A DNA stretch of 64,000 nucleotides from Gracilaria vermiculophylla (Eukaryota; Rhodophyta; Florideophyceae; Gracilariales; Gracilariaceae). Where the stretch lies: positions 2,282,359 to 2,346,358 of the forward strand of contig JAHNZQ020000308.1 in assembly GCA_019155205.2 (NCBI GenBank), written 5' to 3'. The position numbers were made by a program, and so were the translations under genes. The notes under the pieces were generated by a model that saw only the letters and a list, made by a program, of their open reading frames with translations, made no database searches and had not been told where the DNA came from. Positions within the stretch are counted from its first letter, which is position 1. Every line of letters starts with the position of its first letter. This document shows, in pieces, positions 1 through 64,000 of this stretch.

Positions 1-95
1 GGAAGGTTGATGGGTTTGTTCTCAGCGTGGCATCCCAGTTTAACAGGTGATGAAACGAATGTCTTGGATTAAGTAAGCAGGTCATGAGCAGAAAG

Positions 96-665
96 TCAGG
101 TCGCAAAGCTTTGAGAGCGGAGAGTATTTGACACGATGGCTACATGTTTGGAGTTGGGAACATGCAAATGGTTGTTAGCATTTGAGTTAGCATTTGGGGT
201 TGATGAGATGTCAAGTCTGCGGTAACTTACTCTGTCCGGAAGGAGGAAGACATGCAAGCGAATGGGCGTGGCATTGATGAAGGCATTGGGTGCAAATTGG
301 CTTTCATACGACACTTGACGCAGCGCCAGTGGCTTGGAAACGGTCACGGCGTTCAACGGAAACAACTTGCACACTGTGGAAACAAATTGAACAGCGGCAG
401 CGTGCGCATCAGAGCGGGCGCACACGACAACCTGTGCAACAGTGTCGGCAACGCGATGGTCATAGACGTTGCGCGCCTTGAGCAGGGCCGAGAAAGAAAG
501 AGTGGCGTTGGAGTGCAGAAGGTGGAGGTCGAATATGCGGGCGCGGCAGAGCGGGCATTGCGGCGTCTCGAGACGCGGGGAGCAGGCGTGGCAGATGGCG
601 GCATGGTTGCAGGGAAGCAGACGCGTGGAGACGGGGGCAGTGAGGCAGACGACGCAGTCGGGCAT
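96..665 (-). CDS. Small RING-HC finger protein
   Basis: Predicted 189-residue protein with a RING-HC finger at its very N terminus, so probably an E3 ubiquitin ligase or ubiquitin-pathway adaptor. Ligands read C4-x2-C7-x11-C19-x-H21-x3-C25-x2-C28-x8-C37-x2-C40, with the typical CNHAAICHAC and CPLC blocks. The frame is open upstream to an ATG at 911, but the leader is low-complexity and Ser/Arg/Pro rich, and the ATG at 665 sits just before the first zinc ligand, so I chose 665; 911 stays possible. The rest (about 45-189) has no domain I recognise and is rich in Asn and Ser near its end. It is divergent from the TIM-family gene at 1760. RING-HC proteins of this size commonly work with a partner, which is not identifiable here. 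Confidence 0.72.
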   Translation of the reverse strand: MPDCVVCLTAPVSTRLLPCNHAAICHACSPRLETPQCPLCRARIFDLHLLHSNATLSFSALLKARNVYDHRVADTVAQVVVCARSDAHAAAVQFVSTVCKLFPLNAVTVSKPLALRQVSYESQFAPNAFINATPIRLHVFLLPDRVSYRRLDISSTPNANSNANNHLHVPNSKHVAIVSNTLRSQSFAT

Positions 666-1759
666 GGCGGGCTTCCAGAGAAGACTGCATGCGCTGGTGA
701 ACAATGGCGAGGGCGAGGCGGGGCGACGTGAGAGCGACGGGCGCGGTGATACACAGTTAGCAGGTACAGAGTTTACAGAGATGGAGCGGCCGTGGCAGCT
801 CGGGCGTGCTAAAATGTTATCGGTAGATACTCGAAAGAACCGAGGATGTCGTCGGTGCTGCGCGTGGAGGCGCCCGCGCTGATTGGCGTAGGCTGCAGAC
901 GTCGGGGACACTGTTTGCCCCTTGCGGTGGAGGCAGCAACACCGGAGAGAGAGGACGGGGGGCTACGGAGGAAATGTGTCGAGACGAAATCCGACGCGCG
1001 CCATGGAGAGGGCGCGCGCGGTCAAACTGCTGTCGAGCGCTCAGTCGTTGTGGGCGCGGTTTGCGCGAGTCCCGTGCCCGAGGAGCTTGGTCGAGGCACG
1101 CGAACGCGCGCGCGCCGTTGTGCGCGCGGCGGCGCGCGCGGCCGGCGGGCGGTGCTCTCGCGAGCGCGGCGCTTGCCGCGCGCGGGGGGGGACCGCCCGC
1201 CGGCTGGCGTCGGCCGCGGGCGCTTGCGCGTCGCGCGTCGCGCGTCGCGCGCGGCGGCGCTGAGGGTCGTCGGCTCCGGCTCGGCGCCTGCGAGGTGGCA
1301 GCGCGCCTGACGCAACCGCGTTCGAAGCGGGGAGCCAGCTCTCAGGGGGCGCACGCCACCCAGATGCCAGCAGGGAAGCGCACGCGGCGCCCGGCGAGAC
1401 CTCCACGACTAACTGCCACGCCCGCCGGATTCACACGATTTGCACCGCCCCGCTAAGCGAAGCCGTCCACTCTGCGTCCGCCCGTGATCGGCTCAGCGCC
1501 GACTTGATCGCAAACTGTGACGACGGAGTTTGGCCCGGCCGTGGTGCTCGTGGCCACGTGGATGTGCACCGATTAGGTTGGCGGCGCCAACTCCAGATCC
1601 GTTTGCAGTCGCGGCGCTGTGGTGGTTGAGCTCGAGCGCGGCAAGCCGGTTGTACTTGGCGCCGAGTCCCCTCTGCCGCGTCGATCACCGATCGGGACTC
1701 TTGAAGTCCGCCACTCTCAACGCCCCGCCACCCGCACCCTTTCCGCGCCGCCGTTAACC
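666..1759. promoter_or_regulatory. GC-rich divergent intergenic region
   Basis: Spacer between the RING gene (starts at 665, -) and the TIM-family gene (starts at 1760, +). The core at about 1000-1430 is extremely rich in CG and GC dinucleotides, with repeated gcgcgc and cgcgcg runs, so all frames stay open and yield Arg/Ala-rich spurious ORFs. It probably holds both promoters. I see no TATA box or other recognisable element, and no RNA gene. Confidence 0.45.
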
Positions 1760-2296
1760 ATGCTGCGCCGATCCGCCCTCACCCCCGCCCTCTGCCCCCA
1801 CCCTCGCTCTGCGCGCCGCATGCCCGCCTTTGTGCACGCGCACGCCGCGCCGTCCCCCCCCCTCACCTCACAGATCACGCTCCAATCGCTCACCCCCACG
1901 CAGCGTCTGCTGGAGGTGTTCATCGCCACCTCTTCCAGCATGTTCAATGGCGGCGTCTTTGGCGCCATCTTCGGCTTCTTCTCCGGCCTGTGGACCAATC
2001 GCGGCGCCTTCAAACCGGCCTTTGCCGAGGCCGGCAACAACCTTCGCTCCTGGGCGGCCATCTCGGCCGTTTATGCCGGTTTGCAGACCGCGAGCAAGGT
2101 CATTCGCAACCGAGATGATCGCTACAACTCCGTTATCGGCGCATGTGGAAGTGGCGCCACTTTTTACGTCCGTTCCGGTCCGCGCGCCGCCGCCCAGGGC
2201 TGTGTCACTTTCGCGGCCTTGAGTTATTTAATTGACTCACTCGTAGCACCAAAGGAGGACCCCAATAGTGATGAAGCCATACTCCGAAAACGCTAA
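1760..2296 (+). CDS. TIM17/TIM22/TIM23 (PRAT) family membrane protein
   Basis: 178-residue membrane protein of the preprotein and amino-acid transporter family, acting in the mitochondrial inner membrane or the plastid envelope. The family signature is clear at about residues 107-133: hydrophobic helix, then the block KVIRNRDDRYNSVIGACGSG, which matches the conserved R-x-R-x-D-x2-N-x3-G pattern. Glycine-rich helices lie at about 63-80, 97-112, 122-137 and 143-160, the usual four-span layout. The frame is open to an ATG at 1619, but the stretch before 1760 has no family similarity; the ATG at 1760 gives a short basic leader and a normal length. The N-terminal Arg/Pro leader could be an organelle extension. 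Whether it is TIM22-like, TIM17/23-like or a plastid member cannot be settled by eye. Confidence 0.78.
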   Translation: MLRRSALTPALCPHPRSARRMPAFVHAHAAPSPPLTSQITLQSLTPTQRLLEVFIATSSSMFNGGVFGAIFGFFSGLWTNRGAFKPAFAEAGNNLRSWAAISAVYAGLQTASKVIRNRDDRYNSVIGACGSGATFYVRSGPRAAAQGCVTFAALSYLIDSLVAPKEDPNSDEAILRKR

Positions 2297-2648
2297 GCTC
2301 GCCCTCTGTCTCATGCTCACTACTACCAATCAATTGTTCTATCCAACGCACACCTACCCACACACACCCACACTCGTACACACGCATATATGTGCATGTC
2401 TCTTACCGGTCCACCTAGTTCAGCAACTGTTCACCGTTTGGTTTCATTTGTTTTTGACTGATCAGAATGCTTGGCGAGGAAATGTATTTCTAGTTTCCAC
2501 CGCTGAATGTAACATTTGTTTATTGCATTCGTATTCCCCAACACACTGTTGAGATACTTCACCTCAGTTCCTGTCATACCAGCCCAAAAGGCCATCTCGT
2601 GAACAATAACTTCGCACCGCTTTTTGTTTTTCGTCAACAGTGCGTTTT
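2297..2648. repeat. Spacer with a short CA-rich microsatellite
   Basis: Tail-to-tail spacer between the TIM-family gene and the membrane RING gene. Positions about 2346-2395 form an imperfect CA-rich tract ending in a cgcatatatgtgc palindrome. Nothing else is recognisable. Confidence 0.5.
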
Positions 2649-3122
2649 CTACAGCTCCACTCGATCCATCTCGGGTTTGATGTCGAACACGCTCTTTATG
2701 GAAAACCCACAATCGGCACAAGTAGCGATATCTTGTTGTAAAGCATCTTTCATGCACCGCACATGTGCGTAATCACCGCAAGGTATCTCCAAATACGCTC
2801 CTGTTCCGTTACCAAGGCATATTCCGCAGCTTTGTTCGTTTATCTTCCCTTCACTTTTTAGATTTCTTTGTCGCCTGTATTCAATTCGGTATTCATTGCA
2901 AAAGTAATTGATTTCGTCGGTTCTCAGTTTTCGTAACGAGGAGTTGCCGCTCTGAAAACGTGCTGCCTTTGTTATCTTCTCGTGTTCTAGCAGTTGGTAG
3001 CTTGTTCTCTTGATCATTAGCACCATGACTGTTGCCGTTATTATCCCAGATGGGTAGAAAAGTAGCTGCAGGAGCCAGTCCAATGCAGAGGAACCGAACA
3101 CAGTTTCGATCGTTTCCGACAT
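2649..3122 (-). CDS. Single-span membrane protein with an atypical RING-like zinc finger
   Basis: 157 residues. A hydrophobic segment at about 14-38 is followed by a Lys-containing, polar region and then a RING-like finger at 99-138: C99-x2-C102-x12-C115-x4-H120-x2-C123-x11-C135-x2-C138. Only seven canonical ligands are visible; D117 sits close to where the missing one should be, so the second site may use Asp or be impaired. The spacing C-x4-H-x2-C recalls RING-CH/RINGv fingers. Probable role is a membrane-bound E3 ligase (ER or endomembrane), by inference. The start at 3122 is the only good ATG before the membrane span. No intron is evident. The finger could also be a degenerate structural zinc site. 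Confidence 0.6.
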   Translation of the reverse strand: MSETIETVFGSSALDWLLQLLFYPSGIITATVMVLMIKRTSYQLLEHEKITKAARFQSGNSSLRKLRTDEINYFCNEYRIEYRRQRNLKSEGKINEQSCGICLGNGTGAYLEIPCGDYAHVRCMKDALQQDIATCADCGFSIKSVFDIKPEMDRVEL

Positions 3123-4283
3123 TTTTCTTTTTTCTAAGCGATGATCATTGGTCTGTGAAGGATTTCAAGTTCTTCAAGATTGGCTTGCTGCTCAGATATC
3201 GGACCCCTCTGACTGCTGAAAAACAGCGAGCATGGAGACCATCATAGGAAGAAGGTTGCTAGTCTGTGGGGCATGTGTTTCAAACATTTCTGCCTCTCTG
3301 ATCATAAGATTAAGATATGAACACCACATCTTCCACACGAAAATGAAATGTCGTGATCCCTTACGTGTCACATTTTCTTTCCTCGGGCTCTACAGCTAAA
3401 CTCACCGCAGGAGATGTTCAAAAATATTCGATGTCGAGTATCTTCAGGCGCATCAGATGTAGTTATCTTCGTTTCAAAATGGTGCTCCACAGAAATCAAG
3501 TGTTCCGCGAAACAAGTACATCTCATCTTTTCTTAACTCTCCGTAAGTATACCAATCACGTACAGCATCCTATCTCAGTATGACAAAGTACTTGGTATCC
3601 CGAAGACTCGCCGTCTTGTCTAAGGCTGGATCATTGATCTGCACACTCCGGGGAGACAAAGAACATGTGTTGATTATTTTCGTTTGGAAAAGCTTTCTCG
3701 CGAGGGAAGTCAGTACTTTCAGAGTCGTGTTTTCACTGACAACTCTGTCTTGCGCTCTCAGGAGATAAAGGCATTAAAATTAGACAAGAGCCACCAAAGT
3801 TCTTGGCCTTTTCACGGGGAAAAGCTTTCATTGAAGTATTCCTTCAGCTTTGTTACAGAAAGCTAACGATCACACTAAGGATGAAGAGAGCATTGCAGGC
3901 CACCAAGCCGAGAATGGGCATCTTTGGGTAACAACGAGATTCTCTGCTCAGTGGACTTCTGAACATGTATTGGTTCATCTACTAAATTTTGATGTCTGTT
4001 CAATGCCAAGACGCTAAGCGAGAACGCAAGATTTTATCTGTATTCCATCTAGACCTCAGCCAAGTGAGGATAAAACTATTCACTTTTCTTGAACGCATTT
4101 TTCAACAAGAGCTAGTTCTCTTTGCCACAAAGTCCAGGGATTCATCTGAAGATTGTCCAGGAAAATGATTGCTTCCTCGCTGTTGAGGTAAAGTAGCCCA
4201 TCTCATCTCCTAACTTTATTTTACACCATATTCCTCCATCCAAATTTGCTCTTCGCTGAATGTTGCTCATCTGAACCAAACAA
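3123..4283. other. Gene-free spacer
   Basis: About 1.2 kb between the membrane RING gene and the 3' end of the dehydrogenase. Short ORFs of 60-76 codons on the + strand look random in composition. No repeat, RNA gene or promoter element was recognised. Confidence 0.4.
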
Positions 4284-5443
4284 CTACGACTGAGCTTGTG
4301 GGTCAATAGTAACTTTAACAGATTGAGACCCATCACTGACCATGCCAATAGCTTCGACGACCTCATCCAACGGGTATGAATGACTGACGATCCGTTCGGT
4401 TGGCAAGAGACCCCTTTTCAACATGTCTATTGCATTCGAATATCCACGATCTCCTGAGCAATGGCCTCCTTTTATAACAAGTTCTTTGGTATCTCCAATT
4501 ATAGTCCAGTCCACAGTCGTGGCTTTTCCGAAAACAGAAAACTCCACCATTGTCGCTCCCTTTCTACAGCAATGTAAGCCCTGTATCACACTAGATGGAG
4601 CACCAGCCGCTTCCATGTACACATCACATCCATATCCCGAAGTCATATTTTTCACTGTCTGTACAATATCATCCACCATCGGATTTAGCACGACATCAGC
4701 ACCACACTCACGGGCTAATTCGAGGCGTTTGGCATCCAGGTCAACCGCTATGAGACGAGAAGGGCCGCGGAGACGAGCCGCAGCAACCATACCTAAACCT
4801 ATCGGTCCGCATCCACTGACGACGGCAACGTCCCCCAATGCAATATCCGCTCTTTCGACGCCGTGCACTGAACAGCTTAGAGGTTCTGTATACACCATAT
4901 CAGAAGTGCTCAGGGAGTTCGGGAATACATGAACAATAGCCTTGGCCGGGATCTTCATGAACTGTGCCATACCCCCATGGACATTTGTGTGGAAGCCAAA
5001 GATGTCATGAGGCGCGCAGAGCCATCGCATACCTTTCTTGCAGTAGAAACACTCGTTGCAAGCAACGACCTGCTCGGCAGTCACATATTTGCCGACTTCA
5101 ACAGCTTCTCTGTTTGACGCAATAACCTGCCCGCAAAATTCGTGCCCCGGGATCACCGGCGTTTGAACGTACGCAGGACGAGTGTCATCACCCCAGAACC
5201 TGAATCAAAGGTCAGGGAAGCTCGTAAAGACCTGAGTGACCACAAGCAGGGCAGTCCAACTTACATAGGCGCACCGGCATAACATTTTGCATCCCCTGCA
5301 CAAATACCGCATCGCACAACGCGAAGCAGAAGTTCCCCGGGCAGTAGGTCTGGCACATGAATTTGTTTCATAGTGTAATCCTGAATGCCATTGCACAGGA
5401 CCGCATTCATGGTTTCGGGCACGGTATCGTCACGCACACTCAT
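4284..5443 (-). CDS. Zinc-dependent MDR alcohol/polyol dehydrogenase, two exons
   Basis: 364-residue zinc-containing medium-chain dehydrogenase, oxidising an alcohol or polyol with NAD(P). Exon 1 is 5443-5265, exon 2 is 5199-4284; the 65-nt intron starts GTAAGT and ends TTCAG, and joins in frame across APM/FWGDD. Motifs: catalytic zinc C45 in CGICAGD, G78-H79-E80, structural zinc cysteines C107, C110, C113 and C121, E165 in YTEPLSC, and Rossmann GCGPIGLG at 189-196. The length equals sorbitol/xylitol and threonine dehydrogenases, which it resembles. No transit peptide is evident, so it is probably cytosolic. The substrate is not predictable by eye: sorbitol dehydrogenase-like is the broad assignment, and a 2,3-butanediol or threonine dehydrogenase is possible. 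The branching enzyme lies upstream on the same strand, with no sign of cotranscription. Confidence 0.88.
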
Positions 5444-6061
5444 TTTAAGGAGGTGTTAGAGAGGTGTTCAAGCAGTCGATCTGTAGGCTTGTAAAACTGA
5501 GATTAGGCGCGACGCTCGACATGCAAATTTATACGACAGGTATTCTCTTGTGGAATGCGAGGCACCGGTCCAGAAGTGCAGGATCATCTGACCTCGCAAC
5601 CCTTGTGATCCATGTACTCGATCTGGTTGATCAGGATTCCACTATCTGCGATGACTGGGGACCACACAGGAACTGGATTTCATGTTGCCTCACCTCGTGA
5701 GCATTCGAAATCACTGGAAATTATGTAACAAGGTTTAAGCTTTCTCTCCCCGCACTGCTCCAAAGCCCTTACTCGTCGTTGAGCATTTCTACATGACATA
5801 TTGATTGGGAACGGGCCTCAAAGCCAAAGGGACTCCAATCACTCTGGCATTTTCACCCCGCGACACGCATTTTCGATCACACTGACCAAGCACCCAAAAC
5901 AACCCGAAGTTTATCAGGGTAGCTACAAATATACACCTCCCTGTCTCAATCTTGGTTGAGACTGGGTTACAGGCGATATTGTACAGACTAAATCACGACC
6001 TGAATTCCAAACCGGATTAATCACACTAATCCGCAAATTTTCACAAGCACGACATTACAAA
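5444..6061. other. Spacer upstream of the dehydrogenase
   Basis: About 620 bp between the branching-enzyme stop and the dehydrogenase start; it should contain the dehydrogenase promoter and the branching-enzyme 3' UTR. No gene or distinct motif seen. Confidence 0.4.
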
Positions 6062-8362
6062 CTACGCTTTGCTAACGGCGACTTCTTCCTGTTCGTCGCT
6101 TGAGGCCTTTTTGGAGCCATTCAACTGCAATTTCTCCTCCATCTTAACTGCAACCGAGGAAATTTCCTTGACTTTCGTACTAGCTTTCTCGTCGCTTTCA
6201 GTTTCTTGTTTCACATCGCCGGTAGCAGTCTCTGCATTCTTCGCAGCCTGACTTTCTCTCTCTCCCCTCTGCCTTTCTTCATCCCATGTTTCATAGCAGT
6301 GATAAACTTGACAAGTTCGTGCCGGGGTGTAAACCTGCAGGTAATATGGTCTATTGTGCCACGGCTCTGTTCTTGTAGTATGTACAACATCCCAATGTAC
6401 TCGTCCATGTCCACCGGTATTCATTCCATCCGAGTCAAGGACCAACCTGTACCGACCTCCCCAATAAGTCCCAATACGATAATCACTGTAAGATTGTGAA
6501 TGGTGGAAGTTAAACACGAACAACAAACGATCACCTTTCTCTATCGCAATCACTTTGTCACCTTCATGAGACAGGACCACATACTGGTGTGCTTGGAACC
6601 GACAGAAAGGATGTTCATCATCCAGTTTGTGCATCATTTTCTCAAACTGATACAAGTGTTTGTATCGTAACGCCTCATTGTCACAAAGATCCCACCGGCG
6701 ACGTGCATGTTGATAGGAATTACCGTTTCCTTCACGCGGAAAGTCAATCCATTCGGGATGCCCAAACTCATTACCCATAAAAGTAAGGTACCCTTCACCT
6801 GACAGGCACATGGTGAGCAGACGAATCATTTTGTGAAGAGCGACGCCTCGCTCAATTGTCGGCGTAGGATAGCCATCACAACTCATGTCAGTATACATAG
6901 CGGCGTCCATCAACCAGAAAGCCATGGTTTTATCGCCAACCAGAGCCTGGTCATGACTTTCACAATAGCCGATGGTCTTCTCGTTCCAACGGCGATTTGT
7001 GAGATTGAAAACAATGTTACCCATGTTCCAGTTTTCATCCTTTTGCTTTTCCAAAACCTCAATCCACATATCGGGAATAGCCATAGCGAGTCGGAAATCA
7101 AAGCCAATTCCTCCCCGTTCAACAGGCACACACAACGTCGGCATGCCGCTGACATCTTCCGCAATGGTAATCGCTACATCCGGGTACAGTTCATGTACAA
7201 GCTTATTAGCAAGCATCATGTAAACACATGCATCGACATCAACTTGGAAACCAAAGTACTCGCTGTAGTTTCCAGTAAATTGAACGCCAATTCCGGAATG
7301 CAAGTAGAGCATAGATGTTACTCCATCAAAACGAAAACCGTCAAAGTGATATTCCTCCATGTACCATCTGAGGTTAGATAAAAGAAAGCGAATCACTTCC
7401 CAATGTCCATAGTTGAACAGCCTGGAATCCCACAAAGAATGTCTACCCCGTTCACCTTCATGAAAGTAGTGGTGGTCAGTGCCATCAAAGTTATTAATAC
7501 CGTCCATAGAGTTGCTCGAGGCATGAGAGTGAACCACATCCATGAGAACGTATAATCCAAGTTTATGCGCCTTATCAATGAGATACTTGAGGTCTTCTGG
7601 TTGACCACATCTAGAACTAATCGCGAAGAAATTGGTGACGTGATAGCCAAAACTCGCATAATACGCATGTTCCATGATGGCCATAATCTGCAAGGCGGTG
7701 TACCCTGTTTCTTTTATGCGCGGCAACACATTATCAGCAAACTCGCGGTACGAGCCAACTTTGAGATCGTTTGAACCCATACCAACATGGCACTCGTAAA
7801 TACGAAGCGAGTCCGGTCGTTTAACATGATTCGGACCGTTCCACTTAAACTTTTCCGGTGGATCCCAGAACACTGTGTCGTATAGATAGGTATTAGGGTC
7901 TTGTACACAGAAAGTGGCCCATGCGGGGTTGCGATCTAACCATGGCCCATTATGTGGTACAACAGCAGCCTTCACCTTGGATCCATGGGGGATCGGAGAA
8001 ACGCCCGGCTCAGTCTCGGGAATAAAGCAAGACCAGATTCCAAACTCATCGCGCTCCATACGGATAGCATGGCGATCCCAGTTGTTAAATTCTCCAAAGA
8101 AATACATTTCACGAGCACTTGGCGCCCACTCTTTGTACCGCACTCCGCCCTTCACGCGATGGATACCCATGGTCTCATAGCCTCTTGAGAATTGTTCCAA
8201 AGACTTCTCACTGGACTCTATTGCGGACAAAATCTCGGAGTACTTCGCGTAGCGATAGCGTAAAGCTTCGGCGAAAGGCTCGAGGTAACGGTCGTCACGA
8301 ATGCAAGCAGTTCCATCCTTCTTGTCCTTCCAAGCGACGTAATGGGGGTCCTCCGATCCCAT
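6062..8362 (-). CDS. GBE1: 1,4-alpha-glucan (starch/glycogen) branching enzyme
   Basis: 766-residue GH13 branching enzyme. It cuts alpha-1,4-glucan and transfers the segment to a 6-OH, making alpha-1,6 branches in floridean starch, which red algae store in the cytosol; the lack of a transit peptide fits. The N-terminal CBM48 module covers about 65-165. The (beta/alpha)8 barrel carries DVVHSH at 275-280, the nucleophile D346 in GFRFDG, the acid/base E402 in AEDVSG, and D471 in ESHDQ. An all-beta C-terminal domain follows to about 690. Beyond it lies a charged, Lys/Glu/Ser-rich tail of some 70 residues (about 695-766), not part of the usual enzyme, perhaps a coiled or disordered regulatory segment. 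The gene is intronless and every key residue is present. It groups with eukaryotic GBE1/SBE by its motif set. Confidence 0.96.
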   Translation of the reverse strand: MGSEDPHYVAWKDKKDGTACIRDDRYLEPFAEALRYRYAKYSEILSAIESSEKSLEQFSRGYETMGIHRVKGGVRYKEWAPSAREMYFFGEFNNWDRHAIRMERDEFGIWSCFIPETEPGVSPIPHGSKVKAAVVPHNGPWLDRNPAWATFCVQDPNTYLYDTVFWDPPEKFKWNGPNHVKRPDSLRIYECHVGMGSNDLKVGSYREFADNVLPRIKETGYTALQIMAIMEHAYYASFGYHVTNFFAISSRCGQPEDLKYLIDKAHKLGLYVLMDVVHSHASSNSMDGINNFDGTDHHYFHEGERGRHSLWDSRLFNYGHWEVIRFLLSNLRWYMEEYHFDGFRFDGVTSMLYLHSGIGVQFTGNYSEYFGFQVDVDACVYMMLANKLVHELYPDVAITIAEDVSGMPTLCVPVERGGIGFDFRLAMAIPDMWIEVLEKQKDENWNMGNIVFNLTNRRWNEKTIGYCESHDQALVGDKTMAFWLMDAAMYTDMSCDGYPTPTIERGVALHKMIRLLTMCLSGEGYLTFMGNEFGHPEWIDFPREGNGNSYQHARRRWDLCDNEALRYKHLYQFEKMMHKLDDEHPFCRFQAHQYVVLSHEGDKVIAIEKGDRLLFVFNFHHSQSYSDYRIGTYWGGRYRLVLDSDGMNTGGHGRVHWDVVHTTRTEPWHNRPYYLQVYTPARTCQVYHCYETWDEERQRGERESQAAKNAETATGDVKQETESDEKASTKVKEISSVAVKMEEKLQLNGSKKASSDEQEEVAVSKA

Positions 8363-8548
8363 AGTCGGCGTGGGAAGCGGCGGGGGTAAAGCGGAGGGGG
8401 GGAAGATCGCGAAGTAAGAAGTATAATCTGCGAGTGAAGCGCATAAAAGCAGTCACCAGTTGGGGTTCTACCAGGGTATAACGTGTAAGCGGCAGGTCAA
8501 CGAGCGGCTGTGCGCAAGTTTTTAAGGAGATGACCACACATGGCATCA

Positions 8549-8836
8549 TTGCGCCTTGCACGCGCCATTTGCAGCTGGCTCTTGTGTGGCCACAAAAAGG
8601 CGCAAGTGGTCCATGGATATTCCGTTGATTACTGACAGTAGCTGCAGTGTCCAATCGAAAAGTTTCTCGATGCGCACTAGTGCCATCTCACTTTCCTTTT
8701 TTTCTGGTTTTCCACTTGACCATGTGTGCACGCTGCCCTGTGCTTGATTTCTTATTGACTCAAGATTCAGTTCCTCGCCGTTAAAAAATCTCCTGTCGTC
8801 GTAAGGGTTCACAGGTACAAAGAGCACTTTCCCCAC
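8549..8836 (-). CDS. Possible small hypothetical protein (95-96 aa)
   Basis: A 96-codon ORF running toward the branching enzyme, ending about 180 bp before its start codon. The composition is protein-like (ordered mix of Leu, Glu, Arg, few low-complexity runs), but I see no domain, signal peptide or membrane span. It could be a small gene, an upstream exon, or chance. No homologue is recognised. Confidence 0.22.
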
Positions 8837-9962
8837 AATACGGAATGGAATGTATGTTTCGAAACGGGTCCAAACATTGAAAAGCAGCGTGTGAGCATTT
8901 CAACGCAGGTGAACCTATCTCACGCTAAAGACATGAGAAATTGGGTTGCAATTGATAGGATTACATTTAATAATGTACAACGCAAATGTTACAATCCGCG
9001 AACTAAAACATGATAAACAGCTCAGCAACCCATCATCACATCAAATTGCCATTCTTCACCAGAAGGTAGCTCATTTAGTTCTCACGTTGGACTACTATCA
9101 TTTCAAGTAGAATGTGCAGTGATTAAAATCCTAGTCGAGAACGTTCTGGAGATTAAAAATTGTGATTGAGATTGGAATAGTATTCACTGATGACTATTCA
9201 TCCGCATCAGATTGCTTCCATGCTTTGAAATGATTTGGCTATTCCACGCAGCCTACATCTCAAAAATTAACCTTATTGTTAAATATCACAGAGCTTCTAG
9301 GAGTACAGCGAAAAAATGACAACCCAAAAGAGCTGAAAATGCAGCCAGTTCGAACAAAGCGTATTCTATCAGTCTTCAAGCAAGGGTGTGCGAGCTGTGT
9401 TTTAGTAAAATCCAGGCCGAACTTCAAAAAACTGCAGCCGAAGCCGTTGTGCTCATCGTCTGTGATTCATTCTTAAAGGAGTTGCGCGTAGATCTCAACG
9501 ATTTATGTTCTGAGTAGAGAACGGTGTATGTGGCAGCCAAACAAAAGAACAAGATGCACATAAGGCCACTGGAAACACGGACAAAAAACGCATTGCGTCA
9601 AACCTTAAAGAACCTCATTCACGAAGTTGGACTCATAGCATTTTTCAACGTTCCATAAGCGGCAAAAGCTTTCTTTAAAGCAAGCTAAAAAGAATCATAG
9701 AGGGCACGGAATCAACATCACAATAGCATCACATACTTCAAGGATTTCATATATAATTTTATGCAAAAAAAATATTTTTTAATGCACAATACATCATATC
9801 GTTGAATGTGACCAGCATTTTAGTAAACAATTGTAAATTAGGCGGGGAAACTATGACCTTTAATTCCCGGTTAGAACTACTTCATGTCGATCAGAAATGT
9901 ATTATTTGTTGCCGGGTTGACTTTTTTGTTGACCACTAGTTTTTCTAATGTAAGTATTTGCG

Positions 9963-10211
9963 TTAAGTGTGTCTTTCTGAAGCATTGGGAAAGTCTGGAT
10001 AAACTTCTAGCAATAACATGCCGATTGTGATGCTTGGAAGCATTGCAAACAAACCTAAAGGCCAGAAGTATAATAATAATGGAGACGCTCCTGCTGCTGG
10101 TGCGCGGTTACTGAGCTTTGTTCGACGAAGGTGATAGTGGAAGAAAGAAGTCCACGGTGGTGGATGCTTTCTCAATTTGACGCACGATGGGGCAGGTCGT
10201 TTTCTTGCCAT
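9963..10211 (-). CDS. Possible small single-span membrane protein (82 aa)
   Basis: Short ORF beginning MARKRPAPS, with a basic, His/Pro-containing N-terminal half and one hydrophobic segment at about 44-68. The layout (basic leader, one span, short tail) is that of small mitochondrial or ER subunit proteins, but no family is recognised. It stands alone in a gene-poor spacer. Coding status is uncertain. Confidence 0.28.
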   Translation of the reverse strand: MARKRPAPSCVKLRKHPPPWTSFFHYHLRRTKLSNRAPAAGASPLLLYFWPLGLFAMLPSITIGMLLLEVYPDFPNASERHT

Positions 10212-10845
10212 TCAGACAAAAATGTACACGTGCTTCAAGCACAAAAAAAAATCACGATTTTCCTGAAGCAAGTTTTGTCTGAATAAGCCGATGTGGGGTA
10301 ACCCAATGATACGCTGTAGAAGTGCATTCAGATACATACGAAGTTACTTCGAGGCTTTCGCAAGGTACTGTATCCATTTTCATCTTAAACAAAAACGAAC
10401 GTATTTTTATAGTGCTAGTATCAGTCCTTCGTTTGACTTGCCAAAATCAATGTGTAACTATGAATCGCCTTGGATGAGGAAAGCTGTTCAACTTCTCCTT
10501 CTTTAATGTAGACGTTGCGCTCTAATTCCTAGCACAGCAGAGGCCTATCTTAAAGATATTTCTCTTCCCTCAAAAAGGCCAGAACCCAATCACCTCCTAC
10601 ACAATCGATTAAGATAGGCTTCCTGCGTACGGTAACAACGCGTATTATTCAAATAAAGCTGTGGTCCGCGTTGGGATGAACAGAATGACAAATGAAATTC
10701 ATCAGTCCCCGGCACACCGCCCAGAGCAAACCAATATACGGAAGCATATACTCATCTTATCTACCCACTCTCGTCCCTGGGTAGACGAGTGACCGTATTA
10801 GAGATGTACCCTGCAGCAGAAGAAGTTCATCATCCGTTCGATCGA

Positions 10846-12042
10846 TTAGCACTTTCTTTGCACCCCAAATCCCAACTGCTGAGGTTCCCTTGGCACCCAA
10901 TCAAAGAAAGCTCCTCGCTCTTGCACATATCCTAACCCTGGAAACTGTTCATGAAACGCCAACACCAAGGCTTCCGTCTCCGCCAAATCAGTTAGAAGCC
11001 GCTCCCGCGATAAGTATGCTTCTGTTCTGTTGGCTTCGGAGAAAAAGCTCCAATCCGGATTCTGTAATTGATCCGCCTTTGTCACGTTCAAGAAGACATG
11101 AAATTGGTTTTGGTCGTTAGTTACTTGGTGCCACAATCATTTGCTAGTTTGGATATAAATCGCTGTAACACACCTTTGATACCCACGCATCGCCGGTGAA
11201 CACCAGTCTTTCATCGCCGCTTTTGACTTCGATTACGCAATGACCCGGTGCGTGTCCGAACGTTGATATAAATCGGATCCCCTCAACTGGCGAGGCCTCG
11301 TCGTCATTCTCTGAGTTCACCAAACGTAGCTTACCCGCCTGTACGTACGGCGCAACAGATTCACTATACAACTTTGCAATTGCAGCTAGTGTAGAGTAAA
11401 TATGTGAGCGTTAGTATTGAGGACGTAAGTGGGAAGGCTCTAGCTTCCTCATATGATGCAACACAACTTACCAAGATTGTCAGCACCGAGCAAGGATAAC
11501 GGCGCACTCGGTGATGGATTTGACCAGAACTCATGCTCTTTCATTCCAACAAATACTGCAGCATTTGGAAAAGCTCGTTGTCCATTTTCCGTGACTATGC
11601 CGGCAACGTGGTCTGCATGACCATGCGTTAAGAATACGAAATCAATTGAAGAGGGTCGGATATGGGCAGCGCGAAGATTGCGCATCAGCTGACCGCCATT
11701 CTGGAAAAGCGGAGCAAAGCTCGGAAACTTCTCTGCAACCAAAAAGGAGCCCGTGTCGAACAAGGCTCGTCCACTGGGTAGATCTACAATAAGAACGTTT
11801 TGTGAAAGCACTCCAGGGTCCACAGCTCGAAAGTTTTTCCTGTAGGAACGAACAAATGCAGCTGCAGGAACAGAAAACGGATTTTCAAACAGTTGAAGTC
11901 CGCCATCTGAAACGACTGTGCAGTTCAGAGAGCCAAACTTAAATGTGTAAATCGTCGGATTGAGAGCACATGTGGAATCTGCAGCACTCGCTCCCCATAT
12001 GAGGCAGACCAGGACCAAGGTGAACATTTTCAGCAATTGCAT
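10846..12042 (-). CDS. Secreted metallo-beta-lactamase-fold hydrolase, three exons
   Basis: Predicted 332 residues from exons 12042-11472, 11385-11174 and 11061-10846. The introns (86 and 112 nt) have GTAAGT/TAG and GTGTGT/CAG ends, and the summed exons are an exact multiple of three. A signal peptide occupies 1-20 (hydrophobic core, cleavage after GASA); the start at M25 of the open frame fits it best, with an ATG at 12114 as alternative. Zinc motifs: H140-x-H142-x-D144-H145 in THGHADH, H239 in GHAPGH, and D256 in FTGDAW. The C-terminal FHEQFPGLGYV is the conserved last His region of this family. It should hydrolyse a small ester, lactone or similar substrate outside the cell or in the secretory pathway. 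The exact substrate is not deducible; secreted lactonase-like MBL proteins are the closest type. Confidence 0.82.
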
Positions 12043-12501
12043 AGCGGATTTAATGTACATCATAAGGATGCCGAGAAAAGAAAGGATGAGGCCACGACCA
12101 GACGTGCAGCTCAACGAAAATGGATTCGAGGGCTTTAAAATGTCTATCTCGGCGTCTCTATTGGCTATAAATTGTCGTCATGGTTCTCATACTTCTCCCT
12201 TGTGATCCCAATCTCGGCTGGACATCCAAGGTTAAAGGTTCAGGGGTTGAATAGATCCCAGATTCCTGAACATCCTGTATAGGTAGTATAAAACCCTATG
12301 ATTGGCTGCTCCGCTGAATTTAGGTCAGTACGAGGATTGTCATGGAGAGGAAAGGAAAGAACGGCCACTGCAAGAGGATATGGGACGCTTAGATCCATGG
12401 CCTTTATTTCGAATTCCTGACGCGAATCGCGCACACTCTTCGCTAGCTAGTGTCTATCGGACCAGTGCGCTGACCTCATATGATGTCAAATTGACCTCAT
12501 A
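12043..12501. promoter_or_regulatory. Upstream region of the MBL hydrolase, ending at the transposon
   Basis: About 460 bp between the hydrolase start and the left end of the Tc1-like element. It should hold the hydrolase promoter. No element is clearly recognisable. Confidence 0.35.
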
Positions 12502-13783
12502 CAGTGCGTTTCAAAAGTATAGGACAGTGCAAAAGCGCGCCAAAATATGGATTTTTGCCTACTGTAGCCACCCCCCTTCGTTACAAAAGTATAGAACATT
12601 TCGAACTCGCGCGTAATTATTTCCACATCACGTTGTTTTCTTTCCTGAAAAAGACATTAGATCTTATAAAGTAAAAGCTTACAACACAATACTTCAAACA
12701 GTACCTTAGATCTAGGCCGTTGTTCTCATTTTTATACCATTTTCTTCATTATTTACTGTAAAATAAACATAAAAGTTTTATTGATAGCTTAATGATGCTC
12801 AGCTAAAACGATGAGCATAACTTTTTGCAAGAATAGTATCCTGGCAATGTATTTTGCACAAAAAAACCCAATGAAAAGAACGAATCGTTTACAAAAAATG
12901 AATAAAATGGTAATGAAAAACGCTTTAAAAATTCGTTCGGTTTATAAAACTGAACAAAGTTTCCTTTTGGAAGCCGCAAATAAGCAAATAATGGTGCCAC
13001 AGTATGCAATGATCACTGATAAAAAAGTCAGCTGCAAGAAAAATGTATTGAAAATGAGTACAAATTTGATTAAGATGAACAACAGTGTTTTACATATTGC
13101 TATCATAAGCAAAAAAGATCAAATAAAACTTGAACATTGAAAAGGTCTATTAGAGCTTTAATTATGCTATATACTGGATTTTCGATGACAACAACTACAT
13201 ATAAAGCCTTTTCCGTAAACATTAAAGACTCAAAAAGGCTTTCAAATGCTTAAACACAATGTTTTATTAAATTTTACATATCTTATCAAAAATGTAAATT
13301 GGTTTTTCATCAAGATAGCGCCGCCGTTTACTTTAGTAGTCTATAGCAATGAAAAACGTTCTTTGTTTGCTCTAAACTAATGCTATGCAGTTACTTTTGC
13401 GTTAGGTTCGCTTCAACTCTTTTGAAACCGAATAATCTGTACTCCTTAGAATGATTTATGGCCATTACAGGCCATTCTGAACAGGTTTTGATTAAAAGAA
13501 AAATATTGGAAATAGCGCGAAAACTATGAATATTTTAATTATGTGAAGTTAGGAAAACGCGATGCAAAAGCGTTGAATTAGTATTGTTTGGTACAAAAAA
13601 GCGAAAATCATCTACTGAAGAAGGCAAAATGAAGGTTGAAAGGGAAATGTCCTATAATTTTGAAACGGTTTTTTAACTTTAACTAAGTTTTTTGAAAACT
13701 AATTTTGGTAGCACTACAGTACTGTACTAAAAACGATGATTTGCATCAAAATGCCGGGTGTCCTATAATTTTGAAACAGACTT
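12502..13783 (+). mobile_element. Decayed Tc1/mariner-like transposon with doubled terminal repeats
   Basis: About 1.28 kb, the size of Tc1/mariner elements, bounded by imperfect inverted repeats: left 12502-12526 (CAGTGCGTTTCAAAAGTATA onward) and right 13759-13783, identical at about 20 of 25 positions. A second, inner copy of the core sits at 12579-12600 on the left and 13648-13670 on the right, an IR/DR arrangement known from some Tc1-like elements. A TA precedes the left end; the right flank reads CA, a possible decayed TA target. The interior is AT-rich and has no intact transposase. Remnants in the + direction are ITDKK at about 13012-13026 (first catalytic Asp region) and FHQD at about 13305-13316, resembling the FQQDNA block, about 98 codons later. 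It is inactive and old. Confidence 0.7.
12811..13140 (+). pseudogene. Transposase remnant inside the Tc1-like element
   Basis: A 109-codon AT-rich ORF covering part of the decayed transposase. It contains YAMITDKKVSC, which resembles the first DDE/D aspartate block of Tc1 transposases (hydrophobic-T/S-D-E/K-K). The remaining catalytic blocks lie downstream in other frames or after stops. The rest of the ORF is Lys/Asn/Met-rich and not recognisable. Identification rests mainly on the surrounding terminal repeats. Confidence 0.4.
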
Positions 13784-14174
13784 CAGATCCAAGTTCTCGC
13801 TCTGAAGACAATTTTCACGGCTTGACGGCAACTTTCCGCTTCGCTGACCCGTGGTCGACGTGTTCTACTATTTGATAGATGTTCTTCAGGGTTCAAAAAT
13901 TTGGAGCCCCGGTTTAGAAACCGGTCTCCATTAATGAATGCAAGACGAGCTCGTGGGAGCCGCGCGCCAAGTTTCGCCGAGCTTCCACTGCAAGTCCTCC
14001 AGATATTGTGACATGACGTGCACTGCAGGCCTGCGCTGCATCTTGGCTTGCAGGCAAATGCAATTGACAGTCTAAATTGCGCCATACTCTCTTTCGTTTG
14101 TTCTCCCTTCTCTGCATTCCCCACTCTCGTTCCGTCGCAGCTAGCAATCTTCCGACGATCGCATCCGGGCTACA

Positions 14175-14274
14175 NNNNNNNNNNNNNNNNNNNNNNNNNN
14201 NNNNNNNNNNNNNNNNNNNNNNNNNNNNNNNNNNNNNNNNNNNNNNNNNNNNNNNNNNNNNNNNNNNNNNNNNN
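14175..14274. other. Assembly gap (100 Ns)
   Basis: A run of exactly 100 N, the conventional placeholder for a gap of unknown size. Sequence is missing here and the ORF on the minus strand is interrupted by it. Confidence 0.99.
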
Positions 14275-14591
14275 AGTAATTGAAGACACTGGCGGCATTG
14301 CGTACGACTTTCGGAGCTTGACTGATTTTCTTGAACCCCGGCAACAACGGTTTTGTGACATAAGTAACATCTTTTGTTACGCTTGACACCAACGCTGTTT
14401 TGCAAGGCCCATATTATACGAAGAAACTCAGATCGGTAGCATAGATTTAGTTTTTCCCATCCTGGGGTAATCCGAGGATCATCTGGAGACACTCTTGGAT
14501 CCGTTGTAGCTAAGAGACGTGTTCTAGACGAACGGGACGAGGACGAGTTCCGAGAGCGCCTTTGGGCGTTGATGTCGCTGGGATCTGACAT
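14275..14591 (-). CDS. Partial hypothetical protein, cut by the assembly gap
   Basis: N-terminal part of a possible protein of at least 105 residues starting MSDPSDINAQRRS, with a Ser/Arg-rich beginning (about 10-26), a DPRVSPDDPRITPGW stretch and, near the gap, two Cys pairs (CYLC and CRQC) that could be part of a zinc site. It runs into the 100-N gap. The same frame reopens on the other side (to 13914) but I cannot say it is one protein. No family is recognised; an intron or a repeat-derived sequence remains possible. Confidence 0.35.
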
Positions 14592-14923
14592 GTTGATGCT
14601 GATTGTACTTTTGAGGAGGAAAGCTAGACGTAGGCGATCGTGCCTTCGTTTGGTGTCGTGAACAGGACGATGAAGGCTTTAGGATTTTGAGTAGCTTCAT
14701 ATTGCATAAACAAGACGAAAACGTCTTTATCTGAGTAAGCCCAAAATATTTCCTCCCTTGCCTGAAACCTGAAGAAGTTTCCGAGCAGACTCCCTACCCT
14801 GGTTCAACTTTTCAACACACGATCCACACGTGGGGATTGCGAGAAAATTGTCTTCAGAGCGATAAGTGGGCTTCAGATGCGTGTGGTTGTCGAGACTCGA
14901 TTCATCAAGAAGTAGGCGCCCGC

Positions 14924-17359
14924 TTAACATGAAGTGCTGATTTCTTCGGCATGTCCCGAAAGACGTAGACCGTATCTCCCGAATACTTCTTTGTAAGTCT
15001 TGGCTATACCGCACCGATTAGTGTCGAACTCTTCCCCAGAAAACCCAACATCTGTGATAAGCTTGGCCACGTCTAGATCTTCTTCCAATCTCTTGTCATA
15101 TATAGTAGTGTGAGGTACCTTCATGCGCACAACCAGCTCCAACACGCGATGATCCGGGGCAATAACGAATCCAGGAATTCCAGCACCCAATGCTATCATA
15201 TTCCCATGAATCCTAGCGCCGAAGGCTACGTCCATTTCTCGTAAACTTTCCATCCATTCTTCAGCGTCGCTGATAAACTTGATGCGGCCGAATGGAATTC
15301 CAGCCTTCTTCATTTGATTCAGATCGTCAAGTGTTTGGGCATACATGTAGCTGTTCGGATAAGAGTTGAGCAGACTAACAAAAAGCGATGTGAGTTTCTT
15401 CTGTGGTTTCATATTCAAGGCAATTTTGAGAGTGCGGTCACCGATTCTAGCCTTCAATGCCTCGTATTTTGAAGCTAGAGACCGTCCGAGTAGGACGTTT
15501 TGGTTGATGAAAAGACTAGGGCATCCTGTAGAGATGCCGTATTTGTAACCAGCGTGTTCTACAGCTTCAAGGGTGAACTGACCACGTACTAACATCGGCA
15601 TTTTGTACCTTTGCATTGTGTTGAGCATATTCATCGCATTCTCAGTGAAGTTAAAGTCTTTTGGCGTGGTGCGAATCTTTTCGCCTGAACTCAAGTCGTC
15701 AATGAGTATATTGGGCTGAAAGAACTGTTGGATGCCAATCCCAACAAACAACAATATATCTCTGTCCCTTTCCACAATCAGACGTTCAAAGGCGAATGTC
15801 ATCTTGCTGGTCTGATCAAATATGTTGGCGATAGGTCGGTAGAACATCATTTGTTTTCCGTCAGGGATAGAATTCTCAGTCTGACATGTCATTCGTGTAC
15901 TGTTGCAAGTTGTGACGGAGTTGAAATCGACCAGTCTGTTCATCGCCGCAAATTGCCAGACCAGGTTTCCATGGTTTTTGCCAGTGTCCTTCAGGGCATC
16001 CTCATAGTCATCGTATTCAATGTGCGCGTTTGGGTAAGATACGAGATTTGAAATAAGATACTTAGAATTCACGTTCTTTTCTGACACAGGAACTTGAACT
16101 GAAGGAGCGGGTCGCTTCTCCAGAGCGGGATTCATAGCAACATTTGTAAGTGACTCCTGATTGAAATGGAGGCCACTTTTCCATGGATCAATGAACGAAG
16201 GAAGAGAAAGAGATTGAATGGAAACGGGCAGAGCGGAAAATTTCTCACTGGCGTTATCCAAGGATAGATTGGAAAGTCCACGATCCAAAGTGGTCGACAC
16301 GGTTCTTTTCCGAGCAATGTCCAAACAAGATGAAATCATGATCGCGGCAAGCATTAATATCTGAACCAATGCAAGAGCCATCATACGTCTCTTCTTGTTC
16401 TTCACGGCATCTGTCTCTTTTCCAAGAAGGTACAAGGGGAATCCAAAGCCAGCCAACGTTAGGCCGACAAAATGTGTTAGAGCGAATGAGTCACCAAGTA
16501 CCACAGCAGAGATAAGAATACCCGTAAAGCGCTTCAAAGTATTCAGGAGTGAATGTGTAAGTGCATCCATGCGTTCGAGCAGAGCTATACTTGCAAATTG
16601 GTAAGAGTTAAACAGAACAGCGTTTCGAATAAGATACGGAAACGAGGGCAGTTGCAGGCCATGGAAAATAAATTTGTAACCTAGAATCAGAACAGCAAAG
16701 GGAAGACAAGATGCTTGCAGAGAAAAATAACGTCGTTCGGTTGACTGATGTTTTGAGCTGTCTCGTTGATCTCTCTTCAGCAGAATGTTGCGCATAGGGA
16801 AGCAGATGTTTGCGAGAACAATAGGTGATACAGTAAGAATGGTAAAGCCTTTTCCAGAGAAAACGAACACGCCTACCAATACCATTACCATACCGAACAC
16901 GGAAACCAGAGGAGTGGATTCGCGCAGCACCAGGCGTTTGAGCACCAATGCTGCGAGTGGCTCGGAAAGCTTCCACATTAAAGTTGAAGTAGAGCCGAGA
17001 AGTTTGTATGATGAGTTTGTCATAATGGTTCCCATAAGATGAAAGAAGCCGATGGAAAGCGATGAGTACTGGACTAACTGAAAAGAAATCTGAGAGCATG
17101 GCTGTTGCTTGATATTACCCTTTTGAAACGCGGTCTTTGATTTTGACAACATCGTGGCCATAAGCATACCGACCAGGATTTGTGCGAAGGTCAAGTCGAC
17201 GAAGAGCAATTCAGATGAGAATCTGGTGAGCAAAATCTGGGCATCGATAGCGTAGATACTGTTGCAGGCCCACCACAAGAGAAATAATAAGCCGATGGTA
17301 GAACAATGGGAGATAAAAGAGGCAGCGCCTGACATGGATGACCCTGAGAGGCCGGTCAT
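14924..17359 (-). CDS. Fusion: phosphate-translocator-like (TPT/PPT, DMT) membrane domain + polysaccharide pyruvyltransferase
   Basis: A single intronless 811-codon frame. Residues about 18-315 form a 10-span drug/metabolite transporter domain of the triose-phosphate/PEP translocator type. The block LLNTLKRFTG carries K276-R277, the Lys-Arg pair that binds phosphate in plastidic phosphate translocators, and LSEPLAALVLK at 131-141 matches the family's EP motif region. A basic stretch (321-325, NKKRR) and an extra hydrophobic span (about 326-346) follow, then a Ser-rich linker and a pyruvyltransferase domain (about 430-790) with DILLFVGIGIQQF and GARIHGN (R716, H718), the family's conserved R-x-H-G. 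Such enzymes use phosphoenolpyruvate to form pyruvate ketals on sugars. The positive-inside layout predicts the catalytic domain in the Golgi lumen. Likely job (inferred): importing PEP and pyruvylating galactan. An ATG pair at 16384/16381 could start a stand-alone enzyme. Confidence 0.87.
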   Translation of the reverse strand: MTGLSGSSMSGAASFISHCSTIGLLFLLWWACNSIYAIDAQILLTRFSSELLFVDLTFAQILVGMLMATMLSKSKTAFQKGNIKQQPCSQISFQLVQYSSLSIGFFHLMGTIMTNSSYKLLGSTSTLMWKLSEPLAALVLKRLVLRESTPLVSVFGMVMVLVGVFVFSGKGFTILTVSPIVLANICFPMRNILLKRDQRDSSKHQSTERRYFSLQASCLPFAVLILGYKFIFHGLQLPSFPYLIRNAVLFNSYQFASIALLERMDALTHSLLNTLKRFTGILISAVVLGDSFALTHFVGLTLAGFGFPLYLLGKETDAVKNKKRRMMALALVQILMLAAIMISSCLDIARKRTVSTTLDRGLSNLSLDNASEKFSALPVSIQSLSLPSFIDPWKSGLHFNQESLTNVAMNPALEKRPAPSVQVPVSEKNVNSKYLISNLVSYPNAHIEYDDYEDALKDTGKNHGNLVWQFAAMNRLVDFNSVTTCNSTRMTCQTENSIPDGKQMMFYRPIANIFDQTSKMTFAFERLIVERDRDILLFVGIGIQQFFQPNILIDDLSSGEKIRTTPKDFNFTENAMNMLNTMQRYKMPMLVRGQFTLEAVEHAGYKYGISTGCPSLFINQNVLLGRSLASKYEALKARIGDRTLKIALNMKPQKKLTSLFVSLLNSYPNSYMYAQTLDDLNQMKKAGIPFGRIKFISDAEEWMESLREMDVAFGARIHGNMIALGAGIPGFVIAPDHRVLELVVRMKVPHTTIYDKRLEEDLDVAKLITDVGFSGEEFDTNRCGIAKTYKEVFGRYGLRLSGHAEEISTSC

Positions 17360-19276
17360 GTTTGGAACAAAACACCAGGCAGGAAGACGTTGACGACCGG
17401 ATTGTGGGATTCGAAGTGTGTGATAGAGAGGTCAGGTATCGGGGGAAGGGAGACTTACGAGAAGGATGCCCTTCTACTTCAGAGGACTCGGGAACTCTTC
17501 AGAACTCATTGTATACCTAACGCCCCTGAATCCCCCGTTCCACGGAGCCCGCGGGGGGTAGGTGGGCACGGTCAGGTGAACACAAAACGAGGATCTTTGT
17601 GGATGCGCTTGGGGGGATTCGGCTGTCACGCACAGTCCATCCCTGCTGTTGATATGGGGAGAAAAAGTGGGGCCAAAAAGGGGTAAAACATCCGCTAAGC
17701 ACCATCGTGGCCGGATCAGCCACGTCTGAAATACCCGATCTTCGCCACGATGCGCGCCGCACGCATCACGTGCTGCATCGCAATTCAACCTCTCGCAAGG
17801 TAAGAGCGAGCAGACATGCAACACGGCGCATGATGACACCAACTGTGTGAGTTGCATCAGCTTATAGGTGGCCCAGCTGCTGCCTTCGTCCTGCCGTAAG
17901 CGCTCTTCTAGCACCCGTTGACCACGCTCTCGAGTTTCCTACCCTTGTACGTCATCTTTGCCCCATCACCCACAACATTTTTTGGTCCTACCAGGAGTAC
18001 AGACTTGTCGTTTGCAGTGACGTCACGATATCAAAGTAGCTCACCAGTCCTTGGCGCCCCAAAGCCTTCCGCTTCGCTCTTCATCGGTCAGACCACTCAC
18101 GCTGTGCTCGCTGAGCAACATGCTTATTTGCTCCAGCAATTCCACTCAATTCAATGTAGTTCAACTCTCGAGTATCTGGGTTAGATTGGTATCATTTCAT
18201 GCCTTAAAGTAACAATTGAATTTATATCCACAAATATCGTAGTCACGAGATATTCTTTAATGAAATTCCTCCGATACTTAGGTCTTGGATGCACTGAAGG
18301 CCTATTTGCTCACAACATTGCTCTCTGTGTGGACTGTGACAAACATCATGCCCAACTTCGACAAAACCTGGATGTTCACTTTCTCGTCTTCTATCTTTTG
18401 GCTAGCAGAACCATACTGGCTTACCTGAATATAGAAGGGCTTGACCTTGAAATGGTTCTTGCATCTCTGGATTAATGTATGATCATGCTGTAATTACTTC
18501 ATGTTCTGTAGCACAGGTTTTGGTACAGTGTATCAATGTTAACATTGGTGGTCTAGGTACTTCTCACATGTCAAATACTGTGTATAACAAAGTTGCTCAA
18601 ACTCAAGCCAGCCCGTGTGCATAAAACACAAGCCTCGAGTAAGTACTTACAAGCACTCGTCGTCGAAAGAGCCCCTCTTGCTAGATAACTTGAAATCAGT
18701 GAAAACAGATCCTTTTGATGACAGATTTATTGGCAGAATTGTGTTCAATGCATATCGTTTTGGCGTTCATAGTTGCATCCAATTTTCAAAGAACTTGTAA
18801 ATCAAGCATTAAAGGTCGATAAATACCAGCTAATCATACTAAAAAGGGAGTTGACTTGTGAAGGTGTTTCTGAGAGATGCTTCTGAAGAACGTCTGCCGA
18901 CCTCTGAACTGGTTGAAACATGTTTTTCATAAAAAAGAAGTAAATTGTGGAGAATGTGCTCGGCAATTCAATCTTTCATTCCTAAGATATGTTGCAAAGA
19001 TCCATTAAGTCTGAAAGATGTGATTCGCATTTAACGCTACCTTTCGTTCCAATTTATGTAATTCTTTCGATGTATTTGAAAGATAATCTGAAGAACACTA
19101 GTTTTTGAAGTGCTGCTGTCTATTGTGAAGTTGGCTTTTAATACACAAAACGTAACTGAGAGTTTTATCATCGATCTATTTTCTTTGAGTGCAGCACAGC
19201 TCAAAGAAAATGTGGATACAGAACAGCACATTAGTAGTTGAAACAGTAGACCCCAGAAACAGGTGAGAGCGACAGT

Positions 19277-19705
19277 ATGAAAGCAAATAGCCTCGAGAAG
19301 CCAAACCATGCAGAAGAAACAAGAATCAGCAACATCCATGTGAAGGCAATCGATCTTACAGGTTTACATTTTTCAACTCATGGTAATATCCATGTGGAAC
19401 TACTGACAGGGCCCTTCTTAGCAAAAAAAGAAGATCGTGACCACAAAGTCAACAGCATCAGGGAATTGTCCCTTACTCAGTTTCATACACTACGAGATAA
19501 ATATACTTCTGCGTTCCCGGAGATTTCATTGCTGACGTTGTTTGCCTATGCTGTAGAGCTCATTAACAAATCAGAGAGACATATGCAAACGAACTATCTC
19601 AGCGGTATGACTCTCAACATAAAATTGAAAGCAGCATTGTCAACAAAGCTTAGCCTTATCGACATGCTGCGGATGAAAATCAAAAACAGTACACGTGCAG
19701 ATTGA
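19277..19705 (+). pseudogene. Probable hAT-family transposase C-terminal relic
   Basis: 142-codon ORF whose second half resembles the hAT dimerisation region: a PEISLLTLFAYAVELINK stretch like the yP-x-l..lA..iL core, then SER (the conserved S/ER) and, about 20 residues on, KAALSTKLSLIDMLRM, like the R-x-x-LS-x3-L-x2-LL-x-I ending. The first half is not recognisable, and the upstream sequence is full of stops, so no complete transposase exists. About 80 bp downstream is TAGGGCCTGTACT, similar to hAT terminal repeats of plants. An alternative is an unrelated hypothetical protein. I did not find a matching left end. Confidence 0.36.
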
Positions 19706-21875
19706 CGCGCTGTCAAAGTCAGAGAAAGGAAGGCACTTGAAAGCTCGATCGTACACCTGCCCGGGGTTTCCGTGCCTTCAGCTGATTAGGGCCTGTACTA
19801 CTTTTAAAGTCCCTTGGCCGTCTGGGTCCCGCGCCCACTTTAGTGGTGCAACAGCTACCCACGCAGTTGTGGTAATGCAATTCATGGAACAGACTACCTA
19901 TTATAATCGTAAGCAGAAAAACATGCGCAAATTCTCTGCCGAAATCTTTCTAGAGTTGCCTACGAAGTTCCTTCTCGAATCATCTGAAGCAATGTTGGTC
20001 ACCACACACACACACGTAGGAGTCGGGAATATGAAGCAGAAGGTCAATGTTCTTGATAGCCATGAAAGATGTCATGCAACAAGCTAATTAGCCTTCTTAA
20101 GAAGCGGCCATTGTGGAACCTGATATAGTTTCAAGCTCATCAAACAAACCCCTTTGACGGCAAAGAAGAGGAAGAATAAGTTTCAACTATTTCCCATTGT
20201 ACTCCATTGTGTTCGTGAGCTTTTCTAATGAAAAAGAAAAGTCATGAAAAACAGTAATACCATTCAATAAAAAAAACTACAAGGTATCAATAAACATCAA
20301 TATCCTCGCTTGTTAACAGAAACACCACACCATAAGAGTTTTGCTGGAAGGACATCTCCCACCAATGGATCATGTACTATTCCTTGGAGGTTCTGATCGA
20401 GTAAAAGTGAAAATACATTCTTATCAGATGCCCGAGACTGACCGCGCGCGCGAAGCGTTTCTAGTCGCGTGGGCGCCGCACCTTGCTGAGTTCACGCTCG
20501 CGCGTGGGTGCGATGCAAAAAAGCGGTCAAGGTCCACCGTTCGACGAGGACGGGCAGTCCAATGGAGAGACAAGGCCATCTTCGTTCCGTTTTGCTCTTG
20601 CACTAATAGCAACTTGGCTCTTTGCGCGCGTGCCACGCACGACCAACTTCATCTATACTACAAAAATTCTACCATGTTGTGTCAATTACTGGCGGTCAGT
20701 ACCCGCCTCAAATGCTTATGGTATTGCTTCTCCTATGTCCTGCCCATTTGAAACAGACATCGCGACTGCTAAGGTCAAGATGCCTTGTACTGCATTTAGA
20801 ATTGGTTAGATCTCCGTCGTTCCCTCCGTGGGGTCGACATGCGACCATTTGTTCACTTCAGCAACAGCTGTTGCGCGTTTGCTACAGAAGGAGGGGGACT
20901 ATCGACCCAGTTGCCATCAATCCACATCCCTTGTTGAACCTTTGCTTTGCTTACAGACCTCGTTTCTTTTCTAATGCTGTTTTTTAAAGAAAAGGAATTG
21001 TTCTAGAACATGTGACATTTGATATACGATCTCCAATTCTCTTTACCTTTTCTCAAAACACACCTTTTCTTCTTGGTTCCAGTCACACGAGAGAATGCCA
21101 AAGGTTCTGATTCTTTTCACGAAGGAAATAATTGTCTAAGTTTCAGTTGAGATCTTCTTCGTACAAGCGCTATTAGGAAGCAGTTCCATGAAATATATTA
21201 TACGCTTCTCTAAAACTGAGTATGTTTTCCGCCATAAACCTCAAAACATAATTTTGTAGAACCAATCGCAAAATAACGTCAATCCGTTTCTTTCTTGTGG
21301 ATGCTGGGCTTTATTTATATTCCACCACAAATCTATTTCAGAGACACTCCTCTTTACTCAGAAGGGCCCAGGAGAGCCAGAATCCGTTGGGTGCTGTAAA
21401 TAACGTATATAAGTGTCCAAAAAAGCAATAATAATAGTAATTCTTATGCTGCCAGGTTAGGCACGCCCGTCATCTTCTGGTGGTAAATTTTTGGAAAAGT
21501 CCTATCCGAAGGCAATGTCACTAAATATGGAAATTGTCTAATGTTTCTAATGCAGTGCACAAGCTGAAACTAGCTAGACTGGTCAATTCGGTTGCAACCC
21601 AGAGCGTTTAGTCGTGCTAAAAGTAAAGAAGGCACCGGAATCCTAGCATAGAATGATGTTGTTTTAACACATACATAATATCCCCTTTTTCACCCTGGAA
21701 GAAGGTGGTAGTCTCTGCAGAATGACGTTGAGATCGAGCCTAATTGGAAGGGCCAGCTTCATGGCGAGATGGCCCGTTCCCGATTGATGTTTGTTTTATT
21801 CACGTGTACGTGGAGCGATTTCTCAACAAGAAATATTGACAAAGGATTGCCCCGATACATGCACGTGGCTTTCAA

Positions 21876-21903
21876 CACTCTTGCATGCCAGGATGCAAGA
21901 GTG
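21876..21903. repeat. Perfect 11-bp inverted repeat (hairpin)
   Basis: CACTCTTGCAT, a 6-nt spacer and its exact reverse complement. Outside it, GTGGC (21865-21869) and GCCAC (21915-21919) can also pair across a mismatch-rich stretch. No adjacent gene explains it; it may be part of a small inverted-repeat element or a structured transcript. Confidence 0.55.
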
Positions 21904-23769
21904 CTTACACTACATGCCACTGCCGTCCACACCCCTTCCCGATTGTGTGGTAAGCCTGTCTTCTCTACTGACCGAGACGGCGGTTCTCGTAGATTCCATT
22001 GCCGTCCGAAGATGATCTCTGTTTCCGAGAATATTTTGCCAGCGATATATATCGCATCCCTATTTGGTTCGTTCATGTAACTCATTCAGAAGGTGATGTA
22101 CTATGTCACGTCTACCAAACATTCAAGACAAAGGGACGTCATGACGATGTTCTTTTGCTCGTGCCTTGTTGCACGTCATGGAACCCCTGTAATACTCAAG
22201 ATCGGTTCATAGAAACAGCCTGTTGGCTCGAATAACAGATTGCAACATCGGAAATAATGTCGGCTGTGAAGACCACGGACAGGAGATAAAAGCTGCGCAT
22301 AAGGAATTTTTGACGTGAAAGTTGCGCTCTCACTGCGTGTCGGACATCAAGAGCATTATACACTCTTGACGAGCATGATGTATCGGCAGCATCAGTAGCG
22401 AAAATTCTGCAAGCCGTGCGGTGTTCGTTCTTGTGTGTCAATTGCCACCATGCACGATGTGCGTCATGATGGTAACGACCAGTCGTCAAAGAACGATTTC
22501 GTCGAGGGCTGGGCTCGCTCGATCACGCTGGTAGTCCTAGCGTTTGCTTGTGCTCTTGCATCGCTCTGGAAGGGGTACGAGATGTTGTTACCGTAGCTCC
22601 GCAATGTATGAACACTTAAATCAGCCAAAGAGGAGGATCAGGAAAGGGAACACGGTCGGTATTTTGAACTGTGCATGAATTGCCGAGAAGAGGTTCATTT
22701 CTAAGAAATATGTGTACACTGTCCTTCAGGTTTAGTGAAAGCGGTAGTATTGCACCCTTTGTTGGTGCCTAAGAGGGACGCGTTTAAGCATGAACACGAT
22801 GGTATCTCGCCCGATACGGCACCCATATGTAAGCTCTCTGTGCGCTCGTTATGAATATGGGTGTCATTTGCTCTTCAGCAACATTATCGGCTCGGAAAAG
22901 CAGTGCGAAATCGCTGGACTCAGAAACAGTACGACATACTGAAGCAACAGCTGATGGCGCGCTTTTAATTCGTTACTTTGTTGGTCTGCTTGTGGAAAGT
23001 TACTGGTTTCCAGACCTCTGGAGTTGGCTGCACCTCACGTGGACATTGGAGTAACCATGATGTTGATGCTTTTCGACGAAGTCGTGGAGATCTCTTTCTC
23101 TCTCTCCAGGCCAACATTAGGCTTCAGAGAACAGAATATGATTACCCCTGCACAGTTGCAAAACGCTCGCGGTGGTTTTACAGAAACGGCATTCTGACGT
23201 TAGAAACAGATCTAGCTGGACACATGACACGAAAGGTACCTTAGCGTCTCCAGCGGCGGTCATGATAAAATGCGACTCTTACGTTTTTTTGCAACCGCCG
23301 AAGGAACTGGCCCAACACGACATCCAAGTTGCGTTTCGGAATGAGCCCCAATTTGCCCCGGTTGTCCTGCCTTTCGTCCATGTTCGAATATGCCCACCCA
23401 TCAGCCTACGTCCGCTATGGCCCAAAACGGAATGCGTGGGCTCTTTATGTCCGACACCTCGCCCCGCGCAAGACCCACTTTCTTTCGCATTGCGAAAGGA
23501 AATGTGCGGAGTTTCTCAACTCCGAATGGCCGAGTAACTGCTTGGAGAATTTGCGTTTTCAGCCGCACTTGACTTCTCAAACCGCCGCTTTCCAATCTCT
23601 CCCACGATTCATCAGTGTCGTCCGTTGACAATGGCACGTTAAAGACAATCGCCGTTGTGGGCTACAGGGCAGTTCTATTTTGTAACTCGAGGAGAATCTG
23701 ACACCTCCCCAGGTCGCTTCCATCTTATTCTTATTCTTTAAACCAAATCGTTCAGATCCATATTTTACT

Positions 23770-25143
23770 ATGGGTCGCGTGCGAGGCCTGGCGTTTGCAG
23801 TGCTTGTGTTGCTTCTTTCTCTTACCACTGTTTTCGCCAAACTCGATGATTTTAACACTGTTCCAACTATAAAGCATCTCAAGATCAGTCGATCTTCGAT
23901 ACTGTCCACACCAGTTGATGCCATCGATGTGATTAACATCGTCGAGAAGCTGGAATCCATCATATCCGAGGTTATCCAAGATTTTGATGAAATGATGAGT
24001 TTAGAGCCCACTATGGAAAGCGAGCAAGTTGATGTGTCATCTTCGGAAGAAATGTTTGAGCCCACATTTGAACCTGAAGATGAGTCTCAAAAGTTGTCCT
24101 CAACACCCTTGGCTTCAGTAGCGCCGTCATCTGCTTCGACCGGCATTTTCTCAGATTTGAATATCCGACCAAGACATGGCGGCACGCACACCAACGAAGC
24201 GAAACCATCGATTCAAGTGCATGGAGATGGGCTCGCAGCGAGCGCGGAAATTGAGGAAGAGGAAACTTCAGTCGAGGAGACTATCGCAGAGGAGGATGAA
24301 ATAAGTGTTGCTGACACAACAAATGAGGAGACAAGCGTTCCGGAAACGTTCATCGAGGAATCTGAGGAAGATATCATTACAGCTTCCCCAACTCCGAAGA
24401 TTGAGCGGGCAGATAGCAGCACAACGCGGCGTCCTCCTCAAGATTCATTCAAACCGTCGACTTCGCCATCTCCTTCGGCTTCGGCTTCAGTTTCAGCTTC
24501 GCCCCGACCTTCACCATCGCCAAAAGAGATACCCTTTCGCACACTAACTTACGGATACAAAGGTTACACGGACTCTGTGGTGCTATTACTACTTGACGTG
24601 AACGAGACCGCGGAACAAGTAGAAACCTTGGTGGATCAGCTTCGCGAACAAGGTTTCAGCAAAACAAAGTTTATAGCCATTGAACCGAGTGATATATGGA
24701 TTCGCAGTAAGAGCAAGAAAGAGCGCGCGTGGTTTGATGCATCAGACGAGACATTGGGGCCTCTCCGTGAAGCTCAGGTACTTCGTGCAACCAAGAGGGT
24801 GATGGAAGTCCCCCGCGGTCGTCGTCCGACTCTTATTGGTTTTGGTCAAGGAGGGGCAATAGCACTGACCGCGTACATGAGATACGGTGTAGATGGAGTG
24901 GTAAGCTCTTGTGGTGGATTGCCTTTGATTTCTACATATCCTCGAGAAATGACAGATGATAGCAAGTATAGCATGGCATTGGTAGTTGGAGGAGATCATT
25001 TGATTAACGGAGTAGAGCGCATGCAGAACGCGCGCCGAGAGGTAGTGTTTCTTAGAACTAACGAGCCCAAGGAAAACGGACGCTTTAAGGAAGAGGTCAT
25101 CGGCTACGTGGTTGGCGTCCTTAATCGAGCGATTGCCACGTAA
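23770..25143 (+). CDS. Secreted protein with an acyl-protein-thioesterase-like domain lacking the nucleophile
   Basis: 457 residues: signal peptide (1-23, cleaved after VFA), a long acidic, Ser/Thr/Glu/Pro-rich region (about 80-255, with a PSPSASASVSASPRPSPSP stalk), then an alpha/beta-hydrolase domain of the phospholipase/carboxylesterase (APT) type at about 256-455. Family features remain: RAWFDAS at 319-325 like the SWFD segment, the GxSxGG elbow read here as G357-F-G359-Q-G-G, then CGGLPL (381-386). The nucleophile Ser is Gly (G359), and no His follows in the expected C-terminal place; D409 in GGDHLI may be the Asp. So it is probably a non-catalytic binding protein, or a hydrolase-derived extracellular/wall protein. 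The stalk suggests O-glycosylation. One long exon; no intron seen. Confidence 0.72.
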   Translation: MGRVRGLAFAVLVLLLSLTTVFAKLDDFNTVPTIKHLKISRSSILSTPVDAIDVINIVEKLESIISEVIQDFDEMMSLEPTMESEQVDVSSSEEMFEPTFEPEDESQKLSSTPLASVAPSSASTGIFSDLNIRPRHGGTHTNEAKPSIQVHGDGLAASAEIEEEETSVEETIAEEDEISVADTTNEETSVPETFIEESEEDIITASPTPKIERADSSTTRRPPQDSFKPSTSPSPSASASVSASPRPSPSPKEIPFRTLTYGYKGYTDSVVLLLLDVNETAEQVETLVDQLREQGFSKTKFIAIEPSDIWIRSKSKKERAWFDASDETLGPLREAQVLRATKRVMEVPRGRRPTLIGFGQGGAIALTAYMRYGVDGVVSSCGGLPLISTYPREMTDDSKYSMALVVGGDHLINGVERMQNARREVVFLRTNEPKENGRFKEEVIGYVVGVLNRAIAT

Positions 25144-26104
25144 ACCAGTAGAACTTTTTGTACCAAGTTGTGAATCTGTCCCATTCACTATCAGTGTTTA
25201 AAGGCCTGAACGTTTGGCAAGCCTGGAAACTGACTAAATAATGAATGAAAGATAGGCCAATGTCCATCTATGGTTAAATCCATCGGCTGTTTCGTTGAAA
25301 CGGCTAAGGGATGGCAGAAGAAGATGAGAAAGGGTTTGATTGACAGGTGCACATCTTCCGAGTGAGGTTAATGGACTTCGCTCCTCGGTCAAGTTAGCCT
25401 TGATTCGAAGCATATAAACTTTGAAACCAAGACATTTGTTCTCAAATATAGCAATGTACAGAACACTCGTAGAAGCAGAGCTCTGTATTGAGTAAACTGC
25501 CATAGCTTCGTAGTTGTAGAGGTTCATTTATTATCATTTTTTAGTAGTCCTGTTTGTCCTCAGTCGAAGTTATCAATCTCGTGCCCTAAATTGATACTAT
25601 TCAAAAAATATTCGATGTTATTCGTTTCTTTCCTTTTGAACAGTCACGTGCAACACAGGTCACGGGAAAGCTGAGCACGTGATCATAGTTTGATATATAA
25701 AATGAGGAACCTACAGTGAGATACAGACAGATGTCTTCGAGAATCTTTCGCCCGCTTGGATGCTCAACGGTACCCTCTTCACAACCACGAGATGGATTCT
25801 CAGGAAGAGCAAATTCAAAGACTGTGTCTAAGAGCAGCGTAGGAAAATGGCTGAAATAAATAGAGCATTTCAGTAGTCTTAGGGTGGTGGCTTTTAGCCA
25901 AGGCAGAAGAAAACTGGTCATACTTTGTTTGATTTACAGCGGTGACAAATATTCATTGTCCTTCGGTGTTTAGGTTGTCAGAGAATGAAAAAGGAAGGAG
26001 CTTGTCACGACTGGATTTCCGTGAACGATAACAATATCATCTGCTTCATCCTCAAGCCAGATTGCGGCCCAGACGGGGCGCCTGAGCACAATTTGACAAT
26101 TAGA
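25144..26104. other. Convergent spacer
   Basis: About 960 bp between two convergent genes, the secreted pseudohydrolase (+) and the methyltransferase (-). Only short random ORFs are present. No recognisable element. Confidence 0.4.
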
Positions 26105-27043
26105 CTAGTTCTTGATTCCTTTAGCCCAGTGGTATATAAACGTGGCATGAGTAGTGAAATTCTGAGGATGCGTCCACTTTTTTCCCGTTTCAAATACTTT
26201 GCTGATATGGGGATCAACGCTTGTGACATGGAATCCAGCAGATCCAAGAAGATTGAAAAGCAGCTGTCGATTCCAAGTATAAAGATGCTGATCTGTGTCC
26301 ATCTTATTCACATTCCCAGCATATTGGACTCCTTCGTTCTTAATGCCAATAATCTGCAGAATTTTATGCCATATGTGCATGAAAACAAATTAGCAAATGT
26401 ACATTAGTCGACGGAAAAAGCATACCTGAAATGATCAAGGGAATAAAAAACAACTTACTGCACGACCGCCTTTCTTTACCTTCCTCGCCATTTCACGAAG
26501 CTCGGTTAGGGGACATTCGAAGTGTTCTATGGCGCTTGTCGAAAACAATATGTCAATACTGTTATCGGGGACATCTTCAGGATATATGTAGGTCTCAATT
26601 TGCGCGGGATAGTTGCGTTTTATGGAGGCTCTGGCAACCGGATTGATCTCAACGGCAATACGACGGGAAACATTTAGTCTGGCTAAAATATGACCCCCGC
26701 CGGCACCAAGGTCTGCCACAAAGTCCGTAGGCTTGACATCTAAGAACTTATTCCAGTCTCGTGCGGCAGCCTTTTCTTGACCAAGTTTAGTCTGCCAACG
26801 AAAATAAGCATCGTCATAATGTGAGGTTACAGTATTGTTAGTTTCATGGAGAGGCACTCGACATCCTGGACCGCAACAACGTTTTGAGAAGTCTGGGGGA
26901 TAAAAGAGAGACAAAATGTGGACTGGGGAGTACAGAGCCAGAATAGCATTGAGTACAAGAACAAGAAAAGCGAGAAAGGCGACTAGGCGAAAGATCAGTG
27001 AGCGGCGCGATAGAGCTCGTGACGCTTTAGACAACAAAGGCAT
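26105..27043 (-). CDS. Type II membrane-anchored SAM-dependent methyltransferase, two exons
   Basis: 277-residue protein, exons 27043-26459 and 26353-26105; the 105-nt intron has GTAAGT and CTGCAG ends and joins GGRA to IIGIKNEG in phase 0. A short basic tail and one hydrophobic span at about 15-38 make it a type II, probably Golgi, protein. Two adjacent Cys (CCGPGC, 56-61) follow. The methyltransferase domain has motif I DLGAGGGH (111-118), E132 after a hydrophobic strand (binds the SAM ribose), and IDILFSTSAIEHF (motif II region, 163-175). Exon 2 carries HLYTWNRQLLFNLLGSAGF, typical of the C-terminal helix of class I enzymes. The ATG at 27103 is a possible earlier start. The substrate is unknown; O-methylation of wall polysaccharide is plausible in a red alga. 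Confidence 0.78.
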
Positions 27044-28908
27044 AGTACTGAACAGAAAGAAACTGCTGCGTAAGTGTTGGGTGCTACACCGATGCCGCCG
27101 CAAGATGAGTTGAAACCTGTATTGGGTTCTTTGGAAACGATTGTAGAAGTTACCAGATCGGGGTTGGGGAGCGCCTCATACTTTGAACCACCGAAGGAGT
27201 GAGCAAGACTGGTTTCATGATATCAACCTGGCTGCCTTACATCAGAACAGGGTGTTTACATGAATACTGTCAGCCAAACCATGATTCTCATCTCGAAGAA
27301 AATGAATCAGGTGCAATTGGCTCTTGTTGGCTCACACTTGAGAACGTAAAGAATTAATTATTACGTGAACACGACAGAGAATTAAGATTGTATTATTCGC
27401 TCAGTGTTTATGACGATGGAACCCCGAACTGTTGACAATATCTTGGCAGTCTACCCGGGTACTTGCGATGCCTTGGTGTCATCGAAGCAGAATAGGCGAA
27501 TGGATGAAGGTGGGTAAGGGGCACTTCGTATCGAATGATAAGACTACATATTTATTTAATCAGTATTATTAGTTGCTCCACGACAGCTTCGCTCTATCAT
27601 ATTTTTGGTCAGATCCAACGGGAAGACATAATCAGTCCTTCTTGAAACCATCATCAATGCGATACAAACCACTGAAATCCTAGAAGGATGAAGCAGTGCT
27701 AGGGTGTCATAGACATAGGTGGATGGCGAAACGAAGACCGCGAAAGGGCGGCAATACTATCTGCACGACTTAAAAGTCGCCGATGGCTTGGATAAGTGGG
27801 AAGAACTCTCTCGCTCTGCACAGTGAGCTCGTTTCTGTTCTTGCGATCGGCTCACGCTGCTCGCCCCCCCTGTCAATTATTTTCTGCGTGCCTGAGAATG
27901 ACAAGTAACTTCGCTGTAGTCTCATGACCGAGACGATACAGAATCACGTGCTAAAGTATTCAGTATCTTCTGCTCGTTACGATTTCAGACCTGCCTTCTT
28001 GGTCCAGTGCAGTGGACGAAGGGTTCAGGATTAGCAATCGCTAGCTCTGTGCGCTGAGTTGCGCAGGCTTGTTGAAGTTGTCAACAGTAACGTGACAGCA
28101 GCCGCGGTGTATGACTCGTGCCAAAGCGGAGTTAAAACGAAAGCTTTCTTTCGCTTGAACACCAATTAGGAGCAATTATACTGTTGCCTGTCGTGGCAAG
28201 AGCTCGCGGCTATTTCAAGCAGTTGGCATAACAGTACGCTGTAGCACATGCTCTTCTTTACTTCCTTTTATAATAACGTTTCGCTCTGCTTCTTGGCTTC
28301 TGCAACGGAGTCGCATCGCCGAGGTTCAGCCTCTCCTCTCGACAACGAGAACATTTTTCAAGACCGAAATGCGAAACGATGGCTCTCGTTCCCATATCTC
28401 CGTGTTGCAGACCTGGGCTGTTCAGATCCGTAACCAGGGAAGCTCTGTTGACTACGAACGGCACTGATATGTAATTCTAGCAGCTACCGCAACGTGCCCA
28501 TTTATCACTGCGAACCGTAAAACTGTCTCTTCGAACAGAGCGCTGTAGGGGCGGTGTTAAAGCCCGTCTGTATCGGCTCTTTTTAGCTCTTTTCGGTTTT
28601 GCGCTTCAGTTATTGCATACACCTTCTCCCATAACGAAGACACTGCACAAACTGCCAGCCCTCGCAAATGCGCTTTCCACCCCCATGGGAGCCATCCCTC
28701 TTCATTTTAAATGCTCAACGTGTAAGGCCGTTGTCTGTAGACTCTCCTTTTGACATCAGTACATCTTACAAACCCTGGAATGGTCTCGGCTTTTCTCATG
28801 CAAAAATTATATGTGAATATAGTTCAAGTTCTATTGTCGTCGCAGAATAATACCAAGTACAATTTCTTCTTCAACAAGATGAACACGGTTACAGACCTTT
28901 CCGATGTA
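27044..28908. other. Gene-free spacer
   Basis: About 1.9 kb upstream of the methyltransferase and downstream of the copper ATPase. Only short ORFs without protein-like composition. No repeat or RNA gene recognised. Confidence 0.4.
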
Positions 28909-31900
28909 TCATACGGACGAAAATGATCTATCAACACCGAGTAAACTATCTCTCACGTCAAACTCTTCATCTCCCTCAGAACTCCGATCCTCCAGCACAA
29001 ATTTTTGGGTGGAAACATTCATCATCTCCGTCCCATGATAACCGACATCATACCCAACATTTGGGGGCTTATACCATCGCAATGCCAAAGAGCTTAACAC
29101 GACACACGTGCTGGACAGAGCCATAGCCCCACTCGCCACAAAAGGGGGCACCCGTATCTGAAATACTGGATACAACGCCCCAGCTGCCAATGGAATTCCA
29201 ATGATGTTGTATCCGACCGCCCAACAAAAATTAAGTTTCACCCTTCGAAACGCCTTTCTTGCCAGATCTAAGGCATTCACAACTCCTCGAAGATCGCTTC
29301 GCACAAGCACTACAGCCGCCGATTCTGCTGCTACCGGTGCCCCCGCCCCGATCGCAATACCAACAGACGCTGCGGCTAGTGCTGGAGCGTCATTGATTCC
29401 GTCACCGACAAAACATGTCGCTTCATTCTCTTTCACGACCGCCACTTTCGTCCATGGCATGGCCCGAGCATGGACTGCACCGAGAGAAATTCCACTTCGC
29501 AACGCGACGGCACGGGCAGTTTCTTCAGAATCTCCGGTGACAATACTGGTGGATATACCCATCTTCTGGATAGCCGTCACAACATCCCGAGCTTCTGCTC
29601 GTATCAAATCTTCCAGGCCAAACACGAAAACAAGCTTGTCATTAACAATAGCCACAACTATTGTTAAACCTTCCTGATCTTCCATGCGCTGCATGCTTTT
29701 CACCTCACCTTCCGTCAGCAACTGCTCCTCGTTCAACCCATCGAACGCAAACTGTCTGGAGCCTATGCGCACCGAATATTCGCCTCTGTTAATCGTGGCC
29801 TTCATTCCCTGGCCTGGGATTTCTTGGATTTCTGAGAGCTTGTAGGCCTTTTGGTTTTGAACATGAATAGCCATGTCTCCTTGACTATTCCTGATATATC
29901 TTGTGATGGCTGAAGCTAAAGGGTGGTGTGACTCTGATTCCACCAAATAGACAATATCTGAAAGAATAACTGACGCCTGCTCCGTAGTTGCGCTTCCTCG
30001 TTCTCCTACGAACACAGCAGCAACTTCAGGTTTTCCCATTGTCAGCGTACCTGTTTTGTCAAAGATCACATGCTTGACACTATTTGCCGCCTCGATGGCG
30101 CTCCCACCGCCTTTGAACAAAACGCCCATTTTGGCGCCCATCTCCGACGCAACCATTACAGCAGTCGGCGTGGCAAGCCCCAGCGCGCATGGGCACGCAA
30201 TAACAAGGGTTTCCAAAGCAAATAGCGCGGCAAAGAGGAGCTTGCCTTCATCCGCGTACCATTCCTGCGGAATCCACTCATACTTAGCCGCTGTGTACCA
30301 TGCACAAAACACGACTAGGGAAATCGCGATGACAACCGGTACGAATACATTTGAGACGTTGTCCGCGAATGCCTCAACCGGAGCACGAGATGTCTGGGCG
30401 TCATTCACCAGTTTGACAATTTGAGAGAGTACTGCATCAGAACCTACGGCCGAAGTTCGCACAAGCAATGAACCGCCACCGTTCACAGTACCCCCATAGA
30501 GGGAATGGCCCTTACTCTTGGGGACTGGTCTACTCTCTCCGGTCAACATGGACTCATCCACAGCGGATAATCCCTCCAGGACCTCGCCATCTACAGGCAC
30601 ACGATCCCCGGGAATGAGCTTCACCACGTCACCGACGCTTAGGGCCTTCACTGACACTTCAGTGTGGCATGTCACGCCATCTACTTCGTCAAATAGAACG
30701 GCACTTTCCGGAGCTAAAGCCGATAGAGCTGCGACACCAGCCGCGGCTCGACGTTTTGCAGATGCTTCCAACCATTTTCCGACGAGGACCATGGTAATGA
30801 TCATGACAGATACCTTAAACATAGCTGCATGACCAAGGGCCATATCGCCTGGTTTAGATGTGCCAAACAACATGACGAAAAGGCTGGAGAAGTATACAAT
30901 TGATGTAGACATGGCAACCAGAACATCCATCGTTGCCCGACCCTTACGAATGGCGTAGTAACTAGCTCGATAGAAGCCGGCTCCACATCCGAACTGCACT
31001 GGAGTTGCCAATACAAAATGTGCGCGTTCCATAAGGCGCTTACTCACCAGCGATGTGTGGGAATGCAAGAGACTGATTATAAGGACTGGGGTAAAGAAAG
31101 CGAGCGACCACAGAAAACGCCCTCTCCACATTCGAGCTTCTTCGCTGATCACGTCTGTAGGAATAAAGCTATCTGCCGATGTCAGATATTCGCTTTCTGC
31201 CTTAGGGGCTTGCTTCACAATCATCTTTCCAAACGTTCCATCATGCTCAAGAATGCGTAATACTGTTGCCTTATAGAAACCTGGAGCGAGTGTTATAGAA
31301 GCGGTGATTTCGTCGATTTCAACATGCTGAACACTTTCTTGAAACCGCAAAGCCTTTACGGCATTATCCGCATGTCTGCTCGTCTGAAAGATGATACAAA
31401 ATCGAACATCCACAGAGGCAGGATCTTGTTTTTGTCTAGCATTAACAATGTCCGAAATAGAGCTTGTATATCCCGAATATGTTAAAGAATCTGCAAGTGC
31501 TTGAGATGGTGTGACAGAAGAATTGTGTAAAATGGTAGCGCGTCCAGCAAGAAGATTAACCCGGGCAGATGACACGCCTTCAAGATTGGAAAGCAAACCC
31601 TCGACGACACCAACACAACTGGAACAGGTCATACCACCCACACGAAGATGGGTTGTCGTCTTGGCAACATCGTTCTCGTGGTCCGCGCCTGCAGACCCTT
31701 CAAGGCCCCCAACATGAGTACGTTTTCCAGGAATTATTTGATTTGAAGGGGGATGCAATGTGGGATTGCTATCTGCAGCGGAGAAATTGTTTGTCGTTGC
31801 ATTGTTCTGCAGACAAATCTCATCGCTATCATTTGATAAAACAAGAGTCGCTGTCTTGCTTGTATTCCTGACGGCGTTTATCAGGTTGTTTGGATCTGAA

Positions 31901-32484
31901 TCGTAACGAAGAGTCGCCAAGCCACTTTTTAGACTAACGTTAACGTTCTCAGAGCCGTCAACTGCCTGCAAAGCATTTGACACAGTACGCACGCACCCCG
32001 AACATGTCATCCCCTCAATCTTCAAAGTGACGGCACGATGTTTCGACGCTCGCGAGACGAGGATGGCATGCTTTCCAGTCTTTTGAACCGCGGCAATGAC
32101 TTGTTCCACGTCGCCGCTCACGAAAAGCGAAGCCGTCGCGCTTTCGAGATCTACTTGAACGTTAGCTGTCGAAGGTACGGCAGATATGGCGGCTGAGACC
32201 TTGTTGACACAGTTCATGCAGGTCATTCCATCGATTTTAAAAGTGACATGACGAGGTGCTTCGGGCTTTGTTCGCGAAATGAGTTGGGATTTCTTTCCGA
32301 CGTCTTCTGTCGCTTGCAGTAACAGTTGTGGATCCTCATCGTACAAGACTGTGGCGATGCCAGTGACCAGGTCTACGTGAGCATGTTGCGCGAAAGGCAC
32401 AGCGTTGAGGGCGTCGGTAACAGTTTTTACGCAGCCCATGCAGGTCAAGTCATGAACCTGCAGCGTGACGGTTGTGGATGCCAT
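28909..32484 (-). CDS. Copper-transporting P1B-type ATPase with four N-terminal HMA domains
   Basis: 1191-residue Cu+ ATPase of the CopA/ATP7/HMA group, pumping copper from the cytosol into the secretory pathway, plastid or outside. Four heavy-metal-associated domains carry C15-MG-C18, C89-MN-C92, C161-SG-C164 and C287-SS-C290. A fifth, Cys-less HMA-like repeat occupies about 357-425. Eight spans follow; the transport-site motif is C764-P-C766, the phosphorylated Asp is D809 (DKTGT), TGES is at 648-651, the SEHHP-type block ESHHPL at 851-856, and GDGINDAP at 1027-1034. The Thr/Ser/Val-rich linker at about 220-275 separates domains 3 and 4. Intronless and complete. The C-terminal tail (about 1140-1191) is polar and acidic. 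Compartment cannot be told, as there is no transit peptide. Confidence 0.95.
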   Translation of the reverse strand: MASTTVTLQVHDLTCMGCVKTVTDALNAVPFAQHAHVDLVTGIATVLYDEDPQLLLQATEDVGKKSQLISRTKPEAPRHVTFKIDGMTCMNCVNKVSAAISAVPSTANVQVDLESATASLFVSGDVEQVIAAVQKTGKHAILVSRASKHRAVTLKIEGMTCSGCVRTVSNALQAVDGSENVNVSLKSGLATLRYDSDPNNLINAVRNTSKTATLVLSNDSDEICLQNNATTNNFSAADSNPTLHPPSNQIIPGKRTHVGGLEGSAGADHENDVAKTTTHLRVGGMTCSSCVGVVEGLLSNLEGVSSARVNLLAGRATILHNSSVTPSQALADSLTYSGYTSSISDIVNARQKQDPASVDVRFCIIFQTSRHADNAVKALRFQESVQHVEIDEITASITLAPGFYKATVLRILEHDGTFGKMIVKQAPKAESEYLTSADSFIPTDVISEEARMWRGRFLWSLAFFTPVLIISLLHSHTSLVSKRLMERAHFVLATPVQFGCGAGFYRASYYAIRKGRATMDVLVAMSTSIVYFSSLFVMLFGTSKPGDMALGHAAMFKVSVMIITMVLVGKWLEASAKRRAAAGVAALSALAPESAVLFDEVDGVTCHTEVSVKALSVGDVVKLIPGDRVPVDGEVLEGLSAVDESMLTGESRPVPKSKGHSLYGGTVNGGGSLLVRTSAVGSDAVLSQIVKLVNDAQTSRAPVEAFADNVSNVFVPVVIAISLVVFCAWYTAAKYEWIPQEWYADEGKLLFAALFALETLVIACPCALGLATPTAVMVASEMGAKMGVLFKGGGSAIEAANSVKHVIFDKTGTLTMGKPEVAAVFVGERGSATTEQASVILSDIVYLVESESHHPLASAITRYIRNSQGDMAIHVQNQKAYKLSEIQEIPGQGMKATINRGEYSVRIGSRQFAFDGLNEEQLLTEGEVKSMQRMEDQEGLTIVVAIVNDKLVFVFGLEDLIRAEARDVVTAIQKMGISTSIVTGDSEETARAVALRSGISLGAVHARAMPWTKVAVVKENEATCFVGDGINDAPALAAASVGIAIGAGAPVAAESAAVVLVRSDLRGVVNALDLARKAFRRVKLNFCWAVGYNIIGIPLAAGALYPVFQIRVPPFVASGAMALSSTCVVLSSLALRWYKPPNVGYDVGYHGTEMMNVSTQKFVLEDRSSEGDEEFDVRDSLLGVDRSFSSV

Positions 32485-32993
32485 TGCTCGTGGAAGGGAT
32501 GCGCGGCAGGCGAGACGGTCGGGGCGGATGTGAGGAACAGCAGGATTTTGAACACAGTGAGGACGCCATTTACGGCGTGCTAGTTCAATTCAAGGCACGG
32601 AATGCACGTACAATAGTAAAGAAAGGAAGGATGCGTATGAGCATTGCACTCATCGGGGAGATGACGGCCACGGGGTTGGGGCCCTCGGCTCAGGGGCCCG
32701 GCGTAACGCGACGTGACAGCGCCGCGCTGGGGCGACGGCCAGAAGCTTAGGAGGGCGCGCACAGCGGCAGGCAGAGAAATGCGTTTCGGCGCGAAGGGCA
32801 CTCCCGACGCGCATGCGCTACGTGGCACCCGCATGCACGCCGTACTGCGCACGTCTGTGAGAACATCCAGTTGGCGGCTTACAGTATGTGGCGGCCCTGA
32901 CGTCAGCGTGCCGCTCCACCCGCCTCAGTCATGGCTCCGCCCCAGCGACCCGCACCTTCGACCTGCCCGAGTCAAACTGCATCCTACCCGGCT
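32485..32993. promoter_or_regulatory. Spacer between the copper ATPase and the HMA protein
   Basis: About 510 bp containing the promoter of the copper ATPase. A moderately GC-rich region; no metal-response element that I can identify. Confidence 0.35.
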
Positions 32994-33416
32994 TCACAGC
33001 GCGCTCGCGGTCTTCCCCGTTTCGTGCACCGCCTTCAACGCGTCTTCAACGTTGCCGTCAAAAGCGAGGCTGGCGACACCGCTTTCTAACTCAACCTTCA
33101 CGTCGTTCGCGCCTTCCAATTTGGACAACGCGCTTGAAACGAGTGCAACACATCCCACGCAGGACATGCCTTCCACTTTCAGGCGGATCTGATTCGTCTC
33201 TTTCTGAGATGAGATTAACGCAGCCTTCTTTCCTGTCTGCGATACTGCGTCCATCACAATCTGTACATCTCCCTTGAACTTCATGCTTGCACTTCCGCTT
33301 TCCAGATCCACCTTCACGTCGCTCGTGTCTGGAACATCTTCGAGCGCCTTTCTCACCGTAGTCACACATCCCATGCACGAAAGACCTTCAATACGAAGAG
33401 TCACTATTGTAGACAT
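32994..33416 (-). CDS. Two-domain heavy-metal-associated (copper chaperone-like) protein
   Basis: 140 residues consisting of two HMA (Atx1/ATP7 N-terminal-like) domains: GLSCMGC in the first (C12-MG-C15) and GMSCVGC in the second, both with the usual beta-alpha-beta-beta-alpha-beta pattern. Its sequence strongly recalls domains 1 and 2 of the neighbouring ATPase (matching VDLESGSAS and TGKKA-LIS segments), so it probably arose by duplication of the ATPase 5' end. It can be a soluble copper carrier handing Cu+ to the ATPase or other enzymes, or a copper buffer. The frame is open to an ATG at 33584, but the leader is not HMA-like and the ATG at 33416 is in ideal position. It is tandem with the ATPase on the same strand, 510 bp upstream. 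Confidence 0.85.
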   Translation of the reverse strand: MSTIVTLRIEGLSCMGCVTTVRKALEDVPDTSDVKVDLESGSASMKFKGDVQIVMDAVSQTGKKAALISSQKETNQIRLKVEGMSCVGCVALVSSALSKLEGANDVKVELESGVASLAFDGNVEDALKAVHETGKTASAL

Positions 33417-33646
33417 GGTTTCCGAATTATTCGAATGAATCGACCGTTGGTGCTGTTCGCACGCACAATCTTGTCTTCTGGGTGGGTTGTTATCGTCAGA
33501 AAGAACCGCACCACCACATTTTTGCAAACAAATGACCAGGCCTTTTGTTTTGAATTTGGCCTCGTTCCGATGTGGACCGGCCAAATTTTGGCTTACCTAC
33601 GTAGAAATGCACTAGCTAGCGCCAGAGCCTACACGTAAAGGACAGC

Positions 33647-34201
33647 TCATGCTTCAGCCAGGCGACGTGTACCTTCGTAAGTTATCGACAGCTTGAAACG
33701 TCCCATCAGTGTGGCACCAAATCTGTATCTTCGAGCGAGAAGCGTTGCATACATGCAGCGACCTTGCTCCTCATCAAGCAAACTGCCCACTGGTCTCCTC
33801 ATGAATACTTTCATACGTAGGGTGTCCCTATCTTCAATAAAAACGTATTCGACAAGTTCAGTAGTAAAGTCATCGTTCGGCTGCTTTTGATTACTATTTA
33901 TACTACAGGCGGCTGCGAACAATTTGCGCGAACCAACCGAACATCTGTCTCCTGTTCCATAAATAACCAGCACGTGTAAAACAAAGGTGATAAAGAGTTT
34001 CAATCCAACGGAAAATTGAGAAACATACCTCCGAATCAATTCAGTATCATCTCGCCGTGTTTGTGGGAAGGCTTTTGAGTGGAACTTCTGCTTGTTGATC
34101 CTATGAAGCCTCCCCCTCTCCGAATTCTGCGGTGTTCTGGGATCCTTCTTGAAGATCTTTTGGAACATTCCTAGCACCAAACTCGAAGTAAGGAAATCCA
34201 T
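33647..34201 (-). CDS. Spliced hypothetical protein (139 aa)
   Basis: Exons 34201-34029 and 33893-33647 with a 135-nt intron (GTATGT donor, AAATAG acceptor), giving 139 residues in frame and removing a non-coding hydrophobic stretch. The N-terminal half is basic (Lys/Arg/Gln, no clear transit signature). The C-terminal half, EYVFIEDRDTLRMKVF then RRYRFGATLMGRF, is well ordered, probably a small beta-rich domain. I recognise no family. Without the intron the frame also reads through (184 aa), so splicing should be checked. It is likely a real gene because of the strongly amphipathic, charged composition. Confidence 0.5.
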   Translation of the reverse strand: MDFLTSSLVLGMFQKIFKKDPRTPQNSERGRLHRINKQKFHSKAFPQTRRDDTELIRRYVSQFSVGLKLFITFVLHVLVIYGTGDRCSVGSRKLFAAACSINSNQKQPNDDFTTELVEYVFIEDRDTLRMKVFMRRPVGSLLDEEQGRCMYATLLARRYRFGATLMGRFKLSITYEGTRRLAEA

Positions 34202-37200
34202 CGAGACGTGCGAACACGCGTTCAGGTTATTTTTGAATTAAGGGCCATGGCCAATTGGTGTCAAACGAGGAAAGTTCCACCGATACTGAGTCCCTGGCGA
34301 GAACCTCTGTTCTGGAGGTCGGGTTATGACAGCAAAGAATGTTTGGTCATGAAGAAGATGCTGGTGACATGGACACCTCTTTTTGTCATCGTCAGACTTC
34401 GGGTTGAGACACTCCCTGGACAGGTCATTGAGGCTCGGGTTTTCCATGACAGACTTGCAGCACTCCCAAGAATAACCAGGTTCGATGGCGTTTTCTGGTC
34501 AGCAGCTTTCGCAATGAAGATATTGACGAGACATTGCGATGATATAGTGGAATATCACCAAGGGTGACGAAGATGTCAGATTGGTGTGGACATTTCCATC
34601 ATGTCCTGCGCCACACATAAGGATACGGCAAATGAGACACACCTTTTGGTATCGTCCACAACTTGGTTTGTGCCACGTTAAACACAATATTGACCTGAAT
34701 ATTGCGGGAGTCGGACTCGATCGTGCGACTGTGTTTAAAAGCACCAGGGGAGTTTGAATTACTATCGTGGACCGCCTGGTTGAGAAGAGATGCGACGAGA
34801 AAAGGGTGAGTGCCAGGGGACACTCGATGTGGCTGAGAAACGTTTAGAAAGATGATATTGATGACCATTGGTCTGCTTTCGTGTGTTTGGACGGTAAGCC
34901 CTGCAAAATTGGTTTCATATCATACCAAATCTCGATTGCTTCTAGAAAGTAGTAAAAGCGTATGGTAGGGTCGTGACCAGAGCAAAAATAATCTCGAGGA
35001 GAAGTGCGGAACGAGTCGTCTGACTGCAATGGGAATGAGCGGAAAAGCGAAGCAGTGCAGCGACTTTGGTGTTCGTGGGCGAGAAGGGCCCGGGGCGGCT
35101 GCTGGCGCGCAATGGCTATGCAAGCGGATCGCGTAGCACTTCGAAAGTGCTCATGTGGCGCGAACAGCAATGTCCTGGCCAATTACAGTCGACTAGTTGC
35201 TCTCCATCTTTGCAAACTGTACATCGTGTAGCTCCCAGACCGCCAATTCTCCGCAAAATAGGACTTTCTATCGAGATATTGGAAACGTAATTTACATCTC
35301 CAAAACTATCGTACTAGGAACATAGTTGATGTATTATAGTGCCAGATTAGCATGTGAGTGTGTGTCCGAAAAATGGGCGAAAAGCACTGTTTTCAACGGC
35401 TCCACCCCGCACGGTGAAGGCATGGCTTTGTCTCAAGGCTTTGTGCGCTGTAAGCATCGACAACGAATAAGGTTGCATCAAGATGCACCCTCGAGTTTGG
35501 GTGCCTTCCACACTCGCCACAGTGCCCCGTTCCCGCTTCTCTATAAGATGCAACGCGTCAGCACGCGGCTCTACAACTCTCCTTTCTGTGGCAGCTTAAG
35601 TCTCGAAACCGAGATTTCCAGCTGCTTAGTGTTTAGCAAACATTTCTTTATCAATCTCTTTAACGCTGAGTTCCGTGCGAGTGGCCCCGCCACTCCTTAG
35701 TGCATGCTGTCGTTTTCACCGACTTTCAATGCTCTTAAACCTGCGCAACTCCATGTAATTGCATCTCACCCTCCGTGCGTAGCGCAATTTCATCTCGTTC
35801 GGCGTGAATCGCGCCCCACGGCGTTGTCGCGGCGATACTTCGCTTAGACCTTCACTTACAGTGGGACCGCCCCGGTCAGACTAAAGGGTGATTAATTGTG
35901 AACACACCGCGCACACGGAGAGTGGAAGGCCTCACACGGCAGGCATTGTTAAATTGAGTGAAAGACCAAGACTCCGCTGACAACCGCGAAACAAGCCCAT
36001 AGAACTTGGGTATCGTGCTGGACCTTATTTTATATTTTCGAGTGACGCGTCGTGCTCGCGCGTTTGCGTCTCTAGTTGGACACGAAGAGGACGAATGATG
36101 TTGGGTAGAATCCGCCACGACATGCAGCGACATGCTCTTTCAGACCTCACGGCCGGTGTTCCACAAGGCCTCGCTTTCATACAGATTATAGGTATGCAAA
36201 TCGTCTTTTTTCCGCCCTGTAAAAAATAAATAAAACCCTATTTAAAAATAATGATTTCTTGATTTCGCTATCGCCAAAAAAACAACTCACGAGAACACCA
36301 TGCAGCGCCCAGCTACATGGGTACCCTTGGTCGCCACTCGAAAAACCTCGCCTGCGCGCCACAGTGTCATTTCGACGCATGAGGCGCCGTTAACGATGGG
36401 CGACAGCTCCGCGCGCAAAATCTCCGGCTACCGACGCGGCCCGGCTACTGCTGCGCTTGCTGCTCGGAACACGTTTACGGTGGCGCAACTCACACCTTCC
36501 GCTGGTGCACCGAGAGTATGCAATCGACGTTCAGAAGCAAAACGATTTTGATTGCTCATTGAACACTTACTCAGCTTCGAACGCCGCACAATTCTTACTC
36601 AACGAGCTCTGTGCACTTTTAAAGCTTGGGACATATTTACGACGGCACTGACAGGTCGTCCCGTTTAAACACCCGTGTGTGCAAGTGGTCTACTCTCAAA
36701 ACAAGAGAGAGGGGATGACAAACGATACAAGTGCGAAGCAACCACAGGCAAGTATTGCACTTTTGTTTCATAAAGCAAGGCGCTATTTGAATGGTGAGTC
36801 GGTGGCAACAAACCAATCGCGGTTGAAACTGGCACATGTTTTCGTGAATTGCAACACTCGGCCATTTCTGGCAGCGGCCAGGAGCCGGCGCAGTACAAAT
36901 GCAAAATGCGCCGGGGTATTTCTGGAGAGGCGACCGCCCACCCTGCCTCGGCTGGCGCAATCAAAATGGATTATCTTCGCACTTCTGTAGATGAGAAAGT
37001 TGCCAGTCATTTACCGATGTGCACTTCTCATGTAAAGTGGTAGGGATCCTCCTTTTATCGCCCCCAACGCATATGGCTCTCGTTTTGGCGACCTTTTCCC
37101 GGCGGAACGCACCCGTCAAATATGGCTCTTGCAACGCTGGCGGTCGACCACGCGCCATGCCTTAAGAGGCGTCGACAAGAGACTCACCAAGGACACCCCA

Positions 37201-38164
37201 GGCGGCGCACGCGCGCCACGCGCGCAGCGTCTCCCTCGAAAGCTTTTAGGAGAAGCCCATGGCGCGGGGCTGCCGAGTGCCTCACTCCGAATGTTTGGAC
37301 CGCGTCGCGCGCGCGGGTGAGAATGGCGGCATTGGGAGAAAATAAGCTCCGCACCGGCTGTATTGGACGCGTTTTACACGACGCAATTGGCGCTTGGCGG
37401 CGGCTTGGGCGCGGTTGCGATGGATGAACGCCAATTAGGGCGAGCTGCGCGGCTGCATGCGCCCAAGTGAGGAAACGATTTTCGCGTTGTGAGTTCGCCC
37501 TCACGCACGATGGTTGGCCGGCACACAGAGCGCGTGGACGGCCGTCGTGAGGCGTGCGAAAAGCGCGTGGTACGCCAGAGAACGACAAGCCCAACGCAGA
37601 GGGAAATGGAGAGTGTGAGGGCGCTGGTTGAAGGGAGCGTTACTCTCGAGAGCCGTTTCCGGCCGTCATACGCACGGATAATCTTTGAGGCAACTTTTCA
37701 TGCAGAGCTGTTGCCAAGCACACACTGTATGCCGCTGGGAAGCATATGGGCAGCGAATGGCGGACAACGAACGGCGTGAAGGCGCGGGGTTATCTATAGC
37801 AGGTGACCTTGGAGACGATGCGGGTTAAAAGGAGGGAGGGGAGTGTTCCTCACACGCCTTATCATTGTGCATATTCCTTTTACCTCTGGTGTCTGATAAG
37901 CTGTTCCATTTAGGCCAAGTGCTGCAACACGCATGTCTCAAAGCTGACACCCTGTTTGACAATCGCCGGACCCAAGCTCGCGCCGCGCGCAACGCACGCT
38001 TCGCCATGCCCGAGCCCGTGCCTATACAAAAGCGCGCCGGCGCCTTGCCTTCCTTCTCCACCCACCCTCCCCACCGCCCCCCGACATCAACCGTCTCCCT
38101 AGTCTTACTACTCAAGCGCCGGTCGTGTCTTCTCTCCCGTCAACTCGATCCAACACTTTGCTAC
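34202..38164. other. Gene-free spacer of about 4 kb
   Basis: Only short or shadow ORFs. A 106-119 codon + strand ORF at 34208-34567 begins next to the previous gene and lacks any domain. A GC-rich stretch begins at about 37150. The last part should be the promoter of the 4CXXC_R1 gene. No RNA gene, repeat array or transposon protein recognised. Confidence 0.4.
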
Positions 38165-38779
38165 ATGGCTCAACGAGTCTCAGGCTCGTCATCACGCAGC
38201 TCCACCACTTCGCTGGACATCCTCGAGTTGTCCTACAGCGACGCCATCTCCGATCCGCTTGGAGATCCCGCGTGGCACCACCTTGACTCGCACACCTGCG
38301 CGCCACGCTGGGAATCGCTCCCGCCGGAGACGGTGGTGCCGCACGTGGACGCGTATGCATCCCCGTCACGCGCCTCTTCATCGGCGCCGCAGCACAACTC
38401 GTCACAACCGCAGTATCCCACAGTATCTCGTCAAAGGCCAAAACAATACAAACATGCGTCAGCGTCTAAGTTTTGTCACGTGTGCGGGCGCAAAGCTCAC
38501 AACGTGCAAGTGATGGTTTGCTCGCGGCTCCAGAAGGGCCTGTGTCGCAAAGTGGTGTGCAAGTTCTGCTTCGAAAAGTACGCATGGGACATGAGCGTGT
38601 TCCACGACGCGCGCAAGCAGCAGAGGTGGACGTGCCCGCACTGCAAGGGGCAGTGCGTGCCCAAGGCGCAATGCGTGACGTACGGAAGGACTAACTTCAA
38701 ACGGCACCTGCAGCTGCGGCGGCGACGCTTCGACAAGCAGGCCAAGCCAGGCTCCCCCTCGCGGGAGGAGCGCAAGTAA
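38165..38779 (+). CDS. 4CXXC_R1-type zinc-finger protein (CDCA7/R1-like)
   Basis: 204 residues. A Ser/Pro-rich N-terminal region (1-100) precedes a cysteine-rich zinc domain at 103-175 with C104-x2-C107, C119, C127, C132-x2-C135, C157-x2-C160, C164 and C170: the arrangement of the zinc-finger domain first named for monoamine oxidase A repressor R1 and found in CDCA7. In animals this family binds DNA and recruits the remodeller HELLS. A Lys/Arg-rich tail (about 179-190) may be a nuclear signal. The open frame extends upstream to an ATG at 37865, but the leader is low-complexity and the ATG at 38165 begins the recognisable protein. It is convergent with the following gene, with 45 bp between their ends. 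Confidence 0.72.
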   Translation: MAQRVSGSSSRSSTTSLDILELSYSDAISDPLGDPAWHHLDSHTCAPRWESLPPETVVPHVDAYASPSRASSSAPQHNSSQPQYPTVSRQRPKQYKHASASKFCHVCGRKAHNVQVMVCSRLQKGLCRKVVCKFCFEKYAWDMSVFHDARKQQRWTCPHCKGQCVPKAQCVTYGRTNFKRHLQLRRRRFDKQAKPGSPSREERK

Positions 38780-38824
38780 GGAAAGGCGGCGCGGCAGCGC
38801 ACGCGGCGTGCGCGCATGGTTTAC

Positions 38825-39421
38825 TCACGGCGGTGGCAGCACGACTTGCTCGCGCGCGACGCGCACAGCGTCAGCGTCGAAGAGTTGAAGCGTGTGGTCG
38901 AGCTGATCAGCGGCGGTGGCGATGCACTTGAGCCAGAAGGAAAGCACCTGGGGCGACGGGGTGGCGCGATTGGCCATGGGGTCAAAGTACTCGACGATCT
39001 GGTTGAGGTACTCGTAGGCGTCGCGGCCGGCAAGCAGGGCGCTCTCGCGGCGCGGCGGGGGCAGGCGGCGCGCGGCGGCGGGCAGGTTGCGCGGGAGGTC
39101 GGTGGCGCGCAGCAGCGTGCGCACGACGCGGCGCACGTCGGCGTTGGTGCCGCGCTCGATGTCGGAGGAGAGGTCGCGCAGCGAGTCGCGGAGGCGCACC
39201 AGCGCAACGAGCGCGGTGTCAGAGGTGGCGTCAGCGGCGTCAGCAGCGCGGGAGGCGGCTGCCAGCGGTAGGCAGGGCAACAGGGGAAGAAGGGGAAGCA
39301 GTGCGCGGCGCGACAGGGCCGTGCGAGGGGAGGCGGTGGCCGGGTCGGGGGTGGCGCGCGGGGGAGGAGGTGGCCGTGGCGGAGGCGGGAGCGCGGCGAA
39401 GAAGGAAAGGACGGTATGCAT
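38825..39421 (-). CDS. Predicted Tat-type thylakoid-lumen protein, helical
   Basis: 198 residues from the ATG at 39421 (another ATG lies 12 bases upstream). An Ala/Pro-rich leader is followed by SRRALLPLLPLLPCLPL and AAASRAADA, which reads as a twin-arginine lumen signal (RR, hydrophobic core, A-x-A cleavage) behind a plastid transit region. The mature part, about 120 residues, is strongly helical and charged (RLRDSLRDLSSDIERG, RRVVRTLLRATDLPR, QLDHTLQLFDADAVR), a four-helix-bundle pattern similar in style to PsbQ-type extrinsic proteins, though I do not claim that family. High Ala/Arg content follows the GC-rich DNA. Likely plastid, possibly photosystem-associated. Confidence 0.55.
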   Translation of the reverse strand: MHTVLSFFAALPPPPRPPPPPRATPDPATASPRTALSRRALLPLLPLLPCLPLAAASRAADAADATSDTALVALVRLRDSLRDLSSDIERGTNADVRRVVRTLLRATDLPRNLPAAARRLPPPRRESALLAGRDAYEYLNQIVEYFDPMANRATPSPQVLSFWLKCIATAADQLDHTLQLFDADAVRVAREQVVLPPP

Positions 39422-39759
39422 GGCGACGCGCAATGGAGAGGGAGGAGAGATACGAGGGGAGAGAGGGAGATTTAGAGGAGAAAAGGGGGGGATAAAGGGC
39501 GGATCTCCGCGGCGGGCACGGGTGGCGCGCAGACTGCGGCAGCCAGGCGGTGTACAGTAGACCGATGCGCGGACACAGTAGACCTACGTACCCTTGGTAG
39601 ATAGAAGCAGAAGATAGTTGAAGAGCATTAGATGAGCTTGTGCTGTTTTACTTTGTGGTGTTGGGGGGGTGGGGAGGGTGTCAGCGCGCGCCATGTGTCA
39701 ACTCGGTCGAAGTGTGTTAGTGTACAGGCCGGCAGGCAGGCGACAGGTGGCGGACGCAG

Positions 39760-40578
39760 TTACGGCTCCTTGTGGTGGATTTTGCGCGCGTGTCGCGTAA
39801 GGCTGCTGCGCTGGCCAAAGGCAGCGCCGCATTCGCAGCGGAATGGGCGCAGCTTTTGGTGCACGGTGAGAACGTGCGCCTCCAGGAAGCTCTTGCGCCC
39901 AAAGTGGTTGCCGCACAGCTTGCACTCGAACGGCCGGATCTTGGCGTGCACCATGCGCATGTGTCGGTTGCGGTCACTGCCGCGCTTGAACCATGCGTCG
40001 CACTGCGGGCAGCCGTAGGCGCGCCCCGCCTTGCCCGGCCGCCCCACGCGCGACGACGAACAGCCGCCGCCGCCCAGCGACCCGCCGCCCGACGCCGTCA
40101 GCCGCCCCGCACCCACGCGCCCCGCGTACACCCCCTCGCCCGATGATGCGTGCACCGAGCGCCAATGCATGTTGAGGTGCCCCGGCTTGCGGAACAACAC
40201 CCCGCACACCTGGCACGCGATGTTCATCTCCGGCTGTTGCGCCGCCGTCGACGACGGCGCGGCGCGCGTCGTTGGCGTCGTCGCCGCGTCCGTCGACAGC
40301 ACTGTCTGCCAGAAGTGCGACGAGCTCCGTGTCGGCGCCGCCGTCGCCGCCGTCCCCGACGGCGTTGTGCCCGCCGCGCCCGCCAGCGCGGGCGCCGTGT
40401 GCGTGCGTGACGACGGCGACGGGCGTACCCCGCACCCGCCGTGCCGCAGCGACAGCAGCGACGCGCACGCCGCGGGCACGGACGATGCTGACAAGTCCAT
40501 TCGCGACGCGGGCGTGAGCGCGGGCGCGGCGTGCAGCGCCACCGTGGGCGAGGCGAATGCTAGCGTCGAAGGTTGCAT
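39760..40578 (-). CDS. C2H2 zinc-finger protein with four fingers
   Basis: 272 residues from the ATG at 40578 (an upstream ATG at 40629 would add 17). The N-terminal two thirds are Ala/Ser/Thr-rich. The first finger is IACQVCGVLFRKPGHLNMHW with a second His (H-x4-H), then a Gly/Ser spacer, then three tandem fingers: YGCPQCDAWFKRGSDRNRHM, FECKLCGNHFGRKSFLEAHV and FRCECGAAFGQRSSLTRHAR. The last has C-x-C instead of C-x2-C. A probable DNA-binding transcription factor. GC-rich coding sequence, intronless. The opposite strand has long spurious ORFs because of the GC-rich third positions. Confidence 0.83.
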   Translation of the reverse strand: MQPSTLAFASPTVALHAAPALTPASRMDLSASSVPAACASLLSLRHGGCGVRPSPSSRTHTAPALAGAAGTTPSGTAATAAPTRSSSHFWQTVLSTDAATTPTTRAAPSSTAAQQPEMNIACQVCGVLFRKPGHLNMHWRSVHASSGEGVYAGRVGAGRLTASGGGSLGGGGCSSSRVGRPGKAGRAYGCPQCDAWFKRGSDRNRHMRMVHAKIRPFECKLCGNHFGRKSFLEAHVLTVHQKLRPFRCECGAAFGQRSSLTRHARKIHHKEP

Positions 40579-41037
40579 TGCGAGCGCTCTCGAGCACAGC
40601 TGAAAGCCGTCAATTGATCGCGTCGACAAACGACTTGGCGCGACCGTGGCGGAGCGGCAACGGGTGCCCGAGCGCCGACGCCTGCGCAGCCGTCGCGCCC
40701 AAGAAGCACCGCCGCGCCGTCGGTAAACGCGCCCATCGGCGCTGCCGCCATGAGCAGCAGTCTACCCACACGTGTTGTGGCCGCGCACGTGCTCGGTACG
40801 TCAGCGCGCGGCGCAACGCGCGCCGCCATACGTGCGAGCCGCGCTGCACCGCTGGCTGATTGTACTCCCGCCGCTGCGCTGTCCGGTCGGTACGTGCTCG
40901 TGCCGCGCATCTGCCAAAACGCTCCGTCGCCGGCTCGGCGAACACGCAAAACTTTTTTACGCCGCTCCCTCTCCCCCTCTCCTCCTCTCCCCCTCACTCC
41001 GCCACCTTACCTTACACCTCCCCTGCAACTTTACTCC
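40579..41037. other. GC-rich spacer between the C2H2 and NASP genes
   Basis: About 460 bp containing the C2H2 promoter and the NASP 3' end. A CT-rich tract occurs around 40960-41040. Nothing else is recognisable. Confidence 0.4.
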
Positions 41038-42588
41038 TCACCCCCGCCGCTCCCGCTTCGCCGCCGCATCCGCTCCCGTAGTCGTTTCCCCCTTGCGCTT
41101 CCGCCTCGGCATTACCTTCACCACCTTCACCTCCGTCGCGCGGCCCGTCTCCGCCACTTCCCCGTTCCCCTCGCTCTCCCCTGCAAACAGCCGCAGCTCG
41201 TCCTTTAATTCGCTCAACACATTTTCATCATTCTCCGTCCCAACTCCCTCCAAAGCCGTGATGCATTCGCGTAACGCGTTGGCCGCCACGCCCTTGTCCT
41301 CTCGCCGCATGGCGAGGTACAACTTGTGCAGGCATTCCGCGCGGTTACGCCCCTCGCATAGTTTGCTCGCCTTGCCGAATTCGTCCCCGGCCTGACTCGC
41401 TTGATCCAGTGCCACAAGCAGCTCTCCCAATGTGCGATGCGTCTCCGCAAGTCTCCCTTTCAGCCGCTCATTGCCGCCGTCAATCAATTTCTCGAATGTT
41501 ATTCGCGCAATCTCGAGCTGCGTCCAAGTAATTTGTTCATCCTCTTCCTCGTCCACCACATCCTCCTCCGCCTCCTCCGCCTCCTCCTCCTTTACACCAT
41601 CACCGAGCACGCCACTGCCAGTGGCGCGCCGGATCACAAAACCTAACATCAGCTGTCCGTACGTCAAGCTCAGCTCTGCATACGCCAAACCGGCCTGGTC
41701 TTTGTCTTCTGCACTTTGTAGGGCCTTCACCAAAAGTGCTGACGCAGTCTGCAATTCCTCCTCACTAGGCGCACTATGTACAATTTCTGTCGCCTGGGTG
41801 TATTGTTTGGCTGCGTCTTCGCTTACCGTGTCGGCAATCATTTTGCTGATTTCTTTCTGTTCTTTGGTCAACTTGCCGTTCAAAACTGTAGTCACCTCAG
41901 GTGCCGCGCTTTCCTTGGGCACCGCTTTTTGCTCAAGTTGGCTTGTTTTTGCATTGCCAGAGGACACCTTTTTCCTGCCTTCCTCCTGTTTAACCACTTT
42001 GTCTTGTTTCTGTTGGTCAGCCTCGGAACTAACCACCTTCGATGCGTCAGAAGAATCCTGTGCAACGATATTTGCCTCGTCTGTTGACTTAGGCAACTTG
42101 TTGCCTTCGGCGTTCTCAGGTTCGACTTGCATGCTACTTGCCGTGTGTATATTCTCGACATCTCCAGCGTCCTTAGATTGCTTTTCACAGCTCAATGCTG
42201 GCAATTGACTACCTCCGGCTTGTTTCAAATCATCGGCATTATTGCCGTTCAAACTAGGCGCATGACGTTCGATTTTTCCATTAGTTATATTTTCGTGACT
42301 GTTCGGTGTGTGCACCAGATCGCTTTCCGCCTTTTCGTGTTGGTCCACGTCAGTTTCATCCGCAACAGGTGTGGAACGAATGTCAAGAACTTTAGAAGCG
42401 TTTCCATTTTCTTTAGACCCCATTTTAGTTAGTACATCAACCTCGACAGCTACGCCAGAAGCAACTGCCTTCGCCGCTGTCTTCACTCCAACCCCATGCG
42501 TTTCTGGCACTGATGCACTCGCTGCAGCCGTAATTGTAGTTGCAAGGGGAGCCGGTGCTGCGTCACTATTGGCGTTCATGCCGTTCAT
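41038..42588 (-). CDS. NASP: NASP/Hif1/Sim3-family histone chaperone (SHNi-TPR)
   Basis: 516 residues from the ATG at 42588 (ATG at 42579 alternative; an in-frame upstream ATG at 42852 starts a basic leader I consider non-coding). The N-terminal ~245 residues are low-complexity, Ser/Asn/Glu/Lys-rich. The TPR region (about 255-430) begins SALLVKALQSAEDKDQAGLA, is interrupted by a very acidic stretch (333-351), and continues ITWTQLEIARITFEKL and LAETHRTLGELLVALDQ, the hallmark interrupted TPR of NASP-type H3-H4 chaperones. A basic NLS-like PRRKRK occurs at 494-499. NASP proteins carry soluble H3-H4; the fission yeast member Sim3 delivers CENP-A. The gene is divergent to the CENP-C-like gene, sharing a 731-bp region. 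Function is inferred from the family. Confidence 0.85.
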   Translation of the reverse strand: MNGMNANSDAAPAPLATTITAAASASVPETHGVGVKTAAKAVASGVAVEVDVLTKMGSKENGNASKVLDIRSTPVADETDVDQHEKAESDLVHTPNSHENITNGKIERHAPSLNGNNADDLKQAGGSQLPALSCEKQSKDAGDVENIHTASSMQVEPENAEGNKLPKSTDEANIVAQDSSDASKVVSSEADQQKQDKVVKQEEGRKKVSSGNAKTSQLEQKAVPKESAAPEVTTVLNGKLTKEQKEISKMIADTVSEDAAKQYTQATEIVHSAPSEEELQTASALLVKALQSAEDKDQAGLAYAELSLTYGQLMLGFVIRRATGSGVLGDGVKEEEAEEAEEDVVDEEEDEQITWTQLEIARITFEKLIDGGNERLKGRLAETHRTLGELLVALDQASQAGDEFGKASKLCEGRNRAECLHKLYLAMRREDKGVAANALRECITALEGVGTENDENVLSELKDELRLFAGESEGNGEVAETGRATEVKVVKVMPRRKRKGETTTGADAAAKRERRG

Positions 42589-43319
42589 GACTTTTGAGAA
42601 ACTGTAGCTGGAGAGGTTTTGAGTGCCGTCAAAGTTGTTTGCAGTGATGAAACAAGTGCAATGGGGACGAAGTAGAAGTCGGTACAGAGCTTTTGTGCGG
42701 AACAGGCGCTTTAGGCGGCGCCGTGATAACAAAGAAGAGCGTAGTTTCGTTCTAGATGGCGGGAACTGCAGAATCATTTGCATGCGCTTTTTGTTGGCCC
42801 CATCGTTGAGATCCCCGAAACATGTCCGTGTGGGTGAATCAGAACATGGCACGCATCACAAGTGTGACACGTAAGTGATGCACGACTACATTTGGTGCGA
42901 AGCCTTTGGGCATATTTGCCCATCCGTAGCTGCAACAAAAGATATCCCACCTTCGTAACCTTTGTAGATGCCTCTAGTCACCCCAGGTAACCGTAAGCAT
43001 TACCGTTTGTTTCATCACGGGATCTCATCAGCCAATTGTTTGACTTACAAATTGCGAAGTTTTAGTACTGTCAAGTCTAAATTTTGAACTAAAATTGACT
43101 AGGAAACTTATGGATTTCGTTCCATCTCGGGCCGCAGAGATTTGAATTTTGAAAATCGCTCATACTCTAGCTCGTGCGAAGCGAAAACATCTGAAGCACC
43201 GCATTCAAACCTCCAGTCTTCCCGCGCTGAAGCCCTTCTCGTCCCTCAGCGTACATTATGCTCCAGTAACGTCATCACCCCTTGATAATCGTTCCCCCGT
43301 AAGAATCTTCCGCCATACC
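42589..43319. promoter_or_regulatory. Shared divergent region of NASP and CENP-C-like genes
   Basis: 731 bp between the two start codons, probably a bidirectional promoter. The start of the CENP-C-like frame has a Kozak-like ACCATGG. No TATA box or recognisable factor site is evident by eye. Confidence 0.45.
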
Positions 43320-46300
43320 ATGGAGCCCAACAATACTCCCTTTGACGTGCTGTCTCAGTCCCTCCCATCCACGACCATAGCGTTCGAGCCACAACTCTTA
43401 CTGCATCCTCCAGGCGCCGACGAGTTCAATATAACTGCAATCGATAACCTCCCGAAAAACGCATTGGGGTTGCAAAACTACTCAGACTTCGTCAAGGCCG
43501 CCTGTCAATCGGAAGCTGCTGCCGACACCGCCAATCAATCCGACGAAGATCGAAGCAAAACTATCTCTATCCGCGGCCACTCATTTCGATTCGTTGGCGT
43601 TCCCATATGTGATTCAGAATGTTCTTATCAATCGGACGTCTCTTCATCCTCGGACCAGAGCGTCCATGAGTCGCATGGACGCGAAGAAGCGCAAGCCATT
43701 GCGCCAGTACCATCATGGACTCCAACCGCAAGCCCCGCGAAAAGCATATTGCGTCGCCCTTCTCAGGCTCCATTGCCACCTTTGCAGTCGTCTTCGAAGC
43801 CGTTGGTGTATGATTACGCGTCTTCGGCTTCCCCAGCATCGCGAAGAATGTCCTCGGTTTCATTGCGAGCGTCCTCCAAACGGGCTTCTACGCAAGGAAG
43901 AAGATTGTCCTTTGATATGGGTGTGCAAGTTCAGGAGCCGATAGAGACCACTGAAGCCGAATATAAAGAAGCAAGCGTGTCGGCAAGAAAAATTCGAAGC
44001 CGGCGAAACAGTATGTCCTCAAGAAGGACGAGTTCTGCTTCTACTTGTCGTCCTGCAACATATGCAGGATTTGAGCCTTCTGGTTTTACCGATGCAGGGG
44101 CCCTGCTCTGTGAGATCAATGGCCGCAAGTTTCTTCTCGTCGTTGATGACGTTGAACCAGAGGAACAGGTAGGAACACAATGCCAACCCCTCGATATTGA
44201 AGTGGAAATGGATCTTCTCTTCGAGAAAATGGAAGAAGCAGGAGAAGAGGAAGATGAAAGTGTCAAGGATGTAGAACAGTTACGATCCACGGCAGTACTA
44301 TCAGGCTCCCTACAGTGTGAACAACATGACCTCGGGAGCTTGAAGATAGATGTCGAAGACACTCAAGCACACGCAACTCCGCATTCCATCCCACTCATGT
44401 CTCTCTCAGATTTTCCTTCCTCCCCAGGACCTTTGTTCAACAAGAACGCCAGTCAGAACAACACCCAGAGTGAAACCCATGACACGAGATCACAAATCCT
44501 AACAGAAACCGGTAGTTGTCCAATCCAACCCCCTGATCCCATTTCTAAAGGGTCACCTTCGAAGTCAACGGGCAGAAATTCTCTTGCTACAGTTAATGAG
44601 GCCACATTCGTTGGAGTACGAAATGAGGATGCGCGATCTACTTCCTCTCCCACACCGACTTCAAGTCGTGATGGACAGAATGAAACACTGAGTGATGCAA
44701 GCGCGGAGTGTGAGACAAACCACAGTCATGCTACACCTCCAGTGAGAAAAGAGGTACCACGTGCGTCCGCTGGTCATGAAGAGACCATTGCGTCTCCAAT
44801 CAAAGAGCTGGCTGAGGCTGCTGTCATAACAAGCATTGATCTTGAGGAAGAAGAAGAAGTTGTTGCCACAACAGCACATGCCACTCGGGGCCGCTCGTCT
44901 CAAGCGCATCCTCCGGCCGCTGGGCCCATTTCGGAATCTCCTTCAAGTAGTCCCAAAGAAGGCCTCCCCAATGCTTTTGATCACAGAGATCAGGTTTCAG
45001 TTCCAGAAATTGCAGGTAATGTTATTGTCGAAGTTTTGCACGACTTCGAGGATCCTGAATTTGATGTTCCGAGTTCCACACCAAACGACCCACTTCAACC
45101 ACAACAGAAAACAGATTCAATTGGTGTGTGTGACAATCTTAGTACGCAGGCAGAACCGAAAACAGATACTAGTCTCGAGTCTGCTCCAAGTCAGGGACCA
45201 GATGATGTTTTGGATCAGGAAACGGTTGAAGTCGCCAATTCTGTTGCAGTTCCACCTGCTTCTCCGCTTGGAGACAAGTGTGATTCCTCAACACAAGCAA
45301 CTGTACCATCATCCGTTGCAGATAATGTGGAATTCGCCACGCAGGCATGTGCAGCTGTTTCAATCGCTCCCGCATCAAGCATTGTGAAGAATGATGACGA
45401 AAGTCGGAATATGAAGTCGTCTCTAATTGCTGCCGCTGTGGTTCCCGGAGCGGAAGGAAGTCTGAGAACCCATAATGGAAACAAAAAAGTGGGAAGTGGT
45501 ATTCGTGTGTGCACCAATATTTCCCTAGTAAACATTGAGCCACGGGTAACAGCGTATCAGCTAGCGGTTCTCCAGACCTTAACTCCCAATACAAAAACAG
45601 CACTGGCTAAAATCCGAGGAATCAAGGGCCCGTGTGCCGTAGAGGGAGTACAAGTTTCTCCGGTAAATAGTGATGCCATGCTTAGGCAGAGGAGAAGAAT
45701 TGTAACAGAGAATAACGAGGATGTTCAAAAACACGAACGAGGGACATCAATACCCCGTTCAGTTGGGCAAATCATTTCAAACAAAGAAGAGTCTCAACCG
45801 CAGCTTCAGCAATCTATTGAACCTTCCAAGGCGACAGACAATACCACTAGCATGGCCAATGAGCATCATCTGCGGCACAGAGGATCAGCAGCAGAAACAA
45901 GCTATGGATCGGTTCAAGTGCCTGGGGATCACTGTCCGCCTGGGATACCAAATGCAGAACTACGCCAGCGCAAGGAAACTGACATAATGATTCTCGCGTC
46001 CCCTAATCCGCGACAACCGGAAGTGCTTCTCAGAGCATCAATCGATCCCGCACCGGGCTCTCCGATTGAATTCAAGCAATCGAAATTGGGTGGTGTGCAG
46101 GGGCTCTTCGATGACGTTAGCCAACTCCAAGACACCAGTCTTCTAAATCCAGGCGTTGAGTTTGCTGGTCTAATGTCACCGGCACCGCTTGCGCGACAGA
46201 TTGTTGATGAGAAAGAAATCGTGAACAATGACGCTGAAGAAAGCGAGGGTGGTCTTCAGGTTGTCGCCGTCCAAAAACGTACAACCCGTCCTGCTTCCGA

Positions 46301-47138
46301 GTGCCACACCAGAAAAAGTGTCTCATCGAATGCTGGGAAACCCACTAAAGATAATCTATCAGTTGGGTTAAACGAGCAACCACGGCATGATCGGACCGAG
46401 ATGACGGGCGATTCAGTTGCCGTCGAAATCCCTCCAACGATTGAATCAAGTGACAATCAGGACGCTGAACTCATCGCTGTTTGTGAACAGCCACCCAATA
46501 TTGATGAATGTGATGGCTTTGAAGACTTTGAAGACTTTGCAGACCATGCTGATGTTGATTTTGACGAAGAGCAAAATGATGTTTTGGAGCATGAAGAAGA
46601 GCACATAGAGCGGAGGAGCATCGTATCACCTGCTCAAGTGTGTGAAGAGCGATCAAAACAGCCATCAGTGTCTAGCTCACGAAAGCGGTCCGCCCCTTCT
46701 GATGTTTTGAGTTCGGAAACTATGGACGCTCCTCTAAAGCGAACAGACTGCAAAGAAGATGATTCCCAACTGCATGCTCCGCATTCACCGCCACATTCCC
46801 CCGAGAAACCTTATTCTGATACTGTTTCTCCAGTAATTCATAGAAAACCAAAGAGGGCATCTAAGAGGAAAAAGATCTCCGAAAGGAAACAGAATGCAAA
46901 GAACAAGAAAAAGCGTCAGTGGCGGGAGCTAGCCCACCTGCCTGTCGATGAGGTTCGGATAGACGAGGTCTCAGGGCCAAGAAGAAGCAAGAGACAAAGG
47001 TTTCCACGACTCAAATATTGGAAGAACGAGGTTGTTAGTTATGAACGCCGCACGAGCCAAATCATGCCCACTGTTTCCGAAGTTCTAGTAGACGTGGGAG
47101 ATACAGATAGCGAAGAAACGTGGATGCCGAGATGGTAA
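43320..47138 (+). CDS. CENP-C-like inner kinetochore protein
   Basis: 1272 residues from the ATG at 43320, chosen for its Kozak context (ACCATGG); an in-frame ATG at 43149 is possible. The body is low-complexity, Ser/Glu/Pro-rich and largely disordered, with acidic clusters (EDESVKDVEQL, DGFEDFEDFADHADVDFDEE) and a basic Lys/Arg cluster at about 1180-1220. The key feature is RRSKRQRFPRLKYW at about 1221-1234, followed by KNEVVSYE, which matches the CENP-C motif (R-R-S/T-x-R-x-R-x-x-P-L-x-Y-W-x-x-E) that binds the CENP-A nucleosome. The protein ends about 30 residues after it, so the dimerising cupin domain of animals and fungi is absent, as in plants. The role would be linking CENP-A chromatin to the kinetochore. 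Identification rests on the motif. Confidence 0.78.
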   Translation: MEPNNTPFDVLSQSLPSTTIAFEPQLLLHPPGADEFNITAIDNLPKNALGLQNYSDFVKAACQSEAAADTANQSDEDRSKTISIRGHSFRFVGVPICDSECSYQSDVSSSSDQSVHESHGREEAQAIAPVPSWTPTASPAKSILRRPSQAPLPPLQSSSKPLVYDYASSASPASRRMSSVSLRASSKRASTQGRRLSFDMGVQVQEPIETTEAEYKEASVSARKIRSRRNSMSSRRTSSASTCRPATYAGFEPSGFTDAGALLCEINGRKFLLVVDDVEPEEQVGTQCQPLDIEVEMDLLFEKMEEAGEEEDESVKDVEQLRSTAVLSGSLQCEQHDLGSLKIDVEDTQAHATPHSIPLMSLSDFPSSPGPLFNKNASQNNTQSETHDTRSQILTETGSCPIQPPDPISKGSPSKSTGRNSLATVNEATFVGVRNEDARSTSSPTPTSSRDGQNETLSDASAECETNHSHATPPVRKEVPRASAGHEETIASPIKELAEAAVITSIDLEEEEEVVATTAHATRGRSSQAHPPAAGPISESPSSSPKEGLPNAFDHRDQVSVPEIAGNVIVEVLHDFEDPEFDVPSSTPNDPLQPQQKTDSIGVCDNLSTQAEPKTDTSLESAPSQGPDDVLDQETVEVANSVAVPPASPLGDKCDSSTQATVPSSVADNVEFATQACAAVSIAPASSIVKNDDESRNMKSSLIAAAVVPGAEGSLRTHNGNKKVGSGIRVCTNISLVNIEPRVTAYQLAVLQTLTPNTKTALAKIRGIKGPCAVEGVQVSPVNSDAMLRQRRRIVTENNEDVQKHERGTSIPRSVGQIISNKEESQPQLQQSIEPSKATDNTTSMANEHHLRHRGSAAETSYGSVQVPGDHCPPGIPNAELRQRKETDIMILASPNPRQPEVLLRASIDPAPGSPIEFKQSKLGGVQGLFDDVSQLQDTSLLNPGVEFAGLMSPAPLARQIVDEKEIVNNDAEESEGGLQVVAVQKRTTRPASECHTRKSVSSNAGKPTKDNLSVGLNEQPRHDRTEMTGDSVAVEIPPTIESSDNQDAELIAVCEQPPNIDECDGFEDFEDFADHADVDFDEEQNDVLEHEEEHIERRSIVSPAQVCEERSKQPSVSSSRKRSAPSDVLSSETMDAPLKRTDCKEDDSQLHAPHSPPHSPEKPYSDTVSPVIHRKPKRASKRKKISERKQNAKNKKKRQWRELAHLPVDEVRIDEVSGPRRSKRQRFPRLKYWKNEVVSYERRTSQIMPTVSEVLVDVGDTDSEETWMPRW

Positions 47139-48782
47139 TTTTGTATGTGCCGTGGCCAACATGGTTGAGGATGAAGACTATTAGTGAATACGCTTGATCT
47201 GTTTACAAGTTTTTCTGCTCTACACATCTGCATTTAGTACGTTACGGTAATGGGGTATAAGTTTTATGCGACGGAGCCTTTTAATTCTGTCTTACCGTGC
47301 AATGCATCGCACTTTATCAAGAACACCGGTAAACCCGAATCCGTTGAGATGCATTCAAAAATGTTACGTGACTGATTATGTAAAACATATCCATAACGCT
47401 GAAGATAAGTAACTTATGGCATTGACAAGGCCTCAGCTCGAAACAAAGCACTTCATTAAGGTCTTTACTTTGAGCGAGAACCTTGCAGTCTCAGGAGAGT
47501 TATGTGATTCGTATTCCGATCGTTTGCCATGGGCTACTGCCGGAAATACTTTAGATGACGACCAATACACTACAAAACGTGTCAACAACCCTTCATTTTC
47601 TCAGTGACAGAACGTACAATCTAATGTCCTACTGTTGATGACGTATCTTAGCAGAGAAGAGATCGTACAAATCATCACTTCTTCCAGTCAAGAGAGTAAA
47701 GAGGTAACACAAAGTAGATACTTGGGATCCGTATTCAGCTGTTATGATCTGCATTCAGCTGCATCGAACACGTGCAGAATCTTCTGGGACCCATTGTGAA
47801 AGAGCAAATGAATCTTTCGCGGTTTCCTGGGAAGCTTTGGTGAGAAATGAATAAATGTTTACGCTCATTTTGCTAGTCTCTTGAGTAGCTGGTATTGGTT
47901 TTTCGGGGATTCATTCTTCTGTTTAAGCGGTTTAGCTTTAGCAGAAGAGCGAATCATGCAAAATGATACTACTAGCAGGCCTCCAATTATCCCACCTGCC
48001 AACCTCCGAAAGCCCTCAAGGTGTTGTACAGCATAAATAGTGGAATGGGTTCAGCTCTAAATCGAAATCAGAGCCGACGTCGTTGGAAGTAAATTTTTTT
48101 ATACCGACGACCAAAGTGCATTTCTATCATGGCGATTTAAAGCATAGGTTACTTAAAATCCTGTAGGACACGAGGACTGGAGAATGTAACACACTGCTGA
48201 ACAATCTACAAAGGAAGCATAGAGAACACTGTCCCTGATGGACTTGCCCAGCCAATTGAGGTACGCGCGGCGGAGGATTTGAAAGTACACGAATGTTTGA
48301 GGCTTAGCTGCGTTTTCGAAACTCCTCGGGAAACGGGGGAAACGGAGGCAGATGATTCTGATGAGCAGCAGCAGGTCGCCGAGTACCAAACTTCTTGATA
48401 TTGCCCATGTCGATAGTCGCAGCCAATCCACGTAAAGTACTCGTATTGCAATTCTGATGCATTTGTGCACGAAGTAAACTGGCAGCATGGGAAAAACAAA
48501 CACTTGGCGCACAGTGTTTCGCTAATATCATAATATGTTCAATCATCTTCACGTGTTCAACTGTTTTGGTTGGCGTAAATCACGATATCCATACGATGCG
48601 TGCCGCTGACATGTGTGACTATCGAAACGAAGGCTTATCGCAGAAATATGTCCTAGTAGTTGCCGTAGATCCTGCTCATCCCCGTCGTCTCGGTAATGGT
48701 CATCGGTCATCGCTATTAAACTCTCAGACTATTATTCAACAGTATGCGCACCGGACGTCAGAACAGACGCTCCCCTCGGGGC
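47139..48782. other. Gene-free spacer
   Basis: About 1.6 kb between the CENP-C-like gene and the DnaJ gene, both on the + strand. It holds the 3' UTR and the DnaJ promoter; I see no recognisable gene, repeat or RNA. Confidence 0.4.
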
Positions 48783-50035
48783 ATGGGAAAACAATCCAGC
48801 TTTTGTCCTAAAGGCCATCCTTTTTTGTTCGTCATATTATTCATAGTTTTGTTGAGCTTTGCCACGCGGGCGTATGCCGGGAAGGACTATTATGATATAC
48901 TTGGTGTTGCCCGCGATGCAGATTCTACCACCATCAAGCGAGCTTTTAGAAAGCTTGCGGTGAAATACCATCCAGGTTCGTTACAACGCTGCCACGATAC
49001 CGATTGCTTGTCACACATTCTAACGATTTCTTAGACAAGAATCCTGGTGATGAATCGGCTCAGAAGAAATATGTGGAGCTTAACAATGCGTATGAAGTAC
49101 TATCAGACAATAGCAAGCGTCAAAAGTATGACATGTTCGGGGAGGATGGTATCAACAACTCAATGACAGACGAAGATGACGATTTTGATCCATTTGGCGG
49201 GGGCTTTTTCGGTGGTTTTGGCGGATTTGGTGGCAGGAGACGTCAACGAGAAGAACCCACCGTGCCAGATGTGGTGATTCCAATGAGCGTTCCCCTAGAG
49301 ACTTTGTACAATGGTGGTGTCCTGGAAGTGACACACAAGAAGAGAGTCATTTGTAGTTCATGGTCAGACTGTGAAAAGAAATGTTCACGCTGTGGTGGGA
49401 GAGGTGTGATCATTCAAACAAAGCGGATTGGTCCAGGTTTTGTTCAACAGATCCAAACCCATTGCCCAGTTTGTGGTGGCACTGGAAAGATAAGCAATCC
49501 GAAATGCCAATCGTGTCCCAATGGCCAATTTGAAGAAGTTGAGAAAATGCTTCTTGTCGATGTGGAGAAGGGAATGCGTGATGGGCAGCATGTAGTGTTC
49601 GAACAGGAAACCGACGAAATTCCAGATCATCTCACTGGTAGTGTACGTTTCGAGATCGATACTATGAAGCACGACCGCTTCGTCAGGGTTGGGGACGACC
49701 TTCATTATCGCTTGTCAGTCACGCTCTCAGAGGCTCTTGTGGGTGTGAATCGACAGGTTCGACAATTGGATGGTCGTCTCGTAACAATCAAGACTGACAA
49801 AGTGGTGAAGCCTGGGGAAAAGTTCATCATCGGGGAAGAGGGTATGCCTAACTACCACAGCGGTAACACAGGAAACATGGTTGTCGAATTTTGGGTAGAT
49901 TTTCCGGATACTCTTACTGAAGAACAAAAGAAGGCTGCCATTGAACTCCACGGTAAACCTCCGTCCTTGGAAGAAACTGGAGATGGAACTGCTAAGGCTA
50001 ACACCGCGATGGGCGATAGTAAGGATGAATTGTAG
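48783..50035 (+). CDS. ER-lumenal DnaJ co-chaperone (ERdj3/Scj1-like), two exons
   Basis: 397 residues, exons 48783-48975 and 49035-50035; the 59-nt intron (GTTCGT/TTCTTAG) falls inside the HPD motif region, joining KYHP to DKNPG. The signal peptide at about 12-32 ends AYA before GKDYYDILG. The J domain (33-100) carries H63-P64-D65. A Gly/Phe-rich linker (117-131) is followed by a zinc-binding domain with [16 protein letters not shown] and CQSCPNG (three clear C-x2-C motifs) and the substrate-binding C-terminal domains. The protein ends SKDEL, an ER retention signal. It stimulates ER Hsp70 (BiP). The ATG at 48744 is a possible earlier start but gives a long basic leader. It is convergent with the carbonic anhydrase gene, about 300 bp away. 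Confidence 0.93.
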
Positions 50036-50336
50036 ATGAAACCATACTAACATTTCTAATTGTACTGAGCTTGGGATCCATACGTCGATGATGAGGTGAG
50101 CATCGTTATCTGGCGCTTGTTCTCGACAGCTGCTGTTTGTGACTACATGCTTGTTCTTGTATACCACGCAGCCCATTGTTAGCCTCATTGAACTGAGCCT
50201 GTACGTATCGGGAAAGACGCATTCATCCGGAAAGGCTCGCCTTTAACAATCGATGCTTTGCTATTGAATGACAATACAAAACAGCAGTTTCATTCAAAAT
50301 TACTCTTATCGTTTAGACTACTGGCGGCGACTCGTT

Positions 50337-51656
50337 TCACTCCTCATCTGTGTTTGATTTCAACGCCGGGAATCGTGATACTCGCCTGTCATTTGTATTT
50401 TGCATCGGTCTGACGTTTTCACCCCCTTGCATTCGCAGTATTTCATTCACATCATCCTCAGCTACGGGCATTCTACTTGATAAAACTAGCCACTGCACTC
50501 CCTCAGTGCATGGAGGCGTTGTGAATGACCCTGTGTACGCATATATATCGCATGTCTCAAAGCTTGGGATAACGTCACCCATATCCAATGAAACAACCAC
50601 GGAGACTTCGTCCGCACTGCGCATGCGGAAGTTTTTCAAAAACGAAGACAGCCATGGCGCAGACGTTTCGGCTTTTTCGCCCAAGATAGCCAAATTTAGG
50701 TACTGTGGTGCTTTGCGGTCTTTCTCGACCTGCTTCTGCTCTTTTCGAACTTGCGAAGCTTTCTTCGCGTCATCTTCAGTGATACCTTGGTCAAATTCGA
50801 CCTTATCCCCATCTTCGTCCTTACCGTCCTCTTCTTCTCGCTGCGCAAACGCTCTATCTCTACGCTCAAAACGGAAATGCGTCTCTAATGCTCCCGACCA
50901 CCCTCCAATTTCGTGCTCCGTTCGTCCAGCATGAAAATGAATTCCTCTGAGTTCATAGGCTGAGTCTTCGGCGAAGATTACAGCTGGAGAGGGTGGCGAT
51001 TTGTAAATATCCAGTGGAGGGACATCGCCAACAAAGGGCGGGGGTGGTGGTATATAAGGTTCTAGTTGCAAAGAAGGCTGTGCTGCGTTTGGTAACGGAC
51101 GTAAACGACCTGCTAACTTTGATGTTGTGGTTTGTAAACGTGGGCGATCTGAGGAGTTTGGATTTTCCAGCATCGCCGTCTTGTAAGATAGCGGTATTGG
51201 GGATTGCAGCTGCCCCGTCTCCGCAACTTGCCAGTCTGGGGAAAGCTTGGACCATACAGATGGACCATTGTGGGTGTCATAACCCCAAGTTTGGCGCTTT
51301 CCGCGCTTTGGAGATGGTGGATTGGATTGCGAAGTTGTCTGAGAAGTCGGACCCTGTGGGGAGCCTCTGAGGCTTGAATCTTCTGCAATTGAACTGGTCG
51401 CTTGGGTTAGAACCAAACTTACGTTCAAGATGGTTGCAAGAAACTTTCGCCGAGAGAATCGTATTCCGTCGCGATCTGGAATAGCCGAACATCGAGGGCA
51501 AATGCCGTAACGTGGTTTACATGTGAGATTAGAAGGCAAAAAGGGCCTGATGAAAGAAGCCCCATCGAAGGGCATGTTGGGCATGACGGAAGCAGGCAGA
51601 CTCGTTGCAGAGCACAGGTACGGAGCCAGATACGGGAGATGAGACGAGAATCCCAC
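50337..51656 (-). CDS. Alpha-type carbonic anhydrase with a twin-arginine (thylakoid lumen) signal
   Basis: 439 residues. The N terminus (1-60) is a transit-like region, then SRRKFLATILNVSLVL (R69-R70) and SSIA form a Tat lumen signal cleaved near residue 91. The carbonic anhydrase domain begins WGYDTHNGPSVW and QLQSPI (family hallmarks). The zinc ligands read H240-F-H242 and H260 (ALETHF), with E247-H248 between them. SFTTPPCTEGVQW (377-389) carries the threonine that activates the zinc hydroxide. Insertions relative to the family are a Pro-rich stretch at about 200-225 and a charged segment at about 270-315 (EDGKDEDGDK). It should hydrate CO2 to bicarbonate in the lumen, as Cah3 does in a green alga. 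All key residues are intact. Intronless. Confidence 0.87.
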   Translation of the reverse strand: MGFSSHLPYLAPYLCSATSLPASVMPNMPFDGASFIRPFLPSNLTCKPRYGICPRCSAIPDRDGIRFSRRKFLATILNVSLVLTQATSSIAEDSSLRGSPQGPTSQTTSQSNPPSPKRGKRQTWGYDTHNGPSVWSKLSPDWQVAETGQLQSPIPLSYKTAMLENPNSSDRPRLQTTTSKLAGRLRPLPNAAQPSLQLEPYIPPPPPFVGDVPPLDIYKSPPSPAVIFAEDSAYELRGIHFHAGRTEHEIGGWSGALETHFRFERRDRAFAQREEEDGKDEDGDKVEFDQGITEDDAKKASQVRKEQKQVEKDRKAPQYLNLAILGEKAETSAPWLSSFLKNFRMRSADEVSVVVSLDMGDVIPSFETCDIYAYTGSFTTPPCTEGVQWLVLSSRMPVAEDDVNEILRMQGGENVRPMQNTNDRRVSRFPALKSNTDEE

Positions 51657-54394
51657 ACCATCGAGCTTGGATGGCTCAACAACTGCTACTGTAAAGGTTC
51701 GAACTCAGAGCACTGTGTATGCTCAGCGTGCATTGGCCACGATTTCACTGCAACAAAAAAATCTCCCACCTAAATCTTAATAAGGTGTCATTTTAAGGTA
51801 AATGTGACGAAGTGGCAATCTTTCTTTACCTTGGTAATGCAAAGCATATCCAATATCTATTACATTTACGGTCCCGTTTCACATGATTGCGATGGCTTCT
51901 TTGGCAGTGAAAGCGATTCATGGCGCAGGGATCTGATCAGTCAAAAAGATATATGCTGTTAGTGTACTTTTCGTGATTCCTGCTGTTTCAGACAGGCTTT
52001 GAAAAATGTCGTTCTCCAACCTAATGCAGGTGTTCTCTACCGTACTTCTATAAACAAGGGGGTAAGATTTTAGAAAGCAATTCCAGTTATCTGTCTTGAG
52101 TATGCGCTTGGGATCACAAGGGTACTTGTTTCGGAAAAGATCAGAATTATCTTTTCTCCACGCTTCATTCACCACGTGAGCCAACTTCAGGAAGGTTTAC
52201 GAGAGGATCATAAGTTTTGGACAATGAATTTACCGTAAAACCATTCGAACAGTAAAAGATAATTGCAGACCAGGCCTGTGTCAGCGTAAGAAATCATTAA
52301 GGTGACGAAAATTGCTATCAACATTGACAGCCTGACGATATCAGGAGACGAGTCAACATTACAACTACCTACTTGCATTCTCGAACACATTCATTCAACA
52401 AAAATTAAAGCGCTTCCCTTATCTGTAGTAAGAGCACATCATCGCGACGTAATCGATGTTACATTTCAGACGCATAGACACGATTCTATTTGACCGATTG
52501 TTGGTACCACATCTTCATACACCTGGGATGCCCGTGGAGATGTTCATTCCAATATGCAATAGTGCCATAGATGGCATCTACAGCCAAAGAACAAAATGCA
52601 CAGTAATTTAACTGAGTACCCCGAAATAGAGTTGCTCACTCTACACAACTGATATGAATTCTGTTTCTTATAGAGCGGTATTCATTTCGGAAATATCGTT
52701 TTGAGAGCCACACTAATTGTAAAGAGGATCAAATGCGCCGCATGTTCCCTACTGGCGAGTTGTGATTCCTCCCGACAATGTGGGACGGAAACCATTTTTG
52801 ACTGTAGGCTCCCATTTTCTCTGCAGAAACGTTGAGAGACTGGCAACTTCTTCAATGCCCACCTCTTGCAACGTGTACGCAGTACTGATTTCGTGGATGT
52901 TCTTTAGGTTGATATCGATGGCGGTTCAGACCACGTTCATGGACGAGGTAAACGAGTAAAACGTCAGTTGTATCAGCTATTTTAAGAAGTTTGGAGCACG
53001 CCGCTCTCCGTTTTGGAATCGCTTGCACGCTTGCTGGACATTGTGCTACTACTCTTTTTACGTATCACCATGTCATCCTGCAGAATCAAACACGGAAAGG
53101 AAAGAATACATAAAAGAAACGCTTCAACAATTGACAAGTCATTTTTTGTGCGTATTAAGTGGCCGCGCTTCAAGCAACTCAGAGCAGCAGTGGCGGTGTG
53201 AAACAAAAGATGAGACACGAAGACGAGCAGGCAAACATTTTCATGCGGTGGAACACACATTGACGCGATTCTAGATGGCTCGTCCAGGATGATGGCACAG
53301 GCTTAGGATGCAACTGAGGCGATTTCAACATGCGTGGAGACGCGGATGGAGGCCTGGGGACGGGAATATCGTGAAATACTGTTCGCATGGAGGGTGCGAT
53401 TTGTGGGTGTAAATCCAACGGCAAGCACACCGGGGGGTTTTCTGGTCGCAGACTTAGGACTGTTCGATAGCTTGGGTCGAAGGCATAGCCATTGTAGAGT
53501 ATATCACTGTCCGTGGTTGGGGTACAGGTTTACCCTTACCCACGTACTGATGGTAGACTTTGGAACGATTGCTCTACACACCAACTAATGCAGCGATCAG
53601 GTGGAAACTTGATGAGCAATACGCGAGATGAACGGACCGCACAAGCGTGCCACCGAACAGCGTGTGTACGCGGGCAGCGATTTTTTCTCGGTGCATCCAA
53701 AACAATGAAGAAGGGGAATCATGCAAGTGTCTTTTGTCAAGACAATGAAATCCTCATGTTCTACCCATGGAAATAGAAAATAATCCAAGGTAACAGAAGT
53801 GTGGGAAGTAACTGAGAAAGTCGTGAGATCGAAGAACATACAAACGGATAGTTACTGTAAGTTGGCAAGTGTTGATGTTCAACGTGGAAACTTTTCTAGC
53901 TTGAAAGTACATAACAAGCCGGTGCGGAGGGGCGACCACGGGGAATTGCGACAAAAGTGGTGAACCATGCTTGGCGAACTCGAGTCCCGCCAGACCAAGA
54001 GCGTACCTAAAGCGGGATCGTGTCAAATGAGTCAGGAGCCAATGGATTCATAAAAGCTCGCAACGTGCCACGCTGCACGTGGCAGAGGATTTCGTGTGCG
54101 CTGTCACACTATTGGCACAGCTGAATGGCTCGGTTGCGGCTGCGAGGGCTGTAAGGGCGCGTGCGGTCAGCAGGGGACCAGCGGCGCGGCGCGGTGGAAG
54201 ATGCACAGCGATGGACTGGAGGGGCGATCGCACCGGTCATGAGGCGCATGCGTGGCGAGTATAACGCGCAACCACCACTTATGCGCTCCCAAGCCGTGGC
54301 TAAAGTAACTGTTATTCTTAGTGTACGTTAGAGCAAGCAGTGAACTACTATACAGCAATTAGGCTATGCAATCTCGCTATAGCGGAGCAGGCGG
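51657..54394. other. Gene-poor spacer of about 2.7 kb
   Basis: Holds the promoter of the carbonic anhydrase. A minus-strand 88-codon ORF at 51918-52184 has fairly protein-like composition but no known family or extension. The remaining ORFs look random. No RNA gene or transposon protein was recognised. Confidence 0.4.
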
Positions 54395-55762
54395 TCAGCT
54401 CTTCCGCCCAAACTTGTGACAAAACTCGCTTACAAACGACAAAAACGCCTTGACGTCCTTTTTCACACTGGCCACTCCCACCGACACGCGCAGACACCCC
54501 AGACCACCCGTGCAATCGTACGCGCTTTGCCCGCTTCGAACGCACTCCACCACAGACAAAGCGTCGATGTCGAATACCCGTTCCGCACACCCTGGGTTAC
54601 AAAAACAGCCAGCGCGGATGGCCAGCCCCCTTCGTCCAGCTTCCCTCTCTACAAAGTGACTATCCATGCGGTTTCCGCGATCATCCAGCACATCCAGCGC
54701 GATCGTTCCGCCGCGGTTGCTATGGTCGTGCAACCCAGGTCCGTACACCACCGTCATCATGCGGCCATTTGCGTATCGCATACGGTGCAGATGATGCAAC
54801 AGCTGGTGCGTCAATGACGCCACCTGCCGCGATATGTTGCTCATACCAATCTTTGACAGAAATCGCAATCCATTCACAATCGCAGGGAACGCCAAGAAGT
54901 CGACCGTGCCATCTTGAAATGCGTCGGGACCGTCTTGCAACACGTGCAAGTCAGCCGATACCGATACAAATTTCACCGTTCCACCAGCAAACCACTGCTT
55001 GCGAAGGATTTGCATGGCATCCTTGCGAACAATCAACGCACCAATCCCAGTGGGATACCCAAACATCTTGTAAAATGACAAGGGAACAAAGTCTGCATTC
55101 ACCACAGAAAGATCCAGCGCCGAAGTAGGCACGTACGCGGCCGCATCCAGTAACACGCGAACGTTACGGCTCTTGGCATATTCAACAAGACTAAGGTCGT
55201 GGCGAACGCCGGAAAAGTTGGACTGCGCCGGATAAGCCAGTAAACTGGCGCCATCCTCTCTCTGCTTGATGTATGAGTGCGGTTCTGCAAGATTCAGGCG
55301 CGTATCTAGCGGCAGAACCACCGTCTTCCCGCCGACATGACGAACAGACTCTCTCAGGGCCAACACCGAGTTATGATTGTCCGCGGACATGTAAAGCGAA
55401 GACGCAGCTGAAAACGGAAACGTCTGTGCCACGAGGTGAATGGCGGCCGATGCGTTGGCAGTAAAAATCACCTCATGGTCCTGTGCGTGAAAGAAGCGCA
55501 GTACGGCGCTGCGCGCACGTTCCAGAGCAGCTGTGGCATCGGCCGAAGGCAGGGAAGCCGAGTGCGGGTTCGCGTACACATGCGTGGAAAGAAGCTCAGC
55601 ATGCTTCAACGGCAGCTCGCGCGGAACTGGACAAGCGCCAGTGTGATCCAAATAGACGATGTTGGAGCGGTCCAGTTGCACAAAGTGCTTCCGGCGCAAA
55701 CGCATGAAAGACTCGTTCATGGAGGAGTTAGGCAGTAAGCACCCAAAGCCTGAAGGCGACAT
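54395..55762 (-). CDS. MOCOS-like class V aminotransferase/cysteine desulfurase without a MOSC domain
   Basis: 455 residues from the ATG at 55762; a longer open frame to 55996 has a low-complexity leader. It is a PLP-dependent class V (NifS-like) enzyme of the molybdenum cofactor sulfurase type. Motifs: IVYLDHTGACPVP, NPHSAS, FTANASAAIHLVA, DAAAYVPTSALDLS and the PLP lysine in SFYKMFGYP (K232). The cysteine region RAGCFCNPGCAE (C386, C388, C392) matches the MOCOS CFCNPG signature. MOCOS/ABA3 enzymes carry a C-terminal MOSC domain and sulfurate Mo cofactor for aldehyde oxidase and xanthine dehydrogenase; here the protein ends soon after the NifS domain. It might act with a separate MOSC protein or have another sulfur-transfer role. 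The SMC5 gene is upstream on the same strand. Confidence 0.85.
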   Translation of the reverse strand: MSPSGFGCLLPNSSMNESFMRLRRKHFVQLDRSNIVYLDHTGACPVPRELPLKHAELLSTHVYANPHSASLPSADATAALERARSAVLRFFHAQDHEVIFTANASAAIHLVAQTFPFSAASSLYMSADNHNSVLALRESVRHVGGKTVVLPLDTRLNLAEPHSYIKQREDGASLLAYPAQSNFSGVRHDLSLVEYAKSRNVRVLLDAAAYVPTSALDLSVVNADFVPLSFYKMFGYPTGIGALIVRKDAMQILRKQWFAGGTVKFVSVSADLHVLQDGPDAFQDGTVDFLAFPAIVNGLRFLSKIGMSNISRQVASLTHQLLHHLHRMRYANGRMMTVVYGPGLHDHSNRGGTIALDVLDDRGNRMDSHFVEREAGRRGLAIRAGCFCNPGCAERVFDIDALSVVECVRSGQSAYDCTGGLGCLRVSVGVASVKKDVKAFLSFVSEFCHKFGRKS

Positions 55763-56105
55763 TGAAGAGTAACGGAAAGCGCGGAGCAAGACGAACGCGA
55801 CGGCATGATACGCAGCAGAACGGGTACGCGCCTTTATGCGCCCGGGCTGCCCACACAAAAATGGCGCAAGTTCCCCTTGAGCGCAATCGGCGCCACGCCA
55901 CGTGCGCATGGCGCTCGTGCGAGAAGCCGCGCGCGTGTCGCGCGCGTGCCCGCCATTATGACTGCCGCTCCGCCCCAACGAGGGCGCTGATTGCACGCGT
56001 GCTGATTGCGCTCAATCCTCTTTCTCGCCTGCACCGTGCGCGTAAGCTGCATCAATTCTTCCGTCCCTTTGCGCCGCTGCTACGTCGTTATGTCATGTCA
56101 TCGTC
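55763..56105. other. GC-rich spacer
   Basis: 343 bp between SMC5 (3' end) and the MOCOS-like gene, containing the latter's promoter. High GC with Cys/Arg-rich spurious ORFs. No element recognised. Confidence 0.35.
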
Positions 56106-59100
56106 TCACACTGCCGCTGCCGCGATCTCTTCCCCCCGCACCATTCCATTGAACAGAATATGTGTTTTCGTTTGCGACTTGAGTCGCATGTTCAGCTGTA
56201 GTTTCGGCGAAATCACAAAGCTTTGACTGGCGCCTTCCTTCTCGGCGTCCTCGAACATCATTGTCATGATCCGCATCTCGTTCTTCGGGTCCAGCCCCTG
56301 ATTCAGCTCATCCACAAACACAAATGGTGGCACGCGCCCATCTTCGACGACGAGTGAGAAACAAAACAACATAGTGCAGCACATCTTCTCACCCCCACTG
56401 TTCGCGCTCGCGCTTACAGCCCGAAGCCCTACGTCTTCGCGGTACGACACCAGGATCTGCAAGGCCAGATCAGACAGTTTTTCGCTTCCTCCGTTCACTA
56501 GCTCTAGATCCCCGGAACAGCCCAGTCTCTTGTACAGCGCGGAGAACTTGGCTCGCATCTTCTCAACGCCGCCGCTCAACCATGTCAAGAAGTCCTCCTT
56601 CTCCTTCAGCAGTCGATCTCTTTGCGCACCATGCCGTTGTTTCCGCTCTCCTATTTCTCTCTCTAGAGTCTCAATCTTTTGTTGTCGTTCTTCAAATGTT
56701 CGAATAATACGATCACCCCCAGTTTCTAAACCTTGTGCCTGCCCCTCCATCTGCGCAATCTTCTCTTCCAGCTCTGATGGGTCGATCTGATGCAATTTGC
56801 TCAGTTCTTCCCCATATTCCTTCCAATCCTCATCGGTAATAACTCCCTTCGCTCGTTCTAATTTCTTCTTGTACTCTACTTTGCAAGCTTTCTCCTGAGC
56901 CCTCTTCTCTTTGTACGCACCTTCCAAGGTCGCAATTTCCTGCACACTGCTTTCATGCTTCTCTTGCTCAATCGCCAGATCTCTGGCCGCGCAACTTACT
57001 TCAATGACTGCATCATCCATGCGCCCAATCGCTTCGACTTGCTCTTCTAACGCTTTTGTCATGCGCATTGCCAAATCCACAACTTCGTCTTCAAGACCCC
57101 GCATCTGCACAAGTACCCTCTTCTTCAAGTCACCAGTGTCATGATTCCGAGCTCGCTCTTCTGCTTGTCTTACTTGTCGCTCCAATGCCCGAACAAGATC
57201 CTCAATACGCATAGCGTCAGATTTCTTCCTTTCTATTTCTCTCCTATCCGCCTCGATGTCACGCTTCACTTCTTCGAGTTCCTTTATCCGCTGCATAGCC
57301 TCCCTTATTTTCTGCCCAGCACTCTCCAATTTTCCCTCCTCCTCACGAATTTGGTTGATCAACTCTTGTCTCTTTTGTTGCTGAGCCATCAAACTCTCAG
57401 AGAAGAAGCGGCCCGTCTGATTCTCAAAGGAGTTTTCCATGCTTAAATTCCGCACATTCTTATCATACCGAGATCTTATCACGTTTAACCGTGCTTTAGG
57501 GGTGTACCAGGCACACATGCCGTTCTCCCATTTCAAACCATCAATGCTCCTTTGAGTCGCAGCTCGTTCGGAACCGACATGCACATTATGAAGATTTAGT
57601 TGCGCGTTAAGAGCAGCCCGAACCGCTGGGGGAGCGTTGTAGATATTGCTCACCACATCTTCAATGCCCATCGACCGCAGCTTGTCATCGACCGGACGGG
57701 CAGGAACTTGACGTTGGATTGCATAAATGTCCGGCTCGTCGTCAACAGTTGTGGGTGCAGTGAATAAATGTGGTCTAAACCCAATCGCCTTGTTACATTC
57801 TTCTAGCAATACATTGGCATCTCTCATTGTCTCAGTTACAAATGCCGTAATGAAAAAGTCACCCCTCAAAAGATGCTCCATGATACGAGCATGATATTCA
57901 CTGGAAACTTCTATTTCAGCACCCACGGGACCAAAAACACGGCCGTGAAACGCACGAGCCTGAATCATTTTTTGTACCAAGTCGGCACATTTGTCGAGGG
58001 GTTTCCGTTTCCATCTCGTTAAATGATTTATACGGGCATGCCGTACGTCCGCAATCTCTTGCAGATGATAATTTGCGATCTTGATATTTCTTGATGAGTT
58101 GGATCGTTCTCTATCATAAGCAGTACTCGTATCATGAAGACGAGATATGTCATTTCGCACTTCAAATCTTTTCTCATCAATTTCCTTGATCTTAGTGTCC
58201 AGCAGGGGGATTTTCACATCACCGATCTGCTGCCTTTGGTCAACTGCGCGTTGATACTTGGACTTTGCCAAAGCAACTGCCTTTCGCAATTGTTCAGACT
58301 TGTGCTCCACATCCTTGTATTCATTGTACTTAGAACGTAGCTCAGTATTCCTCGTTTCTACATTTTGATTAAGATGATTGAGCGGTACATAACTAGCTCT
58401 CGAAGACTCTTTCGCAGATTTGAATGTTTCTTTTGCTGCGTCAAGAACCTGTTGTTTGGCGTTGATCGGACCCGCGGACGCCTCGCTAAGCTTTTGCTTG
58501 AGCTCGTTAATGCTCGCTTCCATTTTCTTTCGTTCTCTTAACATAGTAGCATACTGATCTCTGGCAAGTTCTTCTTCCGCACACAGCATGTACCGTCTGT
58601 AGAGGTCCAACTTTTTTCTCACAACTTGTTGCTCTTTAAACGCGGCAACTTCCTCCGCATTAGCCGCTTGTTGTTCGCGGAGGGTCTCAATCCTCTCTTC
58701 TAAACTGGCAAGGTCCTGATCAGCATGGGATATTTGTTTATCAACCGTTTTCAATCGTTCATATAAGGCGGCCTTTTCCGTCCCGCCCAACGCTCGAATG
58801 GTAATGTCTAGTAACTCATGTGGTTGCAAATTGACAAACTCTGCAATTTTTTCTTGGGGCATAAATTGACTAAGATTATCAAGCTGAATGTCGTATCGTT
58901 CACAAACATCGGACAAAATCCTGGACATGGAACACTTTGTGCCATCCAAAAAGAATTCATTGCGTCCGTCTGTATCGAATCTGCGACGCACCTGTCGAAT
59001 GCCAGATGAAACAGAATTGTCATAAATCAGAGCGGTAACGCAGGCCTGTTGCGTTCCATGTTTGACGAAACCGCCCAAGTCAGTACTTCTGCCAAGCAAT

Positions 59101-59378
59101 CTCGGATGGCCGCCAAATACAATGCAGACGGCATTGGCGACAGAAGATTTTCCCGTTCCGTTTGGACCGATGATAAGGTTCATGCGCGGCCCGGGTATAA
59201 TGGTAGTATCGGAAAAGGTGAGAAAGTTCTCCATCTGCACGCGAAGCAAATTTCCTCTACGAAAACCAGGAAACGGGTGAACGGGGTACGGTGGATGACT
59301 GCTGGAAATGAAGCGAGGGTCGTCATCCGATGTATTCTTCTTGACGCGGGACTTGTGCAGAGAAGCGCTACGGACCAT
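56106..59378 (-). CDS. SMC5: SMC5, structural maintenance of chromosomes protein 5
   Basis: 1090 residues. The N-terminal ATPase head starts at about 44 (LLRVQMENFLTFSDTTIIPG) with Walker A GPNGTGKSS at 71-79. Coiled-coil arms run at about 195-430 and 640-860, with the hinge at about 450-640 (GPVGAEIEVSSEYHARIMEH and so on). The C-terminal head has the ABC signature NSGGEKM (993-999) and Walker B FVFVDELNQGLD (D1023, E1024), typical of SMC5, not of cohesin or condensin SMCs. SMC5 pairs with SMC6 in the complex for DNA repair, recombination-intermediate resolution and chromosome segregation; SMC6 and Nse subunits are not in this window. Length is normal. It is intronless, with start at the only good ATG. 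No anomalies. Confidence 0.95.
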   Translation of the reverse strand: MVRSASLHKSRVKKNTSDDDPRFISSSHPPYPVHPFPGFRRGNLLRVQMENFLTFSDTTIIPGPRMNLIIGPNGTGKSSVANAVCIVFGGHPRLLGRSTDLGGFVKHGTQQACVTALIYDNSVSSGIRQVRRRFDTDGRNEFFLDGTKCSMSRILSDVCERYDIQLDNLSQFMPQEKIAEFVNLQPHELLDITIRALGGTEKAALYERLKTVDKQISHADQDLASLEERIETLREQQAANAEEVAAFKEQQVVRKKLDLYRRYMLCAEEELARDQYATMLRERKKMEASINELKQKLSEASAGPINAKQQVLDAAKETFKSAKESSRASYVPLNHLNQNVETRNTELRSKYNEYKDVEHKSEQLRKAVALAKSKYQRAVDQRQQIGDVKIPLLDTKIKEIDEKRFEVRNDISRLHDTSTAYDRERSNSSRNIKIANYHLQEIADVRHARINHLTRWKRKPLDKCADLVQKMIQARAFHGRVFGPVGAEIEVSSEYHARIMEHLLRGDFFITAFVTETMRDANVLLEECNKAIGFRPHLFTAPTTVDDEPDIYAIQRQVPARPVDDKLRSMGIEDVVSNIYNAPPAVRAALNAQLNLHNVHVGSERAATQRSIDGLKWENGMCAWYTPKARLNVIRSRYDKNVRNLSMENSFENQTGRFFSESLMAQQQKRQELINQIREEEGKLESAGQKIREAMQRIKELEEVKRDIEADRREIERKKSDAMRIEDLVRALERQVRQAEERARNHDTGDLKKRVLVQMRGLEDEVVDLAMRMTKALEEQVEAIGRMDDAVIEVSCAARDLAIEQEKHESSVQEIATLEGAYKEKRAQEKACKVEYKKKLERAKGVITDEDWKEYGEELSKLHQIDPSELEEKIAQMEGQAQGLETGGDRIIRTFEERQQKIETLEREIGERKQRHGAQRDRLLKEKEDFLTWLSGGVEKMRAKFSALYKRLGCSGDLELVNGGSEKLSDLALQILVSYREDVGLRAVSASANSGGEKMCCTMLFCFSLVVEDGRVPPFVFVDELNQGLDPKNEMRIMTMMFEDAEKEGASQSFVISPKLQLNMRLKSQTKTHILFNGMVRGEEIAAAAV

Positions 59379-59681
59379 GTTTTAATCAGGGAAAAGAGCG
59401 AGAGAAGGGGGCAGAAAGTGGCGAGCAGCTGAAAGCGGACGCAGTGAAGGGCTACTCCTTGCGGGGGAGGGGAGGCGTCGGATAGCAGTGATGTAAGAGG
59501 GTGAACGGGGGTGGAGAGAGCGGAGGGGGGAGCGGCAGAGGTGAGTTTGGGGGAGAGCTACGACGAGCACAGACGTTTTGGCGCGAAGGCGCCCATGGGG
59601 GGACGAAGACGCGCTCGCTGTCGGTGCTTTCCGCAGGGATTAGAGCAGCCACGTGCGCGCCGTGTACCGACTGTAAGACGT
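59379..59681. other. Spacer upstream of SMC5
   Basis: About 300 bp holding the SMC5 promoter and the end of the DUF1995 gene. A G-rich region at about 59440-59550. No element recognised. Confidence 0.35.
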
Positions 59682-60569
59682 CTACCCAATAGTAGCCAAT
59701 GCTAGGCGGATTTGCGCTTCGACATCGACTAGTCTGGGCTTTCGTTGTGCTTCGGAAACAATATCCAACTGGTCACCCCGCCGTATGAACGTGCGCCATG
59801 GCGAGGCGCCGCTCTTGAACAGCCAGCCGTTTCCGACCGCCTTAAGGTAGTACGCCGCCTTAAAGCCGTCGATGTACTTAGCGAAGCCCCGTTTTGCGAA
59901 CCACGACAGCCGATCCAACCCGCAGTTGACCAACACCACCACGCCGTCTTCGGCCGTGTCTAGTGTTTTCACCTCGCCTAACGTGCTTCCGTCCATTCCT
60001 GCGTTGAATAGCACCAGGAACGCCCGCCTCTGCAACGTGCCACACTCGCCCGCGCGGTAGCCCACCATGCATTCGTCGTCGCTCAGGTACTCCCCGCCTC
60101 CCTGCGGATTGATGTTATCGCAGATACTCACCGCTGCGCCCACGCGTTCACACTGCCCCACATTGACCCCAAGTCCCGCGAGCAACTTCTCGACAAAGTT
60201 TAGGTTGTTCTCGTACCGCGAAACCAGCGTTCCGGCCCTACTCTCGGAGCGTTCCGGCGGGAAGTCAATCGTGAATTTGAGAGGCCCACCTTCGCCATTG
60301 GTCGCCTGTTGCACAGCTTCTGACAACGCAACAATGCATTGCGAAAGCACCTTGGCGTGGGACACAGCGTACATGCCCCGTGCCCCACGCCGGTCATCGA
60401 ACAGCGGCACTGACAGGGACGTAATCGGTGCACAGCATCTCGCTCTTCGCCAGATGCCAACGGTTCGTAGCTGAGGGCGGCGAGCAATCAGACCAGGCTG
60501 ACGACCGCGAGAGGACAGATTTTGCAAAGCATGTTGCGGAACGAATGCAGTGATGTATGGTTCCTGCAT
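59682..60569 (-). CDS. DUF1995-type plastid protein
   Basis: 295 residues with a basic N-terminal transit-like region (about 1-60, Arg/Ser/Gln-rich). The DUF1995 domain covers about 80-260: KFTIDFPPERSESRAGTLV, a stretch with RYENNLNFVEKLLAGLG, then LVLFNAGMD (about 195), VVVLVNCGLDRLSWF, and FKAAYYLKAVGNGWLFKSG (about 250). In plants this family includes LPA3, which is needed for photosystem II accumulation, and adenylate-kinase-linked fusions. It is likely a stromal protein. Intronless; the start at 60569 is the first ATG of the frame, with other ATGs downstream (60372). Precise function is unknown. Confidence 0.75.
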   Translation of the reverse strand: MQEPYITAFVPQHALQNLSSRGRQPGLIARRPQLRTVGIWRRARCCAPITSLSVPLFDDRRGARGMYAVSHAKVLSQCIVALSEAVQQATNGEGGPLKFTIDFPPERSESRAGTLVSRYENNLNFVEKLLAGLGVNVGQCERVGAAVSICDNINPQGGGEYLSDDECMVGYRAGECGTLQRRAFLVLFNAGMDGSTLGEVKTLDTAEDGVVVLVNCGLDRLSWFAKRGFAKYIDGFKAAYYLKAVGNGWLFKSGASPWRTFIRRGDQLDIVSEAQRKPRLVDVEAQIRLALATIG

Positions 60570-61675
60570 TAGGCGGAGATGCAGTGATGATTGGGCTTGA
60601 CGTTACGTATCGTAGGTGGCCGCGCTTTCGCCGTTCGTGGCCCCGTCGCAGTGCCCCAAAGGAATGCAGAGCCCTAATAGAGTGTGAATGGCCGTGCACC
60701 GCACATTGTCAAGCTTTGAGCGTTTTCTGATGCAGTTCCAAAATTTTCAGAGCTGTTCTTGCAAATGTCCAGCCATAGATAACGTACAGTAGTGCACACA
60801 CGATCGGCATGGCCAATGGCTTCAGCACCACAGTCAAGAGTGATGCACAGTTTGACAGTGCATTGCGCCATTCAAGCTACAAGTTCACGAGCTGTTGAAA
60901 ATCTCCTCTCAGTGGACCTGAATAGCATTTTCCATGATGTAATAAGCTTTACAAGTCAAGGCAGTTCGACTCATTTGGAAATTTGGCTGCCAGAATGCAG
61001 GTGATTCCGCGTATGGGTGACATGCGAGGACCACTACAGTTTTGTTTCCTCGTACGTTTTGATTCCCACAAAGTGCATTATGCTGGCAGTCCATTAGAGA
61101 CGGAGCTAATGTCTTGCATGTTGTGCCACAGGTGGCAGCCTTGCTTGCGATCATGAGGATCTAAGTTATCTAGCTCCGTAAGCTAACAGCAACTCTTATT
61201 GGCGGTAAGCCATAGCCAAAAGTTTCTCCCCTACACCCCGTCTTCGGAAGAGGGCGAGCGATTACGCTCGTTGAGTTCAATGTATGGGGCTCTGTAGACT
61301 GACGCTTCGCACCTGTGTAGAAACTTCTTCCACTAAAATACATCATCAATTTTATCTTCCCATTTCATGTTTAGACATCGACATACTTGTTTTCCAACTT
61401 AAATTGGAGCTGTCGCATTACACCATGCACCCAACGTGTGCGCATACAGCAGTTTCTTTCCGTCATCATTGCTGTCATGAATCTCAAAAGGCAGCAGCGT
61501 CGAAATCTCTAATACTCAGTTTCGCGCGGGCGGACATCGTCTTTCCTGTACAAAAGCCCGCCGTTCCGTTTTCACACACAAACTGCAGTGCGACACATTC
61601 CCCCTATCACTCATCGCGTGCACTAACAATAACCATTTTAACATCCTGCGCGAATCTCAGCCGACCTCTTTCAAC
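60570..61675. other. Gene-free divergent spacer
   Basis: About 1.1 kb between the DUF1995 gene (-) and the Tudor-like exon (+), probably holding both promoters. Overlapping short ORFs show no recognisable product. Confidence 0.4.
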
Positions 61676-61981
61676 ATGATTCACGATGCATACAAAAAGA
61701 CATTCCGCAACAAAATTGAACTGGGCAGTCGCGTGGAGGCTGTGAAACAAAATAACGCGCTTCGGAGATTCTATCCTTGTGAAGTTATAAATGTACGAAA
61801 AGTTCCGCTCTCAAATGAGGTTGGCGTATACGCGGAGAAGAGCATTGCTGCCAAATGGATTGCCACAGGGTTTGGCGTTTTCCACGTCGAGAAATACACA
61901 TATGATTTGCGGTATGATGACGGAACAATTGACAAAAATGTGAAGCCTCAATTGATTCATTCTATGAATTCCAAGGTATGA
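61676..61981 (+). CDS. Tudor/chromo-barrel-like domain protein, likely incomplete (donor site at the end)
   Basis: 101-codon ORF with a Tudor-like beta-barrel pattern: LGSRVEAVKQNN, YPCEVINVRK and YDLRYDDGTIDKNVKPQLIH, the ending typical of Tudor/agenet and related barrels that read methylated residues or act in chromatin and RNA complexes. The last sense codons read AAG GTA TGA, and CCAAG|GTATGA is a plausible splice donor, so this may be the first exon of a longer gene whose remaining exons were not found in the next 2 kb. As it stands it is a small single-domain protein. Start at 61676 is the first ATG. Confidence 0.55.
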   Translation: MIHDAYKKTFRNKIELGSRVEAVKQNNALRRFYPCEVINVRKVPLSNEVGVYAEKSIAAKWIATGFGVFHVEKYTYDLRYDDGTIDKNVKPQLIHSMNSKV

Positions 61982-64000
61982 TGCAGTGCTCTAAAACGCT
62001 TCACCATGTTAGCCATGGTTTTTGCCATCCTTGTGCATGGAATCCACTACGAATAGATATCAGAATGATTAACTGCCGTGCATAATCGGTTTATACCCTC
62101 CAACTAAATAAATACCTAATTACCGCATCTCTCACGCTGTCCTTAGTGTTTGCTCAATTTTTAAACATATTCTCTGAACCAAACTATATTATATCACGTT
62201 CATCAGAGATGCAACCCATCCGCGGGGGAGATGATTGAAATTCAGCCATGCAATTTATTCTCCGGTTCCAATATCGTTTCTTTATTAGCAATCAAATTGT
62301 AATCTTAATTGTTTTGTCGCTATCAGATTGCAATCTTTCTTTCTGAAAGCAGTCTGATTGCATTTCTTTCCTGCAAAACCCATCGAAACGAAACCCATGT
62401 GGTTTACAGAGGGGAGCCACGCAATAGTGCCACTTTGACCAGTGCCTCCCTCTAATTAATGCCACCCCCAGTCGCGTGGCACACTTTCAGAACAGCTGTC
62501 AAAGCAATGAAGATCCGCAATCAGGATCGCGAACTTATAGGCCTCTTTCCACAACCACACAGCAATTTTGATCTCAAAACTCTTTATTAGGGTCAAACAT
62601 GATGAACTCTGCCTCCAAACCAATTCAAAGGCGTACTCGCCTCTCCCGAGCAGCAAATTGAGATTTCCCGTCTAATGAGGCAAGGTCACAATGCGGGCGT
62701 TATCATGTTTCGTTTCTCCATTTTTCGGCGCACCGTCACAAATATCACACGCAGAACTGCGTCTTTACTTGATCAGAACAATGCAAAATCACATTTCTAA
62801 CTAACAAAAACAGTAAGATCCTTGCCCTTTCAGATTATAGAAAGTAATCTTCTCACATTCATACAGATCCCGCGCTGTGTGGTACTGTCAGCCCTTCTCT
62901 CGAGGCAGTAGAGCACAACGTTCGATAGGAGTTTTTGTTGACTCCAAAGGCGCGAGTTCTTAAAGGTGGTCTCTGGTATCCGCTGTCGCGAGCCGGGGGA
63001 ATTCTTAAAGGTGATCCGCAAACAGTAAGCGGAGGGGGAGGTTCACTGGGCGGACAATGCTCCTACAGGCGCTGCTATACTGCGACCTGGAGATCGGTGG
63101 CTTAGAAACCTGAGTTGATCAACGAGAGACTCCAACCGGAAAAGTAGATGAAGACTCAAAGGTGCTTGTCTTTACTTCCCCAGAGGTGAAGCTCAACCAT
63201 CAGATTAAGTATCAAGCCGGGAGCTCACCGCGACAGGTCTCGCTACTGTACTAATTATCTGCATAAATTAACTAAAATAAATGATAATTATACCGTCTCT
63301 CAAGGATACTGTAGCGCACGCGCGCGGAATTATGCACAACGTGGCCTAGCTAATAAACTACGAGCCCTCCTTAGGAATATTATACCATAAGGCCACACCC
63401 CCATTTTTCCCTTAAGAGCCACTGTACTATATACCCTCTTTCTTAAATTGCACCTCGTCCTCGAGGTGCATCTTCCGATTCCTTGATCCCTGGGGTGGCT
63501 CCTATCGGTGTTGAGGCCAGCGCGACCTCCGGCGATTGGCACTTGCTCTCCCTCAGGCGTACCTTCCTTCCTTCATACTCCTGTGCGGTGTATTGCCGCG
63601 GGCTCTCGTTTCATTCCTTGCGGTGTTTGTGGGCCCTGCTTCTCCTTAACCCGGCTGCGTCTGCTTCTTCTTGGTATCACCCGTTGGTGCTGCTGCGCCA
63701 GTCGGAAACGCGAGTATCCCGTCTTCCGGCGTACCGTGCACGGTGCAAGGGCGCAATTTCCGTGGACGGAGCGTGGATCAGTCCCGGGGGGATACCGACC
63801 CCCTGAAGGCACTCGCCACTCCGACTCTTTCGAGGCTACTGTAGTGCAACGACCCGTCGAGGGTATGCCGCAGCAGCGGTCTTCATAAGAATTTGATCCG
63901 CTCCCGGCTGCCACAACCGTGGTTATGAATAGTATTAGCTTCACTAGCCCCATTTGGGGGTGCCCCTAGGAAGGGTAGTAATTGTGGCCTCGTGTGCCGA
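61982..64000. other. Gene-poor end of the window
   Basis: No intact gene. At 62320-62370 a short AT-rich direct repeat (GATTGCA/TTTCTTTC blocks) is visible. From about 63240 the sequence changes character: a TATA-like tatata (63428-63433), a strong hairpin at 63449-63470 and Arg/Cys/Pro-rich spurious ORFs to the end. This might be the edge of a repeat or retroelement, but no element protein is in view. Confidence 0.35.
63449..63470. repeat. Perfect 9-bp inverted repeat downstream of a TATA-like box
   Basis: TGCACCTCG, a tcct spacer, and its reverse complement. It lies about 20 bp downstream of a TATA-like actatata sequence, so it could be in a transcribed leader. No nearby gene is identified. 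Confidence 0.55.

Follow-up and report, generated by a model that had tools for sequence, protein, structure and literature searches.

A gene of the red alga Gracilaria vermiculophylla joins, in one unbroken reading frame, a transporter of the phosphate translocator (TPT) type to a polysaccharide pyruvyltransferase, and the same fusion is found in related algae. We consider it probable that the protein is a Golgi antiporter, taking phosphoenolpyruvate (PEP) in and letting phosphate out, fused to a galactan pyruvyltransferase, which would make it a unit of donor supply and ketalation in a single chain. The gene lies in a stretch of 64,000 nucleotides (contig JAHNZQ020000308.1), referred to here as the window, and its features are collected in Table 1.

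The fusion gene and its relatives

The frame (window 14924-17359, minus strand) runs for 811 codons plus a stop with no internal stop codon, inside a stop-to-stop frame of 835 codons, which bears out the uninterrupted frame described in an earlier note on this DNA and excludes a frameshift between the halves, an outcome that the note had set against its own reading. Profile searches, proposed there for each half, place both above their Pfam gathering cut-offs: the TPT profile (PF03151) scores 80.8 bits at residues 21-310 (cut-off 30; profile positions 2-290 of 291) and PS_pyruv_trans (PF04230) scores 37.3 bits at residues 590-737 (cut-off 25.3), or 39.2 bits in a scan of the pyruvyltransferase domain. 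An AlphaFold2 model likewise has the ten helices that had been claimed for the transporter, then an eleventh at residues 321-352, so that the chain runs from a ten-span TPT half through an eleventh span and a probably flexible linker to the PF04230 domain. When the genome (44.8 Mb, 27 contigs) was searched by exon with first-look candidates scored, the fusion gene was the only place found for PF04230, and no second place was found with the G. chorda paralogue P0007 or P0024 as query in searches of the same scope.

Table 1. Features of the fusion gene (positions in the window; residue numbers of the encoded protein)
Feature	Position	Strand	Basis
811-codon open reading frame, stop codon included in the position: TPT-type transporter and polysaccharide pyruvyltransferase	14924..17359	-	Frame, Pfam, homologues
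TPT transporter half, ten helices, residues 21-310	16430..17299	-	Pfam TPT
K130, corresponding to Galdieria TPT K204	16970..16972	-	Alignments; 14/14 with the column
Y253, corresponding to Galdieria TPT Y339	16601..16603	-	Alignments; 16/16
K276-R277, corresponding to Galdieria TPT K362-R363, phosphate binding	16529..16534	-	Alignments; 16/16 with the column
Eleventh membrane helix, residues 321-352, behind a basic loop	16304..16399	-	Model helix; hydrophobic stretch
Linker, residues 347-429, low confidence, probably flexible	16073..16321	-	pLDDT <50
Pyruvyltransferase domain, residues 430-811 (with stop), GT-B-like fold	14924..16072	-	PF04230; model pLDDT 91.9
R592, at the place of Pvg1p R217 / CsaB R148, putative PEP site	15584..15586	-	17/17
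R716-I717-H718, at the place of Pvg1p R337-L338-H339, putative PEP site	15206..15214	-	R716, H718 16/16
R738, at the place of Pvg1p K361 / CsaB K328	15146..15148	-	16/16; 20 residues past His, as in CsaB

A run of 100 N at window 14175-14274, probably an assembly gap, lies downstream of the gene, some 650 bases past its stop codon, and leaves it untouched. Elsewhere in the window, a long frame at 6062-8452 (minus strand) with CBM48, alpha-amylase and alpha-amylase C-terminal domains is probably a starch branching enzyme, and a single frame of 1226 codons at 28909-32589 (minus strand) encodes a P-type ATPase for heavy metals in which four HMA stretches occur. The kilobases at 1001-2000 and 39001-41000 are GC-rich (0.67-0.73 per kilobase; 0.35-0.62 in the remaining ones).

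A homology search with the window protein, in which 7998 candidates were scored, returned at least 16 proteins, and because these include full-length homologues covering 96-100% of the query, a chance joining is excluded. Among the candidates scored, the closest proteins with a species name belong to Agarophyton chilense, also of the Gracilariaceae, which has a collinear fusion with 75% identity over 100% of the query, and to Gracilariopsis chorda, which has two, with 63% and 45% identity, so that the fusion sought in related algae has been found. Collinear fusions also occur on further contigs, some as transcript-derived proteins, and with the window protein included, TPT and PF04230 each match 16 of 17 sequences (E 0.001). 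One relative (P0003) carries a Trinity name and another (P0002) is named gb/GEZJ01004859, which we take to be a transcript assembly; by these names the joined frame is present in transcript-derived proteins of relatives, which speaks against the two separate transcripts that the earlier note had considered. An assembly accident or frameshift artefact is ruled out by the collinear fusions in relatives together with the unbroken frame. Two Gracilaria domingensis models start inside the tenth (P0006) and ninth (P0024) span, and we read them as shortened or intron-broken gene models. With the transporter half alone as query, at least three fragments were returned, and two of them extend into the beginning of the enzyme domain. 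No match named for other red algae (e.g. Chondrus, Porphyra) appeared among the 7998 candidates scored, which is no sign of absence. P0017 and P0025, which are distinct members of the pyruvyltransferase family, each have a longest contig of 41268 bases and are perhaps neighbouring copies.

The transporter half

Fifteen places in the genome exceed the Pfam cut-off for the TPT family, the fusion gene among them. The transporter halves of 11 fusions were compared with the triose-phosphate/phosphate translocator of Galdieria (PDB 5y78), with the top-scoring paralogue, L005, which reaches 280.2 bits against the plastid Tpt model over a 297-residue piece (below the cut-off of 317.9), and with 13 other paralogues. 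A tree separates the 11 fusions, L005 and the Galdieria protein from the 13 paralogues with support 100/99, the fusions sitting on a long branch for which the program gave a warning. A profile built from the 11 fusion halves gives L005 87.6 bits and the Galdieria protein 70.4, against only 23.6 for the highest-scoring of the 13 others. As a counter-result, L005 as query ranks three of the 13 (63.9, 38.7 and 37.7 bits) above the fusion (19.2 bits, E 0.012). In the profile comparison and the tree, the transporter half is placed with the phosphate translocators and apart from the 13 other TPT-family paralogues. Its score against the plastid subfamily model TIGR00817 is 55.3 bits, far from the cut-off of 317.9, and since its nearest relatives by profile are plastid translocators, we regard it as a diverged branch closest to these and outside the subfamily itself.

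The residues of the phosphate site agree with this placement. K204, K362 and R363 form the phosphate site of the Galdieria protein according to a passage citing Lee 2017. The complete K204/Y339/K362/R363 set (Galdieria numbers) is present in all 11 fusions and in L005 and in none of the 13 other paralogues, where the Tyr and the Arg are each absent throughout (0/13) and Lys occurs at the K204 place in 7/13 and at the K362 place in 10/13. The pair K276-R277, claimed earlier as phosphate-binding, aligns with K362-R363 and is invariant (16/16). Functional roles are presumably also held by Y339, T188 and H185 (Galdieria numbers); at the H185 place the 11 fusions have T, S, A or V, and L005 has H. 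The fusion thus differs from the Galdieria translocator in having other residues in place of this histidine and in carrying an enzyme domain, which the latter lacks, and it shares superfamily and fold with the TPT/NST (SLC35-type) transporters, whose 13 paralogues in the genome, unlike the fusions, have an incomplete phosphate-site set. L005 (G000:C8:536110-537000) is the only other of the 14 paralogues compared to have the full set. With L005 as query, no second gene of its type was found among the candidates of a search by exon; the plastid-type translocators so found are fewer than would be expected.

The enzyme half and its predicted orientation

The residues R592, R716-H718 and R738 of the enzyme half were matched to the PEP sites of Pvg1p and CsaB by motif and spacing rather than by alignment. 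Passages in the literature report the PEP-site residues of both proteins and state that CsaB K328R stays active. R716 and H718, singled out in the earlier note within GARIHGN, prove invariant in 16/16, and R716-x-H718 also occurs in the three bacterial PF04230 members that were aligned. The motif of Arg, Arg-x-His and then Lys/Arg is common to the fusion, to CsaB of Paenibacillus alvei and to bacterial members of PF04230, the latter two having no transporter domain.

The CsaB model scores the enzyme at 17.8 bits, below its cut-off of 213.1, and the best plasmid-borne match has 23% identity over 83%; a match on S. meliloti pSymB falls in a stretch without annotation. In the PDB the enzyme half was matched by fold only, and no chain, Pvg1p included, came up in a sequence search with the enzyme profile; the one match of a single enzyme half to the PDB (E 0.24) was taken as chance. 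A PHROGs search found nothing, and scans of bacterial and archaeal contigs, and likewise of viral contigs, with the enzyme alignment and P0031 gave pattern matches and no confirmed relative. Among further relatives, P0028 and P0030 have a hydrophobic N-terminal segment as in type II proteins (that of P0028 under threshold), P0027 has none, and several others look incomplete. In the enzyme tree P0028 stands among the fusions with support 85/93 and on a long branch, and with support this open and a branch this long, gain and loss of the transporter are indistinguishable.

The earlier note had proposed that an extra span after NKKRR would fit a lumenal catalytic domain, and the eleventh helix of the model agrees with it, as does the distribution of charge. 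A hydrophobic stretch of 19 residues over the chosen threshold follows the tenth-span motif in 20/20 sequences listed for that motif. With loop bounds set from the structural model, K+R are more numerous on the side of the N-terminus than on the other side in 14/14 sequences (16 vs 7 in the window protein). This bias, taken with eleven spans, would leave the N-terminus cytosolic and the enzyme lumenal. Sequons for N-glycosylation number at least two in the enzyme half in 17/17; this evidence is weak because the transporter half has them too (15/17). A second, soluble-type product from the adjacent internal ATGs at 16384 and 16381, also suggested earlier, is not borne out: Met is kept there in only 4/17 and 1/17 aligned sequences, so that a conserved second start was rejected, and such a product would retain the eleventh span and thus be membrane-anchored.

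A proposed route of donor supply and ketalation

We propose that the N-terminal half, an antiporter of the drug/metabolite-transporter fold near the phosphate-translocator branch, would swap cytosolic PEP for lumenal phosphate, and that the eleventh helix would set the pyruvyltransferase in the lumen, where it may move the carboxyethylidene group of PEP onto galactose of an agar-type galactan as a 4,6-ketal. Phosphate translocators exchange a phosphate ester for phosphate. Ketal transfer frees phosphate from PEP, as the legend of a CsaB assay indicates, and the antiporter could use that phosphate as its counter-substrate, so that PEP entry and phosphate exit would form a closed cycle. The relevant part of PMC7511586 describes pyruvated agar units from Hydropuntia edulis and from certain other Gracilaria. 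Of the PEP import and ketalation first suggested in the earlier note, much has gained support, namely from the fusion and its conservation, the family placement by profile, the conserved substrate-site residues, the predicted topology and a yeast precedent, Pet1p/Pet2p, that the note had not named; the PEP cargo, the direction of antiport, the Golgi location and the galactan acceptor are what we infer. The chances seem to us about even that a phosphate translocator of the plastid type was taken into the Golgi of red algae and joined to the lumenal enzyme, with import, ketal transfer and phosphate export stoichiometrically coupled.

The transporter half might instead carry a phosphate ester other than PEP, e.g. 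triose phosphate, or else a nucleotide sugar such as UDP-galactose, with PEP coming from a separate carrier and the fusion serving to co-localise steps of galactan synthesis. We think this rather unlikely, given the full Lys/Tyr/Lys/Arg set in every fusion and in none of the 13 other paralogues and given that profile and tree both put this half with the phosphate translocators. The plastid relationship raises a different question, that of location, since the relatives that score highest by profile are translocators of the plastid type, both G. chorda copies bear chloroplastic database names and P0009 and P0018 have longer N-termini, a point of small weight. A protein of the plastid envelope, connecting the PEP traffic of plastids with a modification made elsewhere than in the secretory pathway, is nevertheless very improbable: the window protein has about 11 residues ahead of its first helix, whereas the open frame of L005 has a long N-terminal stretch (its start being uncertain), the enzyme half holds five invariant cysteines, and at least a part of carrageenan synthesis takes place in the Golgi (some labelling data disagree), according to the passages concerned in PMC10311240. 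We give as little credence to a C-terminal domain with the pyruvyltransferase fold and some other transfer activity; the Pfam score of 37.3 bits is modest and the GT-B fold is common to many enzymes, but the arginines and the histidine of the PEP site stay unchanged across deeply diverged sequences, and PF04230 matches 9/9 of the enzyme domains scanned.

For the Golgi antiporter and pyruvyltransferase that we favour, fission yeast offers a precedent. Pet1p and Pet2p of S. pombe are presumably TPT-family proteins, and the title of their primary study terms them putative. In the passages of PMC4872226 and PMC6801904 that bear on this, Pvg1p, the pyruvyltransferase, resides in the membrane of the Golgi, and its PEP reportedly comes from Pet1p/Pet2p, so that Golgi PEP import feeds a galactose pyruvyltransferase there as proposed here; the yeast components are separate proteins, and the seaweed has one chain. 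No description of the fusion architecture was found among the papers listed, a coverage mostly outside subscription journals. The components and the way they work together were already known; the single-chain form is new to the literature searched. In its abstract, a review of glycan pyruvylation describes knowledge of the transferases as scarce, and an agar seaweed genome paper treats pyruvyl transferases as a needed step and names none in the corresponding passages. The fusion offers a specific candidate both for the pyruvyltransferase acting in agar synthesis and for donor supply across the Golgi membrane, and would be a clean example of a transporter joined to the enzyme that consumes its cargo. 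It is already present in protein databases, where the chloroplastic translocator names of the two G. chorda copies may mislead.
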